Assembly (NCBI RefSeq): GCF_019218265.1
Contig: NZ_JAHUZE010000004.1
Span: 164,001-228,000, forward strand
From: Maritimibacter dapengensis
GTDB taxonomy: Bacteria > Pseudomonadota > Alphaproteobacteria > Rhodobacterales > Rhodobacteraceae
Length of the DNA stretch: 64,000 bases
Direction of reading: 5' to 3'
Shown: one piece after another, positions 1-64,000 of the stretch
Position numbering within the stretch: the stretch's first letter is position 1
Layout: every line of letters starts with the position of its first letter
Translations under genes and position numbers: made by a program
The notes under the pieces: model-generated
What the model was told of the DNA's origin: nothing
What the model saw: the letters and a program-made list of their open reading frames with translations, nothing else
The model's database searches: none

Positions 1-563
1 TCCATGACCTCGGTCGGGTGCGCCGTGCCTTGATCGAACAGTGTTTCACCCTCGAGATCGAACAGCTCCACCACGAGGCCTTCATCGGTCAATTCCGTTA
101 CAACGTGCCGCTGAAGCAGATCGGAAACCACGCTCTCACCCGTCTTGCCGCTCAAAGCTTTCTCGATCTCCTCAAGCGCTCTCGCCTCGGCGGCCTGGTC
201 CACGTCGTTGCCGTCGCCCTGACCACCGTCCGGCGCCTCGGACGAGGCATCTTCAGCCAGGCTCGGCATCCCGCCCTGGCCGGTTTGCGCCAGGCTTTCT
301 TCCGTGAACACGCTGTCACCGCCAAAGGCACCGTCACCGCCGCCCGATATTCGGTTCACGGGGATCGTCGGGCTGAAGTAATCCGCAATCCCTTTGCGTT
401 GTTTCTCGGTCGTTGCGTTCAAAAGCCACATCAGCATGAAGAAGGCCATCATCGCGGTCACGAAGTCGGCATAAGCCACCTTCCATGCGCCACCGTGGTG
501 ACCATCGCCACCACTCTTCTTGACCTTCTTGATGATGATGGGCGCATTGGCTTGCGCGCTCAT
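1..563 (-). CDS. motB: Flagellar motor stator protein MotB (N-terminal part; runs off the window)
   Basis: The protein begins MSAQANAPIIIKKV and the reading frame stays open to the window edge, so only about 187 N-terminal residues are visible. A single membrane segment follows the AWKVAYADFVTAMM motif. In MotB this segment carries the proton-binding aspartate, here Asp33 (Asp32 in E. coli). After it comes a Gly/Asp/Glu-rich linker and the start of the region that leads to the peptidoglycan-binding OmpA-like domain, which lies outside the window. MotB pairs with MotA to form the flagellar stator in the inner membrane. The identity is clear from the N-terminal motif; whether the C-terminal domain is intact cannot be judged. 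Confidence 0.9.
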   Translation of the reverse strand, partial: MSAQANAPIIIKKVKKSGGDGHHGGAWKVAYADFVTAMMAFFMLMWLLNATTEKQRKGIADYFSPTIPVNRISGGGDGAFGGDSVFTEESLAQTGQGGMPSLAEDASSEAPDGGQGDGNDVDQAAEARALEEIEKALSGKTGESVVSDLLQRHVVTELTDEGLVVELFDLEGETLFDQGTAHPTEVM

Positions 564-675
564 CCCACCACACCTCTATTTTCACCCGTGGCCAGAGTTA
601 CGCCCCCGGGGTTAACGTGCGGTTAGAAAATAAGATTGTCAGCAGATTTCCTGCGAGGTGGTTAACGCGACACGG

Positions 676-1449
676 TTACAGAAGCTGATCCAGCCCCCGC
701 GTTACACCGACCAGATCGACAACGCGCCGCGCTGCGAGTAGGGTGCCGGGCACGAGAATATCTGCGGAATGGCTGTCTGCGTCATGGGTGATCGTCAGCC
801 GCGAATTGCCATTGGCAAAGGTGCTTGTCACTGTCGCCGAATAGCTTGGCATCCTGAGTGAATGAACCTGCACGCCGTTGATCGTGCCACCCCTTAGCCC
901 CGGCTCTCCCTTTACGCTGGAAGGGTCAACTTCGTGGGCGGGCTTCTTCACATCTCCCATCCGCTCCGCCAATTCCCGCGCCGTTCCCGTGGGCGCATCG
1001 GTTTTCTTGGGCCGCGAGTAGTCGATGATCTCGAACCAATCGAGGTACGCGGCGGCGATGAGCGAGAACCGAGTCATAAGTGCGGCGGTCAGCGCGAAAT
1101 TGCCCGACGCGACGACCCCGACGCCCTTGGCGCGCGCCGCTGCGTCGATGTGTTCGAAATCGTCGGCTTTCAGCCCCGATGTTCCGATCACCACATGGCG
1201 ACCAGCCTCGATCGCAGTAAGAGCGTTTTCCTTGACCACCGACAGCGCGGTGTAGTCGATCAGGACGTCCCAATCCGCGCCGGACAGCGCATCCGAAACG
1301 CTTGAATAGCAGGGAGCGCCAAGTATCGACTGGCCGGCGTGAGACCGGGATACGCATGCGGACAGTTCCATGTCCTCGGCGTCCACGATGCCTTGTGCGA
1401 TCACGCTGCCAGACAACCCCGTCGCCCCGGCCATGCAGACCTTCATCAT
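676..1449 (-). CDS. DapB-family (dihydrodipicolinate reductase-like) oxidoreductase, divergent active site
   Basis: The protein has about 257 residues with a nucleotide-binding start MKVCMAGATGLSG, the IDYTALS segment and the VIGTSGL motif, all in DapB order. The later segment EIIDYSRPKKTDAPTGTA aligns with the DapB signature EIIEAHHRHKVDAPSGTA. The lysine and the DAP(S/T)GTA part are kept, but both histidines, including the catalytic His159 of E. coli, are replaced (Ser and Arg). The downstream GEH part is also lost. DapB reduces 4-hydroxy-tetrahydrodipicolinate in lysine synthesis; this copy may instead be a paralogue with another substrate. Start ATGATG follows GGAGGGTGAGCGT; the second ATG (1446) is equally possible. 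It lies 4 nt behind the RNA methyltransferase gene, suggesting one transcript. Confidence 0.75.
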   Translation of the reverse strand: MMKVCMAGATGLSGSVIAQGIVDAEDMELSACVSRSHAGQSILGAPCYSSVSDALSGADWDVLIDYTALSVVKENALTAIEAGRHVVIGTSGLKADDFEHIDAAARAKGVGVVASGNFALTAALMTRFSLIAAAYLDWFEIIDYSRPKKTDAPTGTARELAERMGDVKKPAHEVDPSSVKGEPGLRGGTINGVQVHSLRMPSYSATVTSTFANGNSRLTITHDADSHSADILVPGTLLAARRVVDLVGVTRGLDQLL

Positions 1450-1453
1450 ACGC

Positions 1454-2557
1454 TCACCCTCCGATTTTGCCCTGATAAAGCTTAACCTTGAGCCCGCCAT
1501 TGTCGATCACAGGCCCCGACGTGAGGTCCAGCCCGGTTGCGTGGGCAAGCTTCGCATCGGTTGTGACGATGCCGACACGCCAGCCGCCGAAATGCTCCCG
1601 CAACCGAGCGCCGAGCGCGGAATAAAGCCCGATCAGCGACCCAGGCTTGCCGATCCGGTCGCCGTAGGGCGGGTTCACGATGACGAGGCCGGGGGTTGTG
1701 GTCGGGGCGGTGAGTGCCGACACGGGCTGGCACGAAAGCGAAATCGCGTCGGACAGCCCATGGGCCGCTGCGTTCGCGGCAGCCCCTTTGATGGCCCCCT
1801 GATCACGGTCGTAGCCGTAAAAATGCGCCGGGGCAGGGCGGGAAGGTTCAGGGCGGATCAACCTTGCGAAGGCGTCTGCGTCGAAGCTCGGAAACGACTG
1901 GAAAGCGAAGCCCCGACCGCGCCCCGGTTGCAGGCCCGCCGCTGATCCAGCCCCTTCCAAGAGGAACGTGCCGGATCCGCACATAGGGTCCACCAGCGGC
2001 TCCGACCCATCGTACCCGCAGGCCCGCAGGAGAAGCGCGCCAAGGCTTTCGCGAAGAGGGGCCTTTCCGGTGAACCCCTTTTGCCCGCGCTTGTGCAGAC
2101 TCTCGCCGGAGCTGTCGAGCGACAGGGTGACGAGGTTCCTGTCGATGCGCACCTTGAGCGTCACCTCGCCATGGGTTCCGACCTCGCAGCCAAGTGATCG
2201 TTCAAGCGCGGTCTCGAACCGCCCCTTGACCGCACCCGCGTGATACAGCTTCGACTTGTTGGTCGCCGCTTCGACCCGCACCGGAACATCGGGCGTCAGC
2301 CAGTCGGCCCAGGGAAACGCCTTAGCCTCGGCCTCGAGCTGGTTGAAATGCACCGCGCGAAATGACCCGATCCTGACGAGAACGCGCACCGCGCCCCGCA
2401 GTTCAAGGTTGGCGCGCCAAACCTCGGGCCACGGGCCGCGCATGGTCACGCCGCCTTCTTCCTTCTTGCCCCGCTCAAACCCGAGCGCGTTGACCTCCTG
2501 TGCGAGGTAACGTTCAAGCCCCGGCGGGCACACGCCAAAGAAGTCGAGGTCGTCCAT
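1454..2557 (-). CDS. THUMP-domain class I SAM-dependent RNA methyltransferase (RlmL N-domain/YpsC type)
   Basis: A 367-residue protein. The N-terminal part (about 45-155) looks like a THUMP RNA-binding domain preceded by the FFGVCPPGLERYL start common to this family. The C-terminal half has the methyltransferase motifs DPMCGSGTFLLEGA (SAM loop) and VIVNPPYGDRIG, the NPPY motif of N6/N2 base methylases. Relatives methylate guanine in 23S rRNA (RlmL, m2G2445). The E. coli enzyme is a two-methylase fusion, whereas this is the short single-domain form usual in alphaproteobacteria. It precedes the DapB-like gene in the same direction. The family is certain; the exact target nucleotide is inferred. 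Confidence 0.85.
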   Translation of the reverse strand: MDDLDFFGVCPPGLERYLAQEVNALGFERGKKEEGGVTMRGPWPEVWRANLELRGAVRVLVRIGSFRAVHFNQLEAEAKAFPWADWLTPDVPVRVEAATNKSKLYHAGAVKGRFETALERSLGCEVGTHGEVTLKVRIDRNLVTLSLDSSGESLHKRGQKGFTGKAPLRESLGALLLRACGYDGSEPLVDPMCGSGTFLLEGAGSAAGLQPGRGRGFAFQSFPSFDADAFARLIRPEPSRPAPAHFYGYDRDQGAIKGAAANAAAHGLSDAISLSCQPVSALTAPTTTPGLVIVNPPYGDRIGKPGSLIGLYSALGARLREHFGGWRVGIVTTDAKLAHATGLDLTSGPVIDNGGLKVKLYQGKIGG

Positions 2558-2581
2558 GCCCCCGCTTTAGGGCAAACTCAG

Positions 2582-2622
2582 CGATTGCAAAAGGTGTGGC
2601 TTCGCCGCGCAGGCCTTGCGCC
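2582..2622. repeat. Intergenic repeat, copy A
   Basis: This 41-bp stretch matches 12174-12214 at 35 of 41 positions in the same orientation. It lies in the gap in front of the RNA methyltransferase gene, and the shared core reads GCAAAAGGTG on the plus strand. It is followed by a small GC hairpin (CCGCCTTTCGGCGG). Confidence 0.6.
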
Positions 2623-2655
2623 CGCCTTTCGGCGGACGCGGTACGACCAGGCTGG

Positions 2656-3030
2656 TCAGGCTGCGGTTTTCTGCATGCACCAACTTTGCGCGGCGTCCAT
2701 ATCGTCCGCCCCGAACCGACAGACTTTAGTGCCGGGCAGCCACGGACCGACGAAATCGACCATCGCGCCGACCCACTCCTTGTTCGATACCAAGGCGATC
2801 CGATCTATCCGCCCAAGCTTGCCGAGCAGCTTCAGCTCCAGACCCAAATCCTCGCCGATTGCGTCATCGGTGATATCGGTCCACGCGGTCATGTCGACGA
2901 TGATGCTCATTTCCGGCGTGTCGTTGAACGCGCTTGCGAAGGTATCCTTCAGAGGCGCGATGTCGTCCCGCTCCACGGTGCCGTGAAGTGTCAGGATCAT
3001 GGTGTTGCCAAGCATTTCAGTGTGAATCAT
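2656..3030 (-). CDS. STAS/SpoIIAA-like protein
   Basis: A 124-residue soluble protein that starts MIHTEMLGNTMILTLHG and has the pattern of the SpoIIAA-like family (DUF3478): an opening beta hairpin, VERDDIAPLKDTF, the central MSIIVDMTAW strand and IDRIALVSNKEWVGAM. Related proteins adopt an STAS-like fold, but most have no assigned partner. The start is set by a strong AAAGGAGG upstream. It stands alone between a TetR gene and the methyltransferase pair, all in the same direction but with 94-98 bp gaps, so operon membership is doubtful. Confidence 0.7.
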   Translation of the reverse strand: MIHTEMLGNTMILTLHGTVERDDIAPLKDTFASAFNDTPEMSIIVDMTAWTDITDDAIGEDLGLELKLLGKLGRIDRIALVSNKEWVGAMVDFVGPWLPGTKVCRFGADDMDAAQSWCMQKTAA

Positions 3031-3124
3031 GGCTGGCCTCCTTTCGCAGGAAAAACGCGTAGAGCGGGGCAGTTGTTCAGATGATTTCGCCTTTTATGCA
3101 GCATCGGTCGAAACCCGCCGAAGC

Positions 3125-3712
3125 TCAGCGGGCCGCGAGGTCGAGCAAGCGTGTGATCGCGCGCAGATACACGTCGGGCGAGGCCCCGTTGGCGATGGCG
3201 AGAGCGGCCCTGTCGAACCCGGCAGCCAGAATGTCGGCGATCGCTTCGACCTCCTCGCCCGGCTCTTCGCTCGCCATGAGGTCGAACAGGCCGTCCCTCA
3301 ATGACGCGGCACTCGTTGATCGGTCGATCTCGGCCATCTCCCGGTCGCCAAGCTGGGCGGGCCCGTCGCGCAGGAGGAGTTGAACCCTTCCTTCCCGAGA
3401 CATGGCGTCGAAATAAGCGCGCGCACCGGACAATAGCGCCTCACGCGGCGTCTCTGCGCGCTCGGAGACGCTTTCGATCTCGTCCGCCACCGCCTGCGCC
3501 TCGGCTGTCACCACAGCGCGGAACAGGTCGGTCTTGTCCTCGAAATGATGATAGAGCGCGCCGCGCGTCACGCCGGCATCGCGCACGAGGTCGGGCGTTG
3601 CGGTTCCGGCGAACCCCTCGGACACGAACCGGGCGCGCGCGGCAGCGATCAGGCGCTTACGCGTCTGTTCGCGCCGGGCGGCATTGGAGGCGGCTTTCTT
3701 GTCGACTTGCAT
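3125..3712 (-). CDS. TetR/AcrR family transcriptional regulator
   Basis: A 195-residue protein with a classic TetR N-terminal helix-turn-helix: RKRLIAAARARFVSEGF, then LVRDAGVTRGALYHHFEDK at about residues 36-54. The C-terminal ligand domain is variable. An in-frame GTG at 3721 would add three residues; neither start has a clear ribosome site, so I took the ATG at 3712. It is divergent from the VOC protein gene at 3783, with repeated TGTATGTT motifs between them, so it probably represses itself and the VOC gene. The ligand is unknown. Confidence 0.85.
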   Translation of the reverse strand: MQVDKKAASNAARREQTRKRLIAAARARFVSEGFAGTATPDLVRDAGVTRGALYHHFEDKTDLFRAVVTAEAQAVADEIESVSERAETPREALLSGARAYFDAMSREGRVQLLLRDGPAQLGDREMAEIDRSTSAASLRDGLFDLMASEEPGEEVEAIADILAAGFDRAALAIANGASPDVYLRAITRLLDLAAR

Positions 3713-3723
3713 GACATGCACTC

Positions 3724-3758
3724 TGTATGTTACCTAGTAAAAATACACAATGTATGTT
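3724..3758. promoter_or_regulatory. Candidate operator between TetR and VOC genes
   Basis: TGTATGTT occurs at 3724-3731 and again at 3751-3758. An inverted ATACA (3743-3747) lies between them in an AT-rich spacer of only about 70 bp. It sits where a TetR dimer would control both divergent promoters. No footprint or motif model supports it beyond this. Confidence 0.4.
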
Positions 3759-3782
3759 TCAATCTTTCGTAGGAGAATTGCC

Positions 3783-4208
3783 ATGAAATGCACGCAGTAT
3801 TACCCCGTCATCATGACAGGCGACGTTGCTGGAACTGTCCGGTTCTGGTGCGACATGTTCGGGTTCACGCCACTCTTCGAAGCGGATTGGTATGTCCACC
3901 TCCAGATGAAGGATGATCTCGCCGTCAACCTCGCCGTGCTCATGGGTGATCACGAAACCATCCCTGCGATTGGGCGAGGGCGGGTCAGCGGGCTCCTCCT
4001 GAATTTCGAGGTCGACGATGTGGATGCGGTGCATGCCGCGTGCGTCGCGCAGGGCCTGCCCATGCTGCTGGACATCCGGGATGAGGAATTCGGCCAGCGT
4101 CACTTCATAACACAGGACCCAAACGGGGTTCTGATCGACGTCATCAAACCGATTCCGCCAAGCGCCGCATTCGCGGAGCAATACGCCGAAGCGGCTCTCC
4201 CATCCTGA
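3783..4208 (+). CDS. VOC (glyoxalase/bleomycin resistance) family protein
   Basis: A 141-residue protein with the paired beta-alpha-beta-beta-beta layout of vicinal-oxygen-chelate proteins. It contains [35 protein letters not shown] and the closing [17 protein letters not shown] with the usual DPNG turn. The ATG at 3783 follows AGGAGA with good spacing. Such small VOC proteins include glyoxalases, antibiotic-binding proteins and extradiol-like enzymes, and the substrate cannot be told from sequence. It is divergent from a TetR gene, which suggests ligand-induced expression, and is followed by a hairpin terminator. Confidence 0.85.
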
Positions 4209-4224
4209 AGTGACAGCGAAAAAA

Positions 4225-4250
4225 AGCCCCGGCGCATCGGCCGGGGCTTT
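4225..4250. terminator. Bidirectional rho-independent terminator
   Basis: AGCCCCGGC (4225-4233) pairs with GCCGGGGCT (4240-4248) around a 6-nt loop. It is flanked by an A run on the left and TTT on the right, so it can end transcripts from both the VOC gene (plus) and the convergent peroxiredoxin gene (minus). Confidence 0.8.
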
Positions 4251-4278
4251 CTCGTCAAAGTCGCTTTATGCGCGTGGA

Positions 4279-4932
4279 TCAGGCGGGGTCTTTGATCGTG
4301 CGCAGGTAAGGCAGCTTGATGTCCACGTCGCCAAACTTGGCTTTGGCGTCCTCGTCGGATACCGAGAGGGCGACGATCACGTCCTCGCCCGGCACCCAAT
4401 TGGCCGGCGTGGCGAGCGGTGCCCCGTCCGTCTTCATCACCGCGTCCAGCGCACGCAGCACTTCGGCGAAGTTGCGGCCCACCGACATCGGATAGGTCAT
4501 GGTCAGGCGCAGTTTCTTGTCCGGCCCGATGATGAAGACCGAGCGCACGGTGGCGCTGTCGGCCGGTGTGCGGCCATCGGGCATGTAAGCGTCTGCCGGC
4601 AGCATGTCGAAGGCCTTGGCCATCGCCAGCCCCTCGTCCGCCACGATCGGGAAGCCCGCCTTGGCGCCGCCATAGCTTTCGATGTCACCTTTCCATTTCT
4701 TGTGATCCTCGACCCCGTCGATGGAAATGCCGAGCACTTTCACGCCGCGCTTGTCCCATTCGTCGGCAAGCTGGGCGACGGCCCCGAACTCGGTCGTGCA
4801 GACCGGCGTGAAGTCCTTGGGGTGCGAAAAGAAAATCGCGTAGGAACCGTCCACGAAATCGTGGAGGTCAATCGCGCCCATGTCGGTCTCGACCGTGAGG
4901 TTCGGAATTTCGTCGTTGATACGCAGGCCCAT
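4279..4932 (-). CDS. 1-Cys peroxiredoxin (Prx6 group)
   Basis: A 217-residue thiol peroxidase. The active-site segment DFTPVCTTEFG places the peroxidatic cysteine at residue 45, with the conserved Thr and Pro before it. The long C-terminal extension (WVPGEDVIV...) is typical of the Prx6/1-Cys group. No second resolving cysteine is seen in the usual position. It reduces hydrogen peroxide and organic hydroperoxides in the cytoplasm. It is monocistronic and divergent from an aldehyde dehydrogenase gene across about 250 bp. Confidence 0.92.
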   Translation of the reverse strand: MGLRINDEIPNLTVETDMGAIDLHDFVDGSYAIFFSHPKDFTPVCTTEFGAVAQLADEWDKRGVKVLGISIDGVEDHKKWKGDIESYGGAKAGFPIVADEGLAMAKAFDMLPADAYMPDGRTPADSATVRSVFIIGPDKKLRLTMTYPMSVGRNFAEVLRALDAVMKTDGAPLATPANWVPGEDVIVALSVSDEDAKAKFGDVDIKLPYLRTIKDPA

Positions 4933-5139
4933 GATAAAAATCTCCCGTCTGCAGTTACGTTTGGATTAGAGATACGCCTCGCGCGGGATAAGAAAACCCC
5001 CCTGCGGCAGAATAGCCTACCGATTTTGTCGATCCGCCCGGAACAGGGTTTCTCGCTCTTCATCGGCGGATTGACGTAGCGGCAGAATTGGGGTCGCTTG
5101 TTCTTCCGGGGACAGGGTGACAGAGTGTCGCCAAATCGC

Positions 5140-5155
5140 CCGACCGCTCGGTCGG
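5140..5155. promoter_or_regulatory. Palindromic operator candidate upstream of aldehyde dehydrogenase
   Basis: CCGACC (5140-5145) and GGTCGG (5150-5155) form a perfect inverted repeat around GCTC, containing the GACCGNNCGGTC core often bound by TetR-type repressors. It lies about 24 bp before the dehydrogenase start codon. No regulator gene adjoins it, so a regulator elsewhere would be needed. Confidence 0.4.
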
Positions 5156-5178
5156 CTAAACTGCATCGGGAGGCATCC

Positions 5179-6627
5179 ATGCTCGAGAAACGCGAATTCT
5201 ACATCAACGGGGAATGGGTCACGCCCAGCGAAGCCCGCGACCACCAAGTCATCGACCCCTCGACCGAAGAACCCTGTGCCGTCGTGTCGCTCGCCAACGA
5301 GGCGGATGTGAACAAGGCGGTCGCGGCCGCAAAGGCCGCGTGGCCGGACTGGGCCGCGACGCCACCGGAGGAGCGCATCGCGCTGGTCGAGAAATTCTAC
5401 CAGATCTACAAGTCCAAGGCCGAGGAACTGGCCCAAGCGATTACTTCGGAAATGGGTGCGCCGATCGACCTCAGCCGTGCGGCGCAGGTGGGGGCCGGTA
5501 TTGGCCATACCAAGGCGTTTCTCGCCGCCGCCAAGGATTTCCAGTGGATCAAACCCCTTGGCGATCACGCGCCGGACACGATGATCGTGCACGAGCCGGT
5601 GGGTGTCTGCGCGCTCATCACGCCGTGGAATTGGCCTATGAACCAGATCAGCCTCAAGGTCATCGCGGCCGCCATCGCGGGCTGCACGATGGTCCTGAAA
5701 CCCTCCGAGGAGAGCCCGATCAACGCGATGATCTTCGCAGAAGCGATGGATGAGGCGGGCTTCCCGAAAGGCGTGTTCAACCTCATCAATGGCGACGGTG
5801 CCGTGACCGGCAATGCGCTCACCGGCCACCCGGACGTGGACATGGTCAGCTTCACGGGGTCGACCCGCGCGGGGGCGATCATCTCCAAGAACGCGGCGGA
5901 CAGCGTCAAACGCGTCCATCTCGAACTCGGTGGGAAGGGCGCGAACATCGTCTTTGCCGATGCCGACGACAAAGCAGTGAAACGCGGCGTGATCCAGATG
6001 ATGAACAACTCCGGGCAGAGTTGTAACGCGCCGAGCCGGATGCTTGTCGAGAAGTCGATCTATGACGAGGCCGTGGAAACCGCCGCCAAGACCGCCGAGA
6101 TCATCGCCGTTGGTGATAGCCATGAAGAGGGGCGACACATCGGCCCTGTGGTGAACGAGGCCCAGTGGAACAAGATTCAGGGTCTGATTCAGAAGGGCAT
6201 CGACGAAGGCGCGCGGCTGGTTGCGGGCGGCCTGGGCCGTCCCGACGGAATGAATCGGGGCTATTATGTCAAGCCGACCATCTTTGCCGACGTGAACAAC
6301 GACATGACCATTGCGCGGGAAGAAATTTTCGGGCCGGTGCTCACCATGATCCCGTTCGAAAACGAAGCCGAAGCCATCGAGATCGCCAACGACACCGTCT
6401 ATGGCCTGACCAATTACGTGCAGACGCAGGACGGAGCCAAGGCCAACCGCGTGGCACTCAAACTGCGCTCCGGCATGGTCGAGATGAACGGCAACCCGCG
6501 CGGCGCCGGTGCGCCCTTCGGCGGCATGAAGCAGTCGGGCAACGGGCGCGAAGCCGGAGTCTGGGGCATCGAGGACTTCCTCGAGGTGAAGGCCATAGGC
6601 GGCTGGAGCCTCGACGCGGCGGAGTGA
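5179..6627 (+). CDS. NAD(P)-dependent aldehyde dehydrogenase
   Basis: A 482-residue ALDH superfamily enzyme that oxidises an aldehyde to the carboxylate. Visible motifs are TPWNWPMNQ (about 148-156), FTGSTRAG (225-232), LELGGKGANIVF with catalytic Glu249, NNSGQSCNAPSR with nucleophile Cys282, EEIFGPVL, and the closing NPRGAGAPFGGMKQSG. The start at 5179 follows GGGAGGC; upstream in-frame codons do not resemble the family. The motif pattern is close to the general aldehyde dehydrogenases annotated for 3-succinoylsemialdehyde-pyridine or betaine-aldehyde-like substrates, but the substrate is not assignable. Confidence 0.92.
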   Translation: MLEKREFYINGEWVTPSEARDHQVIDPSTEEPCAVVSLANEADVNKAVAAAKAAWPDWAATPPEERIALVEKFYQIYKSKAEELAQAITSEMGAPIDLSRAAQVGAGIGHTKAFLAAAKDFQWIKPLGDHAPDTMIVHEPVGVCALITPWNWPMNQISLKVIAAAIAGCTMVLKPSEESPINAMIFAEAMDEAGFPKGVFNLINGDGAVTGNALTGHPDVDMVSFTGSTRAGAIISKNAADSVKRVHLELGGKGANIVFADADDKAVKRGVIQMMNNSGQSCNAPSRMLVEKSIYDEAVETAAKTAEIIAVGDSHEEGRHIGPVVNEAQWNKIQGLIQKGIDEGARLVAGGLGRPDGMNRGYYVKPTIFADVNNDMTIAREEIFGPVLTMIPFENEAEAIEIANDTVYGLTNYVQTQDGAKANRVALKLRSGMVEMNGNPRGAGAPFGGMKQSGNGREAGVWGIEDFLEVKAIGGWSLDAAE

Positions 6628-6639
6628 TCGCACCTGAAA

Positions 6640-6745
6640 GGAGCGCGCTGTCGCGCGCGCAGGATATGCAGGGGGCCCCGAGGGGGCCCCTGAGGATTGG
6701 GGCCTTGCCCCAAACCCCAAAGTATTTCCCGAACAATGAAACGGA
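6640..6745. repeat. GC-hairpin intergenic element with TATTT tail (copy C)
   Basis: Behind the dehydrogenase lie GCGCGC(TGTC)GCGCGC, GGGGGCCCC/GGGGGCCCC-type stems and GGGGCCTTGCCCC (6699-6711), then AGTATTT (6721-6727) and AATGAAAC. The same order of stem, TATTT and GAAA recurs at 12241-12290 and, inverted, at 29639-29690. It probably also ends the dehydrogenase transcript. Confidence 0.5.
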
Positions 6746-6782
6746 TCGGCGACTTGTGCCGTAGCTTTCGATAGGAGGTGAC

Positions 6783-7157
6783 ATGGACGACTGGCTGAAC
6801 CTCGCGGGACGCGTGTTGATCGCTTTGATCTTCTTCGGAGGTTTCGCGCAGAAGATCGGAGACCCCGGCCCTGTGCAGGGCATGATCGAAGGCATCGGCC
6901 TTCCTGGCTGGATGGTCTGGCCTGTGGCCATCTTCAACCTGGTCGCCGGGATTGCCCTTCTGACCGGGCCGTGGGTTCCTGCTTGGGCGCTCGTTCTTGC
7001 CGGCTACTGCCTTTTCACCAGCTATTTCCACTGGCAGCTTCGGGCCGATCCCTGGCAGGTGTCGATCATGGTCAAGAACTGGGCGATCGCGGGCGGACTT
7101 CTGATCCTCGCAGCACAAGGCCCGGGGCGGCTCGTGCTCTTCGGACGTGGCGGCTAG
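6783..7157 (+). CDS. DoxX family membrane protein
   Basis: A 124-residue hydrophobic protein with four predicted membrane spans: RVLIALIFFGGFAQKI, MVWPVAIFNLVAGIALL, WALVLAGYCLFTSYF and WAIAGGLLILAAQG. This length and the early Gly-rich FFGGF segment match DoxX-like proteins, which are often tied to redox or thiol stress but lack a common function. The ATG follows AGGAGGTGAC, a strong ribosome site. It overlaps the end of the convergent DUF1491 gene by 4 nt. Confidence 0.8.
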   Translation: MDDWLNLAGRVLIALIFFGGFAQKIGDPGPVQGMIEGIGLPGWMVWPVAIFNLVAGIALLTGPWVPAWALVLAGYCLFTSYFHWQLRADPWQVSIMVKNWAIAGGLLILAAQGPGRLVLFGRGG

Positions 7158-7483
7158 TCGAGACCCGGCTCATCCAGCATGTGACGCCCGCGTGCGTCTT
7201 CGACCTCGATCACCCAGAGGTCCGGGTCGAAACCGCGCTGTTTCGCGATGCTTTCATCCACAGCGCGTTCGTCGCCTTCGGAGAGCACAACCCAGGTCCG
7301 CGCGCCCGTCATCAGGTCCACAGATCGTTGAAACGCCTTTGCCTGTCCGTCCATCGTGGCGAGTTTGACCAGCACGGCGCCCGCCGTGTCATCGCCCCGT
7401 GCCACGACATAAACCCCGATCCCCTCGGCCTGAAGCCGCGCGAGATAGGCCGACACCCAGAGGCCAGAGGCCAGCCGGGTCAC
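7154..7483 (-). CDS. DUF1491 family protein
   Basis: A 109-residue protein starting GTG (VTRLASGLWVSAYLARL), which overlaps the stop of era in GTGA, so it is translated by coupling with era. It contains VYVVARGDDTAGAVLVKL and RGFDPDLWVIEVEDARGRH, the recurring pattern of this family of unknown function. It is found behind era in many Rhodobacteraceae, where recO often follows; here recO is absent and a convergent DoxX gene begins instead. Confidence 0.85.
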   Translation of the reverse strand: MTRLASGLWVSAYLARLQAEGIGVYVVARGDDTAGAVLVKLATMDGQAKAFQRSVDLMTGARTWVVLSEGDERAVDESIAKQRGFDPDLWVIEVEDARGRHMLDEPGLD

Positions 7484-8388
7484 GAATTGCCGTCCCGGAA
7501 ATCCAGCCCCATCTCGGAGTAGCGCTCTTTTTCCTCGAGCCAGTTGGGGCGCACCTTGACCTGAAGAAACAGGTGGATCTTGCGCCCGAGGAATTCCTCT
7601 AGCTCGGCACGCGCCGCCTGACTGACCGCTTTGATCGTCTCGCCCTTCTTGCCCAGGATGATCCCCTTGTGCCCGTCTCGGGCGACGTAGATCATCTGAT
7701 CGACCCGGGCCGAGCCGTCCTTGCGCTCCTCCCAATTCTCGGTCTCGACCGTGAGCTGGTACGGCAGTTCCTGATGGAGACGCAGCGTGAGTTTCTCACG
7801 CGTGATCTCTGCCGCGATCATGCGGACCGGAAGATCTGCGATCTGGTCTTCGGGATAAAGCCACGGTCCTTCGGGCATCTGGTCCGCAAGCCATGTCTTT
7901 AGGTCCGCGACGCCATGGCCCTTCTCGGCAGAGATCATGAACGTCTCCGCGAAGTCGAAGGCTTCGTTCATCTGTTTGGTGATCTGAAGCAGCCCCTCGG
8001 ACGGAACCTTGTCGATCTTGTTGATCGCAAGCGCCACCTTCCGGTTCGGCGCGACCTGTGTGAGGTTGGCGAGAATTTCCTTCACGCCCTTGGTGACGCC
8101 CCGATGCGCCTCGATCATCAACACGATGACATCCGCGTCCGCAGCACCGCCCCAGGCCGCCGCGACCATGGCGCGGTCGAGCCTGCGTTTGGGCTGGAAC
8201 AGACCCGGCGTGTCCACAAGCACGATCTGTGCGTCACCCTCGAGCGCCACGCCGCGAATACGCGCGCGGGTGGTCTGCACCTTGTGGGTGACGATCGACA
8301 CTTTCGCGCCAACCAGGTGGTTGGTCAGCGTCGATTTGCCCGCATTGGGCTCGCCGATCAGGGCGACGAATCCGGCTCTCGTGGTCAT
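7480..8388 (-). CDS. era: GTPase Era
   Basis: A 302-residue ribosome-assembly GTPase that binds 16S rRNA near its 3' end. G motifs are visible: GEPNAGKST (G1), the TT of the KVQTTRARIRG segment (G2), VDTPG (G3) and NKID (G4). The C-terminal KH domain carries GHKGIILGKKGETIK. Length matches the family. In related genomes era directly follows rnc; here it sits about 5 kb from rnc, with several genes between. DUF1491 follows with a 4-nt overlap. Confidence 0.96.
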   Translation of the reverse strand: MTTRAGFVALIGEPNAGKSTLTNHLVGAKVSIVTHKVQTTRARIRGVALEGDAQIVLVDTPGLFQPKRRLDRAMVAAAWGGAADADVIVLMIEAHRGVTKGVKEILANLTQVAPNRKVALAINKIDKVPSEGLLQITKQMNEAFDFAETFMISAEKGHGVADLKTWLADQMPEGPWLYPEDQIADLPVRMIAAEITREKLTLRLHQELPYQLTVETENWEERKDGSARVDQMIYVARDGHKGIILGKKGETIKAVSQAARAELEEFLGRKIHLFLQVKVRPNWLEEKERYSEMGLDFRDGNS

Positions 8389-8441
8389 GTCTGCATACTC
8401 CGATTGCGGCGGAGATAGTGTATCCCGTGGCCTGTGACCAG

Positions 8442-9704
8442 TCAGACCTCGCGCGCGAGCAGCGATTCCTCGAAAGGAAAGCGTGACATGACCTCGATCC
8501 CGGTCTCGGTGACGAGGACCTGTTCCTCCACCTTCACGCCTTCGCCGGTCTCGCCGCCGATGAAGCTTTCCACGCAGATCACCATGCCCGGTTCGATGAC
8601 GCCGTCATAGCCGGCATCGGGAAAATCGCCACGGTGATAGAGGTAAGGATATTCCCCGGTCATGCCGCAGCCATGCGCCGAAAGGTAATAGCGGTGCTTG
8701 TAGAATTTCTCGGGTATGTCCCAAGCGGCCTCGGCATAGTCGCGGAAGCTCAGGCCAGGTTTCAGGATCGCCATGTTCGCGTGCACTTGCTCATAAGCCG
8801 TCTGGTAGAGTTCGCGTTGGGCGTCCGTCGGTTTGCCGGGGCCGGAATGGAAGGTGCGCGAGAAGTCCGAGTAGTAGCCGTGACAGCCGACGACATCGGT
8901 GTCCAAAGCGATCAGCTCGTTTTCGCCGATCTCACGGTTGGAGCTTTCCTGATACCAAGGGTTGGTGCGCCCGCCTGAGTTCAAAAGGCGTGTCTCGCAA
9001 TAATCCGCGTTCTGTTCGATGACTGATTTGTGCAGCACAGACCAGAGCTGGTTTTCGGTCACGCCGGGACAGATCGCATCTCGCATTTTGCCGACTGCGA
9101 CCTCGGTCGCACGCAGGCTCGCGTAAACGCATTTGATCTCTTCCGGCGACTTGATCGCGCGCGCCATTTCAACCGGCTCCTGCGCATCGACAATGCGGCG
9201 ACCCAACATGTGAATAGCGATGGCGACGCCCGCATTCATGCGCTCCATGGCGAGCACGGCGTCCTTGCCCGCCAATTCGGTCACGAGCGCATCCATCTCG
9301 GTGGCCCAGTCGATTTCGCGTTGCGCGATATGCGGGCCGGCGGCGACGAAACTCGCGGTTTTGGCCGGGCGCACCTCGTCCACCGTCTCATAGCCTTCGC
9401 CCAGGTGCTCGGCACCCGTGAATTCGAACAGGATGGAACGGTTCTGGGTGAGGACGAGATAACGGGACGGCGTGTTGCGTGAGGTGAAAACCTGCATGTT
9501 CCGGGTGCCGGTCGCATAGCGGATGTTGACGCTGTCCGAGAGGATCATCGCGCCGATGCCACGCTTCTCCATCTCGGCGCGAACCCGTCCGAGACGATAG
9601 AGACGCACGGCCGCGAGGTCGATGCCTTCGCTTTCGGGTGCCCGGTCTAGGAGCGCGATACCGTGCAGGTCGCTCCTCTCCGCATGCCAGTCGAAATTCG
9701 CCAT
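8442..9704 (-). CDS. M24 family (creatinase/aminopeptidase-P fold) protein, DddP-like
   Basis: A 420-residue protein with a creatinase N-domain and a pita-bread C-domain. Putative metal ligands are Asp268, Asp270, Asp280, His344, Glu379 and Glu394, in segments LDTDVVGCHGYYSDFSR, SAHGCGM, CVES and KVEEQV. The extra DTD aspartate and the exact spacing (2, 10, 64, 35, 15) equal what I recall for the DMSP lyase DddP of Ruegeria (D295, D297, D307, H371, E406, E421). Tyr339 matches its substrate tyrosine, but Gly350 stands where DddP has the catalytic Asp377. So it is either a DddP paralogue with another activity or an Xaa-Pro-type enzyme. GAGGAGAG precedes the ATG. A TetR gene lies 28 nt upstream in the same direction. 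Confidence 0.75.
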   Translation of the reverse strand: MANFDWHAERSDLHGIALLDRAPESEGIDLAAVRLYRLGRVRAEMEKRGIGAMILSDSVNIRYATGTRNMQVFTSRNTPSRYLVLTQNRSILFEFTGAEHLGEGYETVDEVRPAKTASFVAAGPHIAQREIDWATEMDALVTELAGKDAVLAMERMNAGVAIAIHMLGRRIVDAQEPVEMARAIKSPEEIKCVYASLRATEVAVGKMRDAICPGVTENQLWSVLHKSVIEQNADYCETRLLNSGGRTNPWYQESSNREIGENELIALDTDVVGCHGYYSDFSRTFHSGPGKPTDAQRELYQTAYEQVHANMAILKPGLSFRDYAEAAWDIPEKFYKHRYYLSAHGCGMTGEYPYLYHRGDFPDAGYDGVIEPGMVICVESFIGGETGEGVKVEEQVLVTETGIEVMSRFPFEESLLAREV

Positions 9705-9732
9705 GCCGCTCTCCTCGATTCGTCAGGCGAGG

Positions 9733-10365
9733 CTAGTCTCGAGTGGCAATCGCGGCGAGGAAAATCTGCGTGCACTCGTCGGCGTGGCGCTCTTGTTCTT
9801 CCAGCGAGGGCAGGGCGGCATCGCCAAGCAACATCGCCTCGGACGTCGGGCCGCCCATGACGAGCCAGTTGAATTGGGCCGCGAGCCGCGCCGGGTCGCC
9901 GGCTTTGGCTTCGCCCGACGCCTGATAAAGGACGAGAGCCTCCGTCAGCATGGCTATGGAAGCGGCAGGGCCATGGGTCCACAGGCTTTCCGCAAGCTCG
10001 GGAAACCGCGGCAACTCGCCGATCACGAGCCGCCGGATTTGCATGAGCCGGGGCGTCATCGCGATACGAAGGTTCTCCCGCGCATAAGCACGCAGATATT
10101 CCGGCAGAGGCGTGTCGGGTGACGGTGTCTTGACCATGTCGGAATGCATGTCCGTGGACGAGCCGACCATATGCGCAACGACGGAGAGGAAAAGCGCCTC
10201 CTTCGACGCGAAATGGGCGTAGACCGTCTGCTTGGACACCCCCGCCGCTTCGGTCACAGCATCCATCGACGTGCCGAGATAGGCATGTTCAAGGAACAGC
10301 CTTTCGCCAGCGGCGAGGATCTTTTCTCGGCTCTTGGTGCGACGCGTCTGGGTCATGTCGGTCAA
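9733..10365 (-). CDS. TetR/AcrR family transcriptional regulator
   Basis: A 210-residue regulator. The DNA-binding part is SREKILAAGERLFLEHAYLGTS followed by VTEAAGVSKQTVYAHFASKE (about residues 39-58), a textbook TetR recognition helix. The C-terminal domain is of the AcrR-C type (ARENLRIAMTPRLMQIRRLVIGE). It is divergent from a DUF6151-like gene, with a 27-bp palindrome between them, and lies just upstream of the DddP-like gene, so it probably controls both sides. The inducer is unknown. Confidence 0.9.
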   Translation of the reverse strand: MTDMTQTRRTKSREKILAAGERLFLEHAYLGTSMDAVTEAAGVSKQTVYAHFASKEALFLSVVAHMVGSSTDMHSDMVKTPSPDTPLPEYLRAYARENLRIAMTPRLMQIRRLVIGELPRFPELAESLWTHGPAASIAMLTEALVLYQASGEAKAGDPARLAAQFNWLVMGGPTSEAMLLGDAALPSLEEQERHADECTQIFLAAIATRD

Positions 10366-10388
10366 AGGATAGCTACTCGCATTTGAAA

Positions 10389-10415
10389 AATCAAACTAGA
10401 CGGTCTAGTTTGATT
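10389..10415. promoter_or_regulatory. 27-bp palindromic operator (TetR type)
   Basis: AATCAAACTAGAC (10389-10401) and GTCTAGTTTGATT (10403-10415) are a perfect 13-bp inverted repeat around one central G. It lies between the divergent TetR gene and the DUF6151-like gene, placed to block both promoters. The length and symmetry are typical of TetR operators. Confidence 0.75.
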
Positions 10416-10442
10416 ACAGAATCGCAGAAAGAGGAACCACTG

Positions 10443-10946
10443 ATGACTGTCGCAAGCTGCACATGTGGAACGGTCCGGATCGACGTCACCGGCAACCCGA
10501 TCATGACGGTGGAATGTGGATGCACATCCTGCCAGACGGCGGGGCAGGCTTTCGGCGACACGCTCACCGAATATGGCACTACGCCTTACACGATGGTGCG
10601 CAAGGATCGGGTGACGTTGTTGGCCGGTGGTGAAACGCTCGTCGCGAAAAGGCTCACGCCGGACAGCGCGACGCGCCGCGTTGTCGCCGGGTGTTGCGGG
10701 GTACCGATGTTTCTCGACTTCAGGCACGGTCATTGGTTGAGCTTTTACACGGACCGTTTGCCCGAGGCGGACCGACGCTCGCTCGACCTGCGCACGATGA
10801 CAGGTGATCTCCCGAACCGGAATGCTTTGCCGAACGATGCCCCGAACCCGAAAAAACATACCGCGGGTTTTATGATAAAACTGCTTGGAGCGTGGGTTGC
10901 CATGGGGTTTCGCAACCCGAAGATCGACTGGGTCAAGGAGGGCTGA
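10443..10946 (+). CDS. DUF6151/GFA-like zinc-binding protein
   Basis: A 167-residue protein. The N-terminus SCTCGTVRIDV followed by CGCTSCQTAGQAF gives CxC and CxxC pairs as in glutathione-dependent formaldehyde-activating (GFA) folds. A third cysteine pair appears at GCCGVPMFL. This pattern fits the DUF6151 family, which is a GFA relative. The ATG at 10443 follows AGAAAGAGGAA; an in-frame TTG at 10383 lies inside the operator and is unlikely. It is divergent from the TetR gene and is followed after 1 nt by the next gene. Substrate unknown. Confidence 0.7.
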   Translation: MTVASCTCGTVRIDVTGNPIMTVECGCTSCQTAGQAFGDTLTEYGTTPYTMVRKDRVTLLAGGETLVAKRLTPDSATRRVVAGCCGVPMFLDFRHGHWLSFYTDRLPEADRRSLDLRTMTGDLPNRNALPNDAPNPKKHTAGFMIKLLGAWVAMGFRNPKIDWVKEG

Positions 10947-10947
10947 G

Positions 10948-11241
10948 ATGGCCGACGACAAGATCGAAGTGCGCAACATCAACTCGCCGGATCACATCAC
11001 GCGTGTGGATCGGGTGAAATACGAGGATATGAAGCAAGCGCTGCTCAAAGTGCTGCCGGACGAGGCTCCCGGCATGAAAGTTGCCGACGCGCAGGACGCG
11101 TTGAAGCCACATCTGGATCAGAGCCTGTTTCCCGGTGGCGCCAAATCCGGCTGGTGGCTCAAATGCGTCCAGCTCGACCTCGAATTCAAGGGCGAGATCA
11201 AACGGGCCGAAAAACCGCCTGTGCGCCTTTATCGGAGCTGA
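10948..11241 (+). CDS. Conserved hypothetical protein (DUF6958-like)
   Basis: A 97-residue soluble protein: VDRVKYEDMKQALLKVLP, then a Gly-rich GGAKSGWWLKCVQLDLE segment and a basic C-terminus ending RLYRS. The WWLKCVQLDLE-R pattern resembles the small DUF6958 family, which has no known role. It starts 1 nt after the stop of the GFA-like gene, so the two should be co-transcribed under the TetR palindrome. Its 3' end overlaps the convergent DMT transporter gene by 13 nt. Confidence 0.7.
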   Translation: MADDKIEVRNINSPDHITRVDRVKYEDMKQALLKVLPDEAPGMKVADAQDALKPHLDQSLFPGGAKSGWWLKCVQLDLEFKGEIKRAEKPPVRLYRS

Positions 11242-12122
11242 CCGCTCGCTTTGGGCGTCGAAGCCTTTCGGCCCGAACGAACGAGTGTGTAAATGCCGGA
11301 GCCCACGATCAGGATCGCGCCCGCGATGGTCAGCGCGTCCACACGCTCGCCGAAAGCGATATAGGCGATGATCAGCGCCACAAGAAGCCGCGAATACCGA
11401 AACGGGGCGACCACGCTGACCTCGCCGGACCGCATGGCGACGGACAGCGAATTGTAGGCGACCGTGCCGAAACAGGCTGCAAGGGCAACCGCGCCCCACG
11501 CCGCGACCGGTGGATCGACGGGAAGGCGTGGATCGAACCCCCAGATGATCAACCCGGCGATAGTGCTGACGAGGAACCCGAGCGTTCCCAATTGCCGGAC
11601 CGAGATATGCGGCGGAGCTGCGCGGGTTGCGAGGTCGCGCCCTGCGAAACCGAGCATTCCGATCACCGGGAGGATGACCAATGGTTCGAACACGCCCGGA
11701 GCGGGGCGGAGGATCAGAATGACCCCTGCGAAGCCGATCAACATCGCAATCCACCGCCGTGGCCCGACCTTTTCTCCGAACAGAACCGCCGCTCCCAACG
11801 TGACGACAAGCGGCGTGGCTTGCAGGATCACCGAGGTCAGTGACAGGGACACGAAGGCAATGGACAACGTGTAGAACAACCGCCCCACCACCTCGATACC
11901 CGAGCGAACCATGAGCCCCTGCGACAGGAACTCGCGCGGAAACGGGCGCTCGCCCGCGCGCAGCGACAGCACGACACAGATCGTTGCGGCGATTGCACCA
12001 AACAGCATGAACGCCAGCCCTCGCGGGATCGTTTCGAAGGCCGCCTTCAGGAAGGCATCCTCGGCAGCGAATGCGCACATCGACAGCACCATGAAGACCG
12101 CGCCGCGCAGGTTGGGAGACAT
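11229..12122 (-). CDS. DMT superfamily (EamA) transporter
   Basis: A 297-residue inner-membrane protein with ten predicted spans in two EamA repeats. Examples are RGAVFMVLSMCAFAAEDAF at the start, LTSVILQATPLVVTLGAAVLF in repeat 1 and LLVALIIAYIAFGERVDALT in repeat 2. The FGE(K/R)V element recurs near each repeat end. EamA proteins export metabolites such as amino acids or nucleosides; the substrate here is unknown. The ATG at 12122 precedes SPNLRGA; longer versions would run through the GC-rich repeat region and are rejected. A run of intergenic repeats lies upstream. Confidence 0.87.
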   Translation of the reverse strand: MSPNLRGAVFMVLSMCAFAAEDAFLKAAFETIPRGLAFMLFGAIAATICVVLSLRAGERPFPREFLSQGLMVRSGIEVVGRLFYTLSIAFVSLSLTSVILQATPLVVTLGAAVLFGEKVGPRRWIAMLIGFAGVILILRPAPGVFEPLVILPVIGMLGFAGRDLATRAAPPHISVRQLGTLGFLVSTIAGLIIWGFDPRLPVDPPVAAWGAVALAACFGTVAYNSLSVAMRSGEVSVVAPFRYSRLLVALIIAYIAFGERVDALTIAGAILIVGSGIYTLVRSGRKASTPKASGQLR

Positions 12123-12173
12123 GTCTGGGCCTTTCGCCTGAGAACCGACGTGCGAGCCATATCCCAACCGCCA

Positions 12174-12214
12174 CGATAGCAAAAGGTGCGGCTGCGCTGC
12201 GCAGGGTTTGCGCC
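12174..12214. repeat. Intergenic repeat, copy B
   Basis: Matches 2582-2622 at 35 of 41 positions. It sits about 50 bp in front of the DMT transporter start codon on the minus strand and is followed on the plus strand by a second, hairpin-type repeat. Confidence 0.6.
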
Positions 12215-12290
12215 GCGCCGGGGGCGCGCCGCGGTGGCGAGAGGGCCAGCCCTCTCGCGCTCTCCCGGGATATTTCGAGACCGGAAACCC
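12215..12290. repeat. GC-hairpin intergenic element with TATTT tail (copy D)
   Basis: GAGGGCCAGCCCTC (12241-12254) is a perfect stem. It is followed by CTCCCGGG, ATATTT (12270-12275) and GGAAACC, the same order as at 6699-6745. No gene lies in 12123-12345. Confidence 0.5.
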
Positions 12291-12345
12291 CAGACGCCAC
12301 ATTTTGTTCGTTTTCGGGTGGTAGCTCGGTTCCTGGAGTTACGTT

Positions 12346-12927
12346 ATGGAAGTCATTCTCGGCGCAATCATTCTGGTCGCAATCTTCGGCGCGCTCGTCA
12401 AATCAAGGCAGGGCACGGCGAAGGGACGGTCACATCCGCCCCCGGCAAGATCGCCGCAGAGACCGATTGCGCCCAAGCCAAGCGCGCCCAAGCCAAGCGC
12501 CCCTGAACCCGCAGCGCCAACCTATTGCGCTGACAACCCGATCATCGGAACCGCCTATGTCATCGACGGCGATACGATCATCATCAACAAAACCCGCATC
12601 AGGCTTTTCGGGATTGACGCACCGGAAATGGACCATCCTTATGGCGCGAAGTCCAAATGGGCGATGGTGGCCTTGTGCAAAGGGCAAAAGGTGACGGCGG
12701 TTCCGGACGGCTCCCTGTCGCACGACCGTTGTGTTGCGCGTTGTTTTCTGCCCGATGGCCGTGACCTGTCGGCGGAACTCGTCAAACAGGGCCTCGCCAT
12801 CGACTGGCCCAAATTCTCGGCGGGCGAATACCGCAGGTTCGAACCCGATGGTGTGCGCAGGAAACTCTGGCGCGCGCACAACCGTCAAACCGGGCGCTAC
12901 GTGCCACCCGCGCAGCCCCGCGCCTAA
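12346..12927 (+). CDS. Membrane-anchored thermonuclease-like (SNase) protein
   Basis: A 193-residue protein. The N-terminus MEVILGAIILVAIFGALV is a single membrane anchor. It is followed by a Pro/Lys/Ala linker with the repeated PKPSA unit (a 15-bp DNA repeat near 12473-12502), then a staphylococcal-nuclease fold: VIDGDTIIINKTRIRLFGIDAPE, HDRCVARCF and SAELVKQGLAID. The first Arg and Asp/Glu active-site positions of SNase are present; the middle DRYGR motif reads HDRCVAR, so the second Arg may also be conserved. It may degrade nucleic acid outside the inner membrane. Its stop overlaps the convergent globin gene by 3-4 nt. Confidence 0.82.
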   Translation: MEVILGAIILVAIFGALVKSRQGTAKGRSHPPPARSPQRPIAPKPSAPKPSAPEPAAPTYCADNPIIGTAYVIDGDTIIINKTRIRLFGIDAPEMDHPYGAKSKWAMVALCKGQKVTAVPDGSLSHDRCVARCFLPDGRDLSAELVKQGLAIDWPKFSAGEYRRFEPDGVRRKLWRAHNRQTGRYVPPAQPRA

Positions 12928-13355
12928 AGCAGCTTCGGCGGCGCGCCGCGCACCGTGTCGCGCTCGGTCACCGCATAGCGCATGCCAGCACCGATCCGCT
13001 CCGCGAGCGCCCGCATCCGCGTGGCTTTTTCTTCCGGCAGAACGTCATGTGCCGTGCGTGCGAACAGATCGAGCCATGTCGAGAACATGCCGGGGTGGAT
13101 GTCGCGGTTTTCTACATGCACGCGCATCGGGTTGCCATCGTAACTTCGGTCGATCCCGACCGCGTTGCGCCAGAACCCCGCGATCTTGGCCTCATGCGCG
13201 CGCCACGCGGGGCCGTCCTCCTGAGCGATGGCGCGGGCGAAAATCGGGCCGAGACCGGGGTGCGCCCGAATGCGGGCATAGAACTCGGCCACGAGGGCAT
13301 CGATCTCTTCGGCGGTGATGTCGAACTTCGGGACGGGCGTGCTCATTGCAGACAT
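12924..13355 (-). CDS. Truncated haemoglobin, group III
   Basis: A 143-residue globin. ITAEEIDALVAEFYARIRAHP at the start, WRAHEAKIAGFWRNAVG in the middle, and PMRVHVENRDIHPGMFSTW with the likely haem-binding histidine follow the 2/2 globin pattern of group III. C-terminal residues continue with LDLFARTAHDVLP. Such proteins bind O2 or NO, and some detoxify NO. I used the first ATG (13355); a second ATG at 13346 is possible. It lies 32 nt downstream of rnc in the same direction, which suggests read-through from rnc. Confidence 0.82.
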   Translation of the reverse strand: MSAMSTPVPKFDITAEEIDALVAEFYARIRAHPGLGPIFARAIAQEDGPAWRAHEAKIAGFWRNAVGIDRSYDGNPMRVHVENRDIHPGMFSTWLDLFARTAHDVLPEEKATRMRALAERIGAGMRYAVTERDTVRGAPPKLL

Positions 13356-13387
13356 ATCGTGTAACCCTGCACGGGGAACAAGGGCGA

Positions 13388-14068
13388 TCAGCCACTCAGC
13401 CGATCGAGCAGCGCCCGCGCCGCATCCTGTTCGGCGGCCCGTTTCGATTTGGCGCTCGCCTGCGCGACCTCTCCATTTTCGAGCCGCGCTTCGATGGTGA
13501 ATTCGGGGGCGTGGTCGGGGCCGGACCGGGCGGTTTCGACATAGGCGGGCGGGGGCATTCTTCGCGCCTGCGCCCATTCCTGAAGCGCCGTCTTCGCGTC
13601 GCGCGCATCGGCTTCGACCGTCGCAACACGGTCACCCCAGAGCTTGCGGATCGTCGCCTCGGCCGCCTCGAAGCCGCCGTCAAGATAAACTGCGGCGATC
13701 ACCGCTTCCATCGCGTCGCCCAGAAGCGCCTGTTTGCGCCGTCCGCCCGACATCATCTCCGATCGGCCCAGCTTCAGAACCGCCCCGAGGTCGATCTCGC
13801 GCGCCACGTCTGCGCAGGTCTCCTTGCGCACCAAGGCGTTGAATCTTGGGGCGAGCTGCCCTTCGCTGGCCGTCTTGTCCGCGGCCAGCACGGCTTCTGC
13901 CATGACGAGGCCAAGAACACGGTCGCCGAGAAACTCCAGCCGTTGGTTGTCCGGCCGGGTGGTTGAGGACATGGAGCCATGCGTCAAAGCCCGGATCAGA
14001 AGCTCCGGGTTCGTGAAGTCGTGGCCAAGGCGTTTGGCGAACGCAGTGAGATCGGCTGACAGTTTCAT
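13388..14068 (-). CDS. rnc: Ribonuclease III
   Basis: A 226-residue double-strand-specific RNase that matures rRNA and cuts structured mRNA. The signature [15 protein letters not shown] holds Glu45 and Asp49, and the second acidic pair is in [18 protein letters not shown] (Asp118, Glu121). A double-stranded-RNA-binding domain runs from about 157 to 223. All four catalytic acids are present. In related genomes rnc sits between lepB and era; here a plus-strand ABC exporter operon separates it from lepB. Confidence 0.96.
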
Positions 14069-14202
14069 ATCAGCGTGTGCATACTGCGCTCATCCGGGTC
14101 AGCCAAGGGGCTAATAATCGCCACCACCCATTGAACCTCATCGGGTCGGCGGCGCACCTTGCCCCAGACTTTGACCTTCGCGATACGGAAAGGCCGATAC
14201 GA

Positions 14203-15060
14203 ATGACCGATGTGCTCGAGGTCTCGGACCTCGCCTTCACCTATCCGGGCGCGCCCGACGCGACGCTTCAGGGATTGAACCTGTCCATTCGCGAAGGCGA
14301 GATTTTCGGGCTTCTGGGTCCATCGGGGTGCGGAAAGTCCACGACTCAGAACATCCTCATGGGGCAGATCGGCGGATACCGTGGCGACATTCGGATCTTC
14401 GATCAGGATCTGGCCGTGCTCGGCCGCGACTATTACGAACGGATCGGCGTGAGCTTCGAATTGCCCACGCTCTACCTCCGGCTGACAGCGCGCGAAAACC
14501 TCGCGTTCTTCGCCTCGCTCTACCGCTCGGACTGCATCGACCCGATCGAAGCCCTGAAACGCGTCGACCTCCAAGATGCGGCGGATCAGAAGGTCGGCGA
14601 CTTCTCGAAGGGCATGAAGATGCGACTCAACCTCTGTCGCGCGATCCTGCATGACCCCGAGCTTCTGTTCTTCGACGAGCCGACCAGCGGTCAGGACCCG
14701 TCACGCGCCCGGATCACGCGCGAGCTGATCCTGTCGCTCAAGGCACAGGGCAAGACGATTTTTCTGACGACACACAACATGACGGAAGCCGCACAGATAT
14801 GCGACCGGGTCGGGTTTTTGACGCGTGGCCACATACCGGTGGTTGGAAGCCCGGCAGAACTGATGCGCGATTATGGCGAGGGTGTCGTCGAAGTGACTCG
14901 AAAAAACGGCGCCGGGTTCGAGACCGAGACGTTTGCCAAAGACGGGCTGGGCCAGAACGCCGCATTTCTATCGGCACTGGATGACGGGTTCGTCTCGGTC
15001 CACAGCAAGGAAGCGACCCTCGAGGACGTGTTCGTCTCGGTCACGGGAGACGCCACATGA
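14203..15060 (+). CDS. ABC-2 type transporter, ATP-binding subunit
   Basis: A 285-residue ATPase. Walker A is GPSGCGKST (39-47). The signature is DFSKGMKMRLNLCRAI, with SKGMK as in drug and Nod-factor type ABC-2 systems. Walker B is LLFFDEPTSGQDP and the switch histidine is in LTTHNMTEA. The C-terminal extension after residue 225 ends in EDVFVSVTGD, typical of this subclass. The ATG at 14203 was chosen because homology begins there. The next gene starts in its stop codon (ATGA), so ATPase and permease are coupled. It is transcribed against its neighbours rnc and lepB. Confidence 0.92.
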   Translation: MTDVLEVSDLAFTYPGAPDATLQGLNLSIREGEIFGLLGPSGCGKSTTQNILMGQIGGYRGDIRIFDQDLAVLGRDYYERIGVSFELPTLYLRLTARENLAFFASLYRSDCIDPIEALKRVDLQDAADQKVGDFSKGMKMRLNLCRAILHDPELLFFDEPTSGQDPSRARITRELILSLKAQGKTIFLTTHNMTEAAQICDRVGFLTRGHIPVVGSPAELMRDYGEGVVEVTRKNGAGFETETFAKDGLGQNAAFLSALDDGFVSVHSKEATLEDVFVSVTGDAT

Positions 15061-15755
15061 CCGCCTTCGGTTCTCTCCTGGGCCATGACGCGCGGCTCCA
15101 GTTCCGTTACGGGATTTACTACGCCTACGCCTTTGTCGTTGGGTTCTACGTGGTCACGATCTGGTCGCTCGGCGCGGCGCTCCCTGGTTGGTTCGTGGGC
15201 CTTCTGATCTACACCGATCCGGCGGTGGTCGGCTTCTTCTTCCTCGGCGCTCTGATGATGCTTGAGAAATCAGAAGGTGTGCGTGCGGCTCTCGGGATCA
15301 CACCGATGACCGCCTCGGACTATTTTTGGGCCAAGACAGTGACGCTTTCGACCCTGTCCGTCGTCGCCGTGCTCGCGATGTCGGTGGCGCTCCACAAAGG
15401 CGCAAACCTCCTCGTGCTCCTGCCGACCGTCTTTCTCACGTCGGTCTTCTACCTCGGCATTGGGGTTCAGGTGACGCGGCTGTTCTCGACGGTCACGTCC
15501 TATCTCATGGGGTCGATGCTGGTGCTGCTGCCCATCGTTTTGCCCGCTGGTCTCGCGTTCATCCCGGATATGCCGATATGGGCCATGCTGGTGCCGACCG
15601 CCGCCCAGTTCAAATTGATCCTTATCGGAACGAATTTCGGGGACGCGGCCTTCGGCGAGATCGTCCTCATGCTGACGGTCAGCGTCGTGGGCGCCGTGGC
15701 ATCGGTCGCTGTCGCTCAACGCAGTCTGAAAGCCGATTTCGGGAGGGCGAAATGA
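15057..15755 (+). CDS. ABC-2 type transporter, permease subunit 1
   Basis: A 232-residue membrane protein with about six spans: YGIYYAYAFVVGFYVVTIW, AVVGFFFLGALMMLEK, LSTLSVVAVLAMSVAL, VLLPTVFLTSVFYLGIG, SYLMGSMLVLLPIVLPAG and IVLMLTVSVVGAVASVAV. This fits ABC-2 permeases. It overlaps the ATPase gene and the second permease gene by 4 nt (ATGA) each, so the three form one unit. Substrate unknown; the family exports drugs, lipids or polysaccharides. Confidence 0.85.
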   Translation: MTAFGSLLGHDARLQFRYGIYYAYAFVVGFYVVTIWSLGAALPGWFVGLLIYTDPAVVGFFFLGALMMLEKSEGVRAALGITPMTASDYFWAKTVTLSTLSVVAVLAMSVALHKGANLLVLLPTVFLTSVFYLGIGVQVTRLFSTVTSYLMGSMLVLLPIVLPAGLAFIPDMPIWAMLVPTAAQFKLILIGTNFGDAAFGEIVLMLTVSVVGAVASVAVAQRSLKADFGRAK

Positions 15756-16480
15756 CAAGCCTCAGTATCTTCTCGCCGCGCAGGCTCGCTCAGCTTATCG
15801 CCAGTGACTGGACCAATACGCGCCGTGACCCGACGCTTCTTTTCGTCGCCCTGTTCGCGGCCATGCCGGCGCTCCTCATCTGGTATTTTCGGGCCGGGAT
15901 CGACCGTTTGGGGGCCGACATGTTCGGATTGGCGGCCTTGTCTGATTGGATTGTCCCGATCGTGCTGACCTTGCCGCCCCTGATGCTGGGTTGGGTGATC
16001 GGGTTCCTGTTTCTCGAAGAGCGCGACGACGGACCGCTCGCGGCGATCTCGGTCACGTCGGTCGGGCGACAGGGGATGTTGGCCTACCGCGTCTCGCTCG
16101 CCTGGACGCTGTCGGCGATCATGACCTATCTCGGCGCGGTGCTGCTTCTGCCCGCCTCGGGGTTTGCCGTCCACCTCGCCCTCGCCGTGATTGTCGGGCT
16201 GGAGGCGATTATCGTCACGACGCTCTTGCCTGCCTTTGCCAAGAACAAGGTCGAGGGGCTGGCGCTGACAAAGCTATTCAACATCGGGAGCATCGTGCCT
16301 CTCGCGGCCCTGATCGCGTCGCCCGTCAAGTATCTGGCGGGGATCGTTCCGACCTTCTGGATCGGAGAGGCCCTCTATGCCGACAGCGCGCTCATGCCGC
16401 AGGCGGTCGCCCTCGGGATCGGCCTGTTGGTCCACGTCCTCGCGGTCGGCTTGTCGTTCCGCGTGATGAGGCGGAAATAG
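15752..16480 (+). CDS. ABC-2 type transporter, permease subunit 2
   Basis: A 242-residue membrane protein starting MTSLSIFSPRRLAQLI. It has six predicted spans, among them TLLFVALFAAMPALLIWYF, IVPIVLTLPPLMLGWVIGFL and AVALGIGLLVHVLAVGLSF. The segment FLEERDDGPLAAISVTSV is typical of ABC-2 permeases. With permease 1 it should form a heterodimer energised by the upstream ATPase. It ends 30 nt before the convergent lepB stop. Confidence 0.85.
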   Translation: MTSLSIFSPRRLAQLIASDWTNTRRDPTLLFVALFAAMPALLIWYFRAGIDRLGADMFGLAALSDWIVPIVLTLPPLMLGWVIGFLFLEERDDGPLAAISVTSVGRQGMLAYRVSLAWTLSAIMTYLGAVLLLPASGFAVHLALAVIVGLEAIIVTTLLPAFAKNKVEGLALTKLFNIGSIVPLAALIASPVKYLAGIVPTFWIGEALYADSALMPQAVALGIGLLVHVLAVGLSFRVMRRK

Positions 16481-16510
16481 TGTCGCGCCTTCCGCCGGCG
16501 ATCCGTCCGG

Positions 16511-17296
16511 TCAGTCGATTTTCTTGAAGAACCGATCGCCGCGCCACGTCCAGAAGAACAAGAGCCGCTTGCCCGCCGCCGAGAAGATTACCCGGTCCAC
16601 GCGGCCCAACAGGTATTCTTCCGACACCATGCCAACACCGTTCGCCCGCTGGCTCACCCGGCTGTCGGTCGAGTTGTCGCGGTTGTCGCCCATGAAGAAG
16701 TAATGGCCTTCAGGTACCGTGAACACGTTGGTTTCGTCGAGCCGTCCCGGGCCCACGTTCAGGATCGAATGCTCGACACCGTTGGGGAGGGTTTCGATGT
16801 ATTTTTCTTTCTCACAGGTCGCATCCTCGCCCAGGGCGAGGGGGCCGTTCGTGCAAAGCGGGATGGTGCCGAAACGCCCCTGCCGTTGATAGGGTTCGGT
16901 GAATATGCCGTCGCGCACCTGCGTCGCTTCTTCGCCGTTGACCGAAAGAACGCCATCCGTGACCTGGATCTTGTCGCCGGGCTTGCCGATCAAGCGCTTG
17001 ACGTAATCGGTGTTGAGCGTCGGGTGACGAAACACCACCACGTCGCCCATTTCCGGCTCGCGGTCGAGGATTCGGCCCGAAATCGGGCACATGGCGAAGG
17101 GGCAGGAATACCGCGAATAGCCATAGGCCATCTTGTTCACGAACAGGAAGTCGCCGATGAGCAGCGTGTCTTTCATGGACCCGGTGGGGATCCAGAACGG
17201 CTGAAAAAACACCGAGCGGAACACACCCGCAATGAGAAGCGCCCAGAAAACCGTCTTGACGGTCTCCATGATGCCGTCCTGCTTTTTCTCTGCCAT
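16511..17296 (-). CDS. lepB: Signal peptidase I
   Basis: A 261-residue inner-membrane protease that removes signal peptides from exported proteins. After one N-terminal span it has PTGSMKDTLLIGD with nucleophile Ser40, KRLIGKPGDKI with general-base Lys100, and the GDNRDNSTDSR box. The Cys-containing CPFAMCPISGR insert is usual in alphaproteobacteria. It follows acpS in the same direction with a 54-nt gap, as in the conserved pdxJ-acpS-lepB-rnc-era cluster. Confidence 0.96.
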   Translation of the reverse strand: MAEKKQDGIMETVKTVFWALLIAGVFRSVFFQPFWIPTGSMKDTLLIGDFLFVNKMAYGYSRYSCPFAMCPISGRILDREPEMGDVVVFRHPTLNTDYVKRLIGKPGDKIQVTDGVLSVNGEEATQVRDGIFTEPYQRQGRFGTIPLCTNGPLALGEDATCEKEKYIETLPNGVEHSILNVGPGRLDETNVFTVPEGHYFFMGDNRDNSTDSRVSQRANGVGMVSEEYLLGRVDRVIFSAAGKRLLFFWTWRGDRFFKKID

Positions 17297-17350
17297 GCTG
17301 CCTGCCTCGTTATAGCACCTGTCGCTACATGGGCGGATCGGGAGGCCAAG

Positions 17351-17752
17351 TCAACCGATGGGCCGTGCCTCGATCAGGACGAAGGCCTGCGCCCAGGGGT
17401 GGTCGTCTGTCAGGGTCACGTGAATGATCGCCTCATGCCCGTCCGGCGTCATTTCGGCCAGCCGTTCGGCGGCCCATCCGGTCACGTGCATCACGGGCTG
17501 GCCGGTGGCAAGGTTCGTGACCGCCATATCCTTCCAGGAAATACCCATGCGCAACCCTGTTCCGAGCGCCTTGGAACAGGCTTCCTTGGCGGCCCACCGT
17601 TTCGCGTAAGTGCCGGGCGTATCGGCGCGCCGTTCGGCTTTTGCCTGTTCGATTTCGGTGAACACGCGGTTTCGGAACCGGTCACCGTGACGTTCGAGCA
17701 CACCCGCGATGCGCTCGATATTGGCGAGATCGGTGCCTATCCCAAGGATCAT
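17351..17752 (-). CDS. acpS: Holo-[acyl-carrier-protein] synthase
   Basis: A 133-residue enzyme that transfers phosphopantetheine from CoA to acyl carrier protein. The start [15 protein letters not shown] holds the Mg-binding Asp8, and [18 protein letters not shown] is the second signature with its Glu. Length matches the family. The ATG at 17752 is chosen because homology begins at MILGIGTD. It follows the small membrane protein gene after 1 nt and precedes lepB. Confidence 0.95.
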
Positions 17753-17753
17753 G

Positions 17754-18158
17754 TCAGGCTTTCGTCGGAGCCAGCCGCAAACCAAGCCGGTTCAGGGCGA
17801 ACTGGATCAATGTCAGGACGGCCCCCGCCAGAGCGATCTGCGCGACCGGCACGCCACCCGCGAAAATCCGGCCTTGCGTCGCCGCGACTGCGGCACCGAA
17901 CAGCAGCAGATTGATCGCCAGCGCTACGGCGGTCAGCCGAAATGTGATCGACACGGCCTCGCGGCCGCGCGCCCGGTCGCCCGTCGCTTTAGCGAAAGAC
18001 TGACCCTCCACGATCGATCCGACGAGCGGAGGGAGCGCTGCAGTGACACCGGCAGCGGGCGGCAGGTTCACGATCTGCGGCAGAAGGCTCGCCGCAATGG
18101 TCAACCCGCCATAAACCAGCGCGTAACGCAAAATGTTGATCCCGTTTTCCGCAGTCAT
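17754..18158 (-). CDS. Small membrane protein (ABZJ_00895-like)
   Basis: A 134-residue protein with four predicted spans: [53 protein letters not shown] and [18 protein letters not shown]. The RYALVYGG start and an [18 protein letters not shown] loop between spans 2 and 3 recall the uncharacterised ABZJ_00895 family; I hold this match loosely. It sits between the LysR region and acpS, ending 1 nt before acpS, so it is probably co-transcribed with acpS and lepB. Confidence 0.65.
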
Positions 18159-18213
18159 TCCGTCCGTCCCGTTCTGGTGCGGCGACCCTAATTGCGGCTG
18201 CGGGCGGTGGCAA

Positions 18214-18348
18214 TCACTTGCGCGGGCGAGGCAGATCGGCAAGCCCGGCAGGACCGAGCCGTGCGAGCGCGGGGTGATCCAGGGGATCCGGTTGGCCCAG
18301 CTTGCGGGGCGGTCTCGGGCGAAATGGTGATGGAAGGTGCCAAGTCAT
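18214..18348 (-). CDS. Putative small protein, 44 residues
   Basis: An open frame of 44 codons preceded by AAAGGATACAAC, a plausible ribosome site. The product is Pro/Arg/Leu-rich (MTWHLPSPFRPRPP..., ending LADLPRPRK). I do not recognise it. It is read divergently from the LysR gene across an AT-rich 87-bp gap that could hold both promoters, and in the same direction as the small membrane protein gene 55 nt further on. Without homologues it could still be chance. Confidence 0.35.
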   Translation of the reverse strand: MTWHLPSPFRPRPPRKLGQPDPLDHPALARLGPAGLADLPRPRK

Positions 18349-18435
18349 GTTGTATCCTTTCTTTTTAAAAAACGGTACACTGTCCAAGTTCAAAGAAATA
18401 TGTAGATAGCGAATAGTCGATTTTAGGAAATCTAA

Positions 18436-19335
18436 ATGACGGCCCTGAACAGGATACCACTTTCGGCGTTGCGCGCCGCCGATGCGGTCGCGCGGCTGGG
18501 AACGCTCGGGCAAGCGGCGGAGGAGCTTGGCATTTCGATCGGCGCGGTGAGCCAGAGGATCGCCAAGGCCGAGGCCACGCTTGGCGTTTCCCTGTTCCAT
18601 CGCGATCCACGCGGCATGCGTTTGACCGAAGTCGGGGCCGCTCTCGCCCCCGATCTTGCCGCAGGGTTCGGCCACCTTGCGCGAGCCGTGGACTTGGCGA
18701 GCCGGGACAAAGCGCATACGCTCATCGTGTCCGTTGCGCCGATCTTCGCGTCACGTTGGCTGGTGCACCGTCTCCCGGGGTTCTATGCACAGCACCCTGA
18801 TATTCGCGTGCGAATCGACAGCGCGGTTGGTCTCGTGGACCCGAACACGTCGGACGTGGACCTCTGCCTTCGCATAGGCCACGGCCCTTACCCGGAAGTG
18901 CGTGCCGAGCGCCTGTTCGACCAACGTGTCATGCCGGTATGCGCACCCGACATGGCCGAACGACTGAAGTCTCCTGCCGACCTTGCGAGTGTGCCGATCG
19001 TGCGTGACGTGAACGCCGCGTTTTCCTGGGCGGATTGGCTCGGCCCCGAAGGTCTGTCTGCCGAAATTCTGGGCCCCGGCCCGGAATTCTCTGACGGCAG
19101 TCTCGCCTTCTACGCGGCGATGGGCGGAGCCGGGGTCTATCTGACGTGGGAGACACTCGACATCGATGCGCTCAAATCCGGGCGCATCGTCGCGCCATTC
19201 GGAGAAAGGCGGCACAAGACGGGTCAGGCCTATTGGCTTGTCTCGGCCCGTGACTCTGCGCCGGGGATCGCGCAGCGCGCCTTTACGCGCTGGATGAAAG
19301 CGGAACTCCAGGCTGACGGGGTGAAACTGTGCTGA
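18436..19335 (+). CDS. LysR family transcriptional regulator (GcvA-like)
   Basis: A 299-residue LTTR. The winged helix-turn-helix is LSALRAADAVARLGTLGQAAEELGIS (split here only for description), then GAVSQRIAKAEATLGVSLFHR at about residues 37-57. The effector domain (about 93-293) has the order of the GcvA/AmpR branch: SVAPIFASRWLVHRLPGF, VDLCLRIGHG and GGAGVYLTWE. No clear target operon is adjacent: the left neighbour is a tiny ORF and the right neighbour converges. It interrupts the pdxJ-acpS core order on the opposite strand, consistent with a later insertion. Confidence 0.9.
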   Translation: MTALNRIPLSALRAADAVARLGTLGQAAEELGISIGAVSQRIAKAEATLGVSLFHRDPRGMRLTEVGAALAPDLAAGFGHLARAVDLASRDKAHTLIVSVAPIFASRWLVHRLPGFYAQHPDIRVRIDSAVGLVDPNTSDVDLCLRIGHGPYPEVRAERLFDQRVMPVCAPDMAERLKSPADLASVPIVRDVNAAFSWADWLGPEGLSAEILGPGPEFSDGSLAFYAAMGGAGVYLTWETLDIDALKSGRIVAPFGERRHKTGQAYWLVSARDSAPGIAQRAFTRWMKAELQADGVKLC

Positions 19336-19782
19336 TCACTCCCGCCCGAGCTGCACATTGGTTCCGATCTCGCCGGTTTCCTGGTTCAAAGAGAATTGCA
19401 GCATTGCGGGATTGGTGAAATCGGCACCTTCCGACACCCTGACGGGTACCGAGAACATCAGTCCGATCGCCGGGTCATACGCGGATTCGAGGGCGCCGAA
19501 TTCGATCGTGGCGAACCCTATGCCATTCCAGGTGATGACCTTGCATTGACGATCCCCAAGTTCGCCCGCAGGTGGTGACAGAACAAGCAGGTGAAATCCG
19601 CCGGCCGCAGGTTCGACCGTGTCGAGTTTTGCCACCCTGACCTGACCCTCCGCGAAAACGGCGCTGTTCTCGGCCCAAGGTTCTGCGAGATTTCGGGCCT
19701 GGGATTGCCAGTCGCAATCGACCACATCCTGCGCCGCAATTGGCGTTGCGGCGAGAACGAAAGCCAGCAGTAAACCTTTCAC
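19336..19782 (-). CDS. Secreted conserved hypothetical protein
   Basis: A 148-residue protein with a signal peptide ([18 protein letters not shown], cleavage likely after IAA or AQ). The mature part has two cysteines (VDCDW and [11 protein letters not shown]) that could form a disulfide, and a beta-rich pattern. Its start codon overlaps the stop of pdxJ (ATGA), so it is translationally coupled to pdxJ. No function can be assigned. Its stop abuts the LysR stop with no gap. Confidence 0.7.
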
Positions 19783-20522
19783 GCGCGTGCCTCCTGCATC
19801 AGACGCTTCATTTCCGAGATGCTGTCTTTCAGCCCCCGGAAGATCGCTTCGCCTATCAGAAAATGACCGATGTTCAACTCCATCACCTCCGGAAAAGCCG
19901 CTACCGGTTTCACCGTATCATAAGTCAGCCCATGCCCGGCATGAACCTCGAGTCCGAGTGAATGGGCAAAGGACGCCATTTCGCGCAGCCGTTGCAGTTC
20001 GTCGTCGCGTTCCTTGAACTCGCCTTCGGAATGAAAATCGCAATACGCACCAGTATGGAGCTCGACAACCGCGGCGCCGATCCTGTTTGCGGCCTCGATC
20101 TGCGCCCGGTCGGCGGCGATGAAGATCGACACCCGGCACCCGGCGTCCCGCAGCGGCGCGATGAAATGCGCAAGCCGGTTTTCCTCGCGCGCGACCTCCA
20201 ACCCGCCTTCCGTCGTTCGTTCCTCTCGCTTTTCCGGCACGATGCAGACAGCGTGCGGCTTGTGGCGAAGCGCAATGGCCTGCATCTCATCCGTCGCGGC
20301 CATCTCGAAATTGAGCGGCACGGTCAGCTCGGCTGCCAGTCGTTCGATGTCCGCGTCTCCGATATGGCGACGGTCTTCGCGCAGATGTGCCGTGATCCCG
20401 TCGGCACCCGCCTCTTCGGCAAGTTTCGCGGCGCGTACCGGGTCGGGATAGGCCGAACCGCGAGCATTGCGCACGGTCGCGACGTGGTCGATGTTGACCC
20501 CAAGGCGCAGATTGCTGCTCAT
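19779..20522 (-). CDS. pdxJ: Pyridoxine 5'-phosphate synthase
   Basis: A 247-residue TIM-barrel enzyme that condenses 3-amino-2-oxopropyl phosphate with deoxyxylulose phosphate in vitamin B6 synthesis. Motifs are [16 protein letters not shown] at the N-terminus, [15 protein letters not shown], and [16 protein letters not shown] near the C-terminus. Length matches the family. It overlaps the DUF2062 gene and the following secreted-protein gene by 4 nt each, so the three are tightly coupled. Confidence 0.96.
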
Positions 20523-21163
20523 GAATCGCTCTCCTTCACCCGTTTCGACTTTTCCGCCATGCGTTTTTCATAACGTTTACGGATCTGTTTGACCCGCCGC
20601 TTCTGATAGGCCGTTATGACCGGCTGCGACAAGGCATAGGCGAGCGCGGCGGCGAGAAGACCGGGAATTATTCCACCGACGAGGTATGGGAGAAAAACCC
20701 GGTCGTAAAACAGCGCGAGCCCGTCCCATTCGGCCTGACGTTCCGTGAACATCGCAAGGAAGTTGTGCCAAATTTCGCCGCTCGCCCGGCCGAATCCATC
20801 GACTACATGACCAAGCCGCACTTCCCGCGCCGGATGTCCAAGGATGAAAGCCCCGAACTGAAGCGACAGGCCCGCGATGACCGGAAACGTAAGAGGGTTT
20901 CCCACGAAAGTCGCCAGGATCGCCGCCAGGATATTCCCGCGGATCAGGAGTGTGAGGGCAACGGCCAACGCGATGTGGAGCCCGAAGAACGGTGTGAAGG
21001 TCACGAAGACGCCCGCCGCGATCCCGCGTGAAATACGGTGCGCCGGGTCCGGTAGGCGCCGCAGACGGTGCAGGACGTAACGCGATGCCCGATACCAGCC
21101 GCCGCGCGGATAGAAGAACTCCACGAACATCTGGAGGTATGAACGCGGTTTGCGTTTGAACAC
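20519..21163 (-). CDS. DUF2062 membrane protein
   Basis: A 214-residue protein with the DUF2062 pattern: a basic N-terminus, then [40 protein letters not shown] and a C-terminal membrane segment [18 protein letters not shown]. It ends in a very basic tail ([15 protein letters not shown]). Members are integral membrane proteins without a known role and often lie between relA/spoT and pdxJ in this group. It is 20 nt behind the rsh gene. Confidence 0.88.
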
Positions 21164-21183
21164 GTTCTGCCTCCCCTTTGGTC

Positions 21184-23307
<2,124 letters not shown>

Positions 23308-23330
23308 GTCGGTCCGTCAGGTCCCCGGGA

Positions 23331-23687
23331 TCAGCCCTGGCCCTGTGCCTCCATGAGCGCACGAAGCAGTTTCTCGTCGGTCATGTCGTCGTCGTCCGGC
23401 TTGTCCGGCGTTTCCTGACCCATGAGCAGCGCCATCTGGTCGTCTTCCGGCTCGTCGACTTCGATCTGGGTCTGGTTCGACTCGATCATCCGCTCGTTCA
23501 ATTCGTCCGCAGTCTGGGTTTCGTCCGCAATCTCACGCAGCGCGACGACAGGGTTCTTGTCATTGTCGCGGTCCACGGTCAGCGGAGCGCCGGAAGAGAT
23601 TTCGCGCGCACGATGTGCGGCAAGCATCACCAGGTCGAACCGGTTCGGGACTTTGTCGACGCAATCTTCAACCGTCACGCGGGCCAT
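23331..23687 (-). CDS. rpoZ: RNA polymerase omega subunit
   Basis: A 118-residue protein. The start [20 protein letters not shown] and the following [13 protein letters not shown] are the omega core that clamps the RNA polymerase beta' subunit. The C-terminal half is an acidic tail ([24 protein letters not shown]). The ATG at 23687 is chosen since homology starts at MARVTVED; four extra codons upstream are unlikely. It is first in the minus-strand rpoZ-rsh-DUF2062-pdxJ unit. Confidence 0.96.
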
Positions 23688-23822
23688 ATGGGACTCCAAT
23701 CTTCTCGGGGCGTGTGAACGGCCTACTTATGCGGCCCTTCGCACTTTGACAAGGGAAATCGGCGGCATTTCGCCTTTTCTTGAAGGGTTTTGCGCGCCTT
23801 TTGCGCCAACGCAAGGAAGGTG

Positions 23823-24416
23823 TCACGCTTCCAGTGGTCGCACGGCCTCGACATCGGATTTCGGGAGGTCGGCGAGCATCTCGCGAATCGTTTTACCGAG
23901 AAGCGGGTGGCGCCAGTCGGGAGCGACGTCAGCGGCGGGGACCAGCACGAATGCGCGTTCATGCATGCGCGGGTGTGGGAGGATCAGGGTCTCGGGGGCC
24001 AAAGTTTGCTGGTCTTTCGACGGAAGCGTTACCCATTCACGAAGCGTGGACTGGTCAGGAAGGACGATTTGGTCCATCGTCAGAAGATCGAGATCCAGGG
24101 TTCTGGTGGTCCACCTTACCTTGCGCTCGCGATCAAATTCCGCCTCGATTTCATGGAGGTGGCCGAGAAGATCGCTCGCAGAAAGGTCGGATTTGCACAG
24201 GGCCACGGCGTTAATAACGTCCGGTTCCGCACCGGCAGGCACGAAAGGAGAAACATACAGACGCGACCGGGCCACGACCTTCACAGGAGCCCGATCGAGC
24301 GAAGCCAGGGCAGCGCGTACGGTATCGGCCGGATCACCGGCTTTTGACGTTGCGTTACTGCCCAATGCGACAAGCAAGTTGCCTTCGCGTAAACTGGGAT
24401 TTGAGGCTTGCGACAA
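23823..24416 (-). CDS. folK: 2-amino-4-hydroxy-6-hydroxymethyldihydropteridine pyrophosphokinase
   Basis: A 197-residue HPPK that transfers pyrophosphate from ATP to the pterin in folate synthesis. Motifs are LLVALGSNAT near the N-terminus, the loop RWTTRTLDLDLLTMD with the two Mg-binding aspartates, and PHPRMHERAFVLVPAADVAP. The first dozen residues are longer than usual, so the true start could be a later codon. It lies upstream of rpoZ in the same direction with a 135-bp gap. Confidence 0.92.
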   Translation of the reverse strand: MSQASNPSLREGNLLVALGSNATSKAGDPADTVRAALASLDRAPVKVVARSRLYVSPFVPAGAEPDVINAVALCKSDLSASDLLGHLHEIEAEFDRERKVRWTTRTLDLDLLTMDQIVLPDQSTLREWVTLPSKDQQTLAPETLILPHPRMHERAFVLVPAADVAPDWRHPLLGKTIREMLADLPKSDVEAVRPLEA

Positions 24417-24518
24417 TTGTTTCGACCCTTATGTTCCGCGCAGATTCGTCAGTGCTCGTTTTTTTTTCCGCATACCACTCACGGCGTCACCGGCGAACAG
24501 AATTCGGAAGGATCAATT

Positions 24519-25100
24519 ATGTTCTACAAAGATGAGCGCCTTGCGCTCTTCATCGATGGTTCGAACCTTTATGCGGCTGCAAAGTCGCTCGGTTTCGACA
24601 TCGACTACAAGCTTCTGCGGCAAGAGTTCATGCGCCGCGGCAAGCTGTTGCGCGCGTTCTATTATACTGCGCTTCTGGAAAACGACGACTACTCGCCGAT
24701 CCGCCCCCTCGTGGATTGGCTTCACTACAACGGTTTCACGATGGTCACGAAACCCGCCAAGGAGTTCACCGACTCCATGGGCCGCCGCAAGGTCAAGGGC
24801 AACATGGACATCGAGCTGACTGTCGACGCCATGGAAATCGCACCGCATGTCGACCACATCGTGCTGTTCTCCGGCGACGGCGATTTCCGCCCGCTGGTCG
24901 AAGGGCTTCAGCGCAAGGGTGTGCGCGTATCGGTGGTGTCCACGATCCGCAGCCAACCGCCGATGATCGCCGACGAGCTTCGCCGCCAAGCCGACAACTT
25001 CATCGAACTGGACGAGCTCAAGGATGTAATCGGACGTCCGCCGCGCGAGGACCAACGCGAACGGGTGTCGCGCGACCAAGAAGAGGACGAGGAAGCGTAA
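24519..25100 (+). CDS. NYN domain protein, LabA/DUF88 family
   Basis: A 193-residue protein with a PIN-like NYN nuclease fold. Acidic positions lie in LALFIDGSNLYAAAK (Asp16 region), NMDIELTVDAMEIAPHVDHI and LFSGDGDFRPLVEG, the three-Asp pattern of LabA-like proteins. A short charged tail follows (REDQRERVSRDQEEDEE). Related proteins are predicted RNases; LabA in cyanobacteria affects clock output. The ATG follows GGAAGGATCAATT. It is monocistronic and closed by a strong terminator. Confidence 0.88.
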   Translation: MFYKDERLALFIDGSNLYAAAKSLGFDIDYKLLRQEFMRRGKLLRAFYYTALLENDDYSPIRPLVDWLHYNGFTMVTKPAKEFTDSMGRRKVKGNMDIELTVDAMEIAPHVDHIVLFSGDGDFRPLVEGLQRKGVRVSVVSTIRSQPPMIADELRRQADNFIELDELKDVIGRPPREDQRERVSRDQEEDEEA

Positions 25101-25124
25101 GCTTCCCGCACATGACACGAAGGC

Positions 25125-25155
25125 AAGGGCCCGGCCAAATGCCGGGCCCTTTGTT
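25125..25155 (+). terminator. Rho-independent terminator
   Basis: AAGGGCCCGGC (25125-25135) pairs with GCCGGGCCCTT (25141-25151) around CAAAT, followed by TTGTTT. It ends the NYN-protein transcript and, read from the other strand, could serve the convergent VOC gene. Confidence 0.85.
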
Positions 25156-25163
25156 TATGGCGC

Positions 25164-25508
25164 TTACAGGTCGCAGTGGATGTGAAACAGGTGGCCGTTC
25201 TCGTCGCGGATTGTGAATTGCCGAAGCCCCCACGGTCGATCAGCGAGCGGGTCGACGATGTCGGCCCCCAGGTCTTCGAAATGTCGGGCGGCTTCGTCGA
25301 CGTCCGTGGAAAACACCCACAGTTCATGTGGTTCGACCGGACCGTCGACTTCGCGAAAGAAAATTACGAGTTCGCCTTTCGACACCGCACCCAGCTTGCC
25401 CTTTACGGAATGCCAAGCGATGTCGAACCCCAAACTGTCCCGATAGTAGGCCTGCGCATTTTCGACATCCGGCACGGGTAGGGCGGGAACGGTCTGCGAA
25501 AGGTGCAT
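25164..25508 (-). CDS. VOC family protein
   Basis: A 114-residue glyoxalase/bleomycin-resistance-type protein: VPALPVPDVENAQAYYRDSLGF at the start (here as two overlapping signature parts), FSTDVDEAARHFEDLGAD in the middle and QFTIRDENGHLFHIHC at the end. The closing Glu/His-containing strand is typical of bleomycin-resistance proteins. It is preceded by AGGAGATACTC. It ends close to the NYN terminator and starts 26 nt from the stop of the DUF1772 gene, which is read the same way. Confidence 0.82.
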   Translation of the reverse strand: MHLSQTVPALPVPDVENAQAYYRDSLGFDIAWHSVKGKLGAVSKGELVIFFREVDGPVEPHELWVFSTDVDEAARHFEDLGADIVDPLADRPWGLRQFTIRDENGHLFHIHCDL

Positions 25509-25534
25509 CGAGTATCTCCTGAAACATCGCGAGC

Positions 25535-26044
25535 CTAGCCTCCGGCCCGTTCAGCACCAAGCCGAAACACTCCCCAGCCCGTCAGAAGCAGGACACCCGC
25601 CGAGACAACCGTCCGCAGCGTATTGAACATCTGCCAACGCCCGGAATACCCGGTCCATATCGCACGCGCCGCGTCAATATCGTCCGGCACGGCAGTATCC
25701 AGAAGCACCCGGTTCATGGGCACGTTCACCGCCACAGTCACCGCGAACGCACCAACGATATACATCGCGGCGGCAAGACCGAAGGCCCAGGCAGAGCGAT
25801 CGCGCCCGGCAGTCTTGGCGAAGACAGCGGTCACGATTAGCGCGACAGGCGTTCCGAAAAATGCCGGAGCGAACACGGCGTTGCGCACACTGTCGTTCAT
25901 CCCGTTCATCGCGGCGATCGCGATACGCGGGTCAATAGCGTCGAGCCCCCACATGGTCGAACAGACCCATGCGTAGAAAAACCCGAAAATAGCGCCGGCA
26001 AGCAACAGCGACAGGAACGCGATAGGTTTCAGCAAACTGGTCAT
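25535..26044 (-). CDS. DUF1772 (anthrone oxygenase-like) membrane protein
   Basis: A 169-residue membrane protein with four predicted spans: PIAFLSLLLAGAIFGFFYAW, FFGTPVALIVTAVFA, FGLAAAMYIVGAFAVTVAV and TLRTVVSAGVLLLTGWGVF. The NVPMNRVLLD motif after span 3 is characteristic of DUF1772, a group that includes fungal anthrone oxygenases. It is divergent from a TetR gene across an 87-bp spacer that holds a 10-bp inverted repeat, so it is probably under that regulator. Confidence 0.8.
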   Translation of the reverse strand: MTSLLKPIAFLSLLLAGAIFGFFYAWVCSTMWGLDAIDPRIAIAAMNGMNDSVRNAVFAPAFFGTPVALIVTAVFAKTAGRDRSAWAFGLAAAMYIVGAFAVTVAVNVPMNRVLLDTAVPDDIDAARAIWTGYSGRWQMFNTLRTVVSAGVLLLTGWGVFRLGAERAGG

Positions 26045-26060
26045 GATCTACTCCGTGTTA

Positions 26061-26111
26061 AAACCGTAACTAAGTATACGCTTGAACAATCCGTATCCGT
26101 CGTTACGGTTT
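26061..26111. promoter_or_regulatory. Inverted-repeat operator candidate (DUF1772/TetR)
   Basis: AAACCGTAAC (26061-26070) and GTTACGGTTT (26102-26111) are perfect inverted copies 31 bp apart, centred between the divergent DUF1772 and TetR genes. Each arm lies near one gene start, so binding could silence both. Confidence 0.55.
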
Positions 26112-26131
26112 AGGTCAACGGGAGTCCTGCC

Positions 26132-26728
26132 ATGCGCGAAGACAAGCGAGCGATGAAAAGAGAAATGATCGCCACGGCCGCCTATGCGCTGATCGAGGAG
26201 CGTGGCTATGCTGGCACCTCGATGTTGGCGGTCGCGAAAGCCGCGAAGGCCTCGAACGAAACGCTCTACAACTGGTATGGCGACAAACTCGGACTGTTCG
26301 CGGCTCTGGTCGAGGCCAACGCGCAAGTGGTCTCCGATGCGCTCGAGGCTGAACGCTCGGCGCATTCCGACCCGCTGGAAGCGTTGGAACGCACCGGTGC
26401 AGCGCTTTGCCGGATGGTTCTTGGCCCCCGGGCGATCGCGTTGAACCGTGCGGCTGCGGCAGACCCAACAGGCGCATTGGGCGAGGCTCTTGCCCGAAAT
26501 GGGCGTGACAAGGTGGCCCCGCTTTTCTCCGGCCTCGTCAGGCAGGCAATCGACGCGGGTCGGATCAAGGGCGACGCAGGCGAGATTGCCGAGACCTTCA
26601 TCGCCTTGCTGCTCGCGGATACGCAGATCCGCCGTGCCACCCATGCCACCCCACCGCCCGAACCTGGCAATTGCGAAGCCCGCGCTGCCAAGGCCACATC
26701 GCGGATATGTCGACTTTTCCCGGTCTGA
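26132..26728 (+). CDS. TetR family transcriptional regulator
   Basis: A 198-residue regulator with IATAAYALIEERGYAGTS and AVAKAAKASNETLYNWYGDK as the helix-turn-helix (about residues 12-50). The C-terminal part (LGLFAALVEAN..., LEALERTGAALCRMVLG) is clearly related to the next gene at 26851, showing a tandem duplication. It is divergent from the DUF1772 gene with a shared inverted repeat. Ligand unknown. Confidence 0.87.
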   Translation: MREDKRAMKREMIATAAYALIEERGYAGTSMLAVAKAAKASNETLYNWYGDKLGLFAALVEANAQVVSDALEAERSAHSDPLEALERTGAALCRMVLGPRAIALNRAAAADPTGALGEALARNGRDKVAPLFSGLVRQAIDAGRIKGDAGEIAETFIALLLADTQIRRATHATPPPEPGNCEARAAKATSRICRLFPV

Positions 26729-26850
26729 ACCGCCAAATGGATGGCTGAATCGTTCCTCCTTAATCCTTTTGTAAATCACACACGCCAAACTAAGGGGTCT
26801 CGTCGCGGCGTGGCTGCGCGCGCGCAGGAATCCGGAATCTGGAGTGTGAG

Positions 26851-27483
26851 GTGACGTTTGAGGGCGACATTTCGATCCGACGCGAGATCGTCGATGTGAC
26901 CTTCGACCTGATCGAGGAACTGGGGTTTGAGAACGTGTCGCTCACCGCGGTTGCCGCGGCTGCGCGGGTTTCCCTCGGCACGGTCAAGAAATGTTATCGC
27001 GACCGCTTGGGGCTTTTCACGGCCCTGGTGCAAGCCAACACCGCTCACGTCACCGCAGCCGTGCAAACCACCGGTGAGAAGTTTCCAGATGCGATGACGG
27101 CTCTTGAAGAGGTCGGGACGGAACTCCTCTTCATGGTGCTCGGCAAACGCGCCGTGATGCTCCGCCGAGCTTCTGTCATAGATGGAAGCGGCGAACTCGG
27201 GCGGATCATCCTGGAAAATGGGCCCGAGGAAGTGAGCAGGGTCATCGACGCGCTCATGCTGCGCGCTATCGGAGAGCGTGAGGTCGCGGGAGAACCACGT
27301 GATCTGACCGAAACATATCTCGCGCTCATCCTCGGCAATATGCAGGTGTTCCGCATGAGCGGCACCATGCCGTCACCGGACCGCTGGACGTGTGCGGCCC
27401 GAGCGGTCACTGCGGTCGAACGGCTGGTCCTCATTCACCCGCCGATCCATCGCGCCCCGAGCATGGGTTTTGGTCCGAGTTGA
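26851..27483 (+). CDS. TetR family transcriptional regulator, paralogue of the previous gene
   Basis: A 210-residue regulator that starts with GTG (VTFEGDISIRREIVDVTF). The helix-turn-helix is VAAAARVSLGTVKKCYRDR. The segments LGLFTALVQAN, ALEEVGTELLFMVLGKRAVML and DLTETYLALILGNMQV align along their length with the upstream TetR protein, but the recognition helix differs (SLGTVKKCYR against SNETLYNWYG). The two are thus diverged tandem paralogues that probably bind different operators. A 122-bp gap separates them. Confidence 0.82.
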   Translation: MTFEGDISIRREIVDVTFDLIEELGFENVSLTAVAAAARVSLGTVKKCYRDRLGLFTALVQANTAHVTAAVQTTGEKFPDAMTALEEVGTELLFMVLGKRAVMLRRASVIDGSGELGRIILENGPEEVSRVIDALMLRAIGEREVAGEPRDLTETYLALILGNMQVFRMSGTMPSPDRWTCAARAVTAVERLVLIHPPIHRAPSMGFGPS

Positions 27484-27573
27484 AATCGGGCGGCGACCCG
27501 CGCATCCGTGAAGCCGAGCCCCTAGACCTCGCGCCCGGTCACCATTAGGTGTGGTTCCAACAGGAGCGCGTCC

Positions 27574-28536
27574 ATGAATATCCAAGGCACAAAAGCCCCC
27601 CTGACACTTATCCTCGCCGCGCCGCGCGGGTTCTGCGCCGGCGTCGACCGCGCCATCAAGATCGTCGAAATGGCGATCGAGAAATGGGGCGCGCCGATCT
27701 ATGTCCGGCACGAGATCGTTCACAACAAATTCGTCGTCGACTCCCTGCGCGAACAGGGCGCGGTCTTTGTCGAAGAACTCGAGGAATGTCCCGACGACCG
27801 CCCTGTGATCTTCTCTGCGCATGGCGTGCCCAAAGCGGTCCCCGCCGCCGCCGCGAAACGCGAAATGATCTACGTGGATGCGACATGTCCGTTGGTGTCC
27901 AAAGTGCATATCGAGGCCGAGCGGCATCACCGCAACGGGCTCCAGATGGTGATGATCGGCCACGAAGGTCACCCCGAAACTATCGGCACGATGGGTCAAC
28001 TGCCCGAAGGCGAGGTGTTGCTCGTTGAAACCGTCGAGGACGTGGGCAAGATCACGCCCCGCGATCCCGAGAACCTGGCATTCATCACCCAGACCACCCT
28101 GTCGGTCGACGACACGATCGATATCGTCGCAGCGCTGAAGGACCGGTTCCCGGCGATCATCGGCCCGCACAAGGAAGACATCTGCTATGCCACGACCAAC
28201 CGTCAGGAAGCGGTCAAGGCAATCGCGCCCAAGGTCGAGGCATTGCTGGTGATCGGTGCGCCCAACAGCTCCAACTCGCGCCGATTGGTCGAGGTCGGCG
28301 CATCCTCGGGCTGCGACTACAGCCAACTCGTGGGGCGCGCCGCCGAGATCGACTGGCGCGCGCTTGATGGCGCTCGGGCAGTCGGCATCACGGCCGGAGC
28401 ATCGGCGCCCGAGGTGTTGATCGAAGAGGTGATCCAGGCCTTCAAGGACCGCTACGACGTAACCGTCGAAATGGTCGAGACCGCGACCGAAGACGTCGAA
28501 TTCAAAGTGCCGCGCGTCCTGCGCGAACCGGCCTGA
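27574..28536 (+). CDS. ispH: 4-hydroxy-3-methylbut-2-enyl diphosphate reductase
   Basis: A 320-residue [4Fe-4S] enzyme, the last step of the MEP isoprenoid pathway, giving IPP and DMAPP. Cluster cysteines lie in [22 protein letters not shown] and a later [11 protein letters not shown]. Other signatures are [16 protein letters not shown] and the QTTLSVDD segment. It starts 90 nt after the second TetR gene. ispH close to rnhA is a usual order in the Rhodobacteraceae. Confidence 0.96.
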
Positions 28537-28576
28537 CGATGGTCCTGTGCCTCGGAGGCGGGGCCGGATAGCCGAC

Positions 28577-29164
28577 ATGAGTGTCGATGCCGAAACCCTC
28601 GCGGTTTATGACGCGCGAAGCGCCGAATATGCGTGCATGGTCAGCGCATGGGACGCTCCCGGCCTGGACAGATTCATCGCATCTCTCCCGCAAGACGCTC
28701 ACGTCCTCGATCTAGGCTGCGGCCCGGGTCTGGACGCGCGGCGGATGATGGAAGAAGGCGTCAGCGTCGACGCGGTCGATGCCAGCACTGCGATGGTGGC
28801 AGCGGCCCGCGAGATCGGTGTCCCGGCCCGGCGGGCGCCGTTCGACGACGTCGACGGCACCGACATCTACGACGGCATCTGGGCGAATTTTTCGCTCCTG
28901 CACGCCCACCGCGCCGATTTCCCGCGCCATCTCGCTTCACTGTGCGCTGCACTGAAGACCGGCGGGCTCTTGCATCTCGGGATGAAACTGGGCGAAGGGG
29001 AAAGCCGCGATGCCCTCGGGCGCTTCTATACCTACTACGGCGAGGACGAACTTTTGACATATCTGACAGATGCCGGATTGACCGTGCTGCACCAGGTCAG
29101 AGGGCAGGGCAAAGGTTTGTCGGGCGAAGCCTCGTCTTGGCTGTGGGTTCAGGCCCGTGGTTGA
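28577..29164 (+). CDS. Class I SAM-dependent methyltransferase
   Basis: A 195-residue protein with the Rossmann SAM motifs [15 protein letters not shown] (motif I), [16 protein letters not shown] (motif II) and [10 protein letters not shown] (motif III/post I). A late [18 protein letters not shown] segment resembles small-molecule methyltransferases of the UbiE/Tam type. It lies between ispH and rnhA in the same direction, 40 nt behind ispH, and overlaps rnhA by 8 nt. Substrate unknown. Confidence 0.85.
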
Positions 29165-29606
29165 TCTCGTCGCTCATACCGATGGGGCCTGCTCCGGCAA
29201 TCCCGGCCCCGGCGGCTGGGGTGTGCTGCTTCAGGCCAAGGACGGCGACCGTGTCGTGAAGGAACGCGAATTATCCGGCGGCGAAGCGGACACGACCAAC
29301 AACCGCATGGAACTCATGGCCGCGATCAAGGCGCTCGAAACCCTCGAGCGCCCCTCGACCCTGACCATCGTCACCGATTCCGCTTACGTTAAAAACGGTG
29401 TGACGGGCTGGATTCACGGCTGGAAGCGCAATGGGTGGAAGACGTCCAACAAGAAGCCGGTGAAGAACGTCGAACTCTGGCAACGACTCGATGAAGCCGC
29501 CCGCCGTCACGAAGTGACGTGGAAATGGATCAAGGGGCACGCTGGCCACGCCGAAAACGAGAAGGCCGACGAGCTCGCCCGCGAAGGAATGGCCCCCTTC
29601 AAATAG
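29157..29606 (+). CDS. rnhA: Ribonuclease HI
   Basis: A 149-residue enzyme that removes RNA from RNA-DNA hybrids. It starts with GTG inside the methyltransferase gene. The acidic active-site residues are in [17 protein letters not shown] (Asp8), [10 protein letters not shown] (Glu), [10 protein letters not shown] (Asp) and [11 protein letters not shown] (Asp), with the catalytic-loop His in KGHAGHAEN. The basic handle [16 protein letters not shown] is present. The order ispH, methyltransferase, rnhA suggests one transcript. Confidence 0.95.
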
Positions 29607-29638
29607 AACCGCGCGGCAATGTCGCGCGGCCCTTTCCA

Positions 29639-29690
29639 TTCATCGTGCCGAAAATATGCCCGCCGGAGGCGTCGGCCGTCAGGCCGATTT
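29639..29690. repeat. TATTT-type intergenic element, inverted copy E
   Basis: On the minus strand this region reads a GC-rich inverted repeat (CGGCCTGACGGCCG), then CATATTTTCGGCACGATGAA. The TATTT followed by ATGAA matches the tail of the elements at 6699-6745 and 12241-12290. It overlaps the end of the glutathione transferase gene. Confidence 0.4.
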
Positions 29691-30680
29691 CGCTTCGGGG
29701 AACTGGGTGTCGCGACCATGCGGCTGGGTCCAGTCGATATCCGGCCCGATCGGGATGATCCTGTACGGATTAACGCTCTCGTGACTGTAGTGGTAGTGAC
29801 GGTGATAATGATCCGGTTGGTCGGTCTCGGCCACACCCGGCCACTGATAAAGCTCCCGCGCATAGGCCCACAGGTTCGGCATGTCGACAAGCCGGTTGCG
29901 GTTACATTTGAAATGCCCGTGATAGACGAGGTCGAACCTGAGAAGCGTGGTCAGAAGCCGCCAATCCGCTTCCGTCACCTGGTCCCCCGCCAGATAGCGT
30001 TGACGCGACAGCCGATCCTCGAGCCAGTCGAGCGAATCGAACAGGTCGGTCACAGCCGCGTCATAGGCCTCCTGACTGGTGGCGAAGCCCGACTTGTAGA
30101 CCCCATTGTTCACCGTGTCGTAGACCCGCTTGTTCACCGTATCTATCACGCCGCGCAGGGCTTCGGGATAGAAATCCTGCCGGTCGCCCGTGATCTCGTC
30201 GAAGGCCGAATTGAACATCCGGATGATCTCGGCCGATTCGTTCGACACGATGGTGTTGCGCTCCGTGTCCCACAGGATCGGCACGGTCACACGGCCCGAG
30301 ATTTTCGGATCGGCCTCGGTATAGACCTCACGCAGAAACGTCTTGCCCATCAACGTGTCACCGGTCGCGCCCGGGAAATCGTCGTCGAAGGTCCAGCCAT
30401 CGTCCAGCATGTCGGGATGCACGACCGAGACGCCGATGTGATCCTCCAACCCCTTGAGGCTACGGAAAATCAATGTCCTGTGCGCCCATGGGCAGGCATA
30501 GGAGACGTAGAGGTGATAGCGCCCGCTCTCCGCGGGAAAACCGCCTTCACCGGTCGGACCGGGGGCGCCGTCTGGCGTGACCCAGTTGCGAAACTTGGTT
30601 TCCGACCGCTTGAAATCGCCGCCCTTTGAAAGCGAAGCGAGCGACGCCTTCTTCCATTCGCCTTTGTCGAGATGACCCAT
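29679..30680 (-). CDS. ECM4-type glutathione S-transferase (S-glutathionyl hydroquinone reductase)
   Basis: A 333-residue protein of the YqjG/ECM4 branch. The active-site motif is YVSYACPWAHRTLIF, with the cysteine of the CPWA box that attacks glutathionyl-hydroquinones. An NNGVYKSGFATSQEAYD segment and a C-terminal helical domain with RYLAGDQVTEADWRLLTTL also fit the family. It reduces glutathionyl-quinone conjugates in the cytoplasm. It begins with AAAGGAGAACACG ATG and is monocistronic. Confidence 0.92.
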   Translation of the reverse strand: MGHLDKGEWKKASLASLSKGGDFKRSETKFRNWVTPDGAPGPTGEGGFPAESGRYHLYVSYACPWAHRTLIFRSLKGLEDHIGVSVVHPDMLDDGWTFDDDFPGATGDTLMGKTFLREVYTEADPKISGRVTVPILWDTERNTIVSNESAEIIRMFNSAFDEITGDRQDFYPEALRGVIDTVNKRVYDTVNNGVYKSGFATSQEAYDAAVTDLFDSLDWLEDRLSRQRYLAGDQVTEADWRLLTTLLRFDLVYHGHFKCNRNRLVDMPNLWAYARELYQWPGVAETDQPDHYHRHYHYSHESVNPYRIIPIGPDIDWTQPHGRDTQFPEAKSA

Positions 30681-30983
30681 CGTGTTCTCCTTTCGCTATC
30701 GTTTTAGACCAACGTATCGGCGCGCAATACGGTTTCGTTGGCGCAAGTCTCGTGCGCGGGTGCACAATTTGCGCTTACCCCGGACGCAACCGTGCACCTC
30801 GCCCCATTGTCCCTCGTCGGGCTGTGCGGTATGGAAACCTCAGACGATGCCCCGAAAGGGGCCGGAGAGGCTGATCGCTGACGGATCGACCCATATCGGG
30901 GATCAACGGGCGGTGTCGTCGGGAATGTCCGGGGCTCCCGGACGGCTCGCACCTCTTCGCGCCCGAAGACAAGGACCGAGCCG
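30681..30983. other. Leader/intergenic region before the cobalamin operon, no gene seen
   Basis: 303 bp without a credible gene. An imperfect hairpin at 30759-30798 has GGTGCAC and GTGCACC arms. A second stem, CCCCGAAAGGGG, lies near 30851, and a third, TCCGGGGCTCCCGGA, near 30930. A convincing B12 box or CCCCGCAACTGT segment was not found, so I do not call a cobalamin riboswitch although its position would suit one. The left end must also hold the promoter of the minus-strand glutathione transferase gene. Confidence 0.4.
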
Positions 30984-31217
30984 ATGAAAAAGCTCCTCAC
31001 CTTCCTCCTCATGCTCTCGCCCTCGGCGGCGTATTCCCATGTCGGCCATCTCGGCGATGTCGCAGGCCACGACCATTGGGTCGCTGGCGTCGCCATCGGA
31101 ACCGCCATCGGCGTGGCAATCTGGGGGGTGCTCGCGGGCAAAAAGGATCAGGAGGCTTCGGACGGAGCCGATGATGAGCCGAGCGCGGACCCGGACTCAG
31201 AACCACAGGACGCCTGA
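30984..31217 (+). CDS. Small membrane protein ahead of cobalamin genes (DUF6732-like)
   Basis: A 77-residue protein: signal-like start MKKLLTFLLMLSPSAAYS, then HVGHLGDVAGHDHWV with four histidines, one membrane span (VAIGTAIGVAIWGVLAG), and an acidic tail. The His cluster just after the likely signal cleavage site could bind a metal such as cobalt. It is followed 1 nt later by the CbiX gene, so it is probably the first gene of the cob operon. I suspect the DUF6732 family, but this is from pattern only. Confidence 0.65.
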   Translation: MKKLLTFLLMLSPSAAYSHVGHLGDVAGHDHWVAGVAIGTAIGVAIWGVLAGKKDQEASDGADDEPSADPDSEPQDA

Positions 31218-31218
31218 C

Positions 31219-32415
31219 ATGTCGAAAATCGGAGTTATGATCTGCGGCCACGGCTCACGCAGCCAGGCTGCCGTGGACGAGTTCAAGGTCTTGGCCGAAA
31301 AGCTGCCTGCCTTCTTCCCCGACGATTGGATGGTGGACTACGGCTATCTCGAATTCGCCAACCCTGTGATCCGCGTTGGGCTCGACAACCTGCGGGATGC
31401 GGGCTGCGACAAGATCCTCGCGGTGCCGGGAATGCTCTTTGCCGCGATGCATTCCAAGAACGACATTCCCACGGTGCTCAACACCTATGGGCGCGAGAAC
31501 GGCATCGAAGTCTCTTACGGGCGCGAACTCGGGGTAGACCCGAAAATGGTCGCCGCTGCCGGAGATCGCATCCGCACGGCCATCGAAACAGCGAACACCG
31601 AACATGGCTCCGTCGCGCTTGAAGACACCTGCCTTGTCGTCATCGGGCGTGGCGCCTCGGACCCCGATGCCAACGGCAACGTCGCAAAAATCGCGCGGCT
31701 CTTGCAGGAGGGGATGGGCTTCGGCTGGCTCGAAGTCGGTTATTCCGGTGTGACCTTCCCGCTGGTCGAACCGGCGCTGCAACATGCCGCGAAGCTGGGA
31801 TACAAACGAATCGTCGTTTTCCCCTACTTCCTGTTCACCGGCATCCTGATCGACCGGATCTATGGTTTCACCGACCGCGTGGCCGAGGCGCATCCGGAGA
31901 TCCAGTTCGTCAAGGCGGGCTACCTGAACGATCACCCCAAGGTGCTCGAAACCTTCGCCGAACGGGTGACCGAACAATTGGGCGACGTGCCGCCCCCGAA
32001 CTGCGGCACCTGCCCCTACCGCGAACAGGTCCTCTCCATCTCGGACGGCCACGTTCACATCCACGCCGAAGACCGCGCCGGTCACCCGGCCTTCTCGGAC
32101 GTGCCACCACCGACCTGCGTGATGTGCAAATACCGTGTCGAAGTGCTTGGCTTCGAGGCCGAAGTGGGCGCGGTGCAGGAAAGCCACCACCACCACGTCG
32201 AAGGGCAGGGCGCCTCCGCTCCCGGCTCGAATGTCGAAGACTGCAATTTCTGCACGACGTTCTGCACCGGCGAATGCCGCCTGCACATGGCCGACCACCA
32301 CCATCATCACCACCACGATCATGACCACGACCACGATCACGACCATCATCACCACCACGCCGAATATCCCCACGCCAAGCACCCGCACGGCCCAGAATCG
32401 GCCCGGAGCAAATGA
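31219..32415 (+). CDS. cbiX: CbiX-type sirohydrochlorin chelatase with Cys clusters and His-rich tail
   Basis: A 398-residue protein of the CbiX class. The chelatase part has GVMICGHGSRSQAAVDEF at the N-terminus with the metal-binding HGS motif. A second half ends near YGFTDRVAEAHPEIQ. Then follow NCGTCPYREQ, TCVMCKYRVE and DCNFCTTFCTGEC cysteine motifs, able to hold Fe-S clusters. Last comes a long His/Asp run starting near residue 355 (HHHHHHH then repeated DH). CbiX inserts cobalt into sirohydrochlorin early in corrin synthesis; long CbiX forms are known to carry Fe-S centres and His tails. It overlaps the next gene by 4 nt. Confidence 0.9.
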   Translation: MSKIGVMICGHGSRSQAAVDEFKVLAEKLPAFFPDDWMVDYGYLEFANPVIRVGLDNLRDAGCDKILAVPGMLFAAMHSKNDIPTVLNTYGRENGIEVSYGRELGVDPKMVAAAGDRIRTAIETANTEHGSVALEDTCLVVIGRGASDPDANGNVAKIARLLQEGMGFGWLEVGYSGVTFPLVEPALQHAAKLGYKRIVVFPYFLFTGILIDRIYGFTDRVAEAHPEIQFVKAGYLNDHPKVLETFAERVTEQLGDVPPPNCGTCPYREQVLSISDGHVHIHAEDRAGHPAFSDVPPPTCVMCKYRVEVLGFEAEVGAVQESHHHHVEGQGASAPGSNVEDCNFCTTFCTGECRLHMADHHHHHHHDHDHDHDHDHHHHHAEYPHAKHPHGPESARSK

Positions 32416-33338
32416 CGCTCTTCGATACCCACGTGGTCGTCGACTGGTCCGCGCGCTCACGCCCAAGTCCGGCACGACGCACGAAGGACGCGATCTTCTT
32501 CGCCGTCGTGCAGGACGGTGTCGCAGAATATCCCACCTACTGCCGCACGCGGCATGAAGCCCGCTCTCTCTTGCGCGATCTGGTGATCTCGGAAACCTCC
32601 GCCGGGCGACGCGCTCTCATCGGGTTCGATTTCCCTTTCGGCTACCCGGCAGGTGTGGCCGAACGCATCACCGGCCAGCCAAGCGCGCTTTCGCTTCTCG
32701 AATGGTTCGAGGACCAGGTCGAGGATGACGAGGGCAACCGCTCGAACCGCTATGTCGTGGCCGAACGGATCAACCGCCTCTACGATGGCATCGGCCCGTT
32801 CTGGGGGCGTCCCGCTTCGTGGAACCATCCGGACATCCCGACCCGCGCCAAAGCGCGGCATGGGGGAGACCACCCGCCGGAACGCCGCCTTGCCGACAAT
32901 CGCGCCAAGGGCGCCAAGACGGTCTGGCAACTCGCCTATGCGGGGTCGGTCGGCTCTCAGGTCGTCGTCGGTCTGCCCACCCTCATGGCACTTCGCAACG
33001 ATCCCGATCTGTCCGGCGCAGTCGCGATATGGCCCTTCGACACCGGTCTCGACCGGGGCGACGCACCTTGCATTCTGGCGGAAATCTACCCCTCGCTCCT
33101 GCAAAAACAGGCGCACGCGTCCAAGGGCGACGATGTGCTGGACGCGGCGCAGGTGCTCTGCTCGGCGCGCGCATTCGCGGAACTCGACCGCACGGGAAGC
33201 CTCGCACCGCTGTTTGCTGGCGCACCGGACCTCACCGATGAGGACCGCGCCACCATCATTCGCGAAGAAGCGTGGATCCTCGGTCTCGGCCATGAAACAG
33301 CCCTGATCGACGCCTGCTCAAGGAGCCTTGCAGCATGA
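32412..33338 (+). CDS. DUF429-like (RNase H fold) protein in the cobalamin operon
   Basis: A 308-residue protein I do not recognise as a corrin enzyme. The layout resembles the RNase H-like DUF429 family: THVVVDWSARSR with Asp11, ALIGFDFPFGYP with Asp73, AEIYPSLL with Glu224, and GDDVLDAAQVLCSAR with Asp241 and Asp244. These acidic residues could form a metal site. It overlaps cbiX and cobH by 4 nt each, so it is translated together with them. No nucleic-acid role is obvious in a vitamin pathway; it may act on another substrate or regulate the operon. Confidence 0.75.
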   Translation: MTLFDTHVVVDWSARSRPSPARRTKDAIFFAVVQDGVAEYPTYCRTRHEARSLLRDLVISETSAGRRALIGFDFPFGYPAGVAERITGQPSALSLLEWFEDQVEDDEGNRSNRYVVAERINRLYDGIGPFWGRPASWNHPDIPTRAKARHGGDHPPERRLADNRAKGAKTVWQLAYAGSVGSQVVVGLPTLMALRNDPDLSGAVAIWPFDTGLDRGDAPCILAEIYPSLLQKQAHASKGDDVLDAAQVLCSARAFAELDRTGSLAPLFAGAPDLTDEDRATIIREEAWILGLGHETALIDACSRSLAA

Positions 33339-33973
33339 GACCATACGAACGCGACCCCGCCGCGATCTACGCGCAAAGCTTCGCGATCGTCGAGAAAGAG
33401 GCTCGGCTCGACCGCTTCGCCCCCGGCATGGCCCAGCTCGCGACCCGCGTGATCCACGCCTGCGGGATGGTCGAAGTCGCGGACCGCCTCGCCTATTCCT
33501 CCAATGCCTTCGAAGCCGGACAAAACGCGCTCGCCAACGGCGCGCCAGTCCTCTGCGATTGCGAAATGGTCGGGGCGGGCATCATCCGCCGCTACCTGCC
33601 ACGCGGAAACGACGTGATCGTGACGTTGAATGACGAGAGCGTTCGCGCCCGCGCGAAAGAGATCGGCAACACCCGCTCCGCCGCCGCCGTGGAATTGTGG
33701 GAACCGCACCTCAAGGGCGCGGTGGTCGCCATCGGCAATGCCCCCACCGCGCTCTTCCACCTTCTCGAACTGCTCGACGCGGGCGCGCCAAAGCCAGCCG
33801 TGATCCTCGGATTCCCGGTCGGCTTCGTCGGTGCGGCCGAGTCCAAGGCCGAGCTTGTCAACAATCCGCGCGGCTGCGACTTCGTCGCGCTTCGCGGTCG
33901 GCGTGGCGGATCGGCCATCGCCTCCGCCGCCGTCAACGCGCTCGCCGCCGGCCTACCGGAGATCACCCAATGA
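33335..33973 (+). CDS. cobH: Precorrin-8X methylmutase
   Basis: A 212-residue enzyme that moves a methyl group from C-11 to C-12 to give hydrogenobyrinic acid. Visible motifs are RVIHACGMVEVADRLAYS with the catalytic histidine, APVLCDCEMVGAGI and ILGFPVGFVGAAESK, all typical of CobH/CbiC. Length fits. Start overlaps the DUF429-like stop; the gene ends in overlap with cobL. Confidence 0.95.
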   Translation: MRPYERDPAAIYAQSFAIVEKEARLDRFAPGMAQLATRVIHACGMVEVADRLAYSSNAFEAGQNALANGAPVLCDCEMVGAGIIRRYLPRGNDVIVTLNDESVRARAKEIGNTRSAAAVELWEPHLKGAVVAIGNAPTALFHLLELLDAGAPKPAVILGFPVGFVGAAESKAELVNNPRGCDFVALRGRRGGSAIASAAVNALAAGLPEITQ

Positions 33974-35172
33974 CGCAAAGCTGGCTTCACATCGTCGGCA
34001 TCGGCGAAGACGGGCTGGACGGCCTCACACCGGCTGCCCGCGCCGTGGTCGAGGCTGCCGAAATCATCATCGGTGGTGATCGCCACCATACGCTGTCGGA
34101 TGCAATCACTGCCGAGCGCCTGTCCTGGCCCTCGCCATTCGACGCTCTGATCGACCAGCTTCTCTCGCTCAAGGGCAAGCGCGTCGTCGTGCTTGCCACC
34201 GGCGATCCGCTCTGGTTCTCGGTCGGCGCTCGTATTGGTCGTGCCATCCCACCCGGCGAGATTACCTATCACCCGCAACTGTCGGCCTTCCAACTCGCCT
34301 CGGCCCGCATGGGGTGGTCCATGGCCGATCTTGAAACGCTAACTGTGCATGGCCGCCCGGTCGAGCAGATGATCGCGTTCATCCAACCCGACGCGCGTCT
34401 CCTGATCCTGACCACCGGCTCCGAGACGCCGGGTCAGATCGCCCGCTTCCTGACAGAACGCGGCTTCGGGAAGTCTCCGATGACTGTGCTCGCCAGCATG
34501 GGCGGCGCTGACGAAACGCGGTTCGACGCACTGGCCGAGGACTGGAACCACGACGTTCCGCCCTTCAACACGCTCGCCGTGGAATGCATCGCCGCCCCGG
34601 ATGCCGCACTCATGCCTCGTGTTCCCGGACTTGACGACACTCTGTTCCAATCCGACGGCACGATCACCAAGCGCGAAGTGCGCGCGATCACCGTGGCCAA
34701 ACTCATGCCCATGCGCGGTGCGCTCCTGTGGGACATCGGCTGCGGCTCCGGTTCCGTCGCGATTGAATGGATGCGCGCGGCCCGCTACGCCCGCGCCATC
34801 GGGATCGAGCCACGCGCCGACCGACGCGCCATGGCCGCCGCGAACGCGCAGGCGCTGGGCGCGCCCCGTCTCGAACTGATCGAAGGCGAAGCCCCCGCGG
34901 TGCTTTCCGACCTCGAACGCCCCGACGCGATCTTCGTCGGCGGCGGCCTGAGTGAAGAGGTTTTCCGCACGGCGTGGGACGCACTCCGCCCGCTCGGGCG
35001 TTTCGTCGCGAACGCCGTGACACTCGAGAGCGAGAGCCTGCTCAACGATCTGCATTCCCGGCACGGCGGCGAATTGACCCGCATCGCCGTCGACCGCGCT
35101 GAACCACTGGGTTCCATGCGCGGCTGGCGACCGGCCATGTCGGTCACGCAATGGAGCCTCGTGAAACGATGA
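33970..35172 (+). CDS. cobL: Precorrin-6Y C5,15-methyltransferase (decarboxylating)
   Basis: A 400-residue fusion of the CbiE and CbiT activities. The N-terminal CbiE part starts LHIVGIGEDGLDGLTPAAR and contains VLATGDPLWFSVG. The C-terminal CbiT part has the SAM motif LLWDIGCGSGSVAIEWM and DAIFVGGGLSEEVF. It methylates C-5 and C-15 and removes the acetate carboxyl at C-12. The ATG at 33970 lies in the cobH stop (ATGA); longer frames upstream are out of homology. It overlaps cobI by 4 nt. Confidence 0.95.
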   Translation: MTQSWLHIVGIGEDGLDGLTPAARAVVEAAEIIIGGDRHHTLSDAITAERLSWPSPFDALIDQLLSLKGKRVVVLATGDPLWFSVGARIGRAIPPGEITYHPQLSAFQLASARMGWSMADLETLTVHGRPVEQMIAFIQPDARLLILTTGSETPGQIARFLTERGFGKSPMTVLASMGGADETRFDALAEDWNHDVPPFNTLAVECIAAPDAALMPRVPGLDDTLFQSDGTITKREVRAITVAKLMPMRGALLWDIGCGSGSVAIEWMRAARYARAIGIEPRADRRAMAAANAQALGAPRLELIEGEAPAVLSDLERPDAIFVGGGLSEEVFRTAWDALRPLGRFVANAVTLESESLLNDLHSRHGGELTRIAVDRAEPLGSMRGWRPAMSVTQWSLVKR

Positions 35173-35870
35173 CCGGCAAACTCATCGGAGTTGGCCTCGG
35201 GCCGGGCGACCCCGACCTGATGACGCTGAAAGCTGCCCGCGCCATCGGCACAGCGTCGGTCATCGCGTATCCCGCGCTTCCCGGCACCGAAAGCTTCGCG
35301 CGCCGCATCGCCGCCGACCTCATCGCGCCGGGCGTGCATGAAATCGTCATCGAAGTGCCCATGACGAAGCACCGCGAACCTGCTCAGGCGGCCTACGATC
35401 TTGGGGCCGAGCGCATTGCCGAAGCACTGGACACCGGACAGGACGTCGCGGTCCTCTGCGAAGGCGACCCATTCTTTTACGGCTCCTTCATGTATCTATT
35501 TGCCCGCCTCGCCGATCGCTACGATTGCGACGTGATCCCGGGCATCACATCTGTCTCCGCCGCCTCTGCCGCTCTGGGCCAACCTCTCGTCGCCCGCAAC
35601 GACACGCTCGCGGTTCTCGCAGGTCCCATGGACTCCGACGAACTGGCCAAACGGATCGAAGCGGCGCAGGCCGTAGCGATCCTCAAAGTGGGTCGCCACG
35701 CGGGCCGCATCCGCGACGTGCTCACCGCACTCGGGCTCGTAGATCAGGCCCGCTACATCGAGCGCGCCACGCTTGCCGAGCAGCGCATCCTGCCGCTCGC
35801 GGACGCTCCCGATCCCGCCCCCTATTTCTCCATGATCCTCGTCGCGAAAGGTTCCGATCCATGGCTGTGA
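35169..35870 (+). CDS. cobI: Precorrin-2 C20-methyltransferase
   Basis: A 233-residue tetrapyrrole methylase. The start KLIGVGLGPGDPDLMTLKA is the typical GxGxGPGDPxLLT motif, followed by VLCEGDPFFYGSFMY and IPGITSVSAASAALGQPL. It transfers a methyl group from SAM to C-20 of precorrin-2, giving precorrin-3A, which commits the molecule to corrin synthesis. It starts in the cobL stop codon and overlaps the cbiG-cobJ gene by 10 nt. Confidence 0.95.
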   Translation: MTGKLIGVGLGPGDPDLMTLKAARAIGTASVIAYPALPGTESFARRIAADLIAPGVHEIVIEVPMTKHREPAQAAYDLGAERIAEALDTGQDVAVLCEGDPFFYGSFMYLFARLADRYDCDVIPGITSVSAASAALGQPLVARNDTLAVLAGPMDSDELAKRIEAAQAVAILKVGRHAGRIRDVLTALGLVDQARYIERATLAEQRILPLADAPDPAPYFSMILVAKGSDPWL

Positions 35871-37693
35871 CTCCTGTCGTCCTGTGCCTCAACCGCTCCG
35901 GCGAACCCACGGCGCACCGCATCGCCGCCGCGATCGGCGCGCAGGTGCATGGGCGCGAGGGCCGCGTGGACAAGGCCGACGCCTTCTTCCCGAACGCGCT
36001 CGACCATGCCCGTGACCTGTTCGCCGCCGGAACGCCCATCATCGGTGTCTGCGCCTCCGGCATCCTGATCCGCGCCGTCGCCCCGATCCTCGCCGATAAG
36101 CGCAACGAGCCGCCGGTTCTCTCCGTGTCAGACGACGCAAGCGTGGTCATACCGCTTCTGGGTGGTCATCGTGGCGCAAACCGCATGGCGACAGAGATCG
36201 CCGAAATCCTCGACGCAAAGGCCGCCGTGACCACCGCGGGCGACATCGCCATCGGCGTTGCTCTCGACGTGCCGCCTGCTGGCTACCGCCTTTCCAACCC
36301 CGAAGACGCAAAATCCGTCATGGCCGCGCTGTTGGCGGGCGACGGGCTGACGGTAAAGGGCGAAAACATCTTCGGGCTGGAGGACACTCGCGGCGCCGTG
36401 ACGCTCTCTGTGACCGATGCCCCGGAAGCAGGCGACGCGAGCTGTCTCGTATACCATCCGCAAGCGTATGTTCTGGGCGTCGGCTGCGCACGAAACGCCG
36501 ACCCTGACGAGCTGCGCGCGCTTGTCGATGACACCCTGAGCCAGGCGAACATCGCCCCCGGCGCGCTCGCTGCCATTGCAACGCTCGACCTGAAAGGCGA
36601 CGAACCCGCCATGAACGCGCTCGCCCGCGACTTCGGCGTGCCCCTGCGCCTGTTCTCGGCACAAGAGCTGGAGGCGATGACGCCCCGTCTCGCCAACCCG
36701 TCCGACGTGGTGTTCGCCGAGGTCGGCACCCACGGTGTGTCGGAAGCCGCTGCGCTCGCCTGCGCCGGTGCGGGTGCGGCGCTGACGGTCGAGAAGGTCA
36801 AGACCGCCAACACCACCTGCGCGCTCGCCAAAGCCCCCGCGCCGATCATCGACCTGCCGGGCCGCGCCCGTGGCCGCCTGTCGATCATCGGCATCGGGCC
36901 GGGGCAGGCGACATGGCGAACTCCGGAAGCCTCGCGCCTGATTCAGGAGGCAAAGGAACTCGTGGGCTACGGACTCTACATCGACCTGCTCGGACCGCTG
37001 GCGGCGGGCAAGACCCGCACGGACTATCCGCTTGGCGGCGAAGAAGATCGTTGCCGCTATGCGCTTGAACAGGCCGGCAAGGGTAAGAACGTCGCGCTGA
37101 TTTGTTCAGGCGATGCAGGCATTTACGCCATGGGCGCGCTGGTTTTCGAACTGCTCGACCGTGACCCCGACGCTTCCGGTGTCTCCGACGCGGCGCGGCG
37201 CGTGGAGGTGATCTCCACCCCCGGTGTGTCCGCGTTGCAGGGGGCCGCCGCGCGGGCAGGCGCACCACTGGGCCACGACTTCTGCGCCATTTCGCTGTCC
37301 GATCTGCTCACGCCACGCAAAGACATCGTGAAACGACTGAAAGCTGCCGCCGAAGGCGATTTCGTGATCGCTTTCTACAATCCGGTATCAAAGCGTCGCC
37401 GCACTCTTCTGGCCGAGGCACGAGACATTCTCCTCTCGCATCGTCCCGACGACACGCCCGTGTTACTGGCCTCCTCGCTTGGACGGCCCGAGGAAAACAT
37501 ACGCTACCGTAGGCTCTCGGAGCTAGATGTGGACGAAGTCGATATGCTCACCGTGGTGCTCGTCGGCTCGTCTCATTCCCGTCTCGCCCAGCTTGGCGAA
37601 GGCCCTCGCATGTTCACGCCCCGCGGCTACGCCCGGCGAATCGATGGCGATCTGGCCGAGGTCGGCAACCGACACCTGGAGGACACCCAATGA
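35861..37693 (+). CDS. cobJ: CbiG-CobJ fusion: cobalamin biosynthesis protein plus precorrin-3B C17-methyltransferase
   Basis: A 610-residue two-part protein. Residues 1 to about 340 are CbiG-like: a mid segment GVCASGILIRAVAPIL, LLGGHRGANRMATEIAEIL, then the CobE-type part with VLGVGCARNADPDELR. From about 345, LSIIGIGPGQATWRTPEA starts a full tetrapyrrole methylase of the CobJ/CbiH type with VGYGLYIDLL, ALICSGDAGIYAMG and FVIAFYNPVSKRR. CobJ methylates C-17 and contracts the ring. CbiG is known from the anaerobic route, where it opens the lactone; here it sits in an aerobic-type operon. Start overlaps cobI by 10 nt. Confidence 0.92.
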   Translation: MAVTPVVLCLNRSGEPTAHRIAAAIGAQVHGREGRVDKADAFFPNALDHARDLFAAGTPIIGVCASGILIRAVAPILADKRNEPPVLSVSDDASVVIPLLGGHRGANRMATEIAEILDAKAAVTTAGDIAIGVALDVPPAGYRLSNPEDAKSVMAALLAGDGLTVKGENIFGLEDTRGAVTLSVTDAPEAGDASCLVYHPQAYVLGVGCARNADPDELRALVDDTLSQANIAPGALAAIATLDLKGDEPAMNALARDFGVPLRLFSAQELEAMTPRLANPSDVVFAEVGTHGVSEAAALACAGAGAALTVEKVKTANTTCALAKAPAPIIDLPGRARGRLSIIGIGPGQATWRTPEASRLIQEAKELVGYGLYIDLLGPLAAGKTRTDYPLGGEEDRCRYALEQAGKGKNVALICSGDAGIYAMGALVFELLDRDPDASGVSDAARRVEVISTPGVSALQGAAARAGAPLGHDFCAISLSDLLTPRKDIVKRLKAAAEGDFVIAFYNPVSKRRRTLLAEARDILLSHRPDDTPVLLASSLGRPEENIRYRRLSELDVDEVDMLTVVLVGSSHSRLAQLGEGPRMFTPRGYARRIDGDLAEVGNRHLEDTQ

Positions 37694-38481
37694 CCGTCTA
37701 TTTCATCGGCGCCGGCCCGGGCGACCCCGAACTCCTGACGCTCAAGGCGCAGCGCATCATCGGCGAATGCCCCGTGTGTCTTTATGCAGGGTCTCTGGTT
37801 CCGCCCGAAGTCGTCGCCTGTGCGCCTGAAGGTGCCCGCGTGCTGGACACTGCGGCCATGACGCTCGACGACACCCACGCCGAAATCGTGGCGGCCCACC
37901 AGAGGGGCGAGGACGTGGCGCGCGTCCATTCCGGCGACCCGTCGCTCTACGGCGCAATCGCCGAGCAGATCCGCCGCCTCCGGGCTGACGGCATCGACTA
38001 CCAGATCGTTCCCGGCGTCCCCGCCTACGCCGCCGCAGCTGCCGCGCTGGGACAGGAGCTGACAATTCCAGAAATTGCGCAAAGCATTGTTCTGACACGC
38101 GTTTCGATGCAGTCGACCTCCATGCCCGAAGGTGAAACGCTCGAGAATTTCGCCCGCACCGGCGCGACCCTCGCCATCCACCTCGGCGTGCGCAACATGC
38201 GCGAGATCGAGCGCATCCTGACCCCGCATTACGGCGCAGATTGCCCGGTGGTGGTCGCCTACCGCGTCGGCTGGCCCGACCAGATGCTCATTCGCGGCAC
38301 GCTCGAAGACATTCGCCTGAAGGTTCGCAAAGAGAAAATCACGCGCACTGCGCTGATCCTCGTCGGTCCTGCGCTCGGCAATGTCCGCGACTTCAAGGAC
38401 AGCGCACTCTACGACCCTACGCAACCGCATGTTCTTCGTCCGGTGGTCGGAGTCGACCTGATCGAAGAAAACAACACCTGA
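37690..38481 (+). CDS. cobM: Precorrin-4 C11-methyltransferase
   Basis: A 263-residue methylase: VYFIGAGPGDPELLTLKAQ start, VARVHSGDPSLYGAIAEQ, VPGVPAYAAAAAALGQEL and LTRVSMQSTSMPEGETLE, which together point to CobM/CbiF. It adds the C-11 methyl group. Start overlaps the cobJ stop (ATGA). It is the last gene of the operon; cobK, cobF and cobG/cobZ genes are not seen in this window. Confidence 0.95.
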   Translation: MTVYFIGAGPGDPELLTLKAQRIIGECPVCLYAGSLVPPEVVACAPEGARVLDTAAMTLDDTHAEIVAAHQRGEDVARVHSGDPSLYGAIAEQIRRLRADGIDYQIVPGVPAYAAAAAALGQELTIPEIAQSIVLTRVSMQSTSMPEGETLENFARTGATLAIHLGVRNMREIERILTPHYGADCPVVVAYRVGWPDQMLIRGTLEDIRLKVRKEKITRTALILVGPALGNVRDFKDSALYDPTQPHVLRPVVGVDLIEENNT

Positions 38482-38561
38482 CCGGGAACCAATGTGTTTC
38501 GCCTCGGTTAACTTGACGGAAAACACATTTCCGCCATGATTGAAGGCCGGAGGGCAAGGTA

Positions 38562-38906
38562 ATGGATTCAATTTCAAAAGAATTATTGGAAAATCTGCAT
38601 AAAGCGCAGAAAGCAAAAGCGAAAAAACAAGCGCGGATGCGCGTCCAGGTCGGGGAGAATTCTTACCCCGTGCTCGACTATTCCGGCACCGGCTTCGCGC
38701 TCGACATCGAAGACGCGCCGCATCTGCGCGGCCTGGTCGATCTCTACGCGGGACCGAACCATCTCTATGAATGCCTGATCGTCGCGTCCGAGGCGGATGG
38801 GCCGCTGATGAGGTATGACTTCAAGCGCGCGACAGCCGCAACGGACAAGGCGCCTCTGGATTACGCCCGCGACCCGGACGCTCCGGTGGCACTCTTGCCG
38901 CGCTGA
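38562..38906 (+). CDS. Conserved hypothetical protein, possibly PilZ-like
   Basis: A 114-residue protein with a very basic N-terminal helix (KAQKAKAKKQARMRV), then a beta-rich part: VQVGENSYPVLDYSGTGFALD and LYECLIVASEADGPLMRYDF. The YSGTGFAL turn recalls PilZ domains, but the RxxxR c-di-GMP motif is not evident, so binding is doubtful. AGGGCAAGGTA precedes the ATG. The N-terminal 30 codons are AT-richer than the surroundings. It converges with the MalY-type gene. Confidence 0.6.
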   Translation: MDSISKELLENLHKAQKAKAKKQARMRVQVGENSYPVLDYSGTGFALDIEDAPHLRGLVDLYAGPNHLYECLIVASEADGPLMRYDFKRATAATDKAPLDYARDPDAPVALLPR

Positions 38907-38909
38907 AGG

Positions 38910-40085
38910 CTACTGCAGATCCCGGAACGCGGCCCGCATCCGGCGACATGCGTCGATCACGACGGATCGGGGCGTGGCGAAGTTGAACCTGAGAAAGGCC
39001 TCGCCCCCGGTCCCAAAGCTCGGACCGTGGTTGACCGCGATTTTCGCGCCCGCCTCGACGCGCCGGGTGAAGTCCTGCCGACTCATGCCGGTTCGTGAGA
39101 AATCGACCCAGGCGAGGTACGTTGCCTCCATCTTCATGCTCCGAACGCCGGGGATGGAATTCAACCCAGCATCGAGCACGTCGCGGTTCCCGTCGAGATA
39201 CGTCACCAACGCGTCGACCCATTTCGCCCCTTCCGGAGTATAGGCCGCTTCGGTCATGATCATGCCGAAGGAGTTGGGAGACATGCCCATCGCCGACATC
39301 TGCGCCGCGAATTTCGCGCGAAGATCTGGGCTCTCAATGATGACATTTCCGCAATGCGCCCCGGCGATGTTGAAGGTCTTCGTCGGCGCGGTCATCATCA
39401 CAAGCCGGTCCGCGACTCCCTCGATCAGCGCCATCGGAACATGGGTGTGCCCGTCATAGACGAGATCGTGATGCACTTCGTCTGACACGAGGATCAGGTC
39501 ATGACGCTTCGCAAACGCGGCGACGCCCTCCAGCTCTTCACGCGTCCACACCCGGCCACCCGGGTTGTGCGGCGAGCACAGGATGATCATGCGCTCCCGC
39601 CCGGTCATCTGCGCGTCCCACGCGTCGAAATCCATCGTGTAGCGCCCGTGATCCAACGACAATTCACATTCGACGACCTCGCGCCCTGACGCCCGGATCA
39701 CGCGCGAAAACGCGTGATAAACCGGCGTCATCAGGACCACGCCGTCTCCCGGCTCGGTGAAGGCCTGAAGACACAGCGCCGTCCCGTTCACCAAACCATG
39801 CGTCGTGAACACCCAATTCGGCTCGATCTGCCAGCCATGCCGATGGCGCATCCACCATTCGATCGAGGCGAGATAGCTCTCGTCATCGCCGTAATACCCA
39901 TAGACTCCGACGCGTCGCATCTCGTCCAGCGCCCGTTGGATCGGCGGGGCGGCCCGGAAATCCATATCCGCGACCCACATGGCGATGCCGTCTTGCGGCG
40001 AGACGCCGTAGAGCATCTCCATCTTGTCCCATTTGCCGGAATGGGTGCCGACGCGGTTGATGACCTGATCGAAATCGTAATCCAT
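38910..40085 (-). CDS. MalY/PatB family PLP-dependent C-S lyase
   Basis: A 391-residue fold-type I PLP enzyme. Visible are GIAMWVADMDFRAAPPI at the N-terminus, YGYYGDDESYLASIEWW, the PHNPGGRVWTREELE segment, VSDEVHHDLVYDGH, and the PLP lysine in MTAPTKTFNIAGAHCGN. These fit MalY/PatB cystathionine beta-lyases, which cleave C-S bonds of cystathionine and cysteine conjugates; PatB relatives also accept other amino acids. The ATG at 40085 follows GAAGGAGTGCAC; a frame eight codons longer is less likely. Monocistronic, divergent from def. Confidence 0.9.
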   Translation of the reverse strand: MDYDFDQVINRVGTHSGKWDKMEMLYGVSPQDGIAMWVADMDFRAAPPIQRALDEMRRVGVYGYYGDDESYLASIEWWMRHRHGWQIEPNWVFTTHGLVNGTALCLQAFTEPGDGVVLMTPVYHAFSRVIRASGREVVECELSLDHGRYTMDFDAWDAQMTGRERMIILCSPHNPGGRVWTREELEGVAAFAKRHDLILVSDEVHHDLVYDGHTHVPMALIEGVADRLVMMTAPTKTFNIAGAHCGNVIIESPDLRAKFAAQMSAMGMSPNSFGMIMTEAAYTPEGAKWVDALVTYLDGNRDVLDAGLNSIPGVRSMKMEATYLAWVDFSRTGMSRQDFTRRVEAGAKIAVNHGPSFGTGGEAFLRFNFATPRSVVIDACRRMRAAFRDLQ

Positions 40086-40168
40086 GTGCACTCCTTCATC
40101 GCGCGCCAAGCTAACCGCGCGCGCGGCAGGTGCAAGGTGACATTGCGCTTTTGTGAGGCGTGCCCTAA

Positions 40169-40699
40169 ATGAACCGCATGACGACGAAGACGATCCTCAT
40201 CCACCCCGATCCGCGCCTGAAAAAGGTGTGTGATCCCGTGGCCGACGTGTCGGACGAGCTGCGCAAGCTCGCCGACGATATGCTCGAGACCATGTATGAC
40301 GCGCCGGGCATCGGACTGGCCGCGCCGCAGGTCGGCGTGTTGTCTCGGCTGATCGTTCTTGATTGCATCAAGGAGGAAGGCGATCCGCCACAGCCCATGG
40401 CGATGTTCAACCCCGAGATCCTCGCGTCTTCGGATGAGACCAACGTCTACGAAGAGGGCTGCCTGTCGATCCCCGACCAATATGCCGAAGTGACCCGACC
40501 CGCCGAAGTCTCGGTGCGCTGGCTGGATCGCAACGGCAATGAGCGCGAACAGGATTTCGAGGGCCTCTGGGCGACCTGCGTCCAGCACGAGATCGACCAC
40601 CTGAACGGCAAGCTCTTCATCGACCACCTGTCGCCGATGAAGCGGCAGATGATCACCCGCAAATCCCAAAAGATGAAACGCGAACGAGCGCGGGTCTGA
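40169..40699 (+). CDS. def: Peptide deformylase (active form)
   Basis: A 176-residue metalloenzyme that removes the formyl group from new proteins. All three signatures are intact: GIGLAAPQVG (48-57), EGCLSIPD with metal-binding Cys98, and QHEIDHLNG with His140, catalytic Glu141 and His144. It is first in a def-def2-fmt unit with a 3-nt gap to the second deformylase gene, linking the removal and addition of the formyl group. Confidence 0.96.
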   Translation: MNRMTTKTILIHPDPRLKKVCDPVADVSDELRKLADDMLETMYDAPGIGLAAPQVGVLSRLIVLDCIKEEGDPPQPMAMFNPEILASSDETNVYEEGCLSIPDQYAEVTRPAEVSVRWLDRNGNEREQDFEGLWATCVQHEIDHLNGKLFIDHLSPMKRQMITRKSQKMKRERARV

Positions 40700-40702
40700 C
40701 AC

Positions 40703-41200
40703 ATGGGGCATCGTCCCTTCGTCATGTGGCCCGACAAACGCTTGCGGACGCCCGCCGAAGAGGTTGCGACCGTCACCGACGAAGTGCGCGCGATCTGGGA
40801 TGAGATGATTGAGGCGATGGACGCCATGCCCGGGGTCGGCCTTGCTGCCGTTCAACTCGGGATCATGAAGCGACTTGCCGTCGTCGACGCATCTGACGAA
40901 CGCGGGAAGGCGGTGCGCATGGCCAACCCCGAAGTGCTGCACGCAAGCGTTCAGCTCCGCGAGCATCAGGAAGCCTCGCCGAACCTGCCCGGCGTCTCCG
41001 CCGTGATCTCACGCCCCCGCGCGGTGACCATCGCCTATCTCGATGAAACCGGGGAGCGGGTCGAGCGGGATTTCGTCGGGCTCTGGGCGACCAGCGTCCA
41101 ACACCAGATCGACCACGTGAACGGCAGGATGTATTTCGACACCCTGTCGAAACTGAAACGCGACCGCTTGATCGCGAAGGCGCGGAAGGTGCGGCGATGA
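40703..41200 (+). CDS. Peptide deformylase-like protein lacking catalytic residues
   Basis: A 165-residue deformylase fold related to the preceding gene, but with the active site changed. GIGLAAPQVG reads [17 protein letters not shown] reads EASPNLPG (Ser92 in place of the metal cysteine), and QHEIDH reads QHQIDH (Gln135 in place of the catalytic Glu). The two metal histidines (134, 138) remain. Such type III deformylase paralogues beside def occur in alphaproteobacteria and are thought to be inactive or to have another role. It overlaps fmt by 4 nt (ATGA). Confidence 0.88.
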
Positions 41201-42099
41201 AGATCGTATTCATGGGAAGCCCGGATTTCTCGGTCCCGGTGCTCGATGCGCTCGTCGAGGCTGGCCACGAGGTCGTCTGCGTCTACTCCCAACCGCCCCG
41301 AGCGGCGGGGCGCGGGAAGAAGGATCGTCCGACCCCGGTTCATGCCCGCGCCGAGGCGCTGGGCATCGAGGTGCGCCACCCGTCCTCGCTCAAGGGTGCC
41401 GAAGCGCAGGCGGAGTTCGCCGCGCTCGACGCAGACGTTGCCGTCGCCGTGGCCTATGGCCTGATCCTGCCGCAGCCGGTCTTGGATGCACCCCGTCACG
41501 GCTGCCTGAACATCCACGCCTCACTCCTCCCGCGCTGGCGCGGCGCGGCCCCGATCCACCGCGCGATCATGGCGGGGGACGACAAGACGGGCGTTTGCAT
41601 CATGCAGATGGAGGCGGGCCTCGATACCGGCCCCGTGCTCCTCAGACGCGAAACGAACATCGGCGCCGACGAAACCACCGGCAGTCTGCATGACCGTTTG
41701 TCGGCCATGGGCGCTCACGCCATCGTCGAAGCCCTTGCGTCGCTCGACGATCTCGTGCCTGAACCACAACCCGAGAACGGCGTGACCTACGCCGAGAAAA
41801 TCGACAAATCCGAAGCCCGCGTGAATTGGGACCGGCCCGCCGCCGAGGTCAGCGCGCATATCCGAGGCCTCTCACCCTTTCCCGGCGCGTGGTGCGAAAT
41901 GGACGGCGAACGGATCAAGCTTCTGGGCGCGCGCGTTGTCGATCGACAAAGCGGTGATCCCGGCAAGTCGCTGGGCCCTTTACTCATTGCCTGCCGGGAT
42001 GGAGCGGTCACGATCACCCGCGCCCAGCGACCGGGCAAACGCGCGATGGAGGCCGACGAATTCCTGCGGGGTTTCGAGATGCCCGAGCGGGTGGACTAG
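41197..42099 (+). CDS. fmt: Methionyl-tRNA formyltransferase
   Basis: A 300-residue enzyme that formylates initiator Met-tRNA. Motifs are [17 protein letters not shown], the [11 protein letters not shown] loop, [20 protein letters not shown] with the catalytic Asn and His, and [12 protein letters not shown] with the Asp. The C-terminal OB-like domain starts near residue 205 ([10 protein letters not shown]). It starts in the stop of the second deformylase gene and ends in a 4-nt overlap with the convergent molybdoprotein gene. Confidence 0.96.
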
Positions 42100-42848
42100 A
42101 TCCCGGCATACCATTCGTAGCCACGATCCTCCCAAAAGCCGCCTTTGCCGCCGCCAATCCCGGCAAGGCTTTCGACAAGCTCTATCTCCATGATGTATTT
42201 CGCATTCTTGTAGCCCAACTGCCGCTCGACGCGAAGGCGGATCGGGGCGCCGTGGCCCACCGGCAAGTCCTGATCGTTCATCCCGTAGGCAAGGATGGTT
42301 TGGGGGTGATAGGCGTCGACCATGTCGATGCTCTCGTAATAGAGAGACAGTCCGAAACGGTCGGCACAGCGGAACACCACGTATTTTGCATTGGGGTTCG
42401 GGCGCACCCGGTCGAGCAGGGCCGACAGGGGAACGCCGGTCCATTTTCCGATGGCGCTCCAACCTTCCACGCAGTCGTGGCGCGTGATCTGGGTGCGCGA
42501 CGGCATGGATTTCAGCGCTTCCAGCCCGAACTGTCCGGGCTGTGCCACCAGCCCCGAGACCTTCAGCTTCCAATCCGCGAAACCGCTCGCCTGTGCAGCC
42601 TTCCATTCGTCCGTCGAGCCCGACGTATTGCCGTTCGTCCTGAAATCCGGTGACATTTCGGCCTCGGAATACTCCCGAACGAGCGCGTCTCGGCCGACAA
42701 GCCGATGCGTGTTGTAAGCAAGCGTTTCGCCACCTTTCAGGACAAGGTCGCGAAAATCGGAGCTGACGGCCAGACCGCCGAAAGCTCCGGCAATCGTCGT
42801 ATAGCCCAGCCCAGTAATCAGGCGGCGGCGGGTTATCAAACGGCTCAT
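42096..42848 (-). CDS. Tat-exported molybdopterin-dependent oxidoreductase (sulfite oxidase fold)
   Basis: A 250-residue protein. The start [18 protein letters not shown] is a twin-arginine signal with a hydrophobic stretch but no clear cleavage site. The core is the sulfite-oxidase molybdopterin fold: [18 protein letters not shown] with the Mo-ligating cysteine, and [17 protein letters not shown]. It is shorter than MsrP (YedY). Its start overlaps the stop of the cytochrome b gene (ATGA), so the cytochrome should be its electron partner. The ATG at 42848 is chosen for the twin-Arg start. Substrate unknown. Confidence 0.88.
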
Positions 42849-43726
42849 GACCGGTCCTCCTTCGGCAGCCTGAACCACCCCGTCACCATGGATCTGATCT
42901 CGTTGATCGGTCCGGCGAGCACGACCATGATCAGGTGGATGGCGACGAAACCGACCAAGCCGAACGCGAAGATGAAATGAAGGGACCGCGCGGATTGACG
43001 CCCGCCAAACAGATCCAGCAGGATCGGCAACTTGGCGTTCAGGTTCGGTGACATTGTGAACCCGGTCAGGATGATGCCGGGAAAGAGCACGAGCAGCACG
43101 GCGAGATAAGTGAGTTTCTGCAATATGTTGTAGCGTGCCGCAGCTTCGCCCTTGGGAAACCGCAGGCGGGCATGGTTCTTGATGTCCTGCCAGACATGGC
43201 CGGGACTGAGTTCGCGGTTCACGGGCAACAGGTCACGGCGATGTGGTCCAAGGGCGCTTCCGACAAGATAAACGAACATCCCCACGGCCAGGACCCAGGC
43301 AAATGTCAGATGCCAGAGCCGCGCTCTTGCAAGGCTGTAGGTCGACGGTATCGTCGCCCACCAGGGAAAAGCCTGCGCCTGCAACTCCCCGTCGCGCGAC
43401 GTCCAGACGCCAAGCACACCCGTCGTCGTCACGTCGACATTGCCGACACGCAGATAACCCCGCGCATCCTCGTTCCCGATTTCCAGCCAGGCATAATCGG
43501 GGTTGGCTCCGTATTGACCCCAGTAAAGGCGCGGGTGCGCATTGAAGATCATAAGCCCGGACATGAGCATGATGACGAAGGTGGCAACGGTGGTCCAATG
43601 CCACAGCCGGGTGCCGGTCGAATGGCGATACACGGTCTCGCCATGCTTGCCGGTTTCTCGGAGATCCTTTTCCTCGGCCAAGCCGCCCTCGCTTTCAGAG
43701 TATCCCGCGATTGGCGCGGCACTCAT
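42845..43726 (-). CDS. Cytochrome b561-type membrane subunit, partner of the molybdoprotein
   Basis: A 293-residue protein with four membrane spans typical of the formate dehydrogenase gamma/b561 group: LWHWTTVATFVIMLMSGLMI, RLWHLTFAWVLAVGMFVYLV, LTYLAVLLVLFPGIILTGF and LHFIFAFGLVGFVAIHLIMV. Histidines in HSTGTRLWHW, RLWHL and LHFIF can bind two haems. It would pass electrons between the quinone pool and the periplasmic molybdoprotein. Between spans 1 and 2 lies a long periplasmic loop. It is first of the two-gene unit. Confidence 0.87.
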   Translation of the reverse strand: MSAAPIAGYSESEGGLAEEKDLRETGKHGETVYRHSTGTRLWHWTTVATFVIMLMSGLMIFNAHPRLYWGQYGANPDYAWLEIGNEDARGYLRVGNVDVTTTGVLGVWTSRDGELQAQAFPWWATIPSTYSLARARLWHLTFAWVLAVGMFVYLVGSALGPHRRDLLPVNRELSPGHVWQDIKNHARLRFPKGEAAARYNILQKLTYLAVLLVLFPGIILTGFTMSPNLNAKLPILLDLFGGRQSARSLHFIFAFGLVGFVAIHLIMVVLAGPINEIRSMVTGWFRLPKEDRS

Positions 43727-43833
43727 CAGGAACTAACGAGGCGGAGTGGGGAATAGTTTCAGCGTGTTACATCCGCCGAGGGTTTCGAACTGCGATGAGC
43801 CGCCCCGAACGGGCGCGCTATAACCCTCACGCA

Positions 43834-44406
43834 TTAACGGTTCGCGCCAGGCACCCAGAGTACATCGGCCGCGCCGTCTTCGTTCGCGGCACGCGAAGCG
43901 ACGAAGCACCAGTCGGACAGCCGGTTGAGGTATTTGATCGCCGCCGGGTTCACGTCTTCGCGCGTTGCGAGGTCCACTGCCAGCCGTTCGGCCCGGCGCG
44001 AGACCGTTCGCGCGAGGTGCAGATGCGCGGCGAGCGCGCTGCCGCCCGGAAGGATGAAGGACCGCAGCGGTTCGAGCGGCTTGTTCATCGCATCGATTTC
44101 CGCCTCGAGCCGCTCGACCTGCGCGTCGATCATGCGAAGTGGCGGGTACTCCGCCTTCGCGTCGTTGGCCATGTCGGGTCGACACAGATCCGCGCCAAGG
44201 TCGAACAGGTCGTTCTGAATGCGCGCGAGCGCCTCGTCCATTTCGCCGTCTGCATGAAGCCGGGCGAGTCCGATTGTCGCGTTGGTTTCGTCCACCGTGC
44301 CGTAGGCCTCGACCCTGAGATCGTGTTTCGACCGCCGCGTGCCGTCGCCCAGTGCGGTTTCGCCCTTGTCGCCGGTCCGGGTGTAGATCTTGTTCAGAAC
44401 GACCAT
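43834..44406 (-). CDS. Cob(I)yrinic acid a,c-diamide adenosyltransferase, PduO type
   Basis: A 190-residue enzyme that transfers the 5'-deoxyadenosyl group from ATP to cob(I)alamin or cob(I)yrinate diamide. Signatures are KIYTRTGDKGETALGDGTR at the N-terminus (ATP binding), VEAYGTVDETNA, and SRRAERLAVDL near the C-terminus. This is the PduO/ATR fold, not the CobA/BtuR P-loop type. It is preceded by GAGGAGGCTGAGA and lies 2 nt behind the small twin-membrane gene. It completes the corrin genes at 31-38 kb. Confidence 0.93.
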   Translation of the reverse strand: MVVLNKIYTRTGDKGETALGDGTRRSKHDLRVEAYGTVDETNATIGLARLHADGEMDEALARIQNDLFDLGADLCRPDMANDAKAEYPPLRMIDAQVERLEAEIDAMNKPLEPLRSFILPGGSALAAHLHLARTVSRRAERLAVDLATREDVNPAAIKYLNRLSDWCFVASRAANEDGAADVLWVPGANR

Positions 44407-44408
44407 TC

Positions 44409-44612
44409 TCAGCCTCCTCGCCGGATCCAGACGAAGAGCAGGATCAGCGCGATCGCCACCGCCTGCGCATAGATCCGGTATCGCATGATCCGGTTGGCGT
44501 GTTTCTTGTTGAAATCCCCGCCCTTCGCGAAGCCGCCGATCCCCGTGAGCAGGATGATCGCAACCACGGCGACGGCCACGAGGACCACGATCAATAGCGG
44601 GTCTTGGAACAT
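44409..44612 (-). CDS. Twin-transmembrane protein (HIG1-like)
   Basis: A 67-residue membrane protein with two spans, LLIVVLVAVAVVAIILLTGIG and YRIYAQAVAIALILLFVWI, joined by a basic loop KGGDFNKKHANRIMRYR. The NRxMRxR loop and size match small twin-transmembrane (HIG1-domain) proteins that in other bacteria associate with respiratory complexes. It sits just upstream of the adenosyltransferase gene; this pairing recurs in the Rhodobacteraceae, for reasons unknown to me. Confidence 0.75.
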   Translation of the reverse strand: MFQDPLLIVVLVAVAVVAIILLTGIGGFAKGGDFNKKHANRIMRYRIYAQAVAIALILLFVWIRRGG

Positions 44613-44675
44613 GTCACAGCCTTTCGTTTCGCCGTTACCTACACTACGCGCGGACCGGGGGCGAGGTTCAAACTG

Positions 44676-45509
44676 TCACGCCTTGGCGAGAAGCCAGTCT
44701 GCCAACCGGGTGGGCAGAAGCCGCCGCCCCCAATAGGCGACATATGTCGGAATGGTGACAAGGTAGCGTGGCCGCGGACGCGAGGCTTCGAGGGCTTTCA
44801 CAAGCTTGGCCGTGACCGCCGAAGCGGGCCGTTCGAACGGGTCTTTCGCCTCCAGATTGCGGTTCAGCCGCGGGATGATCTTCTGTTCGTAGCCCGTCCG
44901 CCTGGCCGAGGCTTCCCAATCCACCCAGCGTTCGAAATGCGCCTTGGAATTCTTTCGGAAATCCGAAGTGATCGGCCCCGGTTCGATCAGCACCGCCTGT
45001 ATGTTGTCGCCGGCCAGTTCCAGCCGGAGCGTATCGGCATACCCCTCCATCGCGAACTTGGTCGCCGCGTAAGGTGCGCGCCACTTGATGGTAGACAGGC
45101 CGAGGGTCGACGAACACATGACGATGCGACCATGCCCCTGTGCGCGCATGATCGGAATGACGCACCTGCACAATTCGTGCACACCGAAGAAGTTGGTCTC
45201 GAAGATTTCGCGCAGCGCGTCGAGCGGCAGGTCTTCCGCGGCGACCGGAAAGCCGTAGCCTGCGTTAGCAAAGATCGCGTCGAGCGTCCCACCCGTCCGA
45301 TCCACCGCTTCCGCGACCGCCACCGCGATGCTCTCTGCGTCCGTGTGGTCGAGGCGAAGGCACTCGAAACCTTCGTCGCGGAGGCGCGATACGTCGGCGG
45401 GTTTGCGACAGGTCGCAAAAACACGCCAGCCCCGCGACCGAAGTCGGTGTGCCGCATCGTATCCGATGCCGCTCGAGCAGCCGGTGATAAGGATGGATTT
45501 CTGGGTCAT
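44676..45509 (-). CDS. SDR family oxidoreductase
   Basis: A 277-residue short-chain dehydrogenase. The cofactor loop is ILITGCSSGIGYDAA, followed by IFANAGYGFP, the catalytic Ser in IVMCSSTLGLS and YAATKFAMEGYADTL with catalytic Tyr and Lys. The NAGYG and YAATKFA forms with a long C-terminus fit the classical SDRs annotated as SDR family NAD(P)-dependent oxidoreductases, often acting on retinol-like or fatty substrates. The ATG at 45509 lies in front of TQKSILITG. It stands alone, 63 bp upstream of the twin-transmembrane gene. Confidence 0.88.
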   Translation of the reverse strand: MTQKSILITGCSSGIGYDAAHRLRSRGWRVFATCRKPADVSRLRDEGFECLRLDHTDAESIAVAVAEAVDRTGGTLDAIFANAGYGFPVAAEDLPLDALREIFETNFFGVHELCRCVIPIMRAQGHGRIVMCSSTLGLSTIKWRAPYAATKFAMEGYADTLRLELAGDNIQAVLIEPGPITSDFRKNSKAHFERWVDWEASARRTGYEQKIIPRLNRNLEAKDPFERPASAVTAKLVKALEASRPRPRYLVTIPTYVAYWGRRLLPTRLADWLLAKA

Positions 45510-45562
45510 GCCCCGCCTCGTTTGCACCCGACGCTAGACCGGGGGCAGGGCGGGCGCAACGC

Positions 45563-46114
45563 TCAGGGCGCGTCTTCGGTCAGGAACGAACCGGACATGA
45601 AACCGCGTTCGCCGGTCTCCAGAACTCGGATCGTGCGCCATCCGTCTCCTGCATCTCCCAAGTCTTCAACGGCGGTGCCATACCCCAGCGCGTTGATCAC
45701 GCCATGCGACGTCGACGGCCCGCCCCGCACGTTCACCCGGTTGCCGGTCACGTAAAGGAATGCGACCTGTTCGGGAACCGGCGTGGGTTCGACCGAAGCC
45801 TGTACAAGCTCCGCCTCTGGCTTCTGGTCCACCGTCAGGGCCGCGGTCTGAAGCAAGTCTTCCGATGGCGGCTCTGCGGACGCGAGGAACACGGTCGCCG
45901 TCTCCGGGCTTGCGTCCGAGCGAAGCGCGGCGGCAAGGGCGTCGGCATGTTCGGATTTCGGTTTCGCGTCGGCCGTCCCCGGCATCAGCAAACCAGCGAA
46001 CAGCTGAGACTCGCGACCGATCGTCGTGTCCGGCAGGCCTTCGTCGCGGCCGAAAAATGTCATTGCGGCCCCGAGGCCGACAACGGTTAAAACCGAAAGT
46101 CTGAAAACACCCAA
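45563..46114 (-). CDS. Secreted SH3-domain protein
   Basis: A 183-residue protein: hydrophobic start FRLSVLTVVGLGAAMTFFG, a low-complexity Ala/Glu/Pro middle, and a C-terminal bacterial SH3 domain (about 125-180) with VTGNRVNVRGGPSTSHGVI and GERGFMSGSFL. The NVRGGPS motif is characteristic. Bacterial SH3 domains bind cell-wall peptides, so it probably acts in the periplasm or cell wall. It is divergent from parC across 160 bp. Confidence 0.82.
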   Translation of the reverse strand: MGVFRLSVLTVVGLGAAMTFFGRDEGLPDTTIGRESQLFAGLLMPGTADAKPKSEHADALAAALRSDASPETATVFLASAEPPSEDLLQTAALTVDQKPEAELVQASVEPTPVPEQVAFLYVTGNRVNVRGGPSTSHGVINALGYGTAVEDLGDAGDGWRTIRVLETGERGFMSGSFLTEDAP

Positions 46115-46274
46115 AGTACCATCCCCTTAAAACCCTGAAATGCTAGCCCTTTGACGTTACGCGAACAATGATTCGCCAAAACATTCGAGCTTTCGTTGCT
46201 CACTTAACGCGCCCGATGTTCGGATTGTTCAATCCTGCTTTACGAAGAATCGCTCCCGGTCTATTTCAGAACCC
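46115..46274. promoter_or_regulatory. Divergent promoter region, SH3 protein / parC
   Basis: 160 bp with no gene and a lower GC content than its surroundings. It must hold the start sites of both genes. No clear palindrome or CtrA pair (TTAA-N7-TTAA) was found. Confidence 0.4.
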
Positions 46275-48728
46275 ATGAACGACATCGTGGACGATCCCGA
46301 AAACCCAGGCTCCGAGGTGGCCGAGCCGCTGCGCCGGGCCATTGGTGACCGCTATCTGACTTACGCGTTGTCCACGATCATGAACCGGGCGCTGCCCGAT
46401 GCGCGCGACGGTTTGAAACCGGTGCATCGACGCATCCTTTACGCGATGCGCGAGCTGCGACTCGCCTCCAACGGGCGTTTCCGCAAGTCCTCCAAGATTT
46501 CCGGCGACGTGATGGGCAACTATCACCCGCACGGCGATGCGGCCATTTACGACGCGATGGCGCGTCTCGCGCAGGACTTCAACGTGCGCTACCCGCTCGT
46601 GGACGGGCAGGGGAACTTCGGCAATATCGACGGCGACAACCCGGCGGCCTCGCGATACACCGAAGCGCGGATGACCTCCGTCGCCGAAGCGATGCTCGAA
46701 GGTCTGGACGAGGACTCGGTCGATTTTCGCGAGAATTACGACGGCACCCTGCGCGAACCAGTCGTGCTGCCTGCCACCTTCCCGCATCTTCTGGCCAACG
46801 GTGCTGCCGGGATCGCGGTCGGCATGGCGACGAACATTCCGCCGCACAACATCGCCGAGCTCGTCGATGCCTGCCTGCACCTGATCAAGACGCCCGATGC
46901 CCGCGACGACACGCTCCTGAACTATATCCCCGGACCCGACTTCCCGACCGGCGGCGTGATCGTCGAGCCGCGAGAGAACATCGCCAACGCCTATCGCACC
47001 GGCCGTGGGTCGATCCGGCTTCAGGCCCGGTGGGAGGTCGAAGACCTTGGCCGTGGCCAATGGCAGGTGATCGTCACCGAAATCCCGTTCCAGGTTCAGA
47101 AGTCCAAGCTGATCGAGAAGATCGCCGAACTGATTCAAACCCGGAAAATCCCCGTTCTTGCCGACATCCGGGACGAGAGCGCGGACGACATCCGCGTGGT
47201 GCTGGAACCCAAGACCAAGAACGTGGACCCGGAAGTGCTCATGGGTCTTCTGTTCCGAAATTCCGACCTCGAGACGCGCTTTTCGCTCAACATGAACGTG
47301 CTGATCGACGGGCTGACGCCGAAAGTTTGCTCGCTCAAGGAAGTGCTGCGTGCCTTCCTGGATTTCCGGCGCGAAGTGCTGATCCGTCGGTCGCAGCACC
47401 GGATGGAGCGGATCGACCACCGGCTCGAAGTACTCGAAGGCTTCATTATCGCCTTCCTGAACCTCGATCGCGTGATCGACATCATCCGCTACGACGACGA
47501 CCCCAAGGCCGCGCTGATGTATGAGGATTGGTCGCGACCGCATCAGGAGACGATTGCGCGCGCCACCTCCGAGAAAGACTACGTGTCGCCGCTGCTCGGA
47601 GTCGATGTCGATGCGCTGGAACTGCGCGACGATGAAAGCGCCGCGGCACCCGAGATCATCACCGACAAAACCGGGACGGGTGCGACGCCGAAACGCTTCG
47701 TGGGCCGTTCCGAGGGCCTGTCGGACGTGCAGGCCGATGCGATCTTGAACATGCGCCTGCGGTCCTTGCGACGGCTCGAAGAGCTGGAACTGATCCGCGA
47801 ACGTGACGCATTGATGGAAGAACGCGCGGGCCTCGAAGACCTGTTGGATAGCGAAGACCTGCAATGGGGTCGCATTTCCGATGAGCTGAAGGACGCGAAA
47901 AAGAAATTCGGCAAGGACTACGAGGGCGGCGAGCGCCGCACCACCTTCGCCGAGGCGACAGAAGTGGCGGACGTCCCGATGGAAGCGCTGATCGAGCGCG
48001 AACCTGTGACCGTGGTCTGCTCGCAAATGGGATGGATCAGGGCCATGTCGGGCCATGTCGACCTCACCCGAGAGTTCAAGTTCAAGGACGGCGACGGCCC
48101 CCGCTTCGCCTTCCATGCCGAGACGACGGACAGGATCGTTCTGTTCGGTGCGAACGGGCGGTTCTACACGCTCGGGGCGTCGAACCTCCCCGGCGGGCGC
48201 GGTATGGGCGAACCCGTGCGTCTCATGCTCGACCTGCCCAACGATGTCGAAATCGTGGACATGTTCGTCCACGACCCCGAACGCCGCCTGATCGTCGCCT
48301 CGAACGAAGGCAATGGTTTCATCGTTCCGGAAACGGACGTGATCGCGCAGACGAAGAACGGCAAACAGGTGCTGAACGTCGGCGAGGGCGTGGCGAAGCT
48401 CGTGCGCAAGGTGTCGGGCGATCACGTGGCGGTCGTGTCCGAGAACCGCAAACTCCTCGTCTTCCCGCTCGACGAACTGCCCGAAATGGGGCGGGGCAAG
48501 GGCGTCCGGCTTCAGAAATACAAGATGGCGCGCGGGCGGCAAGGCACGCTCGACCTCGATGGCGGGCTCTCCGATCTGACGACCTTCACCCTGTCCGAAG
48601 GCTTGTCATGGGCGGCAGGCTCCGACCGGACCCGCACCGAGGTCGATATGACACCGTGGATCGGCAAGCGTGCGGGCGTGGGCAAATTGCCCCCGCACGG
48701 CTTCCCCAAGAACAACAGGTTCACCTGA
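46275..48728 (+). CDS. parC: DNA topoisomerase IV subunit A
   Basis: An 817-residue type II topoisomerase subunit that unlinks daughter chromosomes. The winged-helix part has LKPVHRRILYAMRELRL, the quinolone region GNYHPHGDAAIYDAMARL and the catalytic tyrosine in ASRYTEARMTS (Tyr128). The QRDR serine of E. coli ParC (Ser80) is Ala89 here, as I recall for other alphaproteobacteria, where it is linked to low quinolone sensitivity. The C-terminal beta-propeller is present but divergent. KISGDVMGNYHP favours ParC over GyrA. It precedes DUF898 by 3 nt. Confidence 0.93.
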   Translation: MNDIVDDPENPGSEVAEPLRRAIGDRYLTYALSTIMNRALPDARDGLKPVHRRILYAMRELRLASNGRFRKSSKISGDVMGNYHPHGDAAIYDAMARLAQDFNVRYPLVDGQGNFGNIDGDNPAASRYTEARMTSVAEAMLEGLDEDSVDFRENYDGTLREPVVLPATFPHLLANGAAGIAVGMATNIPPHNIAELVDACLHLIKTPDARDDTLLNYIPGPDFPTGGVIVEPRENIANAYRTGRGSIRLQARWEVEDLGRGQWQVIVTEIPFQVQKSKLIEKIAELIQTRKIPVLADIRDESADDIRVVLEPKTKNVDPEVLMGLLFRNSDLETRFSLNMNVLIDGLTPKVCSLKEVLRAFLDFRREVLIRRSQHRMERIDHRLEVLEGFIIAFLNLDRVIDIIRYDDDPKAALMYEDWSRPHQETIARATSEKDYVSPLLGVDVDALELRDDESAAAPEIITDKTGTGATPKRFVGRSEGLSDVQADAILNMRLRSLRRLEELELIRERDALMEERAGLEDLLDSEDLQWGRISDELKDAKKKFGKDYEGGERRTTFAEATEVADVPMEALIEREPVTVVCSQMGWIRAMSGHVDLTREFKFKDGDGPRFAFHAETTDRIVLFGANGRFYTLGASNLPGGRGMGEPVRLMLDLPNDVEIVDMFVHDPERRLIVASNEGNGFIVPETDVIAQTKNGKQVLNVGEGVAKLVRKVSGDHVAVVSENRKLLVFPLDELPEMGRGKGVRLQKYKMARGRQGTLDLDGGLSDLTTFTLSEGLSWAAGSDRTRTEVDMTPWIGKRAGVGKLPPHGFPKNNRFT

Positions 48729-48731
48729 CCG

Positions 48732-49919
48732 ATGGCGCTTGCGGACCTGACCACGACATACGCAGGCCGCAAAGGCGCGATGTTCAAACTGGCGCTCGTG
48801 ACCGGTCTGTTCACCGTCCTGACTGCTGGCATCTACCGCTTCTGGATGAAGACCCGGATGCGCCGCTATTACTGGTCCGCGATCCGGCCCGGTGGCCAAC
48901 CGCTCGAATACGTCGGTCTGCCGACCGAGAAACTGCTCGGGTTCCTCACCGCGGTCGTCTTCCTCGCTTTCTACATCGGGATCGTGAACTTGATCCTGAT
49001 GTTCTTCTCCTTCTCGCTGTTCCAGGGCAACGCGCCGGCCTATGCCGTGTCGGTCGTCGGGGTGACCCCGCTCATCTTCTTCGCCCAGTATCGCGCCCGC
49101 CGCTACGTGCTCGCCCGCACCCGTTGGCGTGGCATCCGCTTCGGGCTTGAACCCGGCGTGATGGGCTTCATCTGGCGCTCTTTGCTCCACTGGGGCCTGA
49201 CTGTGGCCACCTTCGGCCTTTGGTGGCCCGCCAAGACGTTCTGGCTCGAGAAATACCGCACCGACCGCACCTTTTACGGCACCCGACGGATGCATCAGGG
49301 TGGGCGCTGGTTCATACTCTACCCGGCCACGCTCCACATTGTCATCGGGGCGGCGATCATTGCGCTCACAGGTGTTCTGGTCTGGCAAATGGACGGGCCC
49401 GAAGCCGCCCCGCTCGGGGCCATCGGCTTTTTCTGGATGGTCTTCGGCTTCGCGCATTACAAGGCGCAGGCCTTCAAACGCCTGACCGAAGCGAAGTCAG
49501 GCGGCGACATCGGCTTTCGCACTGAGCCCCGTTCGGGCCGCGTGCTGGGCATCTACCTCGGCGGGATGGCAGCGATCCTCGGCATATTCACGGGTGCGCT
49601 TTTCGTGCTCGGGTTCGTTTCGGCGGGTCTTCTCGCAGCCTTCGGGTTCGCCGTGGAAAACTGGATCGAGGGCGAGGATCTGACGGCTATCCCGGCCTTC
49701 GTTCCGATCGTGATCGGCCTCGTGCTCTACTTCGGCGTCTTCATCTTCTATGGCGTCCTGAAGGAGGTGTTCATCACACTCCCGATGGCGCAGCACTTCT
49801 CGGAAGTGACCGAAATCACAAACCCCGCTTCTCTCTCTGAAATACGCCAGCGCGATCGCGACGAGTTTGCCGAGGCCGAAGGCTTCGCCGATGCCCTGCC
49901 ACTCGGAGATGCGTTTTGA
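48732..49919 (+). CDS. DUF898 (YjgN) membrane protein
   Basis: A 395-residue inner-membrane protein of the YjgN family with a TTAGIYRFWMKTRMRRYYW motif after the first span and its counterpart ATFGLWWPAKTFWLEKYRT after the middle spans, showing an internal repeat. About eight spans are predicted. YjgN proteins have no known function. The gene begins 3 nt after parC and ends overlapping the M48 protease gene by 4 nt, so DUF898 and the protease are translated together. Confidence 0.87.
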   Translation: MALADLTTTYAGRKGAMFKLALVTGLFTVLTAGIYRFWMKTRMRRYYWSAIRPGGQPLEYVGLPTEKLLGFLTAVVFLAFYIGIVNLILMFFSFSLFQGNAPAYAVSVVGVTPLIFFAQYRARRYVLARTRWRGIRFGLEPGVMGFIWRSLLHWGLTVATFGLWWPAKTFWLEKYRTDRTFYGTRRMHQGGRWFILYPATLHIVIGAAIIALTGVLVWQMDGPEAAPLGAIGFFWMVFGFAHYKAQAFKRLTEAKSGGDIGFRTEPRSGRVLGIYLGGMAAILGIFTGALFVLGFVSAGLLAAFGFAVENWIEGEDLTAIPAFVPIVIGLVLYFGVFIFYGVLKEVFITLPMAQHFSEVTEITNPASLSEIRQRDRDEFAEAEGFADALPLGDAF

Positions 49920-51391
49920 CAGACGACGCGCAGCCAAAGGTCTATGCCACGTTCAGAATGGGCAACGCCAAGCGGGAAGAGCGTGTGTCGCTTGAGCTTT
50001 CGTCTTCCGCCCTGATCCTCGTGACCGATACGGGCTTCAGGCTCCCATGGGGCCTTCGTGGACTCGTGGAGGTGCCCGGGGAGGCCGGCTCTCTGACCGT
50101 CTCCGATGGCGCCGAAAGCCCCGCACGCCTGACAATCGACGACCCGGCCATCGCCTCTCACCTCCGCAGCGTCGCCCCGCAACTCGCCAGTCGTGACATT
50201 CCATCCGACAGCCACGAAGACGCGGCAGGCAAAGTCTTTGCGCAATTTGCGGATGGCAAGAGTGCCTTGATCCACCGCGTCATGCTCCAACTTTCCGACA
50301 CCCATCTGGAAATCGTCCATTCGGACGGTGCCCGCCAGCAATGGGCACTGATCCACCTGCGCGCGCTCAGGGATCAGGCTTATTCAGACGGGTTGGTGGT
50401 CAAGGACGGTCACGGCACGACAGCGCGCCTGTTCATCGACAATCCCAATATCGCCAAACATCTCAGGCAGGTCGCGCCCGATCTCGACCAACGTGCACCG
50501 GTCACGAATTGGGGCCGGATCACCGGCTGGGCCGGTGGTGCCGTGGCGTCCGTCGCGCTTATCATCTTCGTTCTGGTCCCGATCATGGCCGACCAGCTCG
50601 CGACTTATCTGCCGCCCGAAGGCGAGGCGGCGCTGGGCGACGCGACATTCGAACAGATCAGAACGGCGCTCGGCGAATTCGACGCTCCGGTGAAGCTCTG
50701 CGAGGACCCCGAGGGGCGGGCGGCCCTGGACAAGATGGTGGCGCGGCTCAATCCCGACCCGGATCTTCCTTACCCCGTTAAGCTCGCAGTCCTGGACAAT
50801 GATCTCGTGAACGCCTTCGCCCTTCCCGGTGGGCGCGTCGTTCTGTTTCGCGGGATGATCGACAAAGCCGAGAATCCTGACGAGATCGCTTCGATCCTCG
50901 CCCATGAATTTGGCCATGTCGTGAACCGCGATCCGACCCGCGACGCTTTGCGCTCTGCAGGGTCGATCGGTGTCCTTGGGCTCCTCTTCGGTGATTTTGC
51001 AGGCGGCACCGTGGTCCTCATGCTTTCGAACCAGCTTATCAACGCCAAGTATTCGCAAGCCGCCGAAGCAGGGGCGGACGATTATGCGCATGACCTGATG
51101 ACCCGCGCCAACCTCGACCCCGGTGCGCTGGGCTCGATTTTTCAGAGATTGATGGACGAATATGGCGATGCCGAAGGCATCATGGCGCATCTCGCGTCGC
51201 ACCCGAGCATGCGCGCGCGCATCGCGGCGGCGCAGCAGGCCGCGTCGGGCGGCGATTTTGGCCCGCCATCCATCACCAGCGCGGAATGGAACGCCCTGCG
51301 AGGCATCTGCGGTCCCCGGTCTGTGGACGACGAAGGACTGAACGAGGATTCGACTGACACGCCGTCAGGCGGTCTCAGCACCGACAATTGA
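49916..51391 (+). CDS. M48 family metalloprotease with duplicated N-terminal domain
   Basis: A 491-residue membrane protease. It starts with TTG inside the DUF898 stop (TTGA), an unusual start set by this overlap. Residues 9-90 and 107-190 are two copies of one domain: compare ARLTIDDPAIASHLRSVAP with ARLFIDNPNIAKHLRQVAP. A membrane span follows (GGAVASVALIIFVLVPIM, about 207-224). The zinc motif is AHEFGHVVNRD (His330, His334), with a later Glu384 in QAAEAGADDY. It resembles the BepA/Oma1 group that degrades damaged envelope proteins. The end overlaps the convergent P450 gene by 27 nt. Confidence 0.9.
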   Translation: MTDDAQPKVYATFRMGNAKREERVSLELSSSALILVTDTGFRLPWGLRGLVEVPGEAGSLTVSDGAESPARLTIDDPAIASHLRSVAPQLASRDIPSDSHEDAAGKVFAQFADGKSALIHRVMLQLSDTHLEIVHSDGARQQWALIHLRALRDQAYSDGLVVKDGHGTTARLFIDNPNIAKHLRQVAPDLDQRAPVTNWGRITGWAGGAVASVALIIFVLVPIMADQLATYLPPEGEAALGDATFEQIRTALGEFDAPVKLCEDPEGRAALDKMVARLNPDPDLPYPVKLAVLDNDLVNAFALPGGRVVLFRGMIDKAENPDEIASILAHEFGHVVNRDPTRDALRSAGSIGVLGLLFGDFAGGTVVLMLSNQLINAKYSQAAEAGADDYAHDLMTRANLDPGALGSIFQRLMDEYGDAEGIMAHLASHPSMRARIAAAQQAASGGDFGPPSITSAEWNALRGICGPRSVDDEGLNEDSTDTPSGGLSTDN

Positions 51392-52762
51392 CGGATCGTG
51401 CGCAGCAGGTTCGAGAGGTTCTGCCTGTAGCCAGACGCCACCGCCCGGTCTCAGAGACAGGATCATGACCGGCTCCGGCTCGCGCCCCTCGACCGGATTG
51501 AACCTGAACCGGGACAAGAGCGTGGCGAGCACGATCACAGCCTCCTGCAACCCGAAATCCATGCCAAGGCATACGCGCGGTCCCGCGCCGAACGGCAGAT
51601 AGGCGAAGCGGTCGATTGCTTTCGGGTCCGCGAACCTGTCCGGGTCGAAGGCGTCGGGCCGGTCCCAGACACCTTCGTTGCGGTGCAGCGCATAGAACGG
51701 CAACAGCATGACATCGCCCGGCCGCACTTCGCGGTCCCTGAGCTTGTCATGCGCCGTGGCGGTGCGCGACAGCATCGCGACCGGCGGATAAAGCCGCATG
51801 GCTTCCTGCACGATCTGCCGGATGTAGCCTAAGTGCGGCACGTCTTCCGCGGTTGCCGCCCGCCCGTTCAGAACCTTTCGCGCCTCCGCGCTGGCCTTCT
51901 TCTGCACCTCCTGATCGAAACCCACGAGGTAGAGCGACCATGACAGGGCGAGTGCGGTCGTCTCGTGCCCGGCGACAAGGAACGTCAACAGGTTGTCGCG
52001 AAGCTCTTCTGCGCTCATGGTGCGGCCGGTTTCCGGGTCCGATGCCCCGATCAGCAGGTCGAGAAGCGGGGGCGGGTCCGCCGCCTCTCGCCCCATCCGT
52101 GCACGCACAGCGGCATCTGCGGCGTTCCGCAATTCGGCGATCAGGAAACGTGCGACGGTCCTGCCGGGCCGTGGCACGACAGCCGGAACCTGAAGTATAT
52201 CCAGGAACGATGCGCGTCCCGCTGTTTCCAGATAGCGGTCGATGGCCCGGTGCGCGACTTCACGCGGGATCGCCGTGTCTTCGGACATGGATACGGCCGC
52301 GATCACCTCGAACGCGGTCTGGAGCATCTCCGCGTGCATGTCGAGCGGACCGTTTGCTTTGGCCACCCTCACACAGGCCTCTTCTGCCGCTTGCGTCATC
52401 ACGGGGGTCAATGCGGTCAGGTTTCGCGGTGCGAAAACCGGCATCGCCGCCCGCCGCTGCCAACGCCAGTGCGCCCCTTCGGCAAGGAATATCCCATTGC
52501 CGAGAGCTGGCCGCAGCATCGCCTGCGCCTCTTCCGATTTCGGGTAATCCTCGGCCGCGTCCTTGAGGATGCGGCGCAGCGAAGGCGGGTCCATCACCAT
52601 GTGGAACCGCCGCACGACGTGCCCCGAAACGATCGGTTGCGTGAAGGCGATTTTCGGCAGAAGCGCCAGAGCATTGCGCTGCATCGCACGGACCCCGGCG
52701 AGAAACCCGCGCGGGCGGGAAGAAATCGGGACGGCGACAGGCAATTGATTTCGCGTCAACAT
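51365..52762 (-). CDS. Cytochrome P450
   Basis: A 465-residue P450 monooxygenase. The I-helix oxygen motif is TFLVAGHETTALALSW, the K-helix ExxR lies in QEAMRLYPPVAM, and the haem loop is YLPFGAGPRVCLGMDFG with the thiolate cysteine. This fits the bacterial CYP4/CYP110-like group that oxidises fatty or terpenoid compounds, but the substrate is open. The ATG at 52762 was chosen; an in-frame GTG at 52792 would add ten residues. No redox partner gene adjoins it. Confidence 0.92.
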   Translation of the reverse strand: MLTRNQLPVAVPISSRPRGFLAGVRAMQRNALALLPKIAFTQPIVSGHVVRRFHMVMDPPSLRRILKDAAEDYPKSEEAQAMLRPALGNGIFLAEGAHWRWQRRAAMPVFAPRNLTALTPVMTQAAEEACVRVAKANGPLDMHAEMLQTAFEVIAAVSMSEDTAIPREVAHRAIDRYLETAGRASFLDILQVPAVVPRPGRTVARFLIAELRNAADAAVRARMGREAADPPPLLDLLIGASDPETGRTMSAEELRDNLLTFLVAGHETTALALSWSLYLVGFDQEVQKKASAEARKVLNGRAATAEDVPHLGYIRQIVQEAMRLYPPVAMLSRTATAHDKLRDREVRPGDVMLLPFYALHRNEGVWDRPDAFDPDRFADPKAIDRFAYLPFGAGPRVCLGMDFGLQEAVIVLATLLSRFRFNPVEGREPEPVMILSLRPGGGVWLQAEPLEPAAHDPSIVGAETA

Positions 52763-52860
52763 GCCTGAAACTACTCGCCGAATGCCGCTCACGGCAAGCT
52801 CTCGAATTGAACTGAAGCGCGACAGCGGCTATCACCAAGCGAATCTTACGAGGAGTGACC

Positions 52861-53607
52861 ATGCCCCGCCTATCCAAATTCGCCGCGATGGCCGCCGCCG
52901 CGCTCACGCTGACCGCCTGTGCGACGACCGACGATCTGGCGGACGTGCCCGAACCGATGGGCCGCTTTCTCCTCGGCCATTCCGTAACCGTTGTCGAGCA
53001 GCCGGAGATCGGGCCGTTCTCCCGCGAAGCGACCGACGAAGCCTGGGAAGAAGCGATCAATTTCGCGATGGAAGAGCGCTTCGGTCGGTATGACGGTGAC
53101 AAGTATTTCCACATCGCGACCAAGGTGGACGGCTACGCGCTGGCAATGGTCGGCATTCCGCTCGTCTTCACGCCCAAATCCGTCCTCGTCGCGAGCGTGA
53201 CGGTCTGGGACGACGAGAAGGGCACCAAGATCAACGAAGACCCCGAGATTTTCTCGGTGTCGGAAGAGCTTTCGGTCGAGCAACTCATCGGTACAGGCCT
53301 GACCAAGACCGCCGACGAACAGATGCTCTCGCTGTCACGTGCGCTGGCCAAGCGCGTTCACCAGTGGATGCTCGAGAACCCGGAATGGTTCGGCGACGCG
53401 TCCCTCATGGATCCGGCGACCACCTCGGCAGGCAAACCCGCCCCGACAGCCGGTACGATCCCGCCGCAATTCGCACGGGTCAAAGACGGCGAGCTCGAGG
53501 GCGGCGAGGAAGTCGGCGGCACGTCCACCGGCGTCCAGAGCGAGGTCGAAGGCTCCGGCTCGACGCAGACGACCGTCGGCGAAACCATGGTGGAAAGCTC
53601 GTCCTGA
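52861..53607 (+). CDS. Putative lipoprotein of unknown function
   Basis: A 248-residue protein with a lipoprotein signal (MPRLSKFAAMAAAALTLTAC; lipobox LTAC). It is followed by DDLADVPEPMGRFLLGHSV, a predicted alpha/beta domain and an acidic, Gly/Ser/Thr-rich C-terminus that looks disordered (ELEGGEEVGGTSTGV). I do not recognise the family. A ribosome site GAGGAGTGACC precedes the ATG. It is divergent from the P450 gene and lies upstream of tuf, with a GC hairpin (53618-53634) that lacks a T-run between them. Confidence 0.7.
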   Translation: MPRLSKFAAMAAAALTLTACATTDDLADVPEPMGRFLLGHSVTVVEQPEIGPFSREATDEAWEEAINFAMEERFGRYDGDKYFHIATKVDGYALAMVGIPLVFTPKSVLVASVTVWDDEKGTKINEDPEIFSVSEELSVEQLIGTGLTKTADEQMLSLSRALAKRVHQWMLENPEWFGDASLMDPATTSAGKPAPTAGTIPPQFARVKDGELEGGEEVGGTSTGVQSEVEGSGSTQTTVGETMVESSS

Positions 53608-53766
53608 GCGACGGCTCGGGGCGTCCGGCGCCCCGGCCAATTCTCAAGGCACGCCACGGATGCATATCTTGCTTATCGGCTTGATTTTCCCCCAACCAGC
53701 GGCTAACGAGCCGGCGGTGTAATATTCCGGGTGCTGGGCACCCCCAACAAGACGAGGCGATGGCCA
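53608..53766. promoter_or_regulatory. tuf upstream region
   Basis: 159 bp without a gene. It has a GC stem (GGGGCG/CGCCCC, 53618-53634), a TAATAT box near 53719-53724, and a small hairpin GGGTGC/GCACCC (53729-53743) about 23 nt before the start codon of tuf. It probably holds the tuf promoter and leader. Confidence 0.45.
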
Positions 53767-54942
<1,176 letters not shown>

Positions 54943-55012
54943 TCGCTTTGACCCTGCGCCGGTGGTTTGACGCACGAGCACCGCAAGCCAGGGTTCCGAA
55001 CGAGTAATCCGG

Positions 55013-55040
55013 AAAGGCCGCCTCTTGGGGCGGCCTTTTC
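55013..55040 (+). terminator. Rho-independent terminator after tuf
   Basis: AAAGGCCGCC (55013-55022) pairs with GGCGGCCTTT (55029-55038) around a 6-nt loop, followed by TTC. It lies about 70 nt after the tuf stop and before the GNAT gene. Confidence 0.85.
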
Positions 55041-55105
55041 ATTTGCCTTTCACGTCATGTGCAGCGCCCTATGGCGAATGCCGGATCAGTTTGCAAAAAT
55101 GTGGA

Positions 55106-55645
55106 ATGGAAAAGTTCGACCCCGCCACCGCAATTCGGCAGTTTTCGACCGACCGCCTGGATGTGGCGCATTGGGATACCGCACTGGACCATCCCGAAAC
55201 GCGCGCCAATCTGATGGACCAGATTGAAGCGCTTCTCACGCCACCTGTCCTTGCGCCGCTCCCGCCCCATTTCGCGTTCGACCGGAACAATGCCGACGAC
55301 TGGATCGCCGCACGCCGTGAAACGAGCGAGGTCTACCTTGTCGAGCGTCGCGACCGTCCCGGTCTGGCTGGGCTGCTGATCCTCGCTGAAATCGCGCCAC
55401 GTGAATTGTATCTCGGCTATCTCCTGGCGGAAGCCCAGTGGGGGCAGGGGGTCGGAGGCGAACTTGTACGCGGCCTCGTGTCGGTGCTCACGCGGCATCC
55501 TCCACTCGAAGTCTCGGCGCAGGTCGTGACCGAAAACATCGCATCCGCACGCCTACTGCTCGGCGCGGGTTTTCGCGAAACCGGCTCCGACGACGAGATC
55601 CGGCGCTTTCTCCTGACACTTTCCGACAGCACCCCCACGCTATGA
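55106..55645 (+). CDS. GNAT family N-acetyltransferase
   Basis: A 179-residue protein. GNAT features are LYLGYLLAEAQWGQGVGGELVRGL, which is motif A (quoted as LGYLLAEAQWGQGVGGEL), then VVTENIASARLLLGAGF with the ENxxSxxLLxxxGF motif of RimJ/RimL-type acetyltransferases. The RxxGxG loop is changed to WGQGVGGE. The ATG at 55106 is chosen because longer starts run into the tuf terminator. Substrate unknown. It is followed 25 nt later by a GFA gene. Confidence 0.82.
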   Translation: MEKFDPATAIRQFSTDRLDVAHWDTALDHPETRANLMDQIEALLTPPVLAPLPPHFAFDRNNADDWIAARRETSEVYLVERRDRPGLAGLLILAEIAPRELYLGYLLAEAQWGQGVGGELVRGLVSVLTRHPPLEVSAQVVTENIASARLLLGAGFRETGSDDEIRRFLLTLSDSTPTL

Positions 55646-55670
55646 TCCCGGCATAAGACTGGAGATCATC

Positions 55671-56066
55671 ATGACCGAGAAAACATACCACGGAAGCTGC
55701 GTCTGCGGCGCCTGCCGCTTCGAGGCACAGATGGACCTCTCGCAGGGGACGACGCGCTGCAACTGCACGGCCTGTCGCAAGCGGCGCACTTGGGCTATCA
55801 CTGTGCCGCGCGACGCCCTGACCGTGACGCAGGGCGAAACAATCGGCTACCAGAAGGCGGTGGTCGACTACCGGTTCTGCCCGACCTGCGGCACGACCCT
55901 CTACGGGTTGGCCGACATCCCGGAAATGGGCGGGTCCACCGCGACCATCGCAATTGCTACGCTGGACGATGCCACGCCGGAGGAGCTGATCGCCGCGCCT
56001 GTGAACTGGGTCGACGGGTTGCATGACGATTGGTGGAGTACGCCCGACGAGGTGCGACATCTCTGA
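55671..56066 (+). CDS. GFA family zinc-binding protein
   Basis: A 131-residue protein with the full zinc pattern of glutathione-dependent formaldehyde-activating enzymes: HGSCVCGACRFEA, TRCNCTACRKRRTW and RFCPTCGTTLYG. The seven cysteines typical of the Gfa fold are present. Most such proteins have no proven activity on formaldehyde. It is on the plus strand downstream of the GNAT gene and converges with the HTH gene. Confidence 0.86.
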   Translation: MTEKTYHGSCVCGACRFEAQMDLSQGTTRCNCTACRKRRTWAITVPRDALTVTQGETIGYQKAVVDYRFCPTCGTTLYGLADIPEMGGSTATIAIATLDDATPEELIAAPVNWVDGLHDDWWSTPDEVRHL

Positions 56067-56075
56067 CCCCGGTGC

Positions 56076-56879
56076 CTATTGCCCCGCGGCCAGAAGCATC
56101 GCCTCGCTGTTTTCGTCCACCGGGATCATCAGCTCGATCTCAAGCCCTTCGATGGCGGCCTCCCGCACCGACCCAAGATGGGCCGACATCGACGTCATGC
56201 GAAGCGGCACCCCGCCCGGCCCCCTGAACACGATCGGAAGCACAGGCCCACCTTCGCCTCCTTCCGCGATCCGCTCGGGCACATGCGCGAACGTGCCCGC
56301 CGCGCGTTCCCGGTCCAAAAGCGCTGCCAGCTTCGGCGCTTGGATCGCGGCGGCCTGAAGCCGGAAATAAAACATCATCGAGACGTCGTCCCAATTCAAA
56401 ACGTTCTCCCGAAACGCAGGACTGAACATCACCTCGAACAGGGAGGCGCGCGTGTTCGCGGTCTCTCCCCCGAACATCGCGAACAAGGCATGACCGGCAG
56501 CATTGGCACGCAAGACGGTCCAGTCTTCGTCGAGCACGAAGCCTGCGAAAGGCCAATGGCGCAAAACACGGCGTTCAAGGCTGTCCAGAAGCTCGGTCAA
56601 CTCCGCCGTGCCGAAATCGCGCCGCCGATAGGGGTTCTGCATCCCGGCCGCATCGAACAATGCCGCGCGTTGCAAAAGCGAAAGCGACAGGTCGGTGGCG
56701 AGCCGGATCACGAAGCTCGGAGACGGGCGCGACCGCCCGGTTTCGAGAAACGAGATATGCCGCTGGGTCGACCCGAGCGCCTCGGCCAACCCAAGCTGCG
56801 ACAAGCCAAGATCGGCGCGCATGGACTTCAACGCCAGTCCGAAGGACGACTGCATCATACCCTCCAAGGGAATTGCCAC
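56076..56879 (-). CDS. Helix-turn-helix regulator, MmyB type
   Basis: A 267-residue regulator. The XRE-type helix-turn-helix is LKSMRADLGLSQLGLAEALG followed by STQRHISFLETGRSRPS (about residues 17-53). The rest is an MmyB-like PAS/ligand domain with WPFAGFVLDEDWTVLRAN and GGVPLRMTSMSAHLG. It starts GTG at 56879, decided by GGAGGT (56885-56890) at a good distance; an internal ATG at 56858 would shorten the first segment. It is divergent from the MAPEG gene across 57 bp, so it may regulate it. Confidence 0.85.
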   Translation of the reverse strand: MAIPLEGMMQSSFGLALKSMRADLGLSQLGLAEALGSTQRHISFLETGRSRPSPSFVIRLATDLSLSLLQRAALFDAAGMQNPYRRRDFGTAELTELLDSLERRVLRHWPFAGFVLDEDWTVLRANAAGHALFAMFGGETANTRASLFEVMFSPAFRENVLNWDDVSMMFYFRLQAAAIQAPKLAALLDRERAAGTFAHVPERIAEGGEGGPVLPIVFRGPGGVPLRMTSMSAHLGSVREAAIEGLEIELMIPVDENSEAMLLAAGQ

Positions 56880-56936
56880 GATTACCTCCGCTTTCTATCC
56901 CGAATGGGCAAAAGGACCAAACACAGGGAGACCCCC

Positions 56937-57317
56937 ATGCTTACTTGGCTGCTCATTGGAACGCTCGTCTATGTCGTCACCTTCTTCGTGCCGAGTTTGT
57001 TCCTCGTCGGCGCACTCGGCGTCGGCAAATACCTCGGCTCGCGGGATGAGGAACCCGAAGCCTCGCCCGTTCACGGACGCGCCAAGCGTGCCAATCGGAA
57101 CTTCAATGAGAACTACCCGGTCTTCATGGGGCTCGGCATCCTCGCGCTGGTGGTGGCCGAGGCGGATGTGGCAATGGCCACGACCGGCGCGATGATCTTC
57201 GTGATCGCCCGTGTCCTCTACCTCCCACTCTACATGGCCGCTGTGCCCGTGGTGCGCTCCCTCGTCTATATCGCAGGCCTTGTCGGGCTGATCATGATGG
57301 GGCTGGCGCTGATCTGA
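56937..57317 (+). CDS. MAPEG family membrane protein
   Basis: A 126-residue protein with four spans: LLIGTLVYVVTFFVPSLFLV, NYPVFMGLGILALVVAEADV, TGAMIFVIARVLYLPLYMA and SLVYIAGLVGLIMMGLALI. The RANRNFNENYPVF segment between spans 1 and 2 is the MAPEG family mark (eicosanoid and glutathione metabolism). Bacterial members may conjugate glutathione or reduce peroxides. The ATG follows GGGAGACCCCC. It is divergent from the MmyB-type regulator gene. Confidence 0.85.
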   Translation: MLTWLLIGTLVYVVTFFVPSLFLVGALGVGKYLGSRDEEPEASPVHGRAKRANRNFNENYPVFMGLGILALVVAEADVAMATTGAMIFVIARVLYLPLYMAAVPVVRSLVYIAGLVGLIMMGLALI

Positions 57318-57380
57318 GACCGACCAGGACAGGGGGTCTACCCCCTTCCCAATCCGCGCGCGCTCGGCCAATCTGCCTCC

Positions 57381-58382
57381 ATGTTCGACAACCATATCAA
57401 GTATGCCCATGTGCTGAACGGGGAAGAGCGAGGGCGGGAACTCGATGACGAGACCCTGCGCCACGTGCTCAAGGCCGACACGCTGGGCTGGGTCCATCTG
57501 GACGGCAACCACCCGGACGCGGCGGAGTGGATCACCGAGCATCTCGACTACCTCGATCCTCAGGCGGTCGAGGCGCTGCTCGATCCTGCCTCTCGTCCCC
57601 GCCTGACGCCTTTGGGCGACGGGCTGATGATCATTCTTCGCGTCATCAACTTCAACGAGGGCGAAGACCCGGAGGACATGATCTCGCTCCGTGTCTGGAT
57701 CGACGCCCACCGCATCGTCACCGTATCCCTGCGCCGCGTGCGGGCTGTCGAACGGCTCGACGCGGCCCTGTCGAAAGGCGAGGGGCCGCGCACATCGGGC
57801 GAATTCCTGTCTCGGTTGATCGAGGACATCACGGGAAAGATCGGCGGGTTTCAGGCCGATCTCGACGAGCAGATGGAAGCACTCGAGGACCAGATCGTGC
57901 GCGAGGAGGATGACGGGCTGCGGGCCGAGGTCGTGAACCTCCGCCTGAAAGTCATCGCCGCCCGCCGCTTTATCGCGCCCCAACGTGACGTGATCCACGG
58001 CATCGCGGCCTCCCGCTCTCCCGTGATCGACGACGAAACCCACCGCGAGGTCGAGGAGGAAGCACAGAAGATGACACGGATCGTCGAAGACCTCGACGAG
58101 CTGCGCGAACAGGCGATGGTCCTGCGCGAAGAACTGTCCTCGCAACTGTCCGACCGCCTCAACCGCAACATGTTCGTCATGTCGGTCGTGTCGGTGATCT
58201 TCCTGCCCCTCGGGTTTCTCACCGGGCTTTTCGGGGTGAACGTCGGCGGCATGCCGGGGGTGAACGACGGCGACGCGTTCTACTGGCTTGTGGGCTGGCT
58301 CACCCTTCTCGTCGCACTGCTCGTGTTTTTCCTCTGGCGCGTCCGCTGGATCAGGTTCGGCGCACGCCGCCGCAGACTTTAG
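57381..58382 (+). CDS. Zinc transporter ZntB / CorA family
   Basis: A 333-residue transporter. The long cytoplasmic N-terminal part has acidic helices (EDQIVREEDDGLRAE region). Two C-terminal spans are present: MSVVSVIFLPLGFLTGLFGVN and WLVGWLTLLVALLVFFLW, with GVNVGGMPGV between them. The GVN motif defines ZntB rather than CorA (GMN). ZntB moves Zn2+ across the inner membrane, in E. coli as proton-driven uptake. The tail is very basic (RRRRL). Its stop overlaps the next, convergent gene by 4 nt. Confidence 0.88.
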   Translation: MFDNHIKYAHVLNGEERGRELDDETLRHVLKADTLGWVHLDGNHPDAAEWITEHLDYLDPQAVEALLDPASRPRLTPLGDGLMIILRVINFNEGEDPEDMISLRVWIDAHRIVTVSLRRVRAVERLDAALSKGEGPRTSGEFLSRLIEDITGKIGGFQADLDEQMEALEDQIVREEDDGLRAEVVNLRLKVIAARRFIAPQRDVIHGIAASRSPVIDDETHREVEEEAQKMTRIVEDLDELREQAMVLREELSSQLSDRLNRNMFVMSVVSVIFLPLGFLTGLFGVNVGGMPGVNDGDAFYWLVGWLTLLVALLVFFLWRVRWIRFGARRRRL

Positions 58383-59221
58383 CCCGGGCGCGCCACCATC
58401 TGCCACGCGGCGCGTTTGCCGGGGGATCGCTCGACCGCGTCGATCAACTCGACCAGCCGGTCTTCCGTTCCGAACCGGGCGAACACTTCGCGCATGTCCA
58501 GAAGTGTGCGGATCATGTCGTCATCGGTGATCCCGTCCAGCCGTGCAGCGTCGAGCGTCTCGGCCTCCAGCACCTCCACGCAGCCGAAGATCAGCGCGTC
58601 GTCCGTCGCGTGGCCAACCGGCTCGAACACCGCGCCAAGCCGCGCCATATGCACCGCGACCCACGGCTCCCGCCAATGCAGCGCGCCGCGTTGAACCACG
58701 ACCGATCCGGGACGCAAGGCGGGGTAGAACACCCGTGCGATCTCGTCGGTCGTCTCCGTCGATTTGGTCGCGTCGATGAACAACACCTCGATGGCCGCCT
58801 CGCGGTCCCAGGTCGCGTCTTTTAATTCCCCCGCATGGAGCATGATCGCGTCCCCCCACGGGGCCAACAAATCGGTCGCCACGCCTCGCGAGTCCTCTCC
58901 CTCGAACGGCGGCACGCCCTTTGAATAAAGGAATTGCGCCTTGTGCGCGTCCGATATTGCGAACCTGTCGAACGCATGGAAGCGCAGCGTCTTGCCCGCA
59001 CCCCGCGCGCCTTCGGCCATCCGCGCCACCGGCCCACCGACGAAAGATCCGATGTCCACCAGCGCACCCCAGCCCGACGCCCACTCTGCCCCCAGCCAAT
59101 GGCAAAGGAGCTGCTCTTCATGGGCCAGCATCGTCGGCACGCCCGCCGCCGCCCCGAGCCGTCCGGGTCCACCCGCGAGCCACGGCCCCTCCTCGAATAT
59201 GGCGAAATCCGTCGATGTCAT
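58379..59221 (-). CDS. Conserved hypothetical protein, methyltransferase-like fold
   Basis: A 280-residue protein. GWGALVDIGSFVGGPVARM looks like a Rossmann SAM motif I, and LRFHAFDRFAISDAHKAQF like motif II. EVLFIDATKSTETTDEI and SVVVQRGALHW follow in the place of motifs III and IV, a layout seen in TylF-like and class I methyltransferases. The sugar- or protein-specific part is not identifiable. I cannot name the substrate. The ATG at 59221 precedes TSTDFAIF. It lies 94 bp from tRNA-Trp on the opposite strand. Confidence 0.65.
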   Translation of the reverse strand: MTSTDFAIFEEGPWLAGGPGRLGAAAGVPTMLAHEEQLLCHWLGAEWASGWGALVDIGSFVGGPVARMAEGARGAGKTLRFHAFDRFAISDAHKAQFLYSKGVPPFEGEDSRGVATDLLAPWGDAIMLHAGELKDATWDREAAIEVLFIDATKSTETTDEIARVFYPALRPGSVVVQRGALHWREPWVAVHMARLGAVFEPVGHATDDALIFGCVEVLEAETLDAARLDGITDDDMIRTLLDMREVFARFGTEDRLVELIDAVERSPGKRAAWQMVARPG

Positions 59222-59315
59222 TGGCAAGCAGGTAGCACGCACCAACCTGCCGGAAAAGCTTGGCGAAAACCCCTTGAAAGCCACCCACCTTTGGCGTATC
59301 TCCTGCGCCGGTCCT

Positions 59316-59391
59316 AGGGGTATAGCTCAGCTGGTAGAGCGACGGTCTCCAAAACCGTAGGTCGCGGGTTCGAACCCTGCTGCCCCTGCCA
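59316..59391 (+). tRNA. tRNA-Trp (CCA)
   Basis: A 76-nt cloverleaf. The acceptor AGGGGTA (59316-59322) pairs with TGCCCCT (59381-59387), followed by discriminator G and an encoded CCA (59389-59391). The D-arm is GCTCAGCTGGTAGAGC. The anticodon stem ACGGT/ACCGT frames CTCCAAA with anticodon CCA (59349-59351). The T-arm GCGGGTTCGAACCCTGC is canonical. In related genomes secE-nusG follow directly; here a large gene intervenes. Confidence 0.97.
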
Positions 59392-59533
59392 ATTTCCCAC
59401 CAGATCGACAGCACGAACCGCGCCTCCTGCGACACGGTGGCACGCCGTTCCCCGCAAATATCCACTCATTGCCCCAATCATGCCGGATTTGGGCGTTCAA
59501 TTTAGGCAAAACAAACCTGTGACGGGTCGTGTG

Positions 59534-62053
59534 ATGCGCCTAATAATCCTGCTTTTTACGCTTCCCTGGTGGCTCTATTTTCCAATGGCGGCCGGTATTT
59601 TCTATATCGGCGACCTCGCATTCGACCAACAGGTCGACCGGCAGGCCAGATACACCGAGGCGCTTGCCCTGGGCATTCCCGAACTTGTGGATCTCAGCGA
59701 ATATTCTGCGACGTCACATCGCAATCCGGCCTTCGAAGTCAACGTGAACGGCTGGATCAACACCGACTACAACTACAACCTGATCCAGCGCACGAACGGC
59801 GTGAAAACCTCAGAGCGGCACATGTATGTGCTTTTTGGCGAGGGCGACGGACGCGACAGCAGGATCGTGAAGGCAGCGATGCTTCTGACCCCCCAGGAGA
59901 AAGACACCTTCATCAATCGAATGGACGAGTTCGTTTCGGGTTCCCGAAACGGCGACCACACGTTTCGCTTCAACGGCTTCGCCTACGATACCGCGTCCAT
60001 GAGCAGCATGGCCAACGAAGCGCTCGCGGAACAGGGCCTGACCAAGGGGGACGAATTCTTCTTCCTCGAGCCGTTTCTCAACGGACGCGAAGCGGCGCTG
60101 GCGCCGGTGGAAGATGGACCCGAGAACACGCGCCGGACCGCGCGTCTTCTGGCCGCTCTCGCGTTCCTTTATGGCATCGCACGAAAGGTCCTGAAGTCCA
60201 GCCCGAAACGTGCGACCGCCTCAGAGCCTGACCCGATGGAGGCAACCCGGTCTTATGCGCCCAAAGCCCCCGGCGGCGCCAACAAGGCGTATGACTACGA
60301 TTACGCCTTCGCCGCCAAACAGCGCGACGTGGGCCTGTCACAGAATGTCACGCCCGACAGCCCGCTGGGACGTATCGCCATGCGCAACGCTCAGGCCCAG
60401 GCGCACGCGGAGCCGACCGCGCCCGAGCGGTTCGAGGCCGACACCTCCTCCCAATTCCTGTCGATGCGCGGCGAGTATGTCGAAACGCGCAAGCGGGGAG
60501 GCCCGCCGATCCGGCTCTTGGTTCTGGGCGTGATTGCCTGTGGCCTGTTCCTGCCGGCGGTGAAGGTCCTTGATCTGGAACTTGGCCTCAACACCGCGCC
60601 CACGGCCAACACCACGCAAGCGCCCATCGTGACCGAAGTGGCGAACGATCCCGCGCCCGACGGCGCCCCGATTGTCGAAAACGTGACGAACGATCCTGCT
60701 CTTGCAGCCGCGCCGGACGCCGCCACTCCCGTCGAGAGCGCGACAGCCGATAATCCGGTTGTCGAAACCTCCGGGGCAGGGGCCGAGTCCATCTTCGACA
60801 AGGTCACCGGGTTTTTCTCCCCCTTCCTCATCTTCGTAATCATCGCGGCGCTCTTCATCATGAAAGCCCGCCGTGACGCGACCGCTGCACAGAGAAAGCC
60901 CGCGGCCCGTGCACCCCTGACCTTCGCGCCCGATCCGGCCGAGGCGGAAGCGCAGCGCAAGGCCCGTGCGGCAACCCAGCCGGCCCTGCTTCATCCACAT
61001 GACGCAGCGGCCAAACGACTCGTCGAAGAAAGCTGGACCGGGTTCATCCGCTCGGCCAAACGCAGCGCCATCGCCTATGGTGTGATCGGGGGCGGTGGTT
61101 TCGGCGTCTCGGTCCTGCTTGCATCGACCGGCGACGAGGTCTTCGCCGGCATCGTCAACATGTTTTCGACCGTCGGGCTTTTCCTCGCCACGCCAGTCGT
61201 GGGCATCGTCCTGCTCGTAAAATATCTGAAATACCGCGCGGCGGCGAAATCCGTTGGAACCGACATCATCGAACCTTCGGTCGGCCCGGCCCGCATCCCG
61301 GATGCGATACCCTCCATCGCGGCTTCTTCCGAGGCCGATTTCGAGCCGCAAACGCCGGTCGACGAAGAAGTGCCGTCGGCAAAGGTCGGCTTCGGCACAC
61401 GTGTCGCACGTATGTTGGTCCTGCTCGCGTTCCTCGCGATCACCGGCCTCCTCGTCGCGCATCGCTTCCAGTTTGCCGAACATCCGCTTGTTGCGGATCG
61501 GCCTTTCGCCTTTCTGTTCGATGGCGAAGCCCTTGCCGCGCAACTCGGCATTTCGCAACTTGCCCTCTACGGCGGCGCAATCGCGGCCTTCGTCGTTCTG
61601 GGGCTGATCTTCGCTCGGTTGGCCAATGCCAAGGCGACCCCCCGACAATCTGAATCTGCTCGAACATCGCCGATGGCCGTCATGGCAATCGTCGCAGCCC
61701 TCGGTGTCCTCGGTTTCCTTGGATGGGAGTTCATGACCGCGAATGAAATCATGCCCTATCCGAGCGTCGGCGGTATCGCCGGGGCGCTCATCGGCGGAGC
61801 CTGGGGGGTGCGCCGGTTCAATGCGCGCAAAGCTGCGCAAACCGAGGTCACACATACCGGCCCCACCGCGATCCCGACCACGGCCAAGCCAGCGACCAAG
61901 GTGAGCGACACGCTTCAGGGCTCGCGCGCATGGGTGCGTCAGACCGCGCGCACCGCACCCGCGTCCGCGCGGCACGTCACCGTGAACCCACGCAAGAAAA
62001 TGCGCGTCGACCCGTTCGAGAAGCTGGCGATGGAAGCACGCGGGCAGTTGTGA
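59534..62053 (+). CDS. Large multi-span membrane protein of unknown function
   Basis: An 839-residue protein I do not recognise. It opens MRLIILLFTLPWWLYFPM (span 1). A soluble domain of about 180 residues follows (NVNGWINTDYNYNLIQR, FLEPFLNGREAAL). Then come a hinge, a span VLGVIACGLFLPAVKVL, a Pro/Ala/Asp linker with a repeated NDPA unit (TEVANDPAPDGAP / ENVTNDPALAAAP), spans FLIFVIIAALFIM and GIVNMFSTVGLFLATPVVG, and four more hydrophobic spans near the C-terminus. Eight to ten spans in all. The tail is basic. An earlier ATG (59480) is possible, but 59534 begins the membrane segment. It lies between tRNA-Trp and secE. Confidence 0.7.
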   Translation: MRLIILLFTLPWWLYFPMAAGIFYIGDLAFDQQVDRQARYTEALALGIPELVDLSEYSATSHRNPAFEVNVNGWINTDYNYNLIQRTNGVKTSERHMYVLFGEGDGRDSRIVKAAMLLTPQEKDTFINRMDEFVSGSRNGDHTFRFNGFAYDTASMSSMANEALAEQGLTKGDEFFFLEPFLNGREAALAPVEDGPENTRRTARLLAALAFLYGIARKVLKSSPKRATASEPDPMEATRSYAPKAPGGANKAYDYDYAFAAKQRDVGLSQNVTPDSPLGRIAMRNAQAQAHAEPTAPERFEADTSSQFLSMRGEYVETRKRGGPPIRLLVLGVIACGLFLPAVKVLDLELGLNTAPTANTTQAPIVTEVANDPAPDGAPIVENVTNDPALAAAPDAATPVESATADNPVVETSGAGAESIFDKVTGFFSPFLIFVIIAALFIMKARRDATAAQRKPAARAPLTFAPDPAEAEAQRKARAATQPALLHPHDAAAKRLVEESWTGFIRSAKRSAIAYGVIGGGGFGVSVLLASTGDEVFAGIVNMFSTVGLFLATPVVGIVLLVKYLKYRAAAKSVGTDIIEPSVGPARIPDAIPSIAASSEADFEPQTPVDEEVPSAKVGFGTRVARMLVLLAFLAITGLLVAHRFQFAEHPLVADRPFAFLFDGEALAAQLGISQLALYGGAIAAFVVLGLIFARLANAKATPRQSESARTSPMAVMAIVAALGVLGFLGWEFMTANEIMPYPSVGGIAGALIGGAWGVRRFNARKAAQTEVTHTGPTAIPTTAKPATKVSDTLQGSRAWVRQTARTAPASARHVTVNPRKKMRVDPFEKLAMEARGQL

Positions 62054-62130
62054 CCGGCGATTTGGCCGTCATGACTTGAAAACCCGTCCGTCTTGGCGTA
62101 TCTGCCCGCTGTTCGACAAAGGCTCAGATC

Positions 62131-62328
62131 ATGGCAAAGACCAACCCGCTCCAGTTCATTCAGCAAGTCCGCTCGGAAGTGTCCAAGGTCGTTTGGCCCG
62201 GACGCCGGGAAGTGATCCTGACGACAGGCATGGTGCTGGCGCTCGCCATTCTGGTTGCGATTTTCTTTTCGCTCGTCGACTGGGGCATTCGCTCGGGCTT
62301 GACGGCCGTCCTGGAACTCTTCGGTTAA
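62131..62328 (+). CDS. secE: Preprotein translocase subunit SecE
   Basis: A 65-residue single-span SecE. QFIQQVRSEVSKVVWPGRRE is the conserved amphipathic part with the WPGRRE motif, followed by the span MVLALAILVAIFFSLVDWGI. SecE stabilises SecY in the inner-membrane translocon. It lies 77 nt behind the large membrane protein gene and precedes nusG. Confidence 0.96.
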   Translation: MAKTNPLQFIQQVRSEVSKVVWPGRREVILTTGMVLALAILVAIFFSLVDWGIRSGLTAVLELFG

Positions 62329-62395
62329 TCTCACCCGCGACGCGCTGTCAAGGCAGGTGCGCGTCCCGGTAGAACCTTCCGTATGCGTATCTTTG

Positions 62396-62435
62396 CCATA
62401 CGCTTTCCATACGTGTTCCATACGTAATACATACG
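62396..62435. repeat. Four CATACG motifs at 11-bp spacing
   Basis: CCATACG occurs at 62396-62402, 62407-62413 and 62418-62424, and ACATACG at 62429-62435, each start exactly 11 bp from the last. Inverted copies lie just before (CGTATG at 62380-62385, GCGTAT at 62385-62390). It lies in the secE-nusG spacer. Confidence 0.7.
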
Positions 62436-62485
62436 TGGAATTTCTCCCGTCCCACCCATTGGTGCCCTAGGCTTGAAAAACCTTC

Positions 62486-62552
62486 CACGCGGGGGTAAGT
62501 GAAGCGCCATTCCCCCAGGCGTGCACCGATTCGAGTTGCACGCCGGTTTTTT
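62486..62552 (+). promoter_or_regulatory. Candidate attenuator upstream of nusG
   Basis: A terminator stem GGCGTGCA (62518-62525) / TGCACGCC (62537-62544) is followed by GG and six T (62547-62552). An upstream arm CACGCGGGGG (62486-62495) can instead pair with CCCCC (62512-62516) plus GCGTG (62519-62523), which would cover five bases of the terminator's 5' arm. The two folds exclude each other. The nusG start codon is 62 nt downstream. Confidence 0.6.
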
Positions 62553-62613
62553 ATCTCCGGGGCAAAAGTTGAAAAAGGTCGCGCTGGCGGCCCGTTGGAA
62601 CAGGAAAGATACG

Positions 62614-63147
62614 ATGGCCAAACGGTGGTATTCCGTGAGCGTGCTCTCGAACTTCGAGAAGAAGATCGCCGAGCAGATCAAGACTGCCGTGGAAGAGGCG
62701 GGTCTGGAAGAACAGATCGACGAAGTCCTTGTTCCGACTGAAGAAGTTATCGAAGTCCGCCGCGGCAAGAAGGTCACGACCGAGCGTCGCTTCATGCCGG
62801 GCTATGTCCTCGTTCACATGGAAATGTCCGACGAAGGCTACCACCTCGTGAACGGCATCAACCGCGTCACCGGGTTCCTTGGCCCGCAAGGCCGCCCGAT
62901 GCCGATGCGCGATGCCGAGGTCGAGGCGATCCTTGGCCGCGTCGAAGAAGGCGTCGAAGCGCCCCGCACGCTCATCACCTTCGAGATCGGCGAAAAGGTC
63001 AACGTCACCGACGGCCCGTTCGAAGGCTTCGACGGCATGGTCGAAGGCGTCGACGAAGACAACCAACGCCTCAAGGTTTCGGTGTCGATCTTCGGTCGCG
63101 CCACGCCGGTCGAACTGGAATACACGCAGGTATCAAAACAGGCGTAA
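62614..63147 (+). CDS. nusG: Transcription termination/antitermination factor NusG
   Basis: A 177-residue elongation factor. The NGN domain starts MAKRWYSVSVLSNFEKKIAE and contains RRFMPGYVLVHMEM. The KOW part has FEIGEKVNVTDGPFEGFDG and RLKVSVSIFGRATPVEL. It binds RNA polymerase and couples it to Rho or the ribosome. The start is set by the family's MAKRWYS opening, with AGGAAAGATACG upstream. A terminator-like hairpin precedes the gene, which is unusual and may mean attenuation or a separate nusG promoter. Confidence 0.97.
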   Translation: MAKRWYSVSVLSNFEKKIAEQIKTAVEEAGLEEQIDEVLVPTEEVIEVRRGKKVTTERRFMPGYVLVHMEMSDEGYHLVNGINRVTGFLGPQGRPMPMRDAEVEAILGRVEEGVEAPRTLITFEIGEKVNVTDGPFEGFDGMVEGVDEDNQRLKVSVSIFGRATPVELEYTQVSKQA

Positions 63148-63170
63148 GTTTCTGATATTGTTACATGAAG

Positions 63171-63194
63171 GCGCCGCGATTTCGCGGCGCTTTT
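63171..63194 (+). terminator. Rho-independent terminator after nusG
   Basis: GCGCCGCG (63171-63178) pairs with CGCGGCGC (63183-63190) across ATTT, followed by TTTT. It ends the nusG transcript before the convergent YdeI-like gene. Confidence 0.85.
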
Positions 63195-63233
63195 CGTTTC
63201 GGGGTTCCGCTCATCTTCGAGCAGACCGTGCGT

Positions 63234-63857
63234 TCAGCGTTCCATAGCGCCTTTGCCTGCAAGGATTTTCGGACGAAATTTCTCGATCCGGGCAAAGCGG
63301 GTTTCGGGTTTCTTGGCCTGGTTCAGGTTGAACGCATAGCTCTTCTGCCGACCCGGTGTGAGGTCATAAAAAGCTTCCGCAAGTTCAGGGTCACCGTCCA
63401 GCGCCTCGATCAACTCGTCGGGCATTTCGACCACCGTCTCGAGTTTCGGCGGTTTCGTCCCACGCTCGGCATGGTCCATCAATTCGGCCAGATACGCCCG
63501 GATGGTCTCTTCCATCCGCGCCGGGCCGTCGTTGTCCGTGAAGTAGAGCACGTTGGAGATCCGGCTGTTCGGACCGCCCGGTTTCAACACGCCTTCGGGG
63601 TCTTTCAACAGACTGCCGTTCAGGAACGTGAACCGGAAATCCTCGCGAAACGCACCCATGAGCGCGATGTTTCGGTCGGCATGCATATAGCAGGGATGCG
63701 CCCATTTGACGTGTTCTGACAGCCCCATATCGAGGCAGATCTCGCGGAGCTTGTTCTGCCCCCCGGTCCAGAGTTGGATCGAACAATCAGGCGTGTCGAA
63801 CCGGTCGCAGCGCCCGCAGCCGCGCGTGAAATAATCCTCGATGTCGGTGATCATCAT
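63234..63857 (-). CDS. YdeI/OmpD-associated family protein
   Basis: A 207-residue protein: TDIEDYFTRGCGRCDRFDTPDC near the start (cysteine motif RGCGRCDRF), SEHVKWAHPCYMHADRNIALM, which matches the DUF1801/YdeI fold, and a C-terminal YdeI part ELAEAFYDLTPGRQKSYAF with the LTPGRQKSY mark. The ATGATG start at 63857 follows GAGGAACAAGGC; the frame is open further upstream but lacks family resemblance there. In-fold relatives (YdhG/YdeI) have no clear role. It converges with nusG. Confidence 0.85.
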   Translation of the reverse strand: MMITDIEDYFTRGCGRCDRFDTPDCSIQLWTGGQNKLREICLDMGLSEHVKWAHPCYMHADRNIALMGAFREDFRFTFLNGSLLKDPEGVLKPGGPNSRISNVLYFTDNDGPARMEETIRAYLAELMDHAERGTKPPKLETVVEMPDELIEALDGDPELAEAFYDLTPGRQKSYAFNLNQAKKPETRFARIEKFRPKILAGKGAMER

Positions 63858-64000
63858 GCCTTGTTCCTCGAAACCCGTATCCCGGACCCTACGCCCGGCG
63901 GGGATTTGGTTCAAACGAATCCCTTGCCATGCTGTCTCCAAGGGTCTAGAAGCCGCGCCACGCAGGGCAGCCGCGAGGTATGCCCTGTTATCCATTGTGG
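63858..64000. other. Window end, no gene recognised
   Basis: 143 bp upstream of the YdeI-like gene. The minus-strand frame is open, but no typical start or family pattern is visible. It may contain the promoter of that gene or the edge of another gene outside the window. Confidence 0.3.

Follow-up and report, generated by a model that had tools for sequence, protein, structure and literature searches.

The DNA analysed here is a 64,000-nt stretch of the Maritimibacter dapengensis genome (contig NZ_JAHUZE010000004.1 of assembly GCF_019218265.1), hereafter called the window. Near its end the genes secE and nusG are separated by a gap of 285 nt, in which the stretch 62473-62562 is the predicted promoter and 5' leader of nusG (Table 1). 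This leader holds a terminator-type hairpin (P2) with a GANTC site in its loop, a U-tract and a short outer helix (P1). A scan of window positions 59000-64000 against Rfam 15 brought a single tRNA to gathering score and left the leader without a family, Esr41 scoring 18.3 bits over the leader (gathering score 102); with no match at gathering score, a known Rfam family is ruled out as the identity of the leader. A repeated element is ruled out as well: a piece of 152 leader bases occurs once in the genome of the window, and ten loci weakly matched by the covariance model described below appear, when judged by eye and without annotation, to be ordinary terminators or coding sequence.

Upstream of the nusG promoter, positions 62396-62437 contain three overlapping 20-nt copies of a CCATACGT-type repeat, 11 nt apart. 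Since the copies are spaced by roughly one helical turn, a DNA-binding protein may recognise them. Another locus of the same genus, L166, has a similar stretch rich in CATACG/CATATG. Immediately 3' of nusG lies a G+C-rich hairpin (63168-63196) that ends in a T-rich tail, for which reason the gene looks monocistronic in the window. The Rfam models rli61 and ncS54 overlap this downstream hairpin at scores far under gathering. nusG is followed by a reverse-strand ORF (63234-63995), and an rplK-like match starts 946 nt past nusG. The corresponding distance is 1274-1435 nt in four relatives (L002, L004, L005 and L006) and only about 70-190 nt in many other genera. Several genomes also show a second, distant NusG-like match of about 22-34% identity (e.g. 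G002:C51, G003:C6 and G007:C3), possibly a NusG paralog.

Table 1. Features of the secE-nusG region (window positions)
Feature	Position	Strand	Basis or remark
secE (upstream neighbour)	62131-62328	+	ORF list; tblastn
Predicted -35 hexamer of the nusG promoter, TTGAAA	62473-62478	+	TTG-N20-TA conservation
-10 hexamer TAAGTG (predicted; weak match to TATAAT)	62496-62501	+	same conservation; 17-nt spacer
Probable transcription start (+1), A62509	62509	+	inferred from base frequency after the -10 hexamer
P1 helix, 5' strand (4 bp in the window)	62513-62516	+	fold of 62509-62613; tests on relatives
P2 stem, 5' arm, GGCGTGCA	62518-62525	+	perfect 8-bp stem; folding, covariation
P2 loop, 11 nt	62526-62536	+	read from the letters
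GATTC (GANTC, CcrM motif) in CGATTCG (62527-62533), fits YGAKTCK	62528-62532	.	+20 to +24
P2 stem, 3' arm, TGCACGCC	62537-62544	+	perfect 8-bp stem; folding, covariation
U-tract T6, predicted termination zone	62547-62552	+	T-run conservation after P2; GG between stem and T6
P1 helix, 3' strand	62559-62562	+	fold of 62509-62613; tests on relatives
nusG	62614-63147	+	ORF list

Regions upstream of nusG were compared at 109 distinct loci, namely the window, loci L002-L030 and the best 80 of 546 confirmed relatives (L003 and L032 are one sequence); by name, these best 80 are nearly all Rhodobacteraceae or roseobacters. Seven loci (L015, L016, L025, L029, L044, L050 and L059) were left out of the tests on P1 and on the competing fold discussed below because the hairpin call of the script was wrong or P2 was not found, although P2 is present by eye in L015, L016 and L050. 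L017 was also omitted from all sets of 101 loci (second P1 scoring, promoter and T-run counts, downstream promoter). L015 is the one locus of the 109 for which the script returned no promoter.

Most likely, nusG has its own promoter upstream of the hairpin. In a joint script search for both elements, the pattern TTGNNN-N(16-18)-TANNNN was found upstream of the chosen hairpin at 108 of 109 loci, and the spacer between the hexamers measures 17 nt in 105 of these 108, as it does in the window. Of the 101 loci whose hairpin core is clean, 99 have TTG-N20-TA (1.5% of shuffled copies), and the hairpin starts 16-21 nt past the -10 hexamer at 91 of 101. It is because this pattern is conserved upstream, while a promoter-like pair lies downstream of the hairpin at just two of 101 loci (shuffles: 4%), that the nusG promoter is placed before the hairpin. 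A is the commonest base at the seventh and eighth positions after the -10 hexamer (102 loci), which makes A62509 the probable start. A simple consensus scan lists no promoter here because it demands 9/12 matches, of which TTGAAA/TAAGTG falls short. At the sequence level, the promoter thus precedes the terminator and the terminator the gene, without a further promoter in between, which is the order expected of an attenuator.

The terminator that a sequence-only reading of the window had placed between secE and nusG (8-bp stem, GG, six T) is present as described, with the G+C-rich hairpin and following U-tract of an attenuator. For the isolated 44-nt RNA 62509-62552 the folding energy is -16.9 kcal/mol (z -3.8; 1/200 shuffles as good), whereas the wider stretch 62460-62613, on which a folding check had been proposed, barely beats its shuffles (z -1.6), and the entire 105-nt leader (62509-62613) does no better than shuffles in the window (z -0.4). 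A simple terminator scan listed nothing in the gap, since it permits loops of 3-8 nt and P2 has one of 11. The hairpin recurs among the relatives. In an alignment of 39 loci, hand-chosen for a clear hairpin, 96.4% of the cells of P2 are paired and four of ten pairs have changed on both sides, values that none of 500 shuffles reached in either case. Slid versions of P2 pair at 22-59% in the same loci; some of them reach 2-3 pairs with two-sided change, and the case for P2 therefore rests on pairing together with the covariation score. Whereas 53 of 1720 background 12-mers contain a T-run of at least four, the 12 nt after P2 do so at 92 of 101 loci. Judged from these sequences, a conserved terminator-type hairpin appears to stand at a place that nusG transcripts must cross, and premature termination is a good reading of it. 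The nine loci of 101 whose T-run is shorter than four nevertheless retain P2, which argues that termination is not the sole function of P2.

P1 is formed by the bases just 5' of P2, which pair with bases behind the U-tract or at its end. Cognate strands pair better than permuted ones (mean -10.95 vs -9.22, sd 0.25, z -6.9; 20000 permutations, n=102), and a second scoring by contiguous helices agrees (n=101: 7.58 vs 6.18, sd 0.24, none of 300 permutations exceeding 6.98). While such permutation controls ignore relatedness, a weaker test on 51 tree-independent pairs of loci respects it and gave 29 better, 11 worse and 11 ties (p 0.006). P1 keeps no fixed register across loci and has only 4 bp in the window. 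Since it does not overlap P2, it is no antiterminator; from its position, it would form only once polymerase has passed the U-tract and would close the 5' end of the read-through mRNA. P1, together with the retention of P2 where the T-run is short, suggests that the hairpin perhaps also serves the mRNA, maybe as a 5' protector.

GANTC occurs in the leader (about +1 to +52) at 96 of 108 loci, where 0.047 would be expected per locus, and 19 times in 19449 positions of the rest of the gap. It lies nearly always in the P2 loop, the 96 including one locus with the site outside the hairpin (L029) and two in which it overlaps the 3' arm (L012 and L068). Its middle base is T in 77, A in 12, G in 7 and C in none, and a tree of nusG DNA requires at least 17 changes of this base and at least 10 gains or losses of the site. 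An A follows the site in 5/12 cases with middle A and in 0/77 with middle T (Fisher 1.9e-5), CGAATCA being TGATTCG on the opposite strand. On either strand, YGAKTCK, described in extracts of PMC7987155 as the extended GcrA motif, fits 93 of the 96 leader sites and 5 of the 19 background sites, the expectation for a random GANTC being 25%; the same extracts report no YGAKTCK preference for Brevundimonas. A free middle base and flips of orientation are the behaviour of a double-stranded DNA site and are hard to square with a reading as single-stranded loop alone; on these grounds RNA-loop recognition was ruled out as the sole reason for GANTC.

The proteins that would act on such a site seem to be encoded in most of these genomes. 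GcrA (PF07750) was found in 11/11 genomes tested, and the genome of the window matches PF07750 at E 6.8e-48 and PF18755 at E 1.1e-18. PF18755 is the RAMA domain, which we take to be the mark of CcrM; in the control set it matches Caulobacter only, and 57 of 61 family genomes carry it. Site and domain were tabulated in 57 genomes (the 61 minus three without nusG and minus G077, with L012 of G025 counted as having the site). Loop GANTC is absent from all three near-complete genomes (>=90%) without RAMA, which are not independent by descent (G021, G036 and G090); with RAMA, the hairpin carries GANTC in 44 of 50, leaving six without (Fisher p 0.004). When incomplete genomes are included, the figures are 1/4 without and 45/53 with RAMA (p 0.02). 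Because of the shared descent of the three, this association carries little weight. G021 (L029) has GANTC sites outside the hairpin. The leader L191 (G085) shows no typical P2; beside hexamers that resemble a promoter it has a GACTC, nearer to where GcrA sites usually lie. All in all, 12 of 108 loci lack GANTC, and ten of these keep the hairpin by eye.

A covariance model (R1) of P2 only, built from the 39 loci, matches beside nusG in 21 of 29 further nusG-bearing family genomes; one of these 21 (G062) repeats a locus of the model alignment (L086). GANTC was read in the hairpin of 23 of 28 further family leaders (the 29 minus G077), or of 21 of 26, from further genera, once G062 and G078, which repeat L086 and L099, are removed. 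Hairpin and GANTC are both present in L166, of the genus of the window, and in the deep family members L161 and L163, while L162 has neither. In L164 and L165, two further deep members, the leader has a hairpin with matching flanks and a long U-tract, and GANTC is lacking. As their genomes (G015 and G024) nonetheless encode GcrA and RAMA, the RNA part may predate the methylation motif. By eye, no such leader unit was seen in 19 genomes of other alphaproteobacterial families, in which the secE-nusG gap measures 0-59 nt in 17 and 108 and 380 nt in two (start codons approximate); an element common to all alphaproteobacteria is thereby ruled out. In a class-wide search R1 matched 26 of 192 genomes, and the match loci fetched contained no nusG except for the leader matches of family members G000, G086 and G092. 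Within the genomes looked at, the unit would seem to be confined to Rhodobacteraceae.

The promoter pattern, P2 with its U-tract, the covariation of P1, the conservation of GANTC and the confinement to one family are all seen at the level of sequence. On balance we hold it probable that they form one promoter and 5' leader unit of nusG, particular to Rhodobacteraceae, in which P2 as a leaky promoter-proximal terminator limits nusG, P1 closes the 5' end and the GANTC loop may tie output to replication. Polymerase would start at about A62509, within the secE-nusG gap, and transcribe about 9 nt of 5' tail before reaching P2 and the U-tract. A good part of the transcripts would end near 62552 as a 44-nt RNA, and the remainder would read through to become nusG mRNA. 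Once polymerase has left the U-tract behind, the 5'-most bases of the transcript could pair just behind that tract (P1) and so close the 5' end. The net effect would be a promoter-proximal throttle on nusG, in design like the leaky UpsM terminator before the dcw cluster. Termination must be partial or relieved, because NusG is presumably needed in every cell, and a leaky terminator is favoured since UpsM, from the same family, shows such a design with read-through estimated at about 1 in 100 (extracts of PMC5089854). The loop DNA is a GANTC site of the type that CcrM methylates and GcrA reads; GcrA may act there, and output may shift when the replication fork passes. A methylation-timed attenuator, in which initiation or read-through differs according to whether the first 25 bp are fully methylated, hemimethylated or bound by GcrA, is a more speculative extension, to which we give perhaps one chance among several. 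If true, each fork passage would set anew how much of this universal elongation factor a cell of the Rhodobacteraceae contains.

Alternatively, P1 and the P2 stem could sit at the 5' end of nusG mRNA mainly to block decay, with the U-tract serving as a bulge or protein site and causing little termination. P1 begins a few bases from the probable start and covaries, and the hairpin persists both where the T-run is short and at most loci without GANTC. Such a protector, however, has no need of the T-run that follows P2 at nine loci in ten, and P1 is short in the window; we consider this explanation unlikely.

On another explanation, selection acts on GANTC as a DNA site that times nusG transcription, either because GcrA binds it or because it responds to CcrM methylation, and the hairpin mainly ends secE transcripts. 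The frequency of the site, its free middle base and its orientation-symmetric motif speak for this, as do the wide occurrence of GcrA and RAMA and the three near-complete genomes that lack RAMA and loop GANTC alike. The site, on the other hand, is downstream of the probable start; for Caulobacter, extracts of PMC4287350 place GANTC sites no more than 50 bp upstream of the start and frequently in the spacer from -35 to -10. Also, several lineages keep the hairpin without GANTC, six near-complete RAMA genomes lack the site, and the open-licence GcrA/CcrM papers that were searched do not mention nusG. This scenario is improbable.

The sequence-only reading had proposed feedback of NusG on its own gene through an antiterminator, in which CACGC plus GGGGG (62486-62495) pair with CCCCC plus GCGTG (within 62512-62523) and the two folds exclude each other. 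This complementarity is present in the letters, yet in the best fold of 62460-62560 the terminator stays intact while GGGGG is also paired with CCCCC (-36.0 for this read-through RNA, -33.2 when the competing fold is forced). The pairing is not conserved within species beyond what is found between species: the mean over 102 loci is -11.97 vs -11.90 (sd 0.22, z -0.3; 7467/20000 permutations as good), and the 51 tree-independent pairs gave 25 for, 20 against and 6 ties (p 0.55). It is strong in the window (-17.2) and in L002 (-21.5) and is no family trait; the covariation that had been suggested as a check thus holds for the terminator stem and fails for the competing stem. Furthermore, the upstream arm sits in the conserved promoter spacer, between -35 and -10, so that RNA started at this promoter lacks it and only read-through from secE could contain it. 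Because of this position, the better fold and the missing within-species excess, the competing fold is rejected as a conserved device. No antiterminator fold that excludes the terminator was found, the fold tested being this CACGC+GGGGG pairing.

As for NusG itself, direct evidence of feedback was not found. Extracts of PMC8060035 state that NusG of B. subtilis needs Y77/N81/T82 for pausing at TTNTTT. A TTNTTT motif is present within 16 nt after P2 at 57 of 101 loci, and the T6 of the window fits; NusG of the window, however, reads HLVNGI where E. coli has HLVRSV, with H/G/I at the three B. subtilis positions, and feedback of the B. subtilis type is unlikely because these pause residues are missing. 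In favour of feedback, a terminator precedes nusG, and greA/GraL shows leader-terminator autoregulation of elongation-factor genes to be possible (extracts of PMC6829880); we regard a feedback attenuator with that antiterminator as very improbable. The sequence-only observation is thus partly confirmed and its interpretation partly supported. Least credible is an ordinary secE terminator that overlaps the nusG promoter region by chance and has no regulatory role: similar hairpins, judged by eye, end many genes in these genomes, but with the promoter upstream of the hairpin nusG transcripts must cross it, and P1 and GANTC would be left unexplained.

Our comparison of sequences suggests that a leader of the mostly marine Rhodobacteraceae throttles the core transcription factor NusG within the first 45 bases, possibly coupled to replication. 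With a covarying leader throughout a family and a tightly placed GANTC in it, one can ask directly whether the promoter of nusG is where bacteria throttle this factor, and whether methylation by CcrM has an effect within the first transcribed bases. The open-licence literature that was searched contains no description of a nusG leader or nusG regulator in alphaproteobacteria. Among known systems, the NusG-dependent terminators of B. subtilis are alike in having a hairpin and a U-rich tail that can hold TTNTTT, and differ in depending on Y77/N81/T82, here H/G/I (extracts of PMC8060035). The greA leader RNA of E. coli, GraL, likewise has an intrinsic terminator before the gene of a transcription factor; the factor and the organism are different, cis autoregulation is the feature of GraL, and greA regulation is unaffected by any Nus factor, according to extracts of PMC6829880. 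The GcrA/CcrM promoters of Caulobacter share GANTC within YGAKTCK near a sigma70-type promoter and the GcrA and CcrM-type domains (extracts of PMC7987155 and PMC4287350); there the site is upstream of the start, whereas that of nusG lies downstream of it, inside a terminator loop. Closest in design is UpsM, which extracts of PMC5089854 describe as a strong, leaky intrinsic terminator and sRNA in the 5' leader of the mraZ/dcw cell-division cluster, exclusive to Rhodobacteraceae. Both would be leaky leader terminators before core genes in this family, with leakiness at nusG a supposition from sequence; UpsM, however, measures 206 nt and precedes mraZ, whereas termination before nusG would come after about 44 nt, and those extracts mention neither a GANTC loop nor a P1-like closing helix. 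The nusG leader would join UpsM as a second example of how, in Rhodobacteraceae, a core gene can have a strong terminator in its leader.
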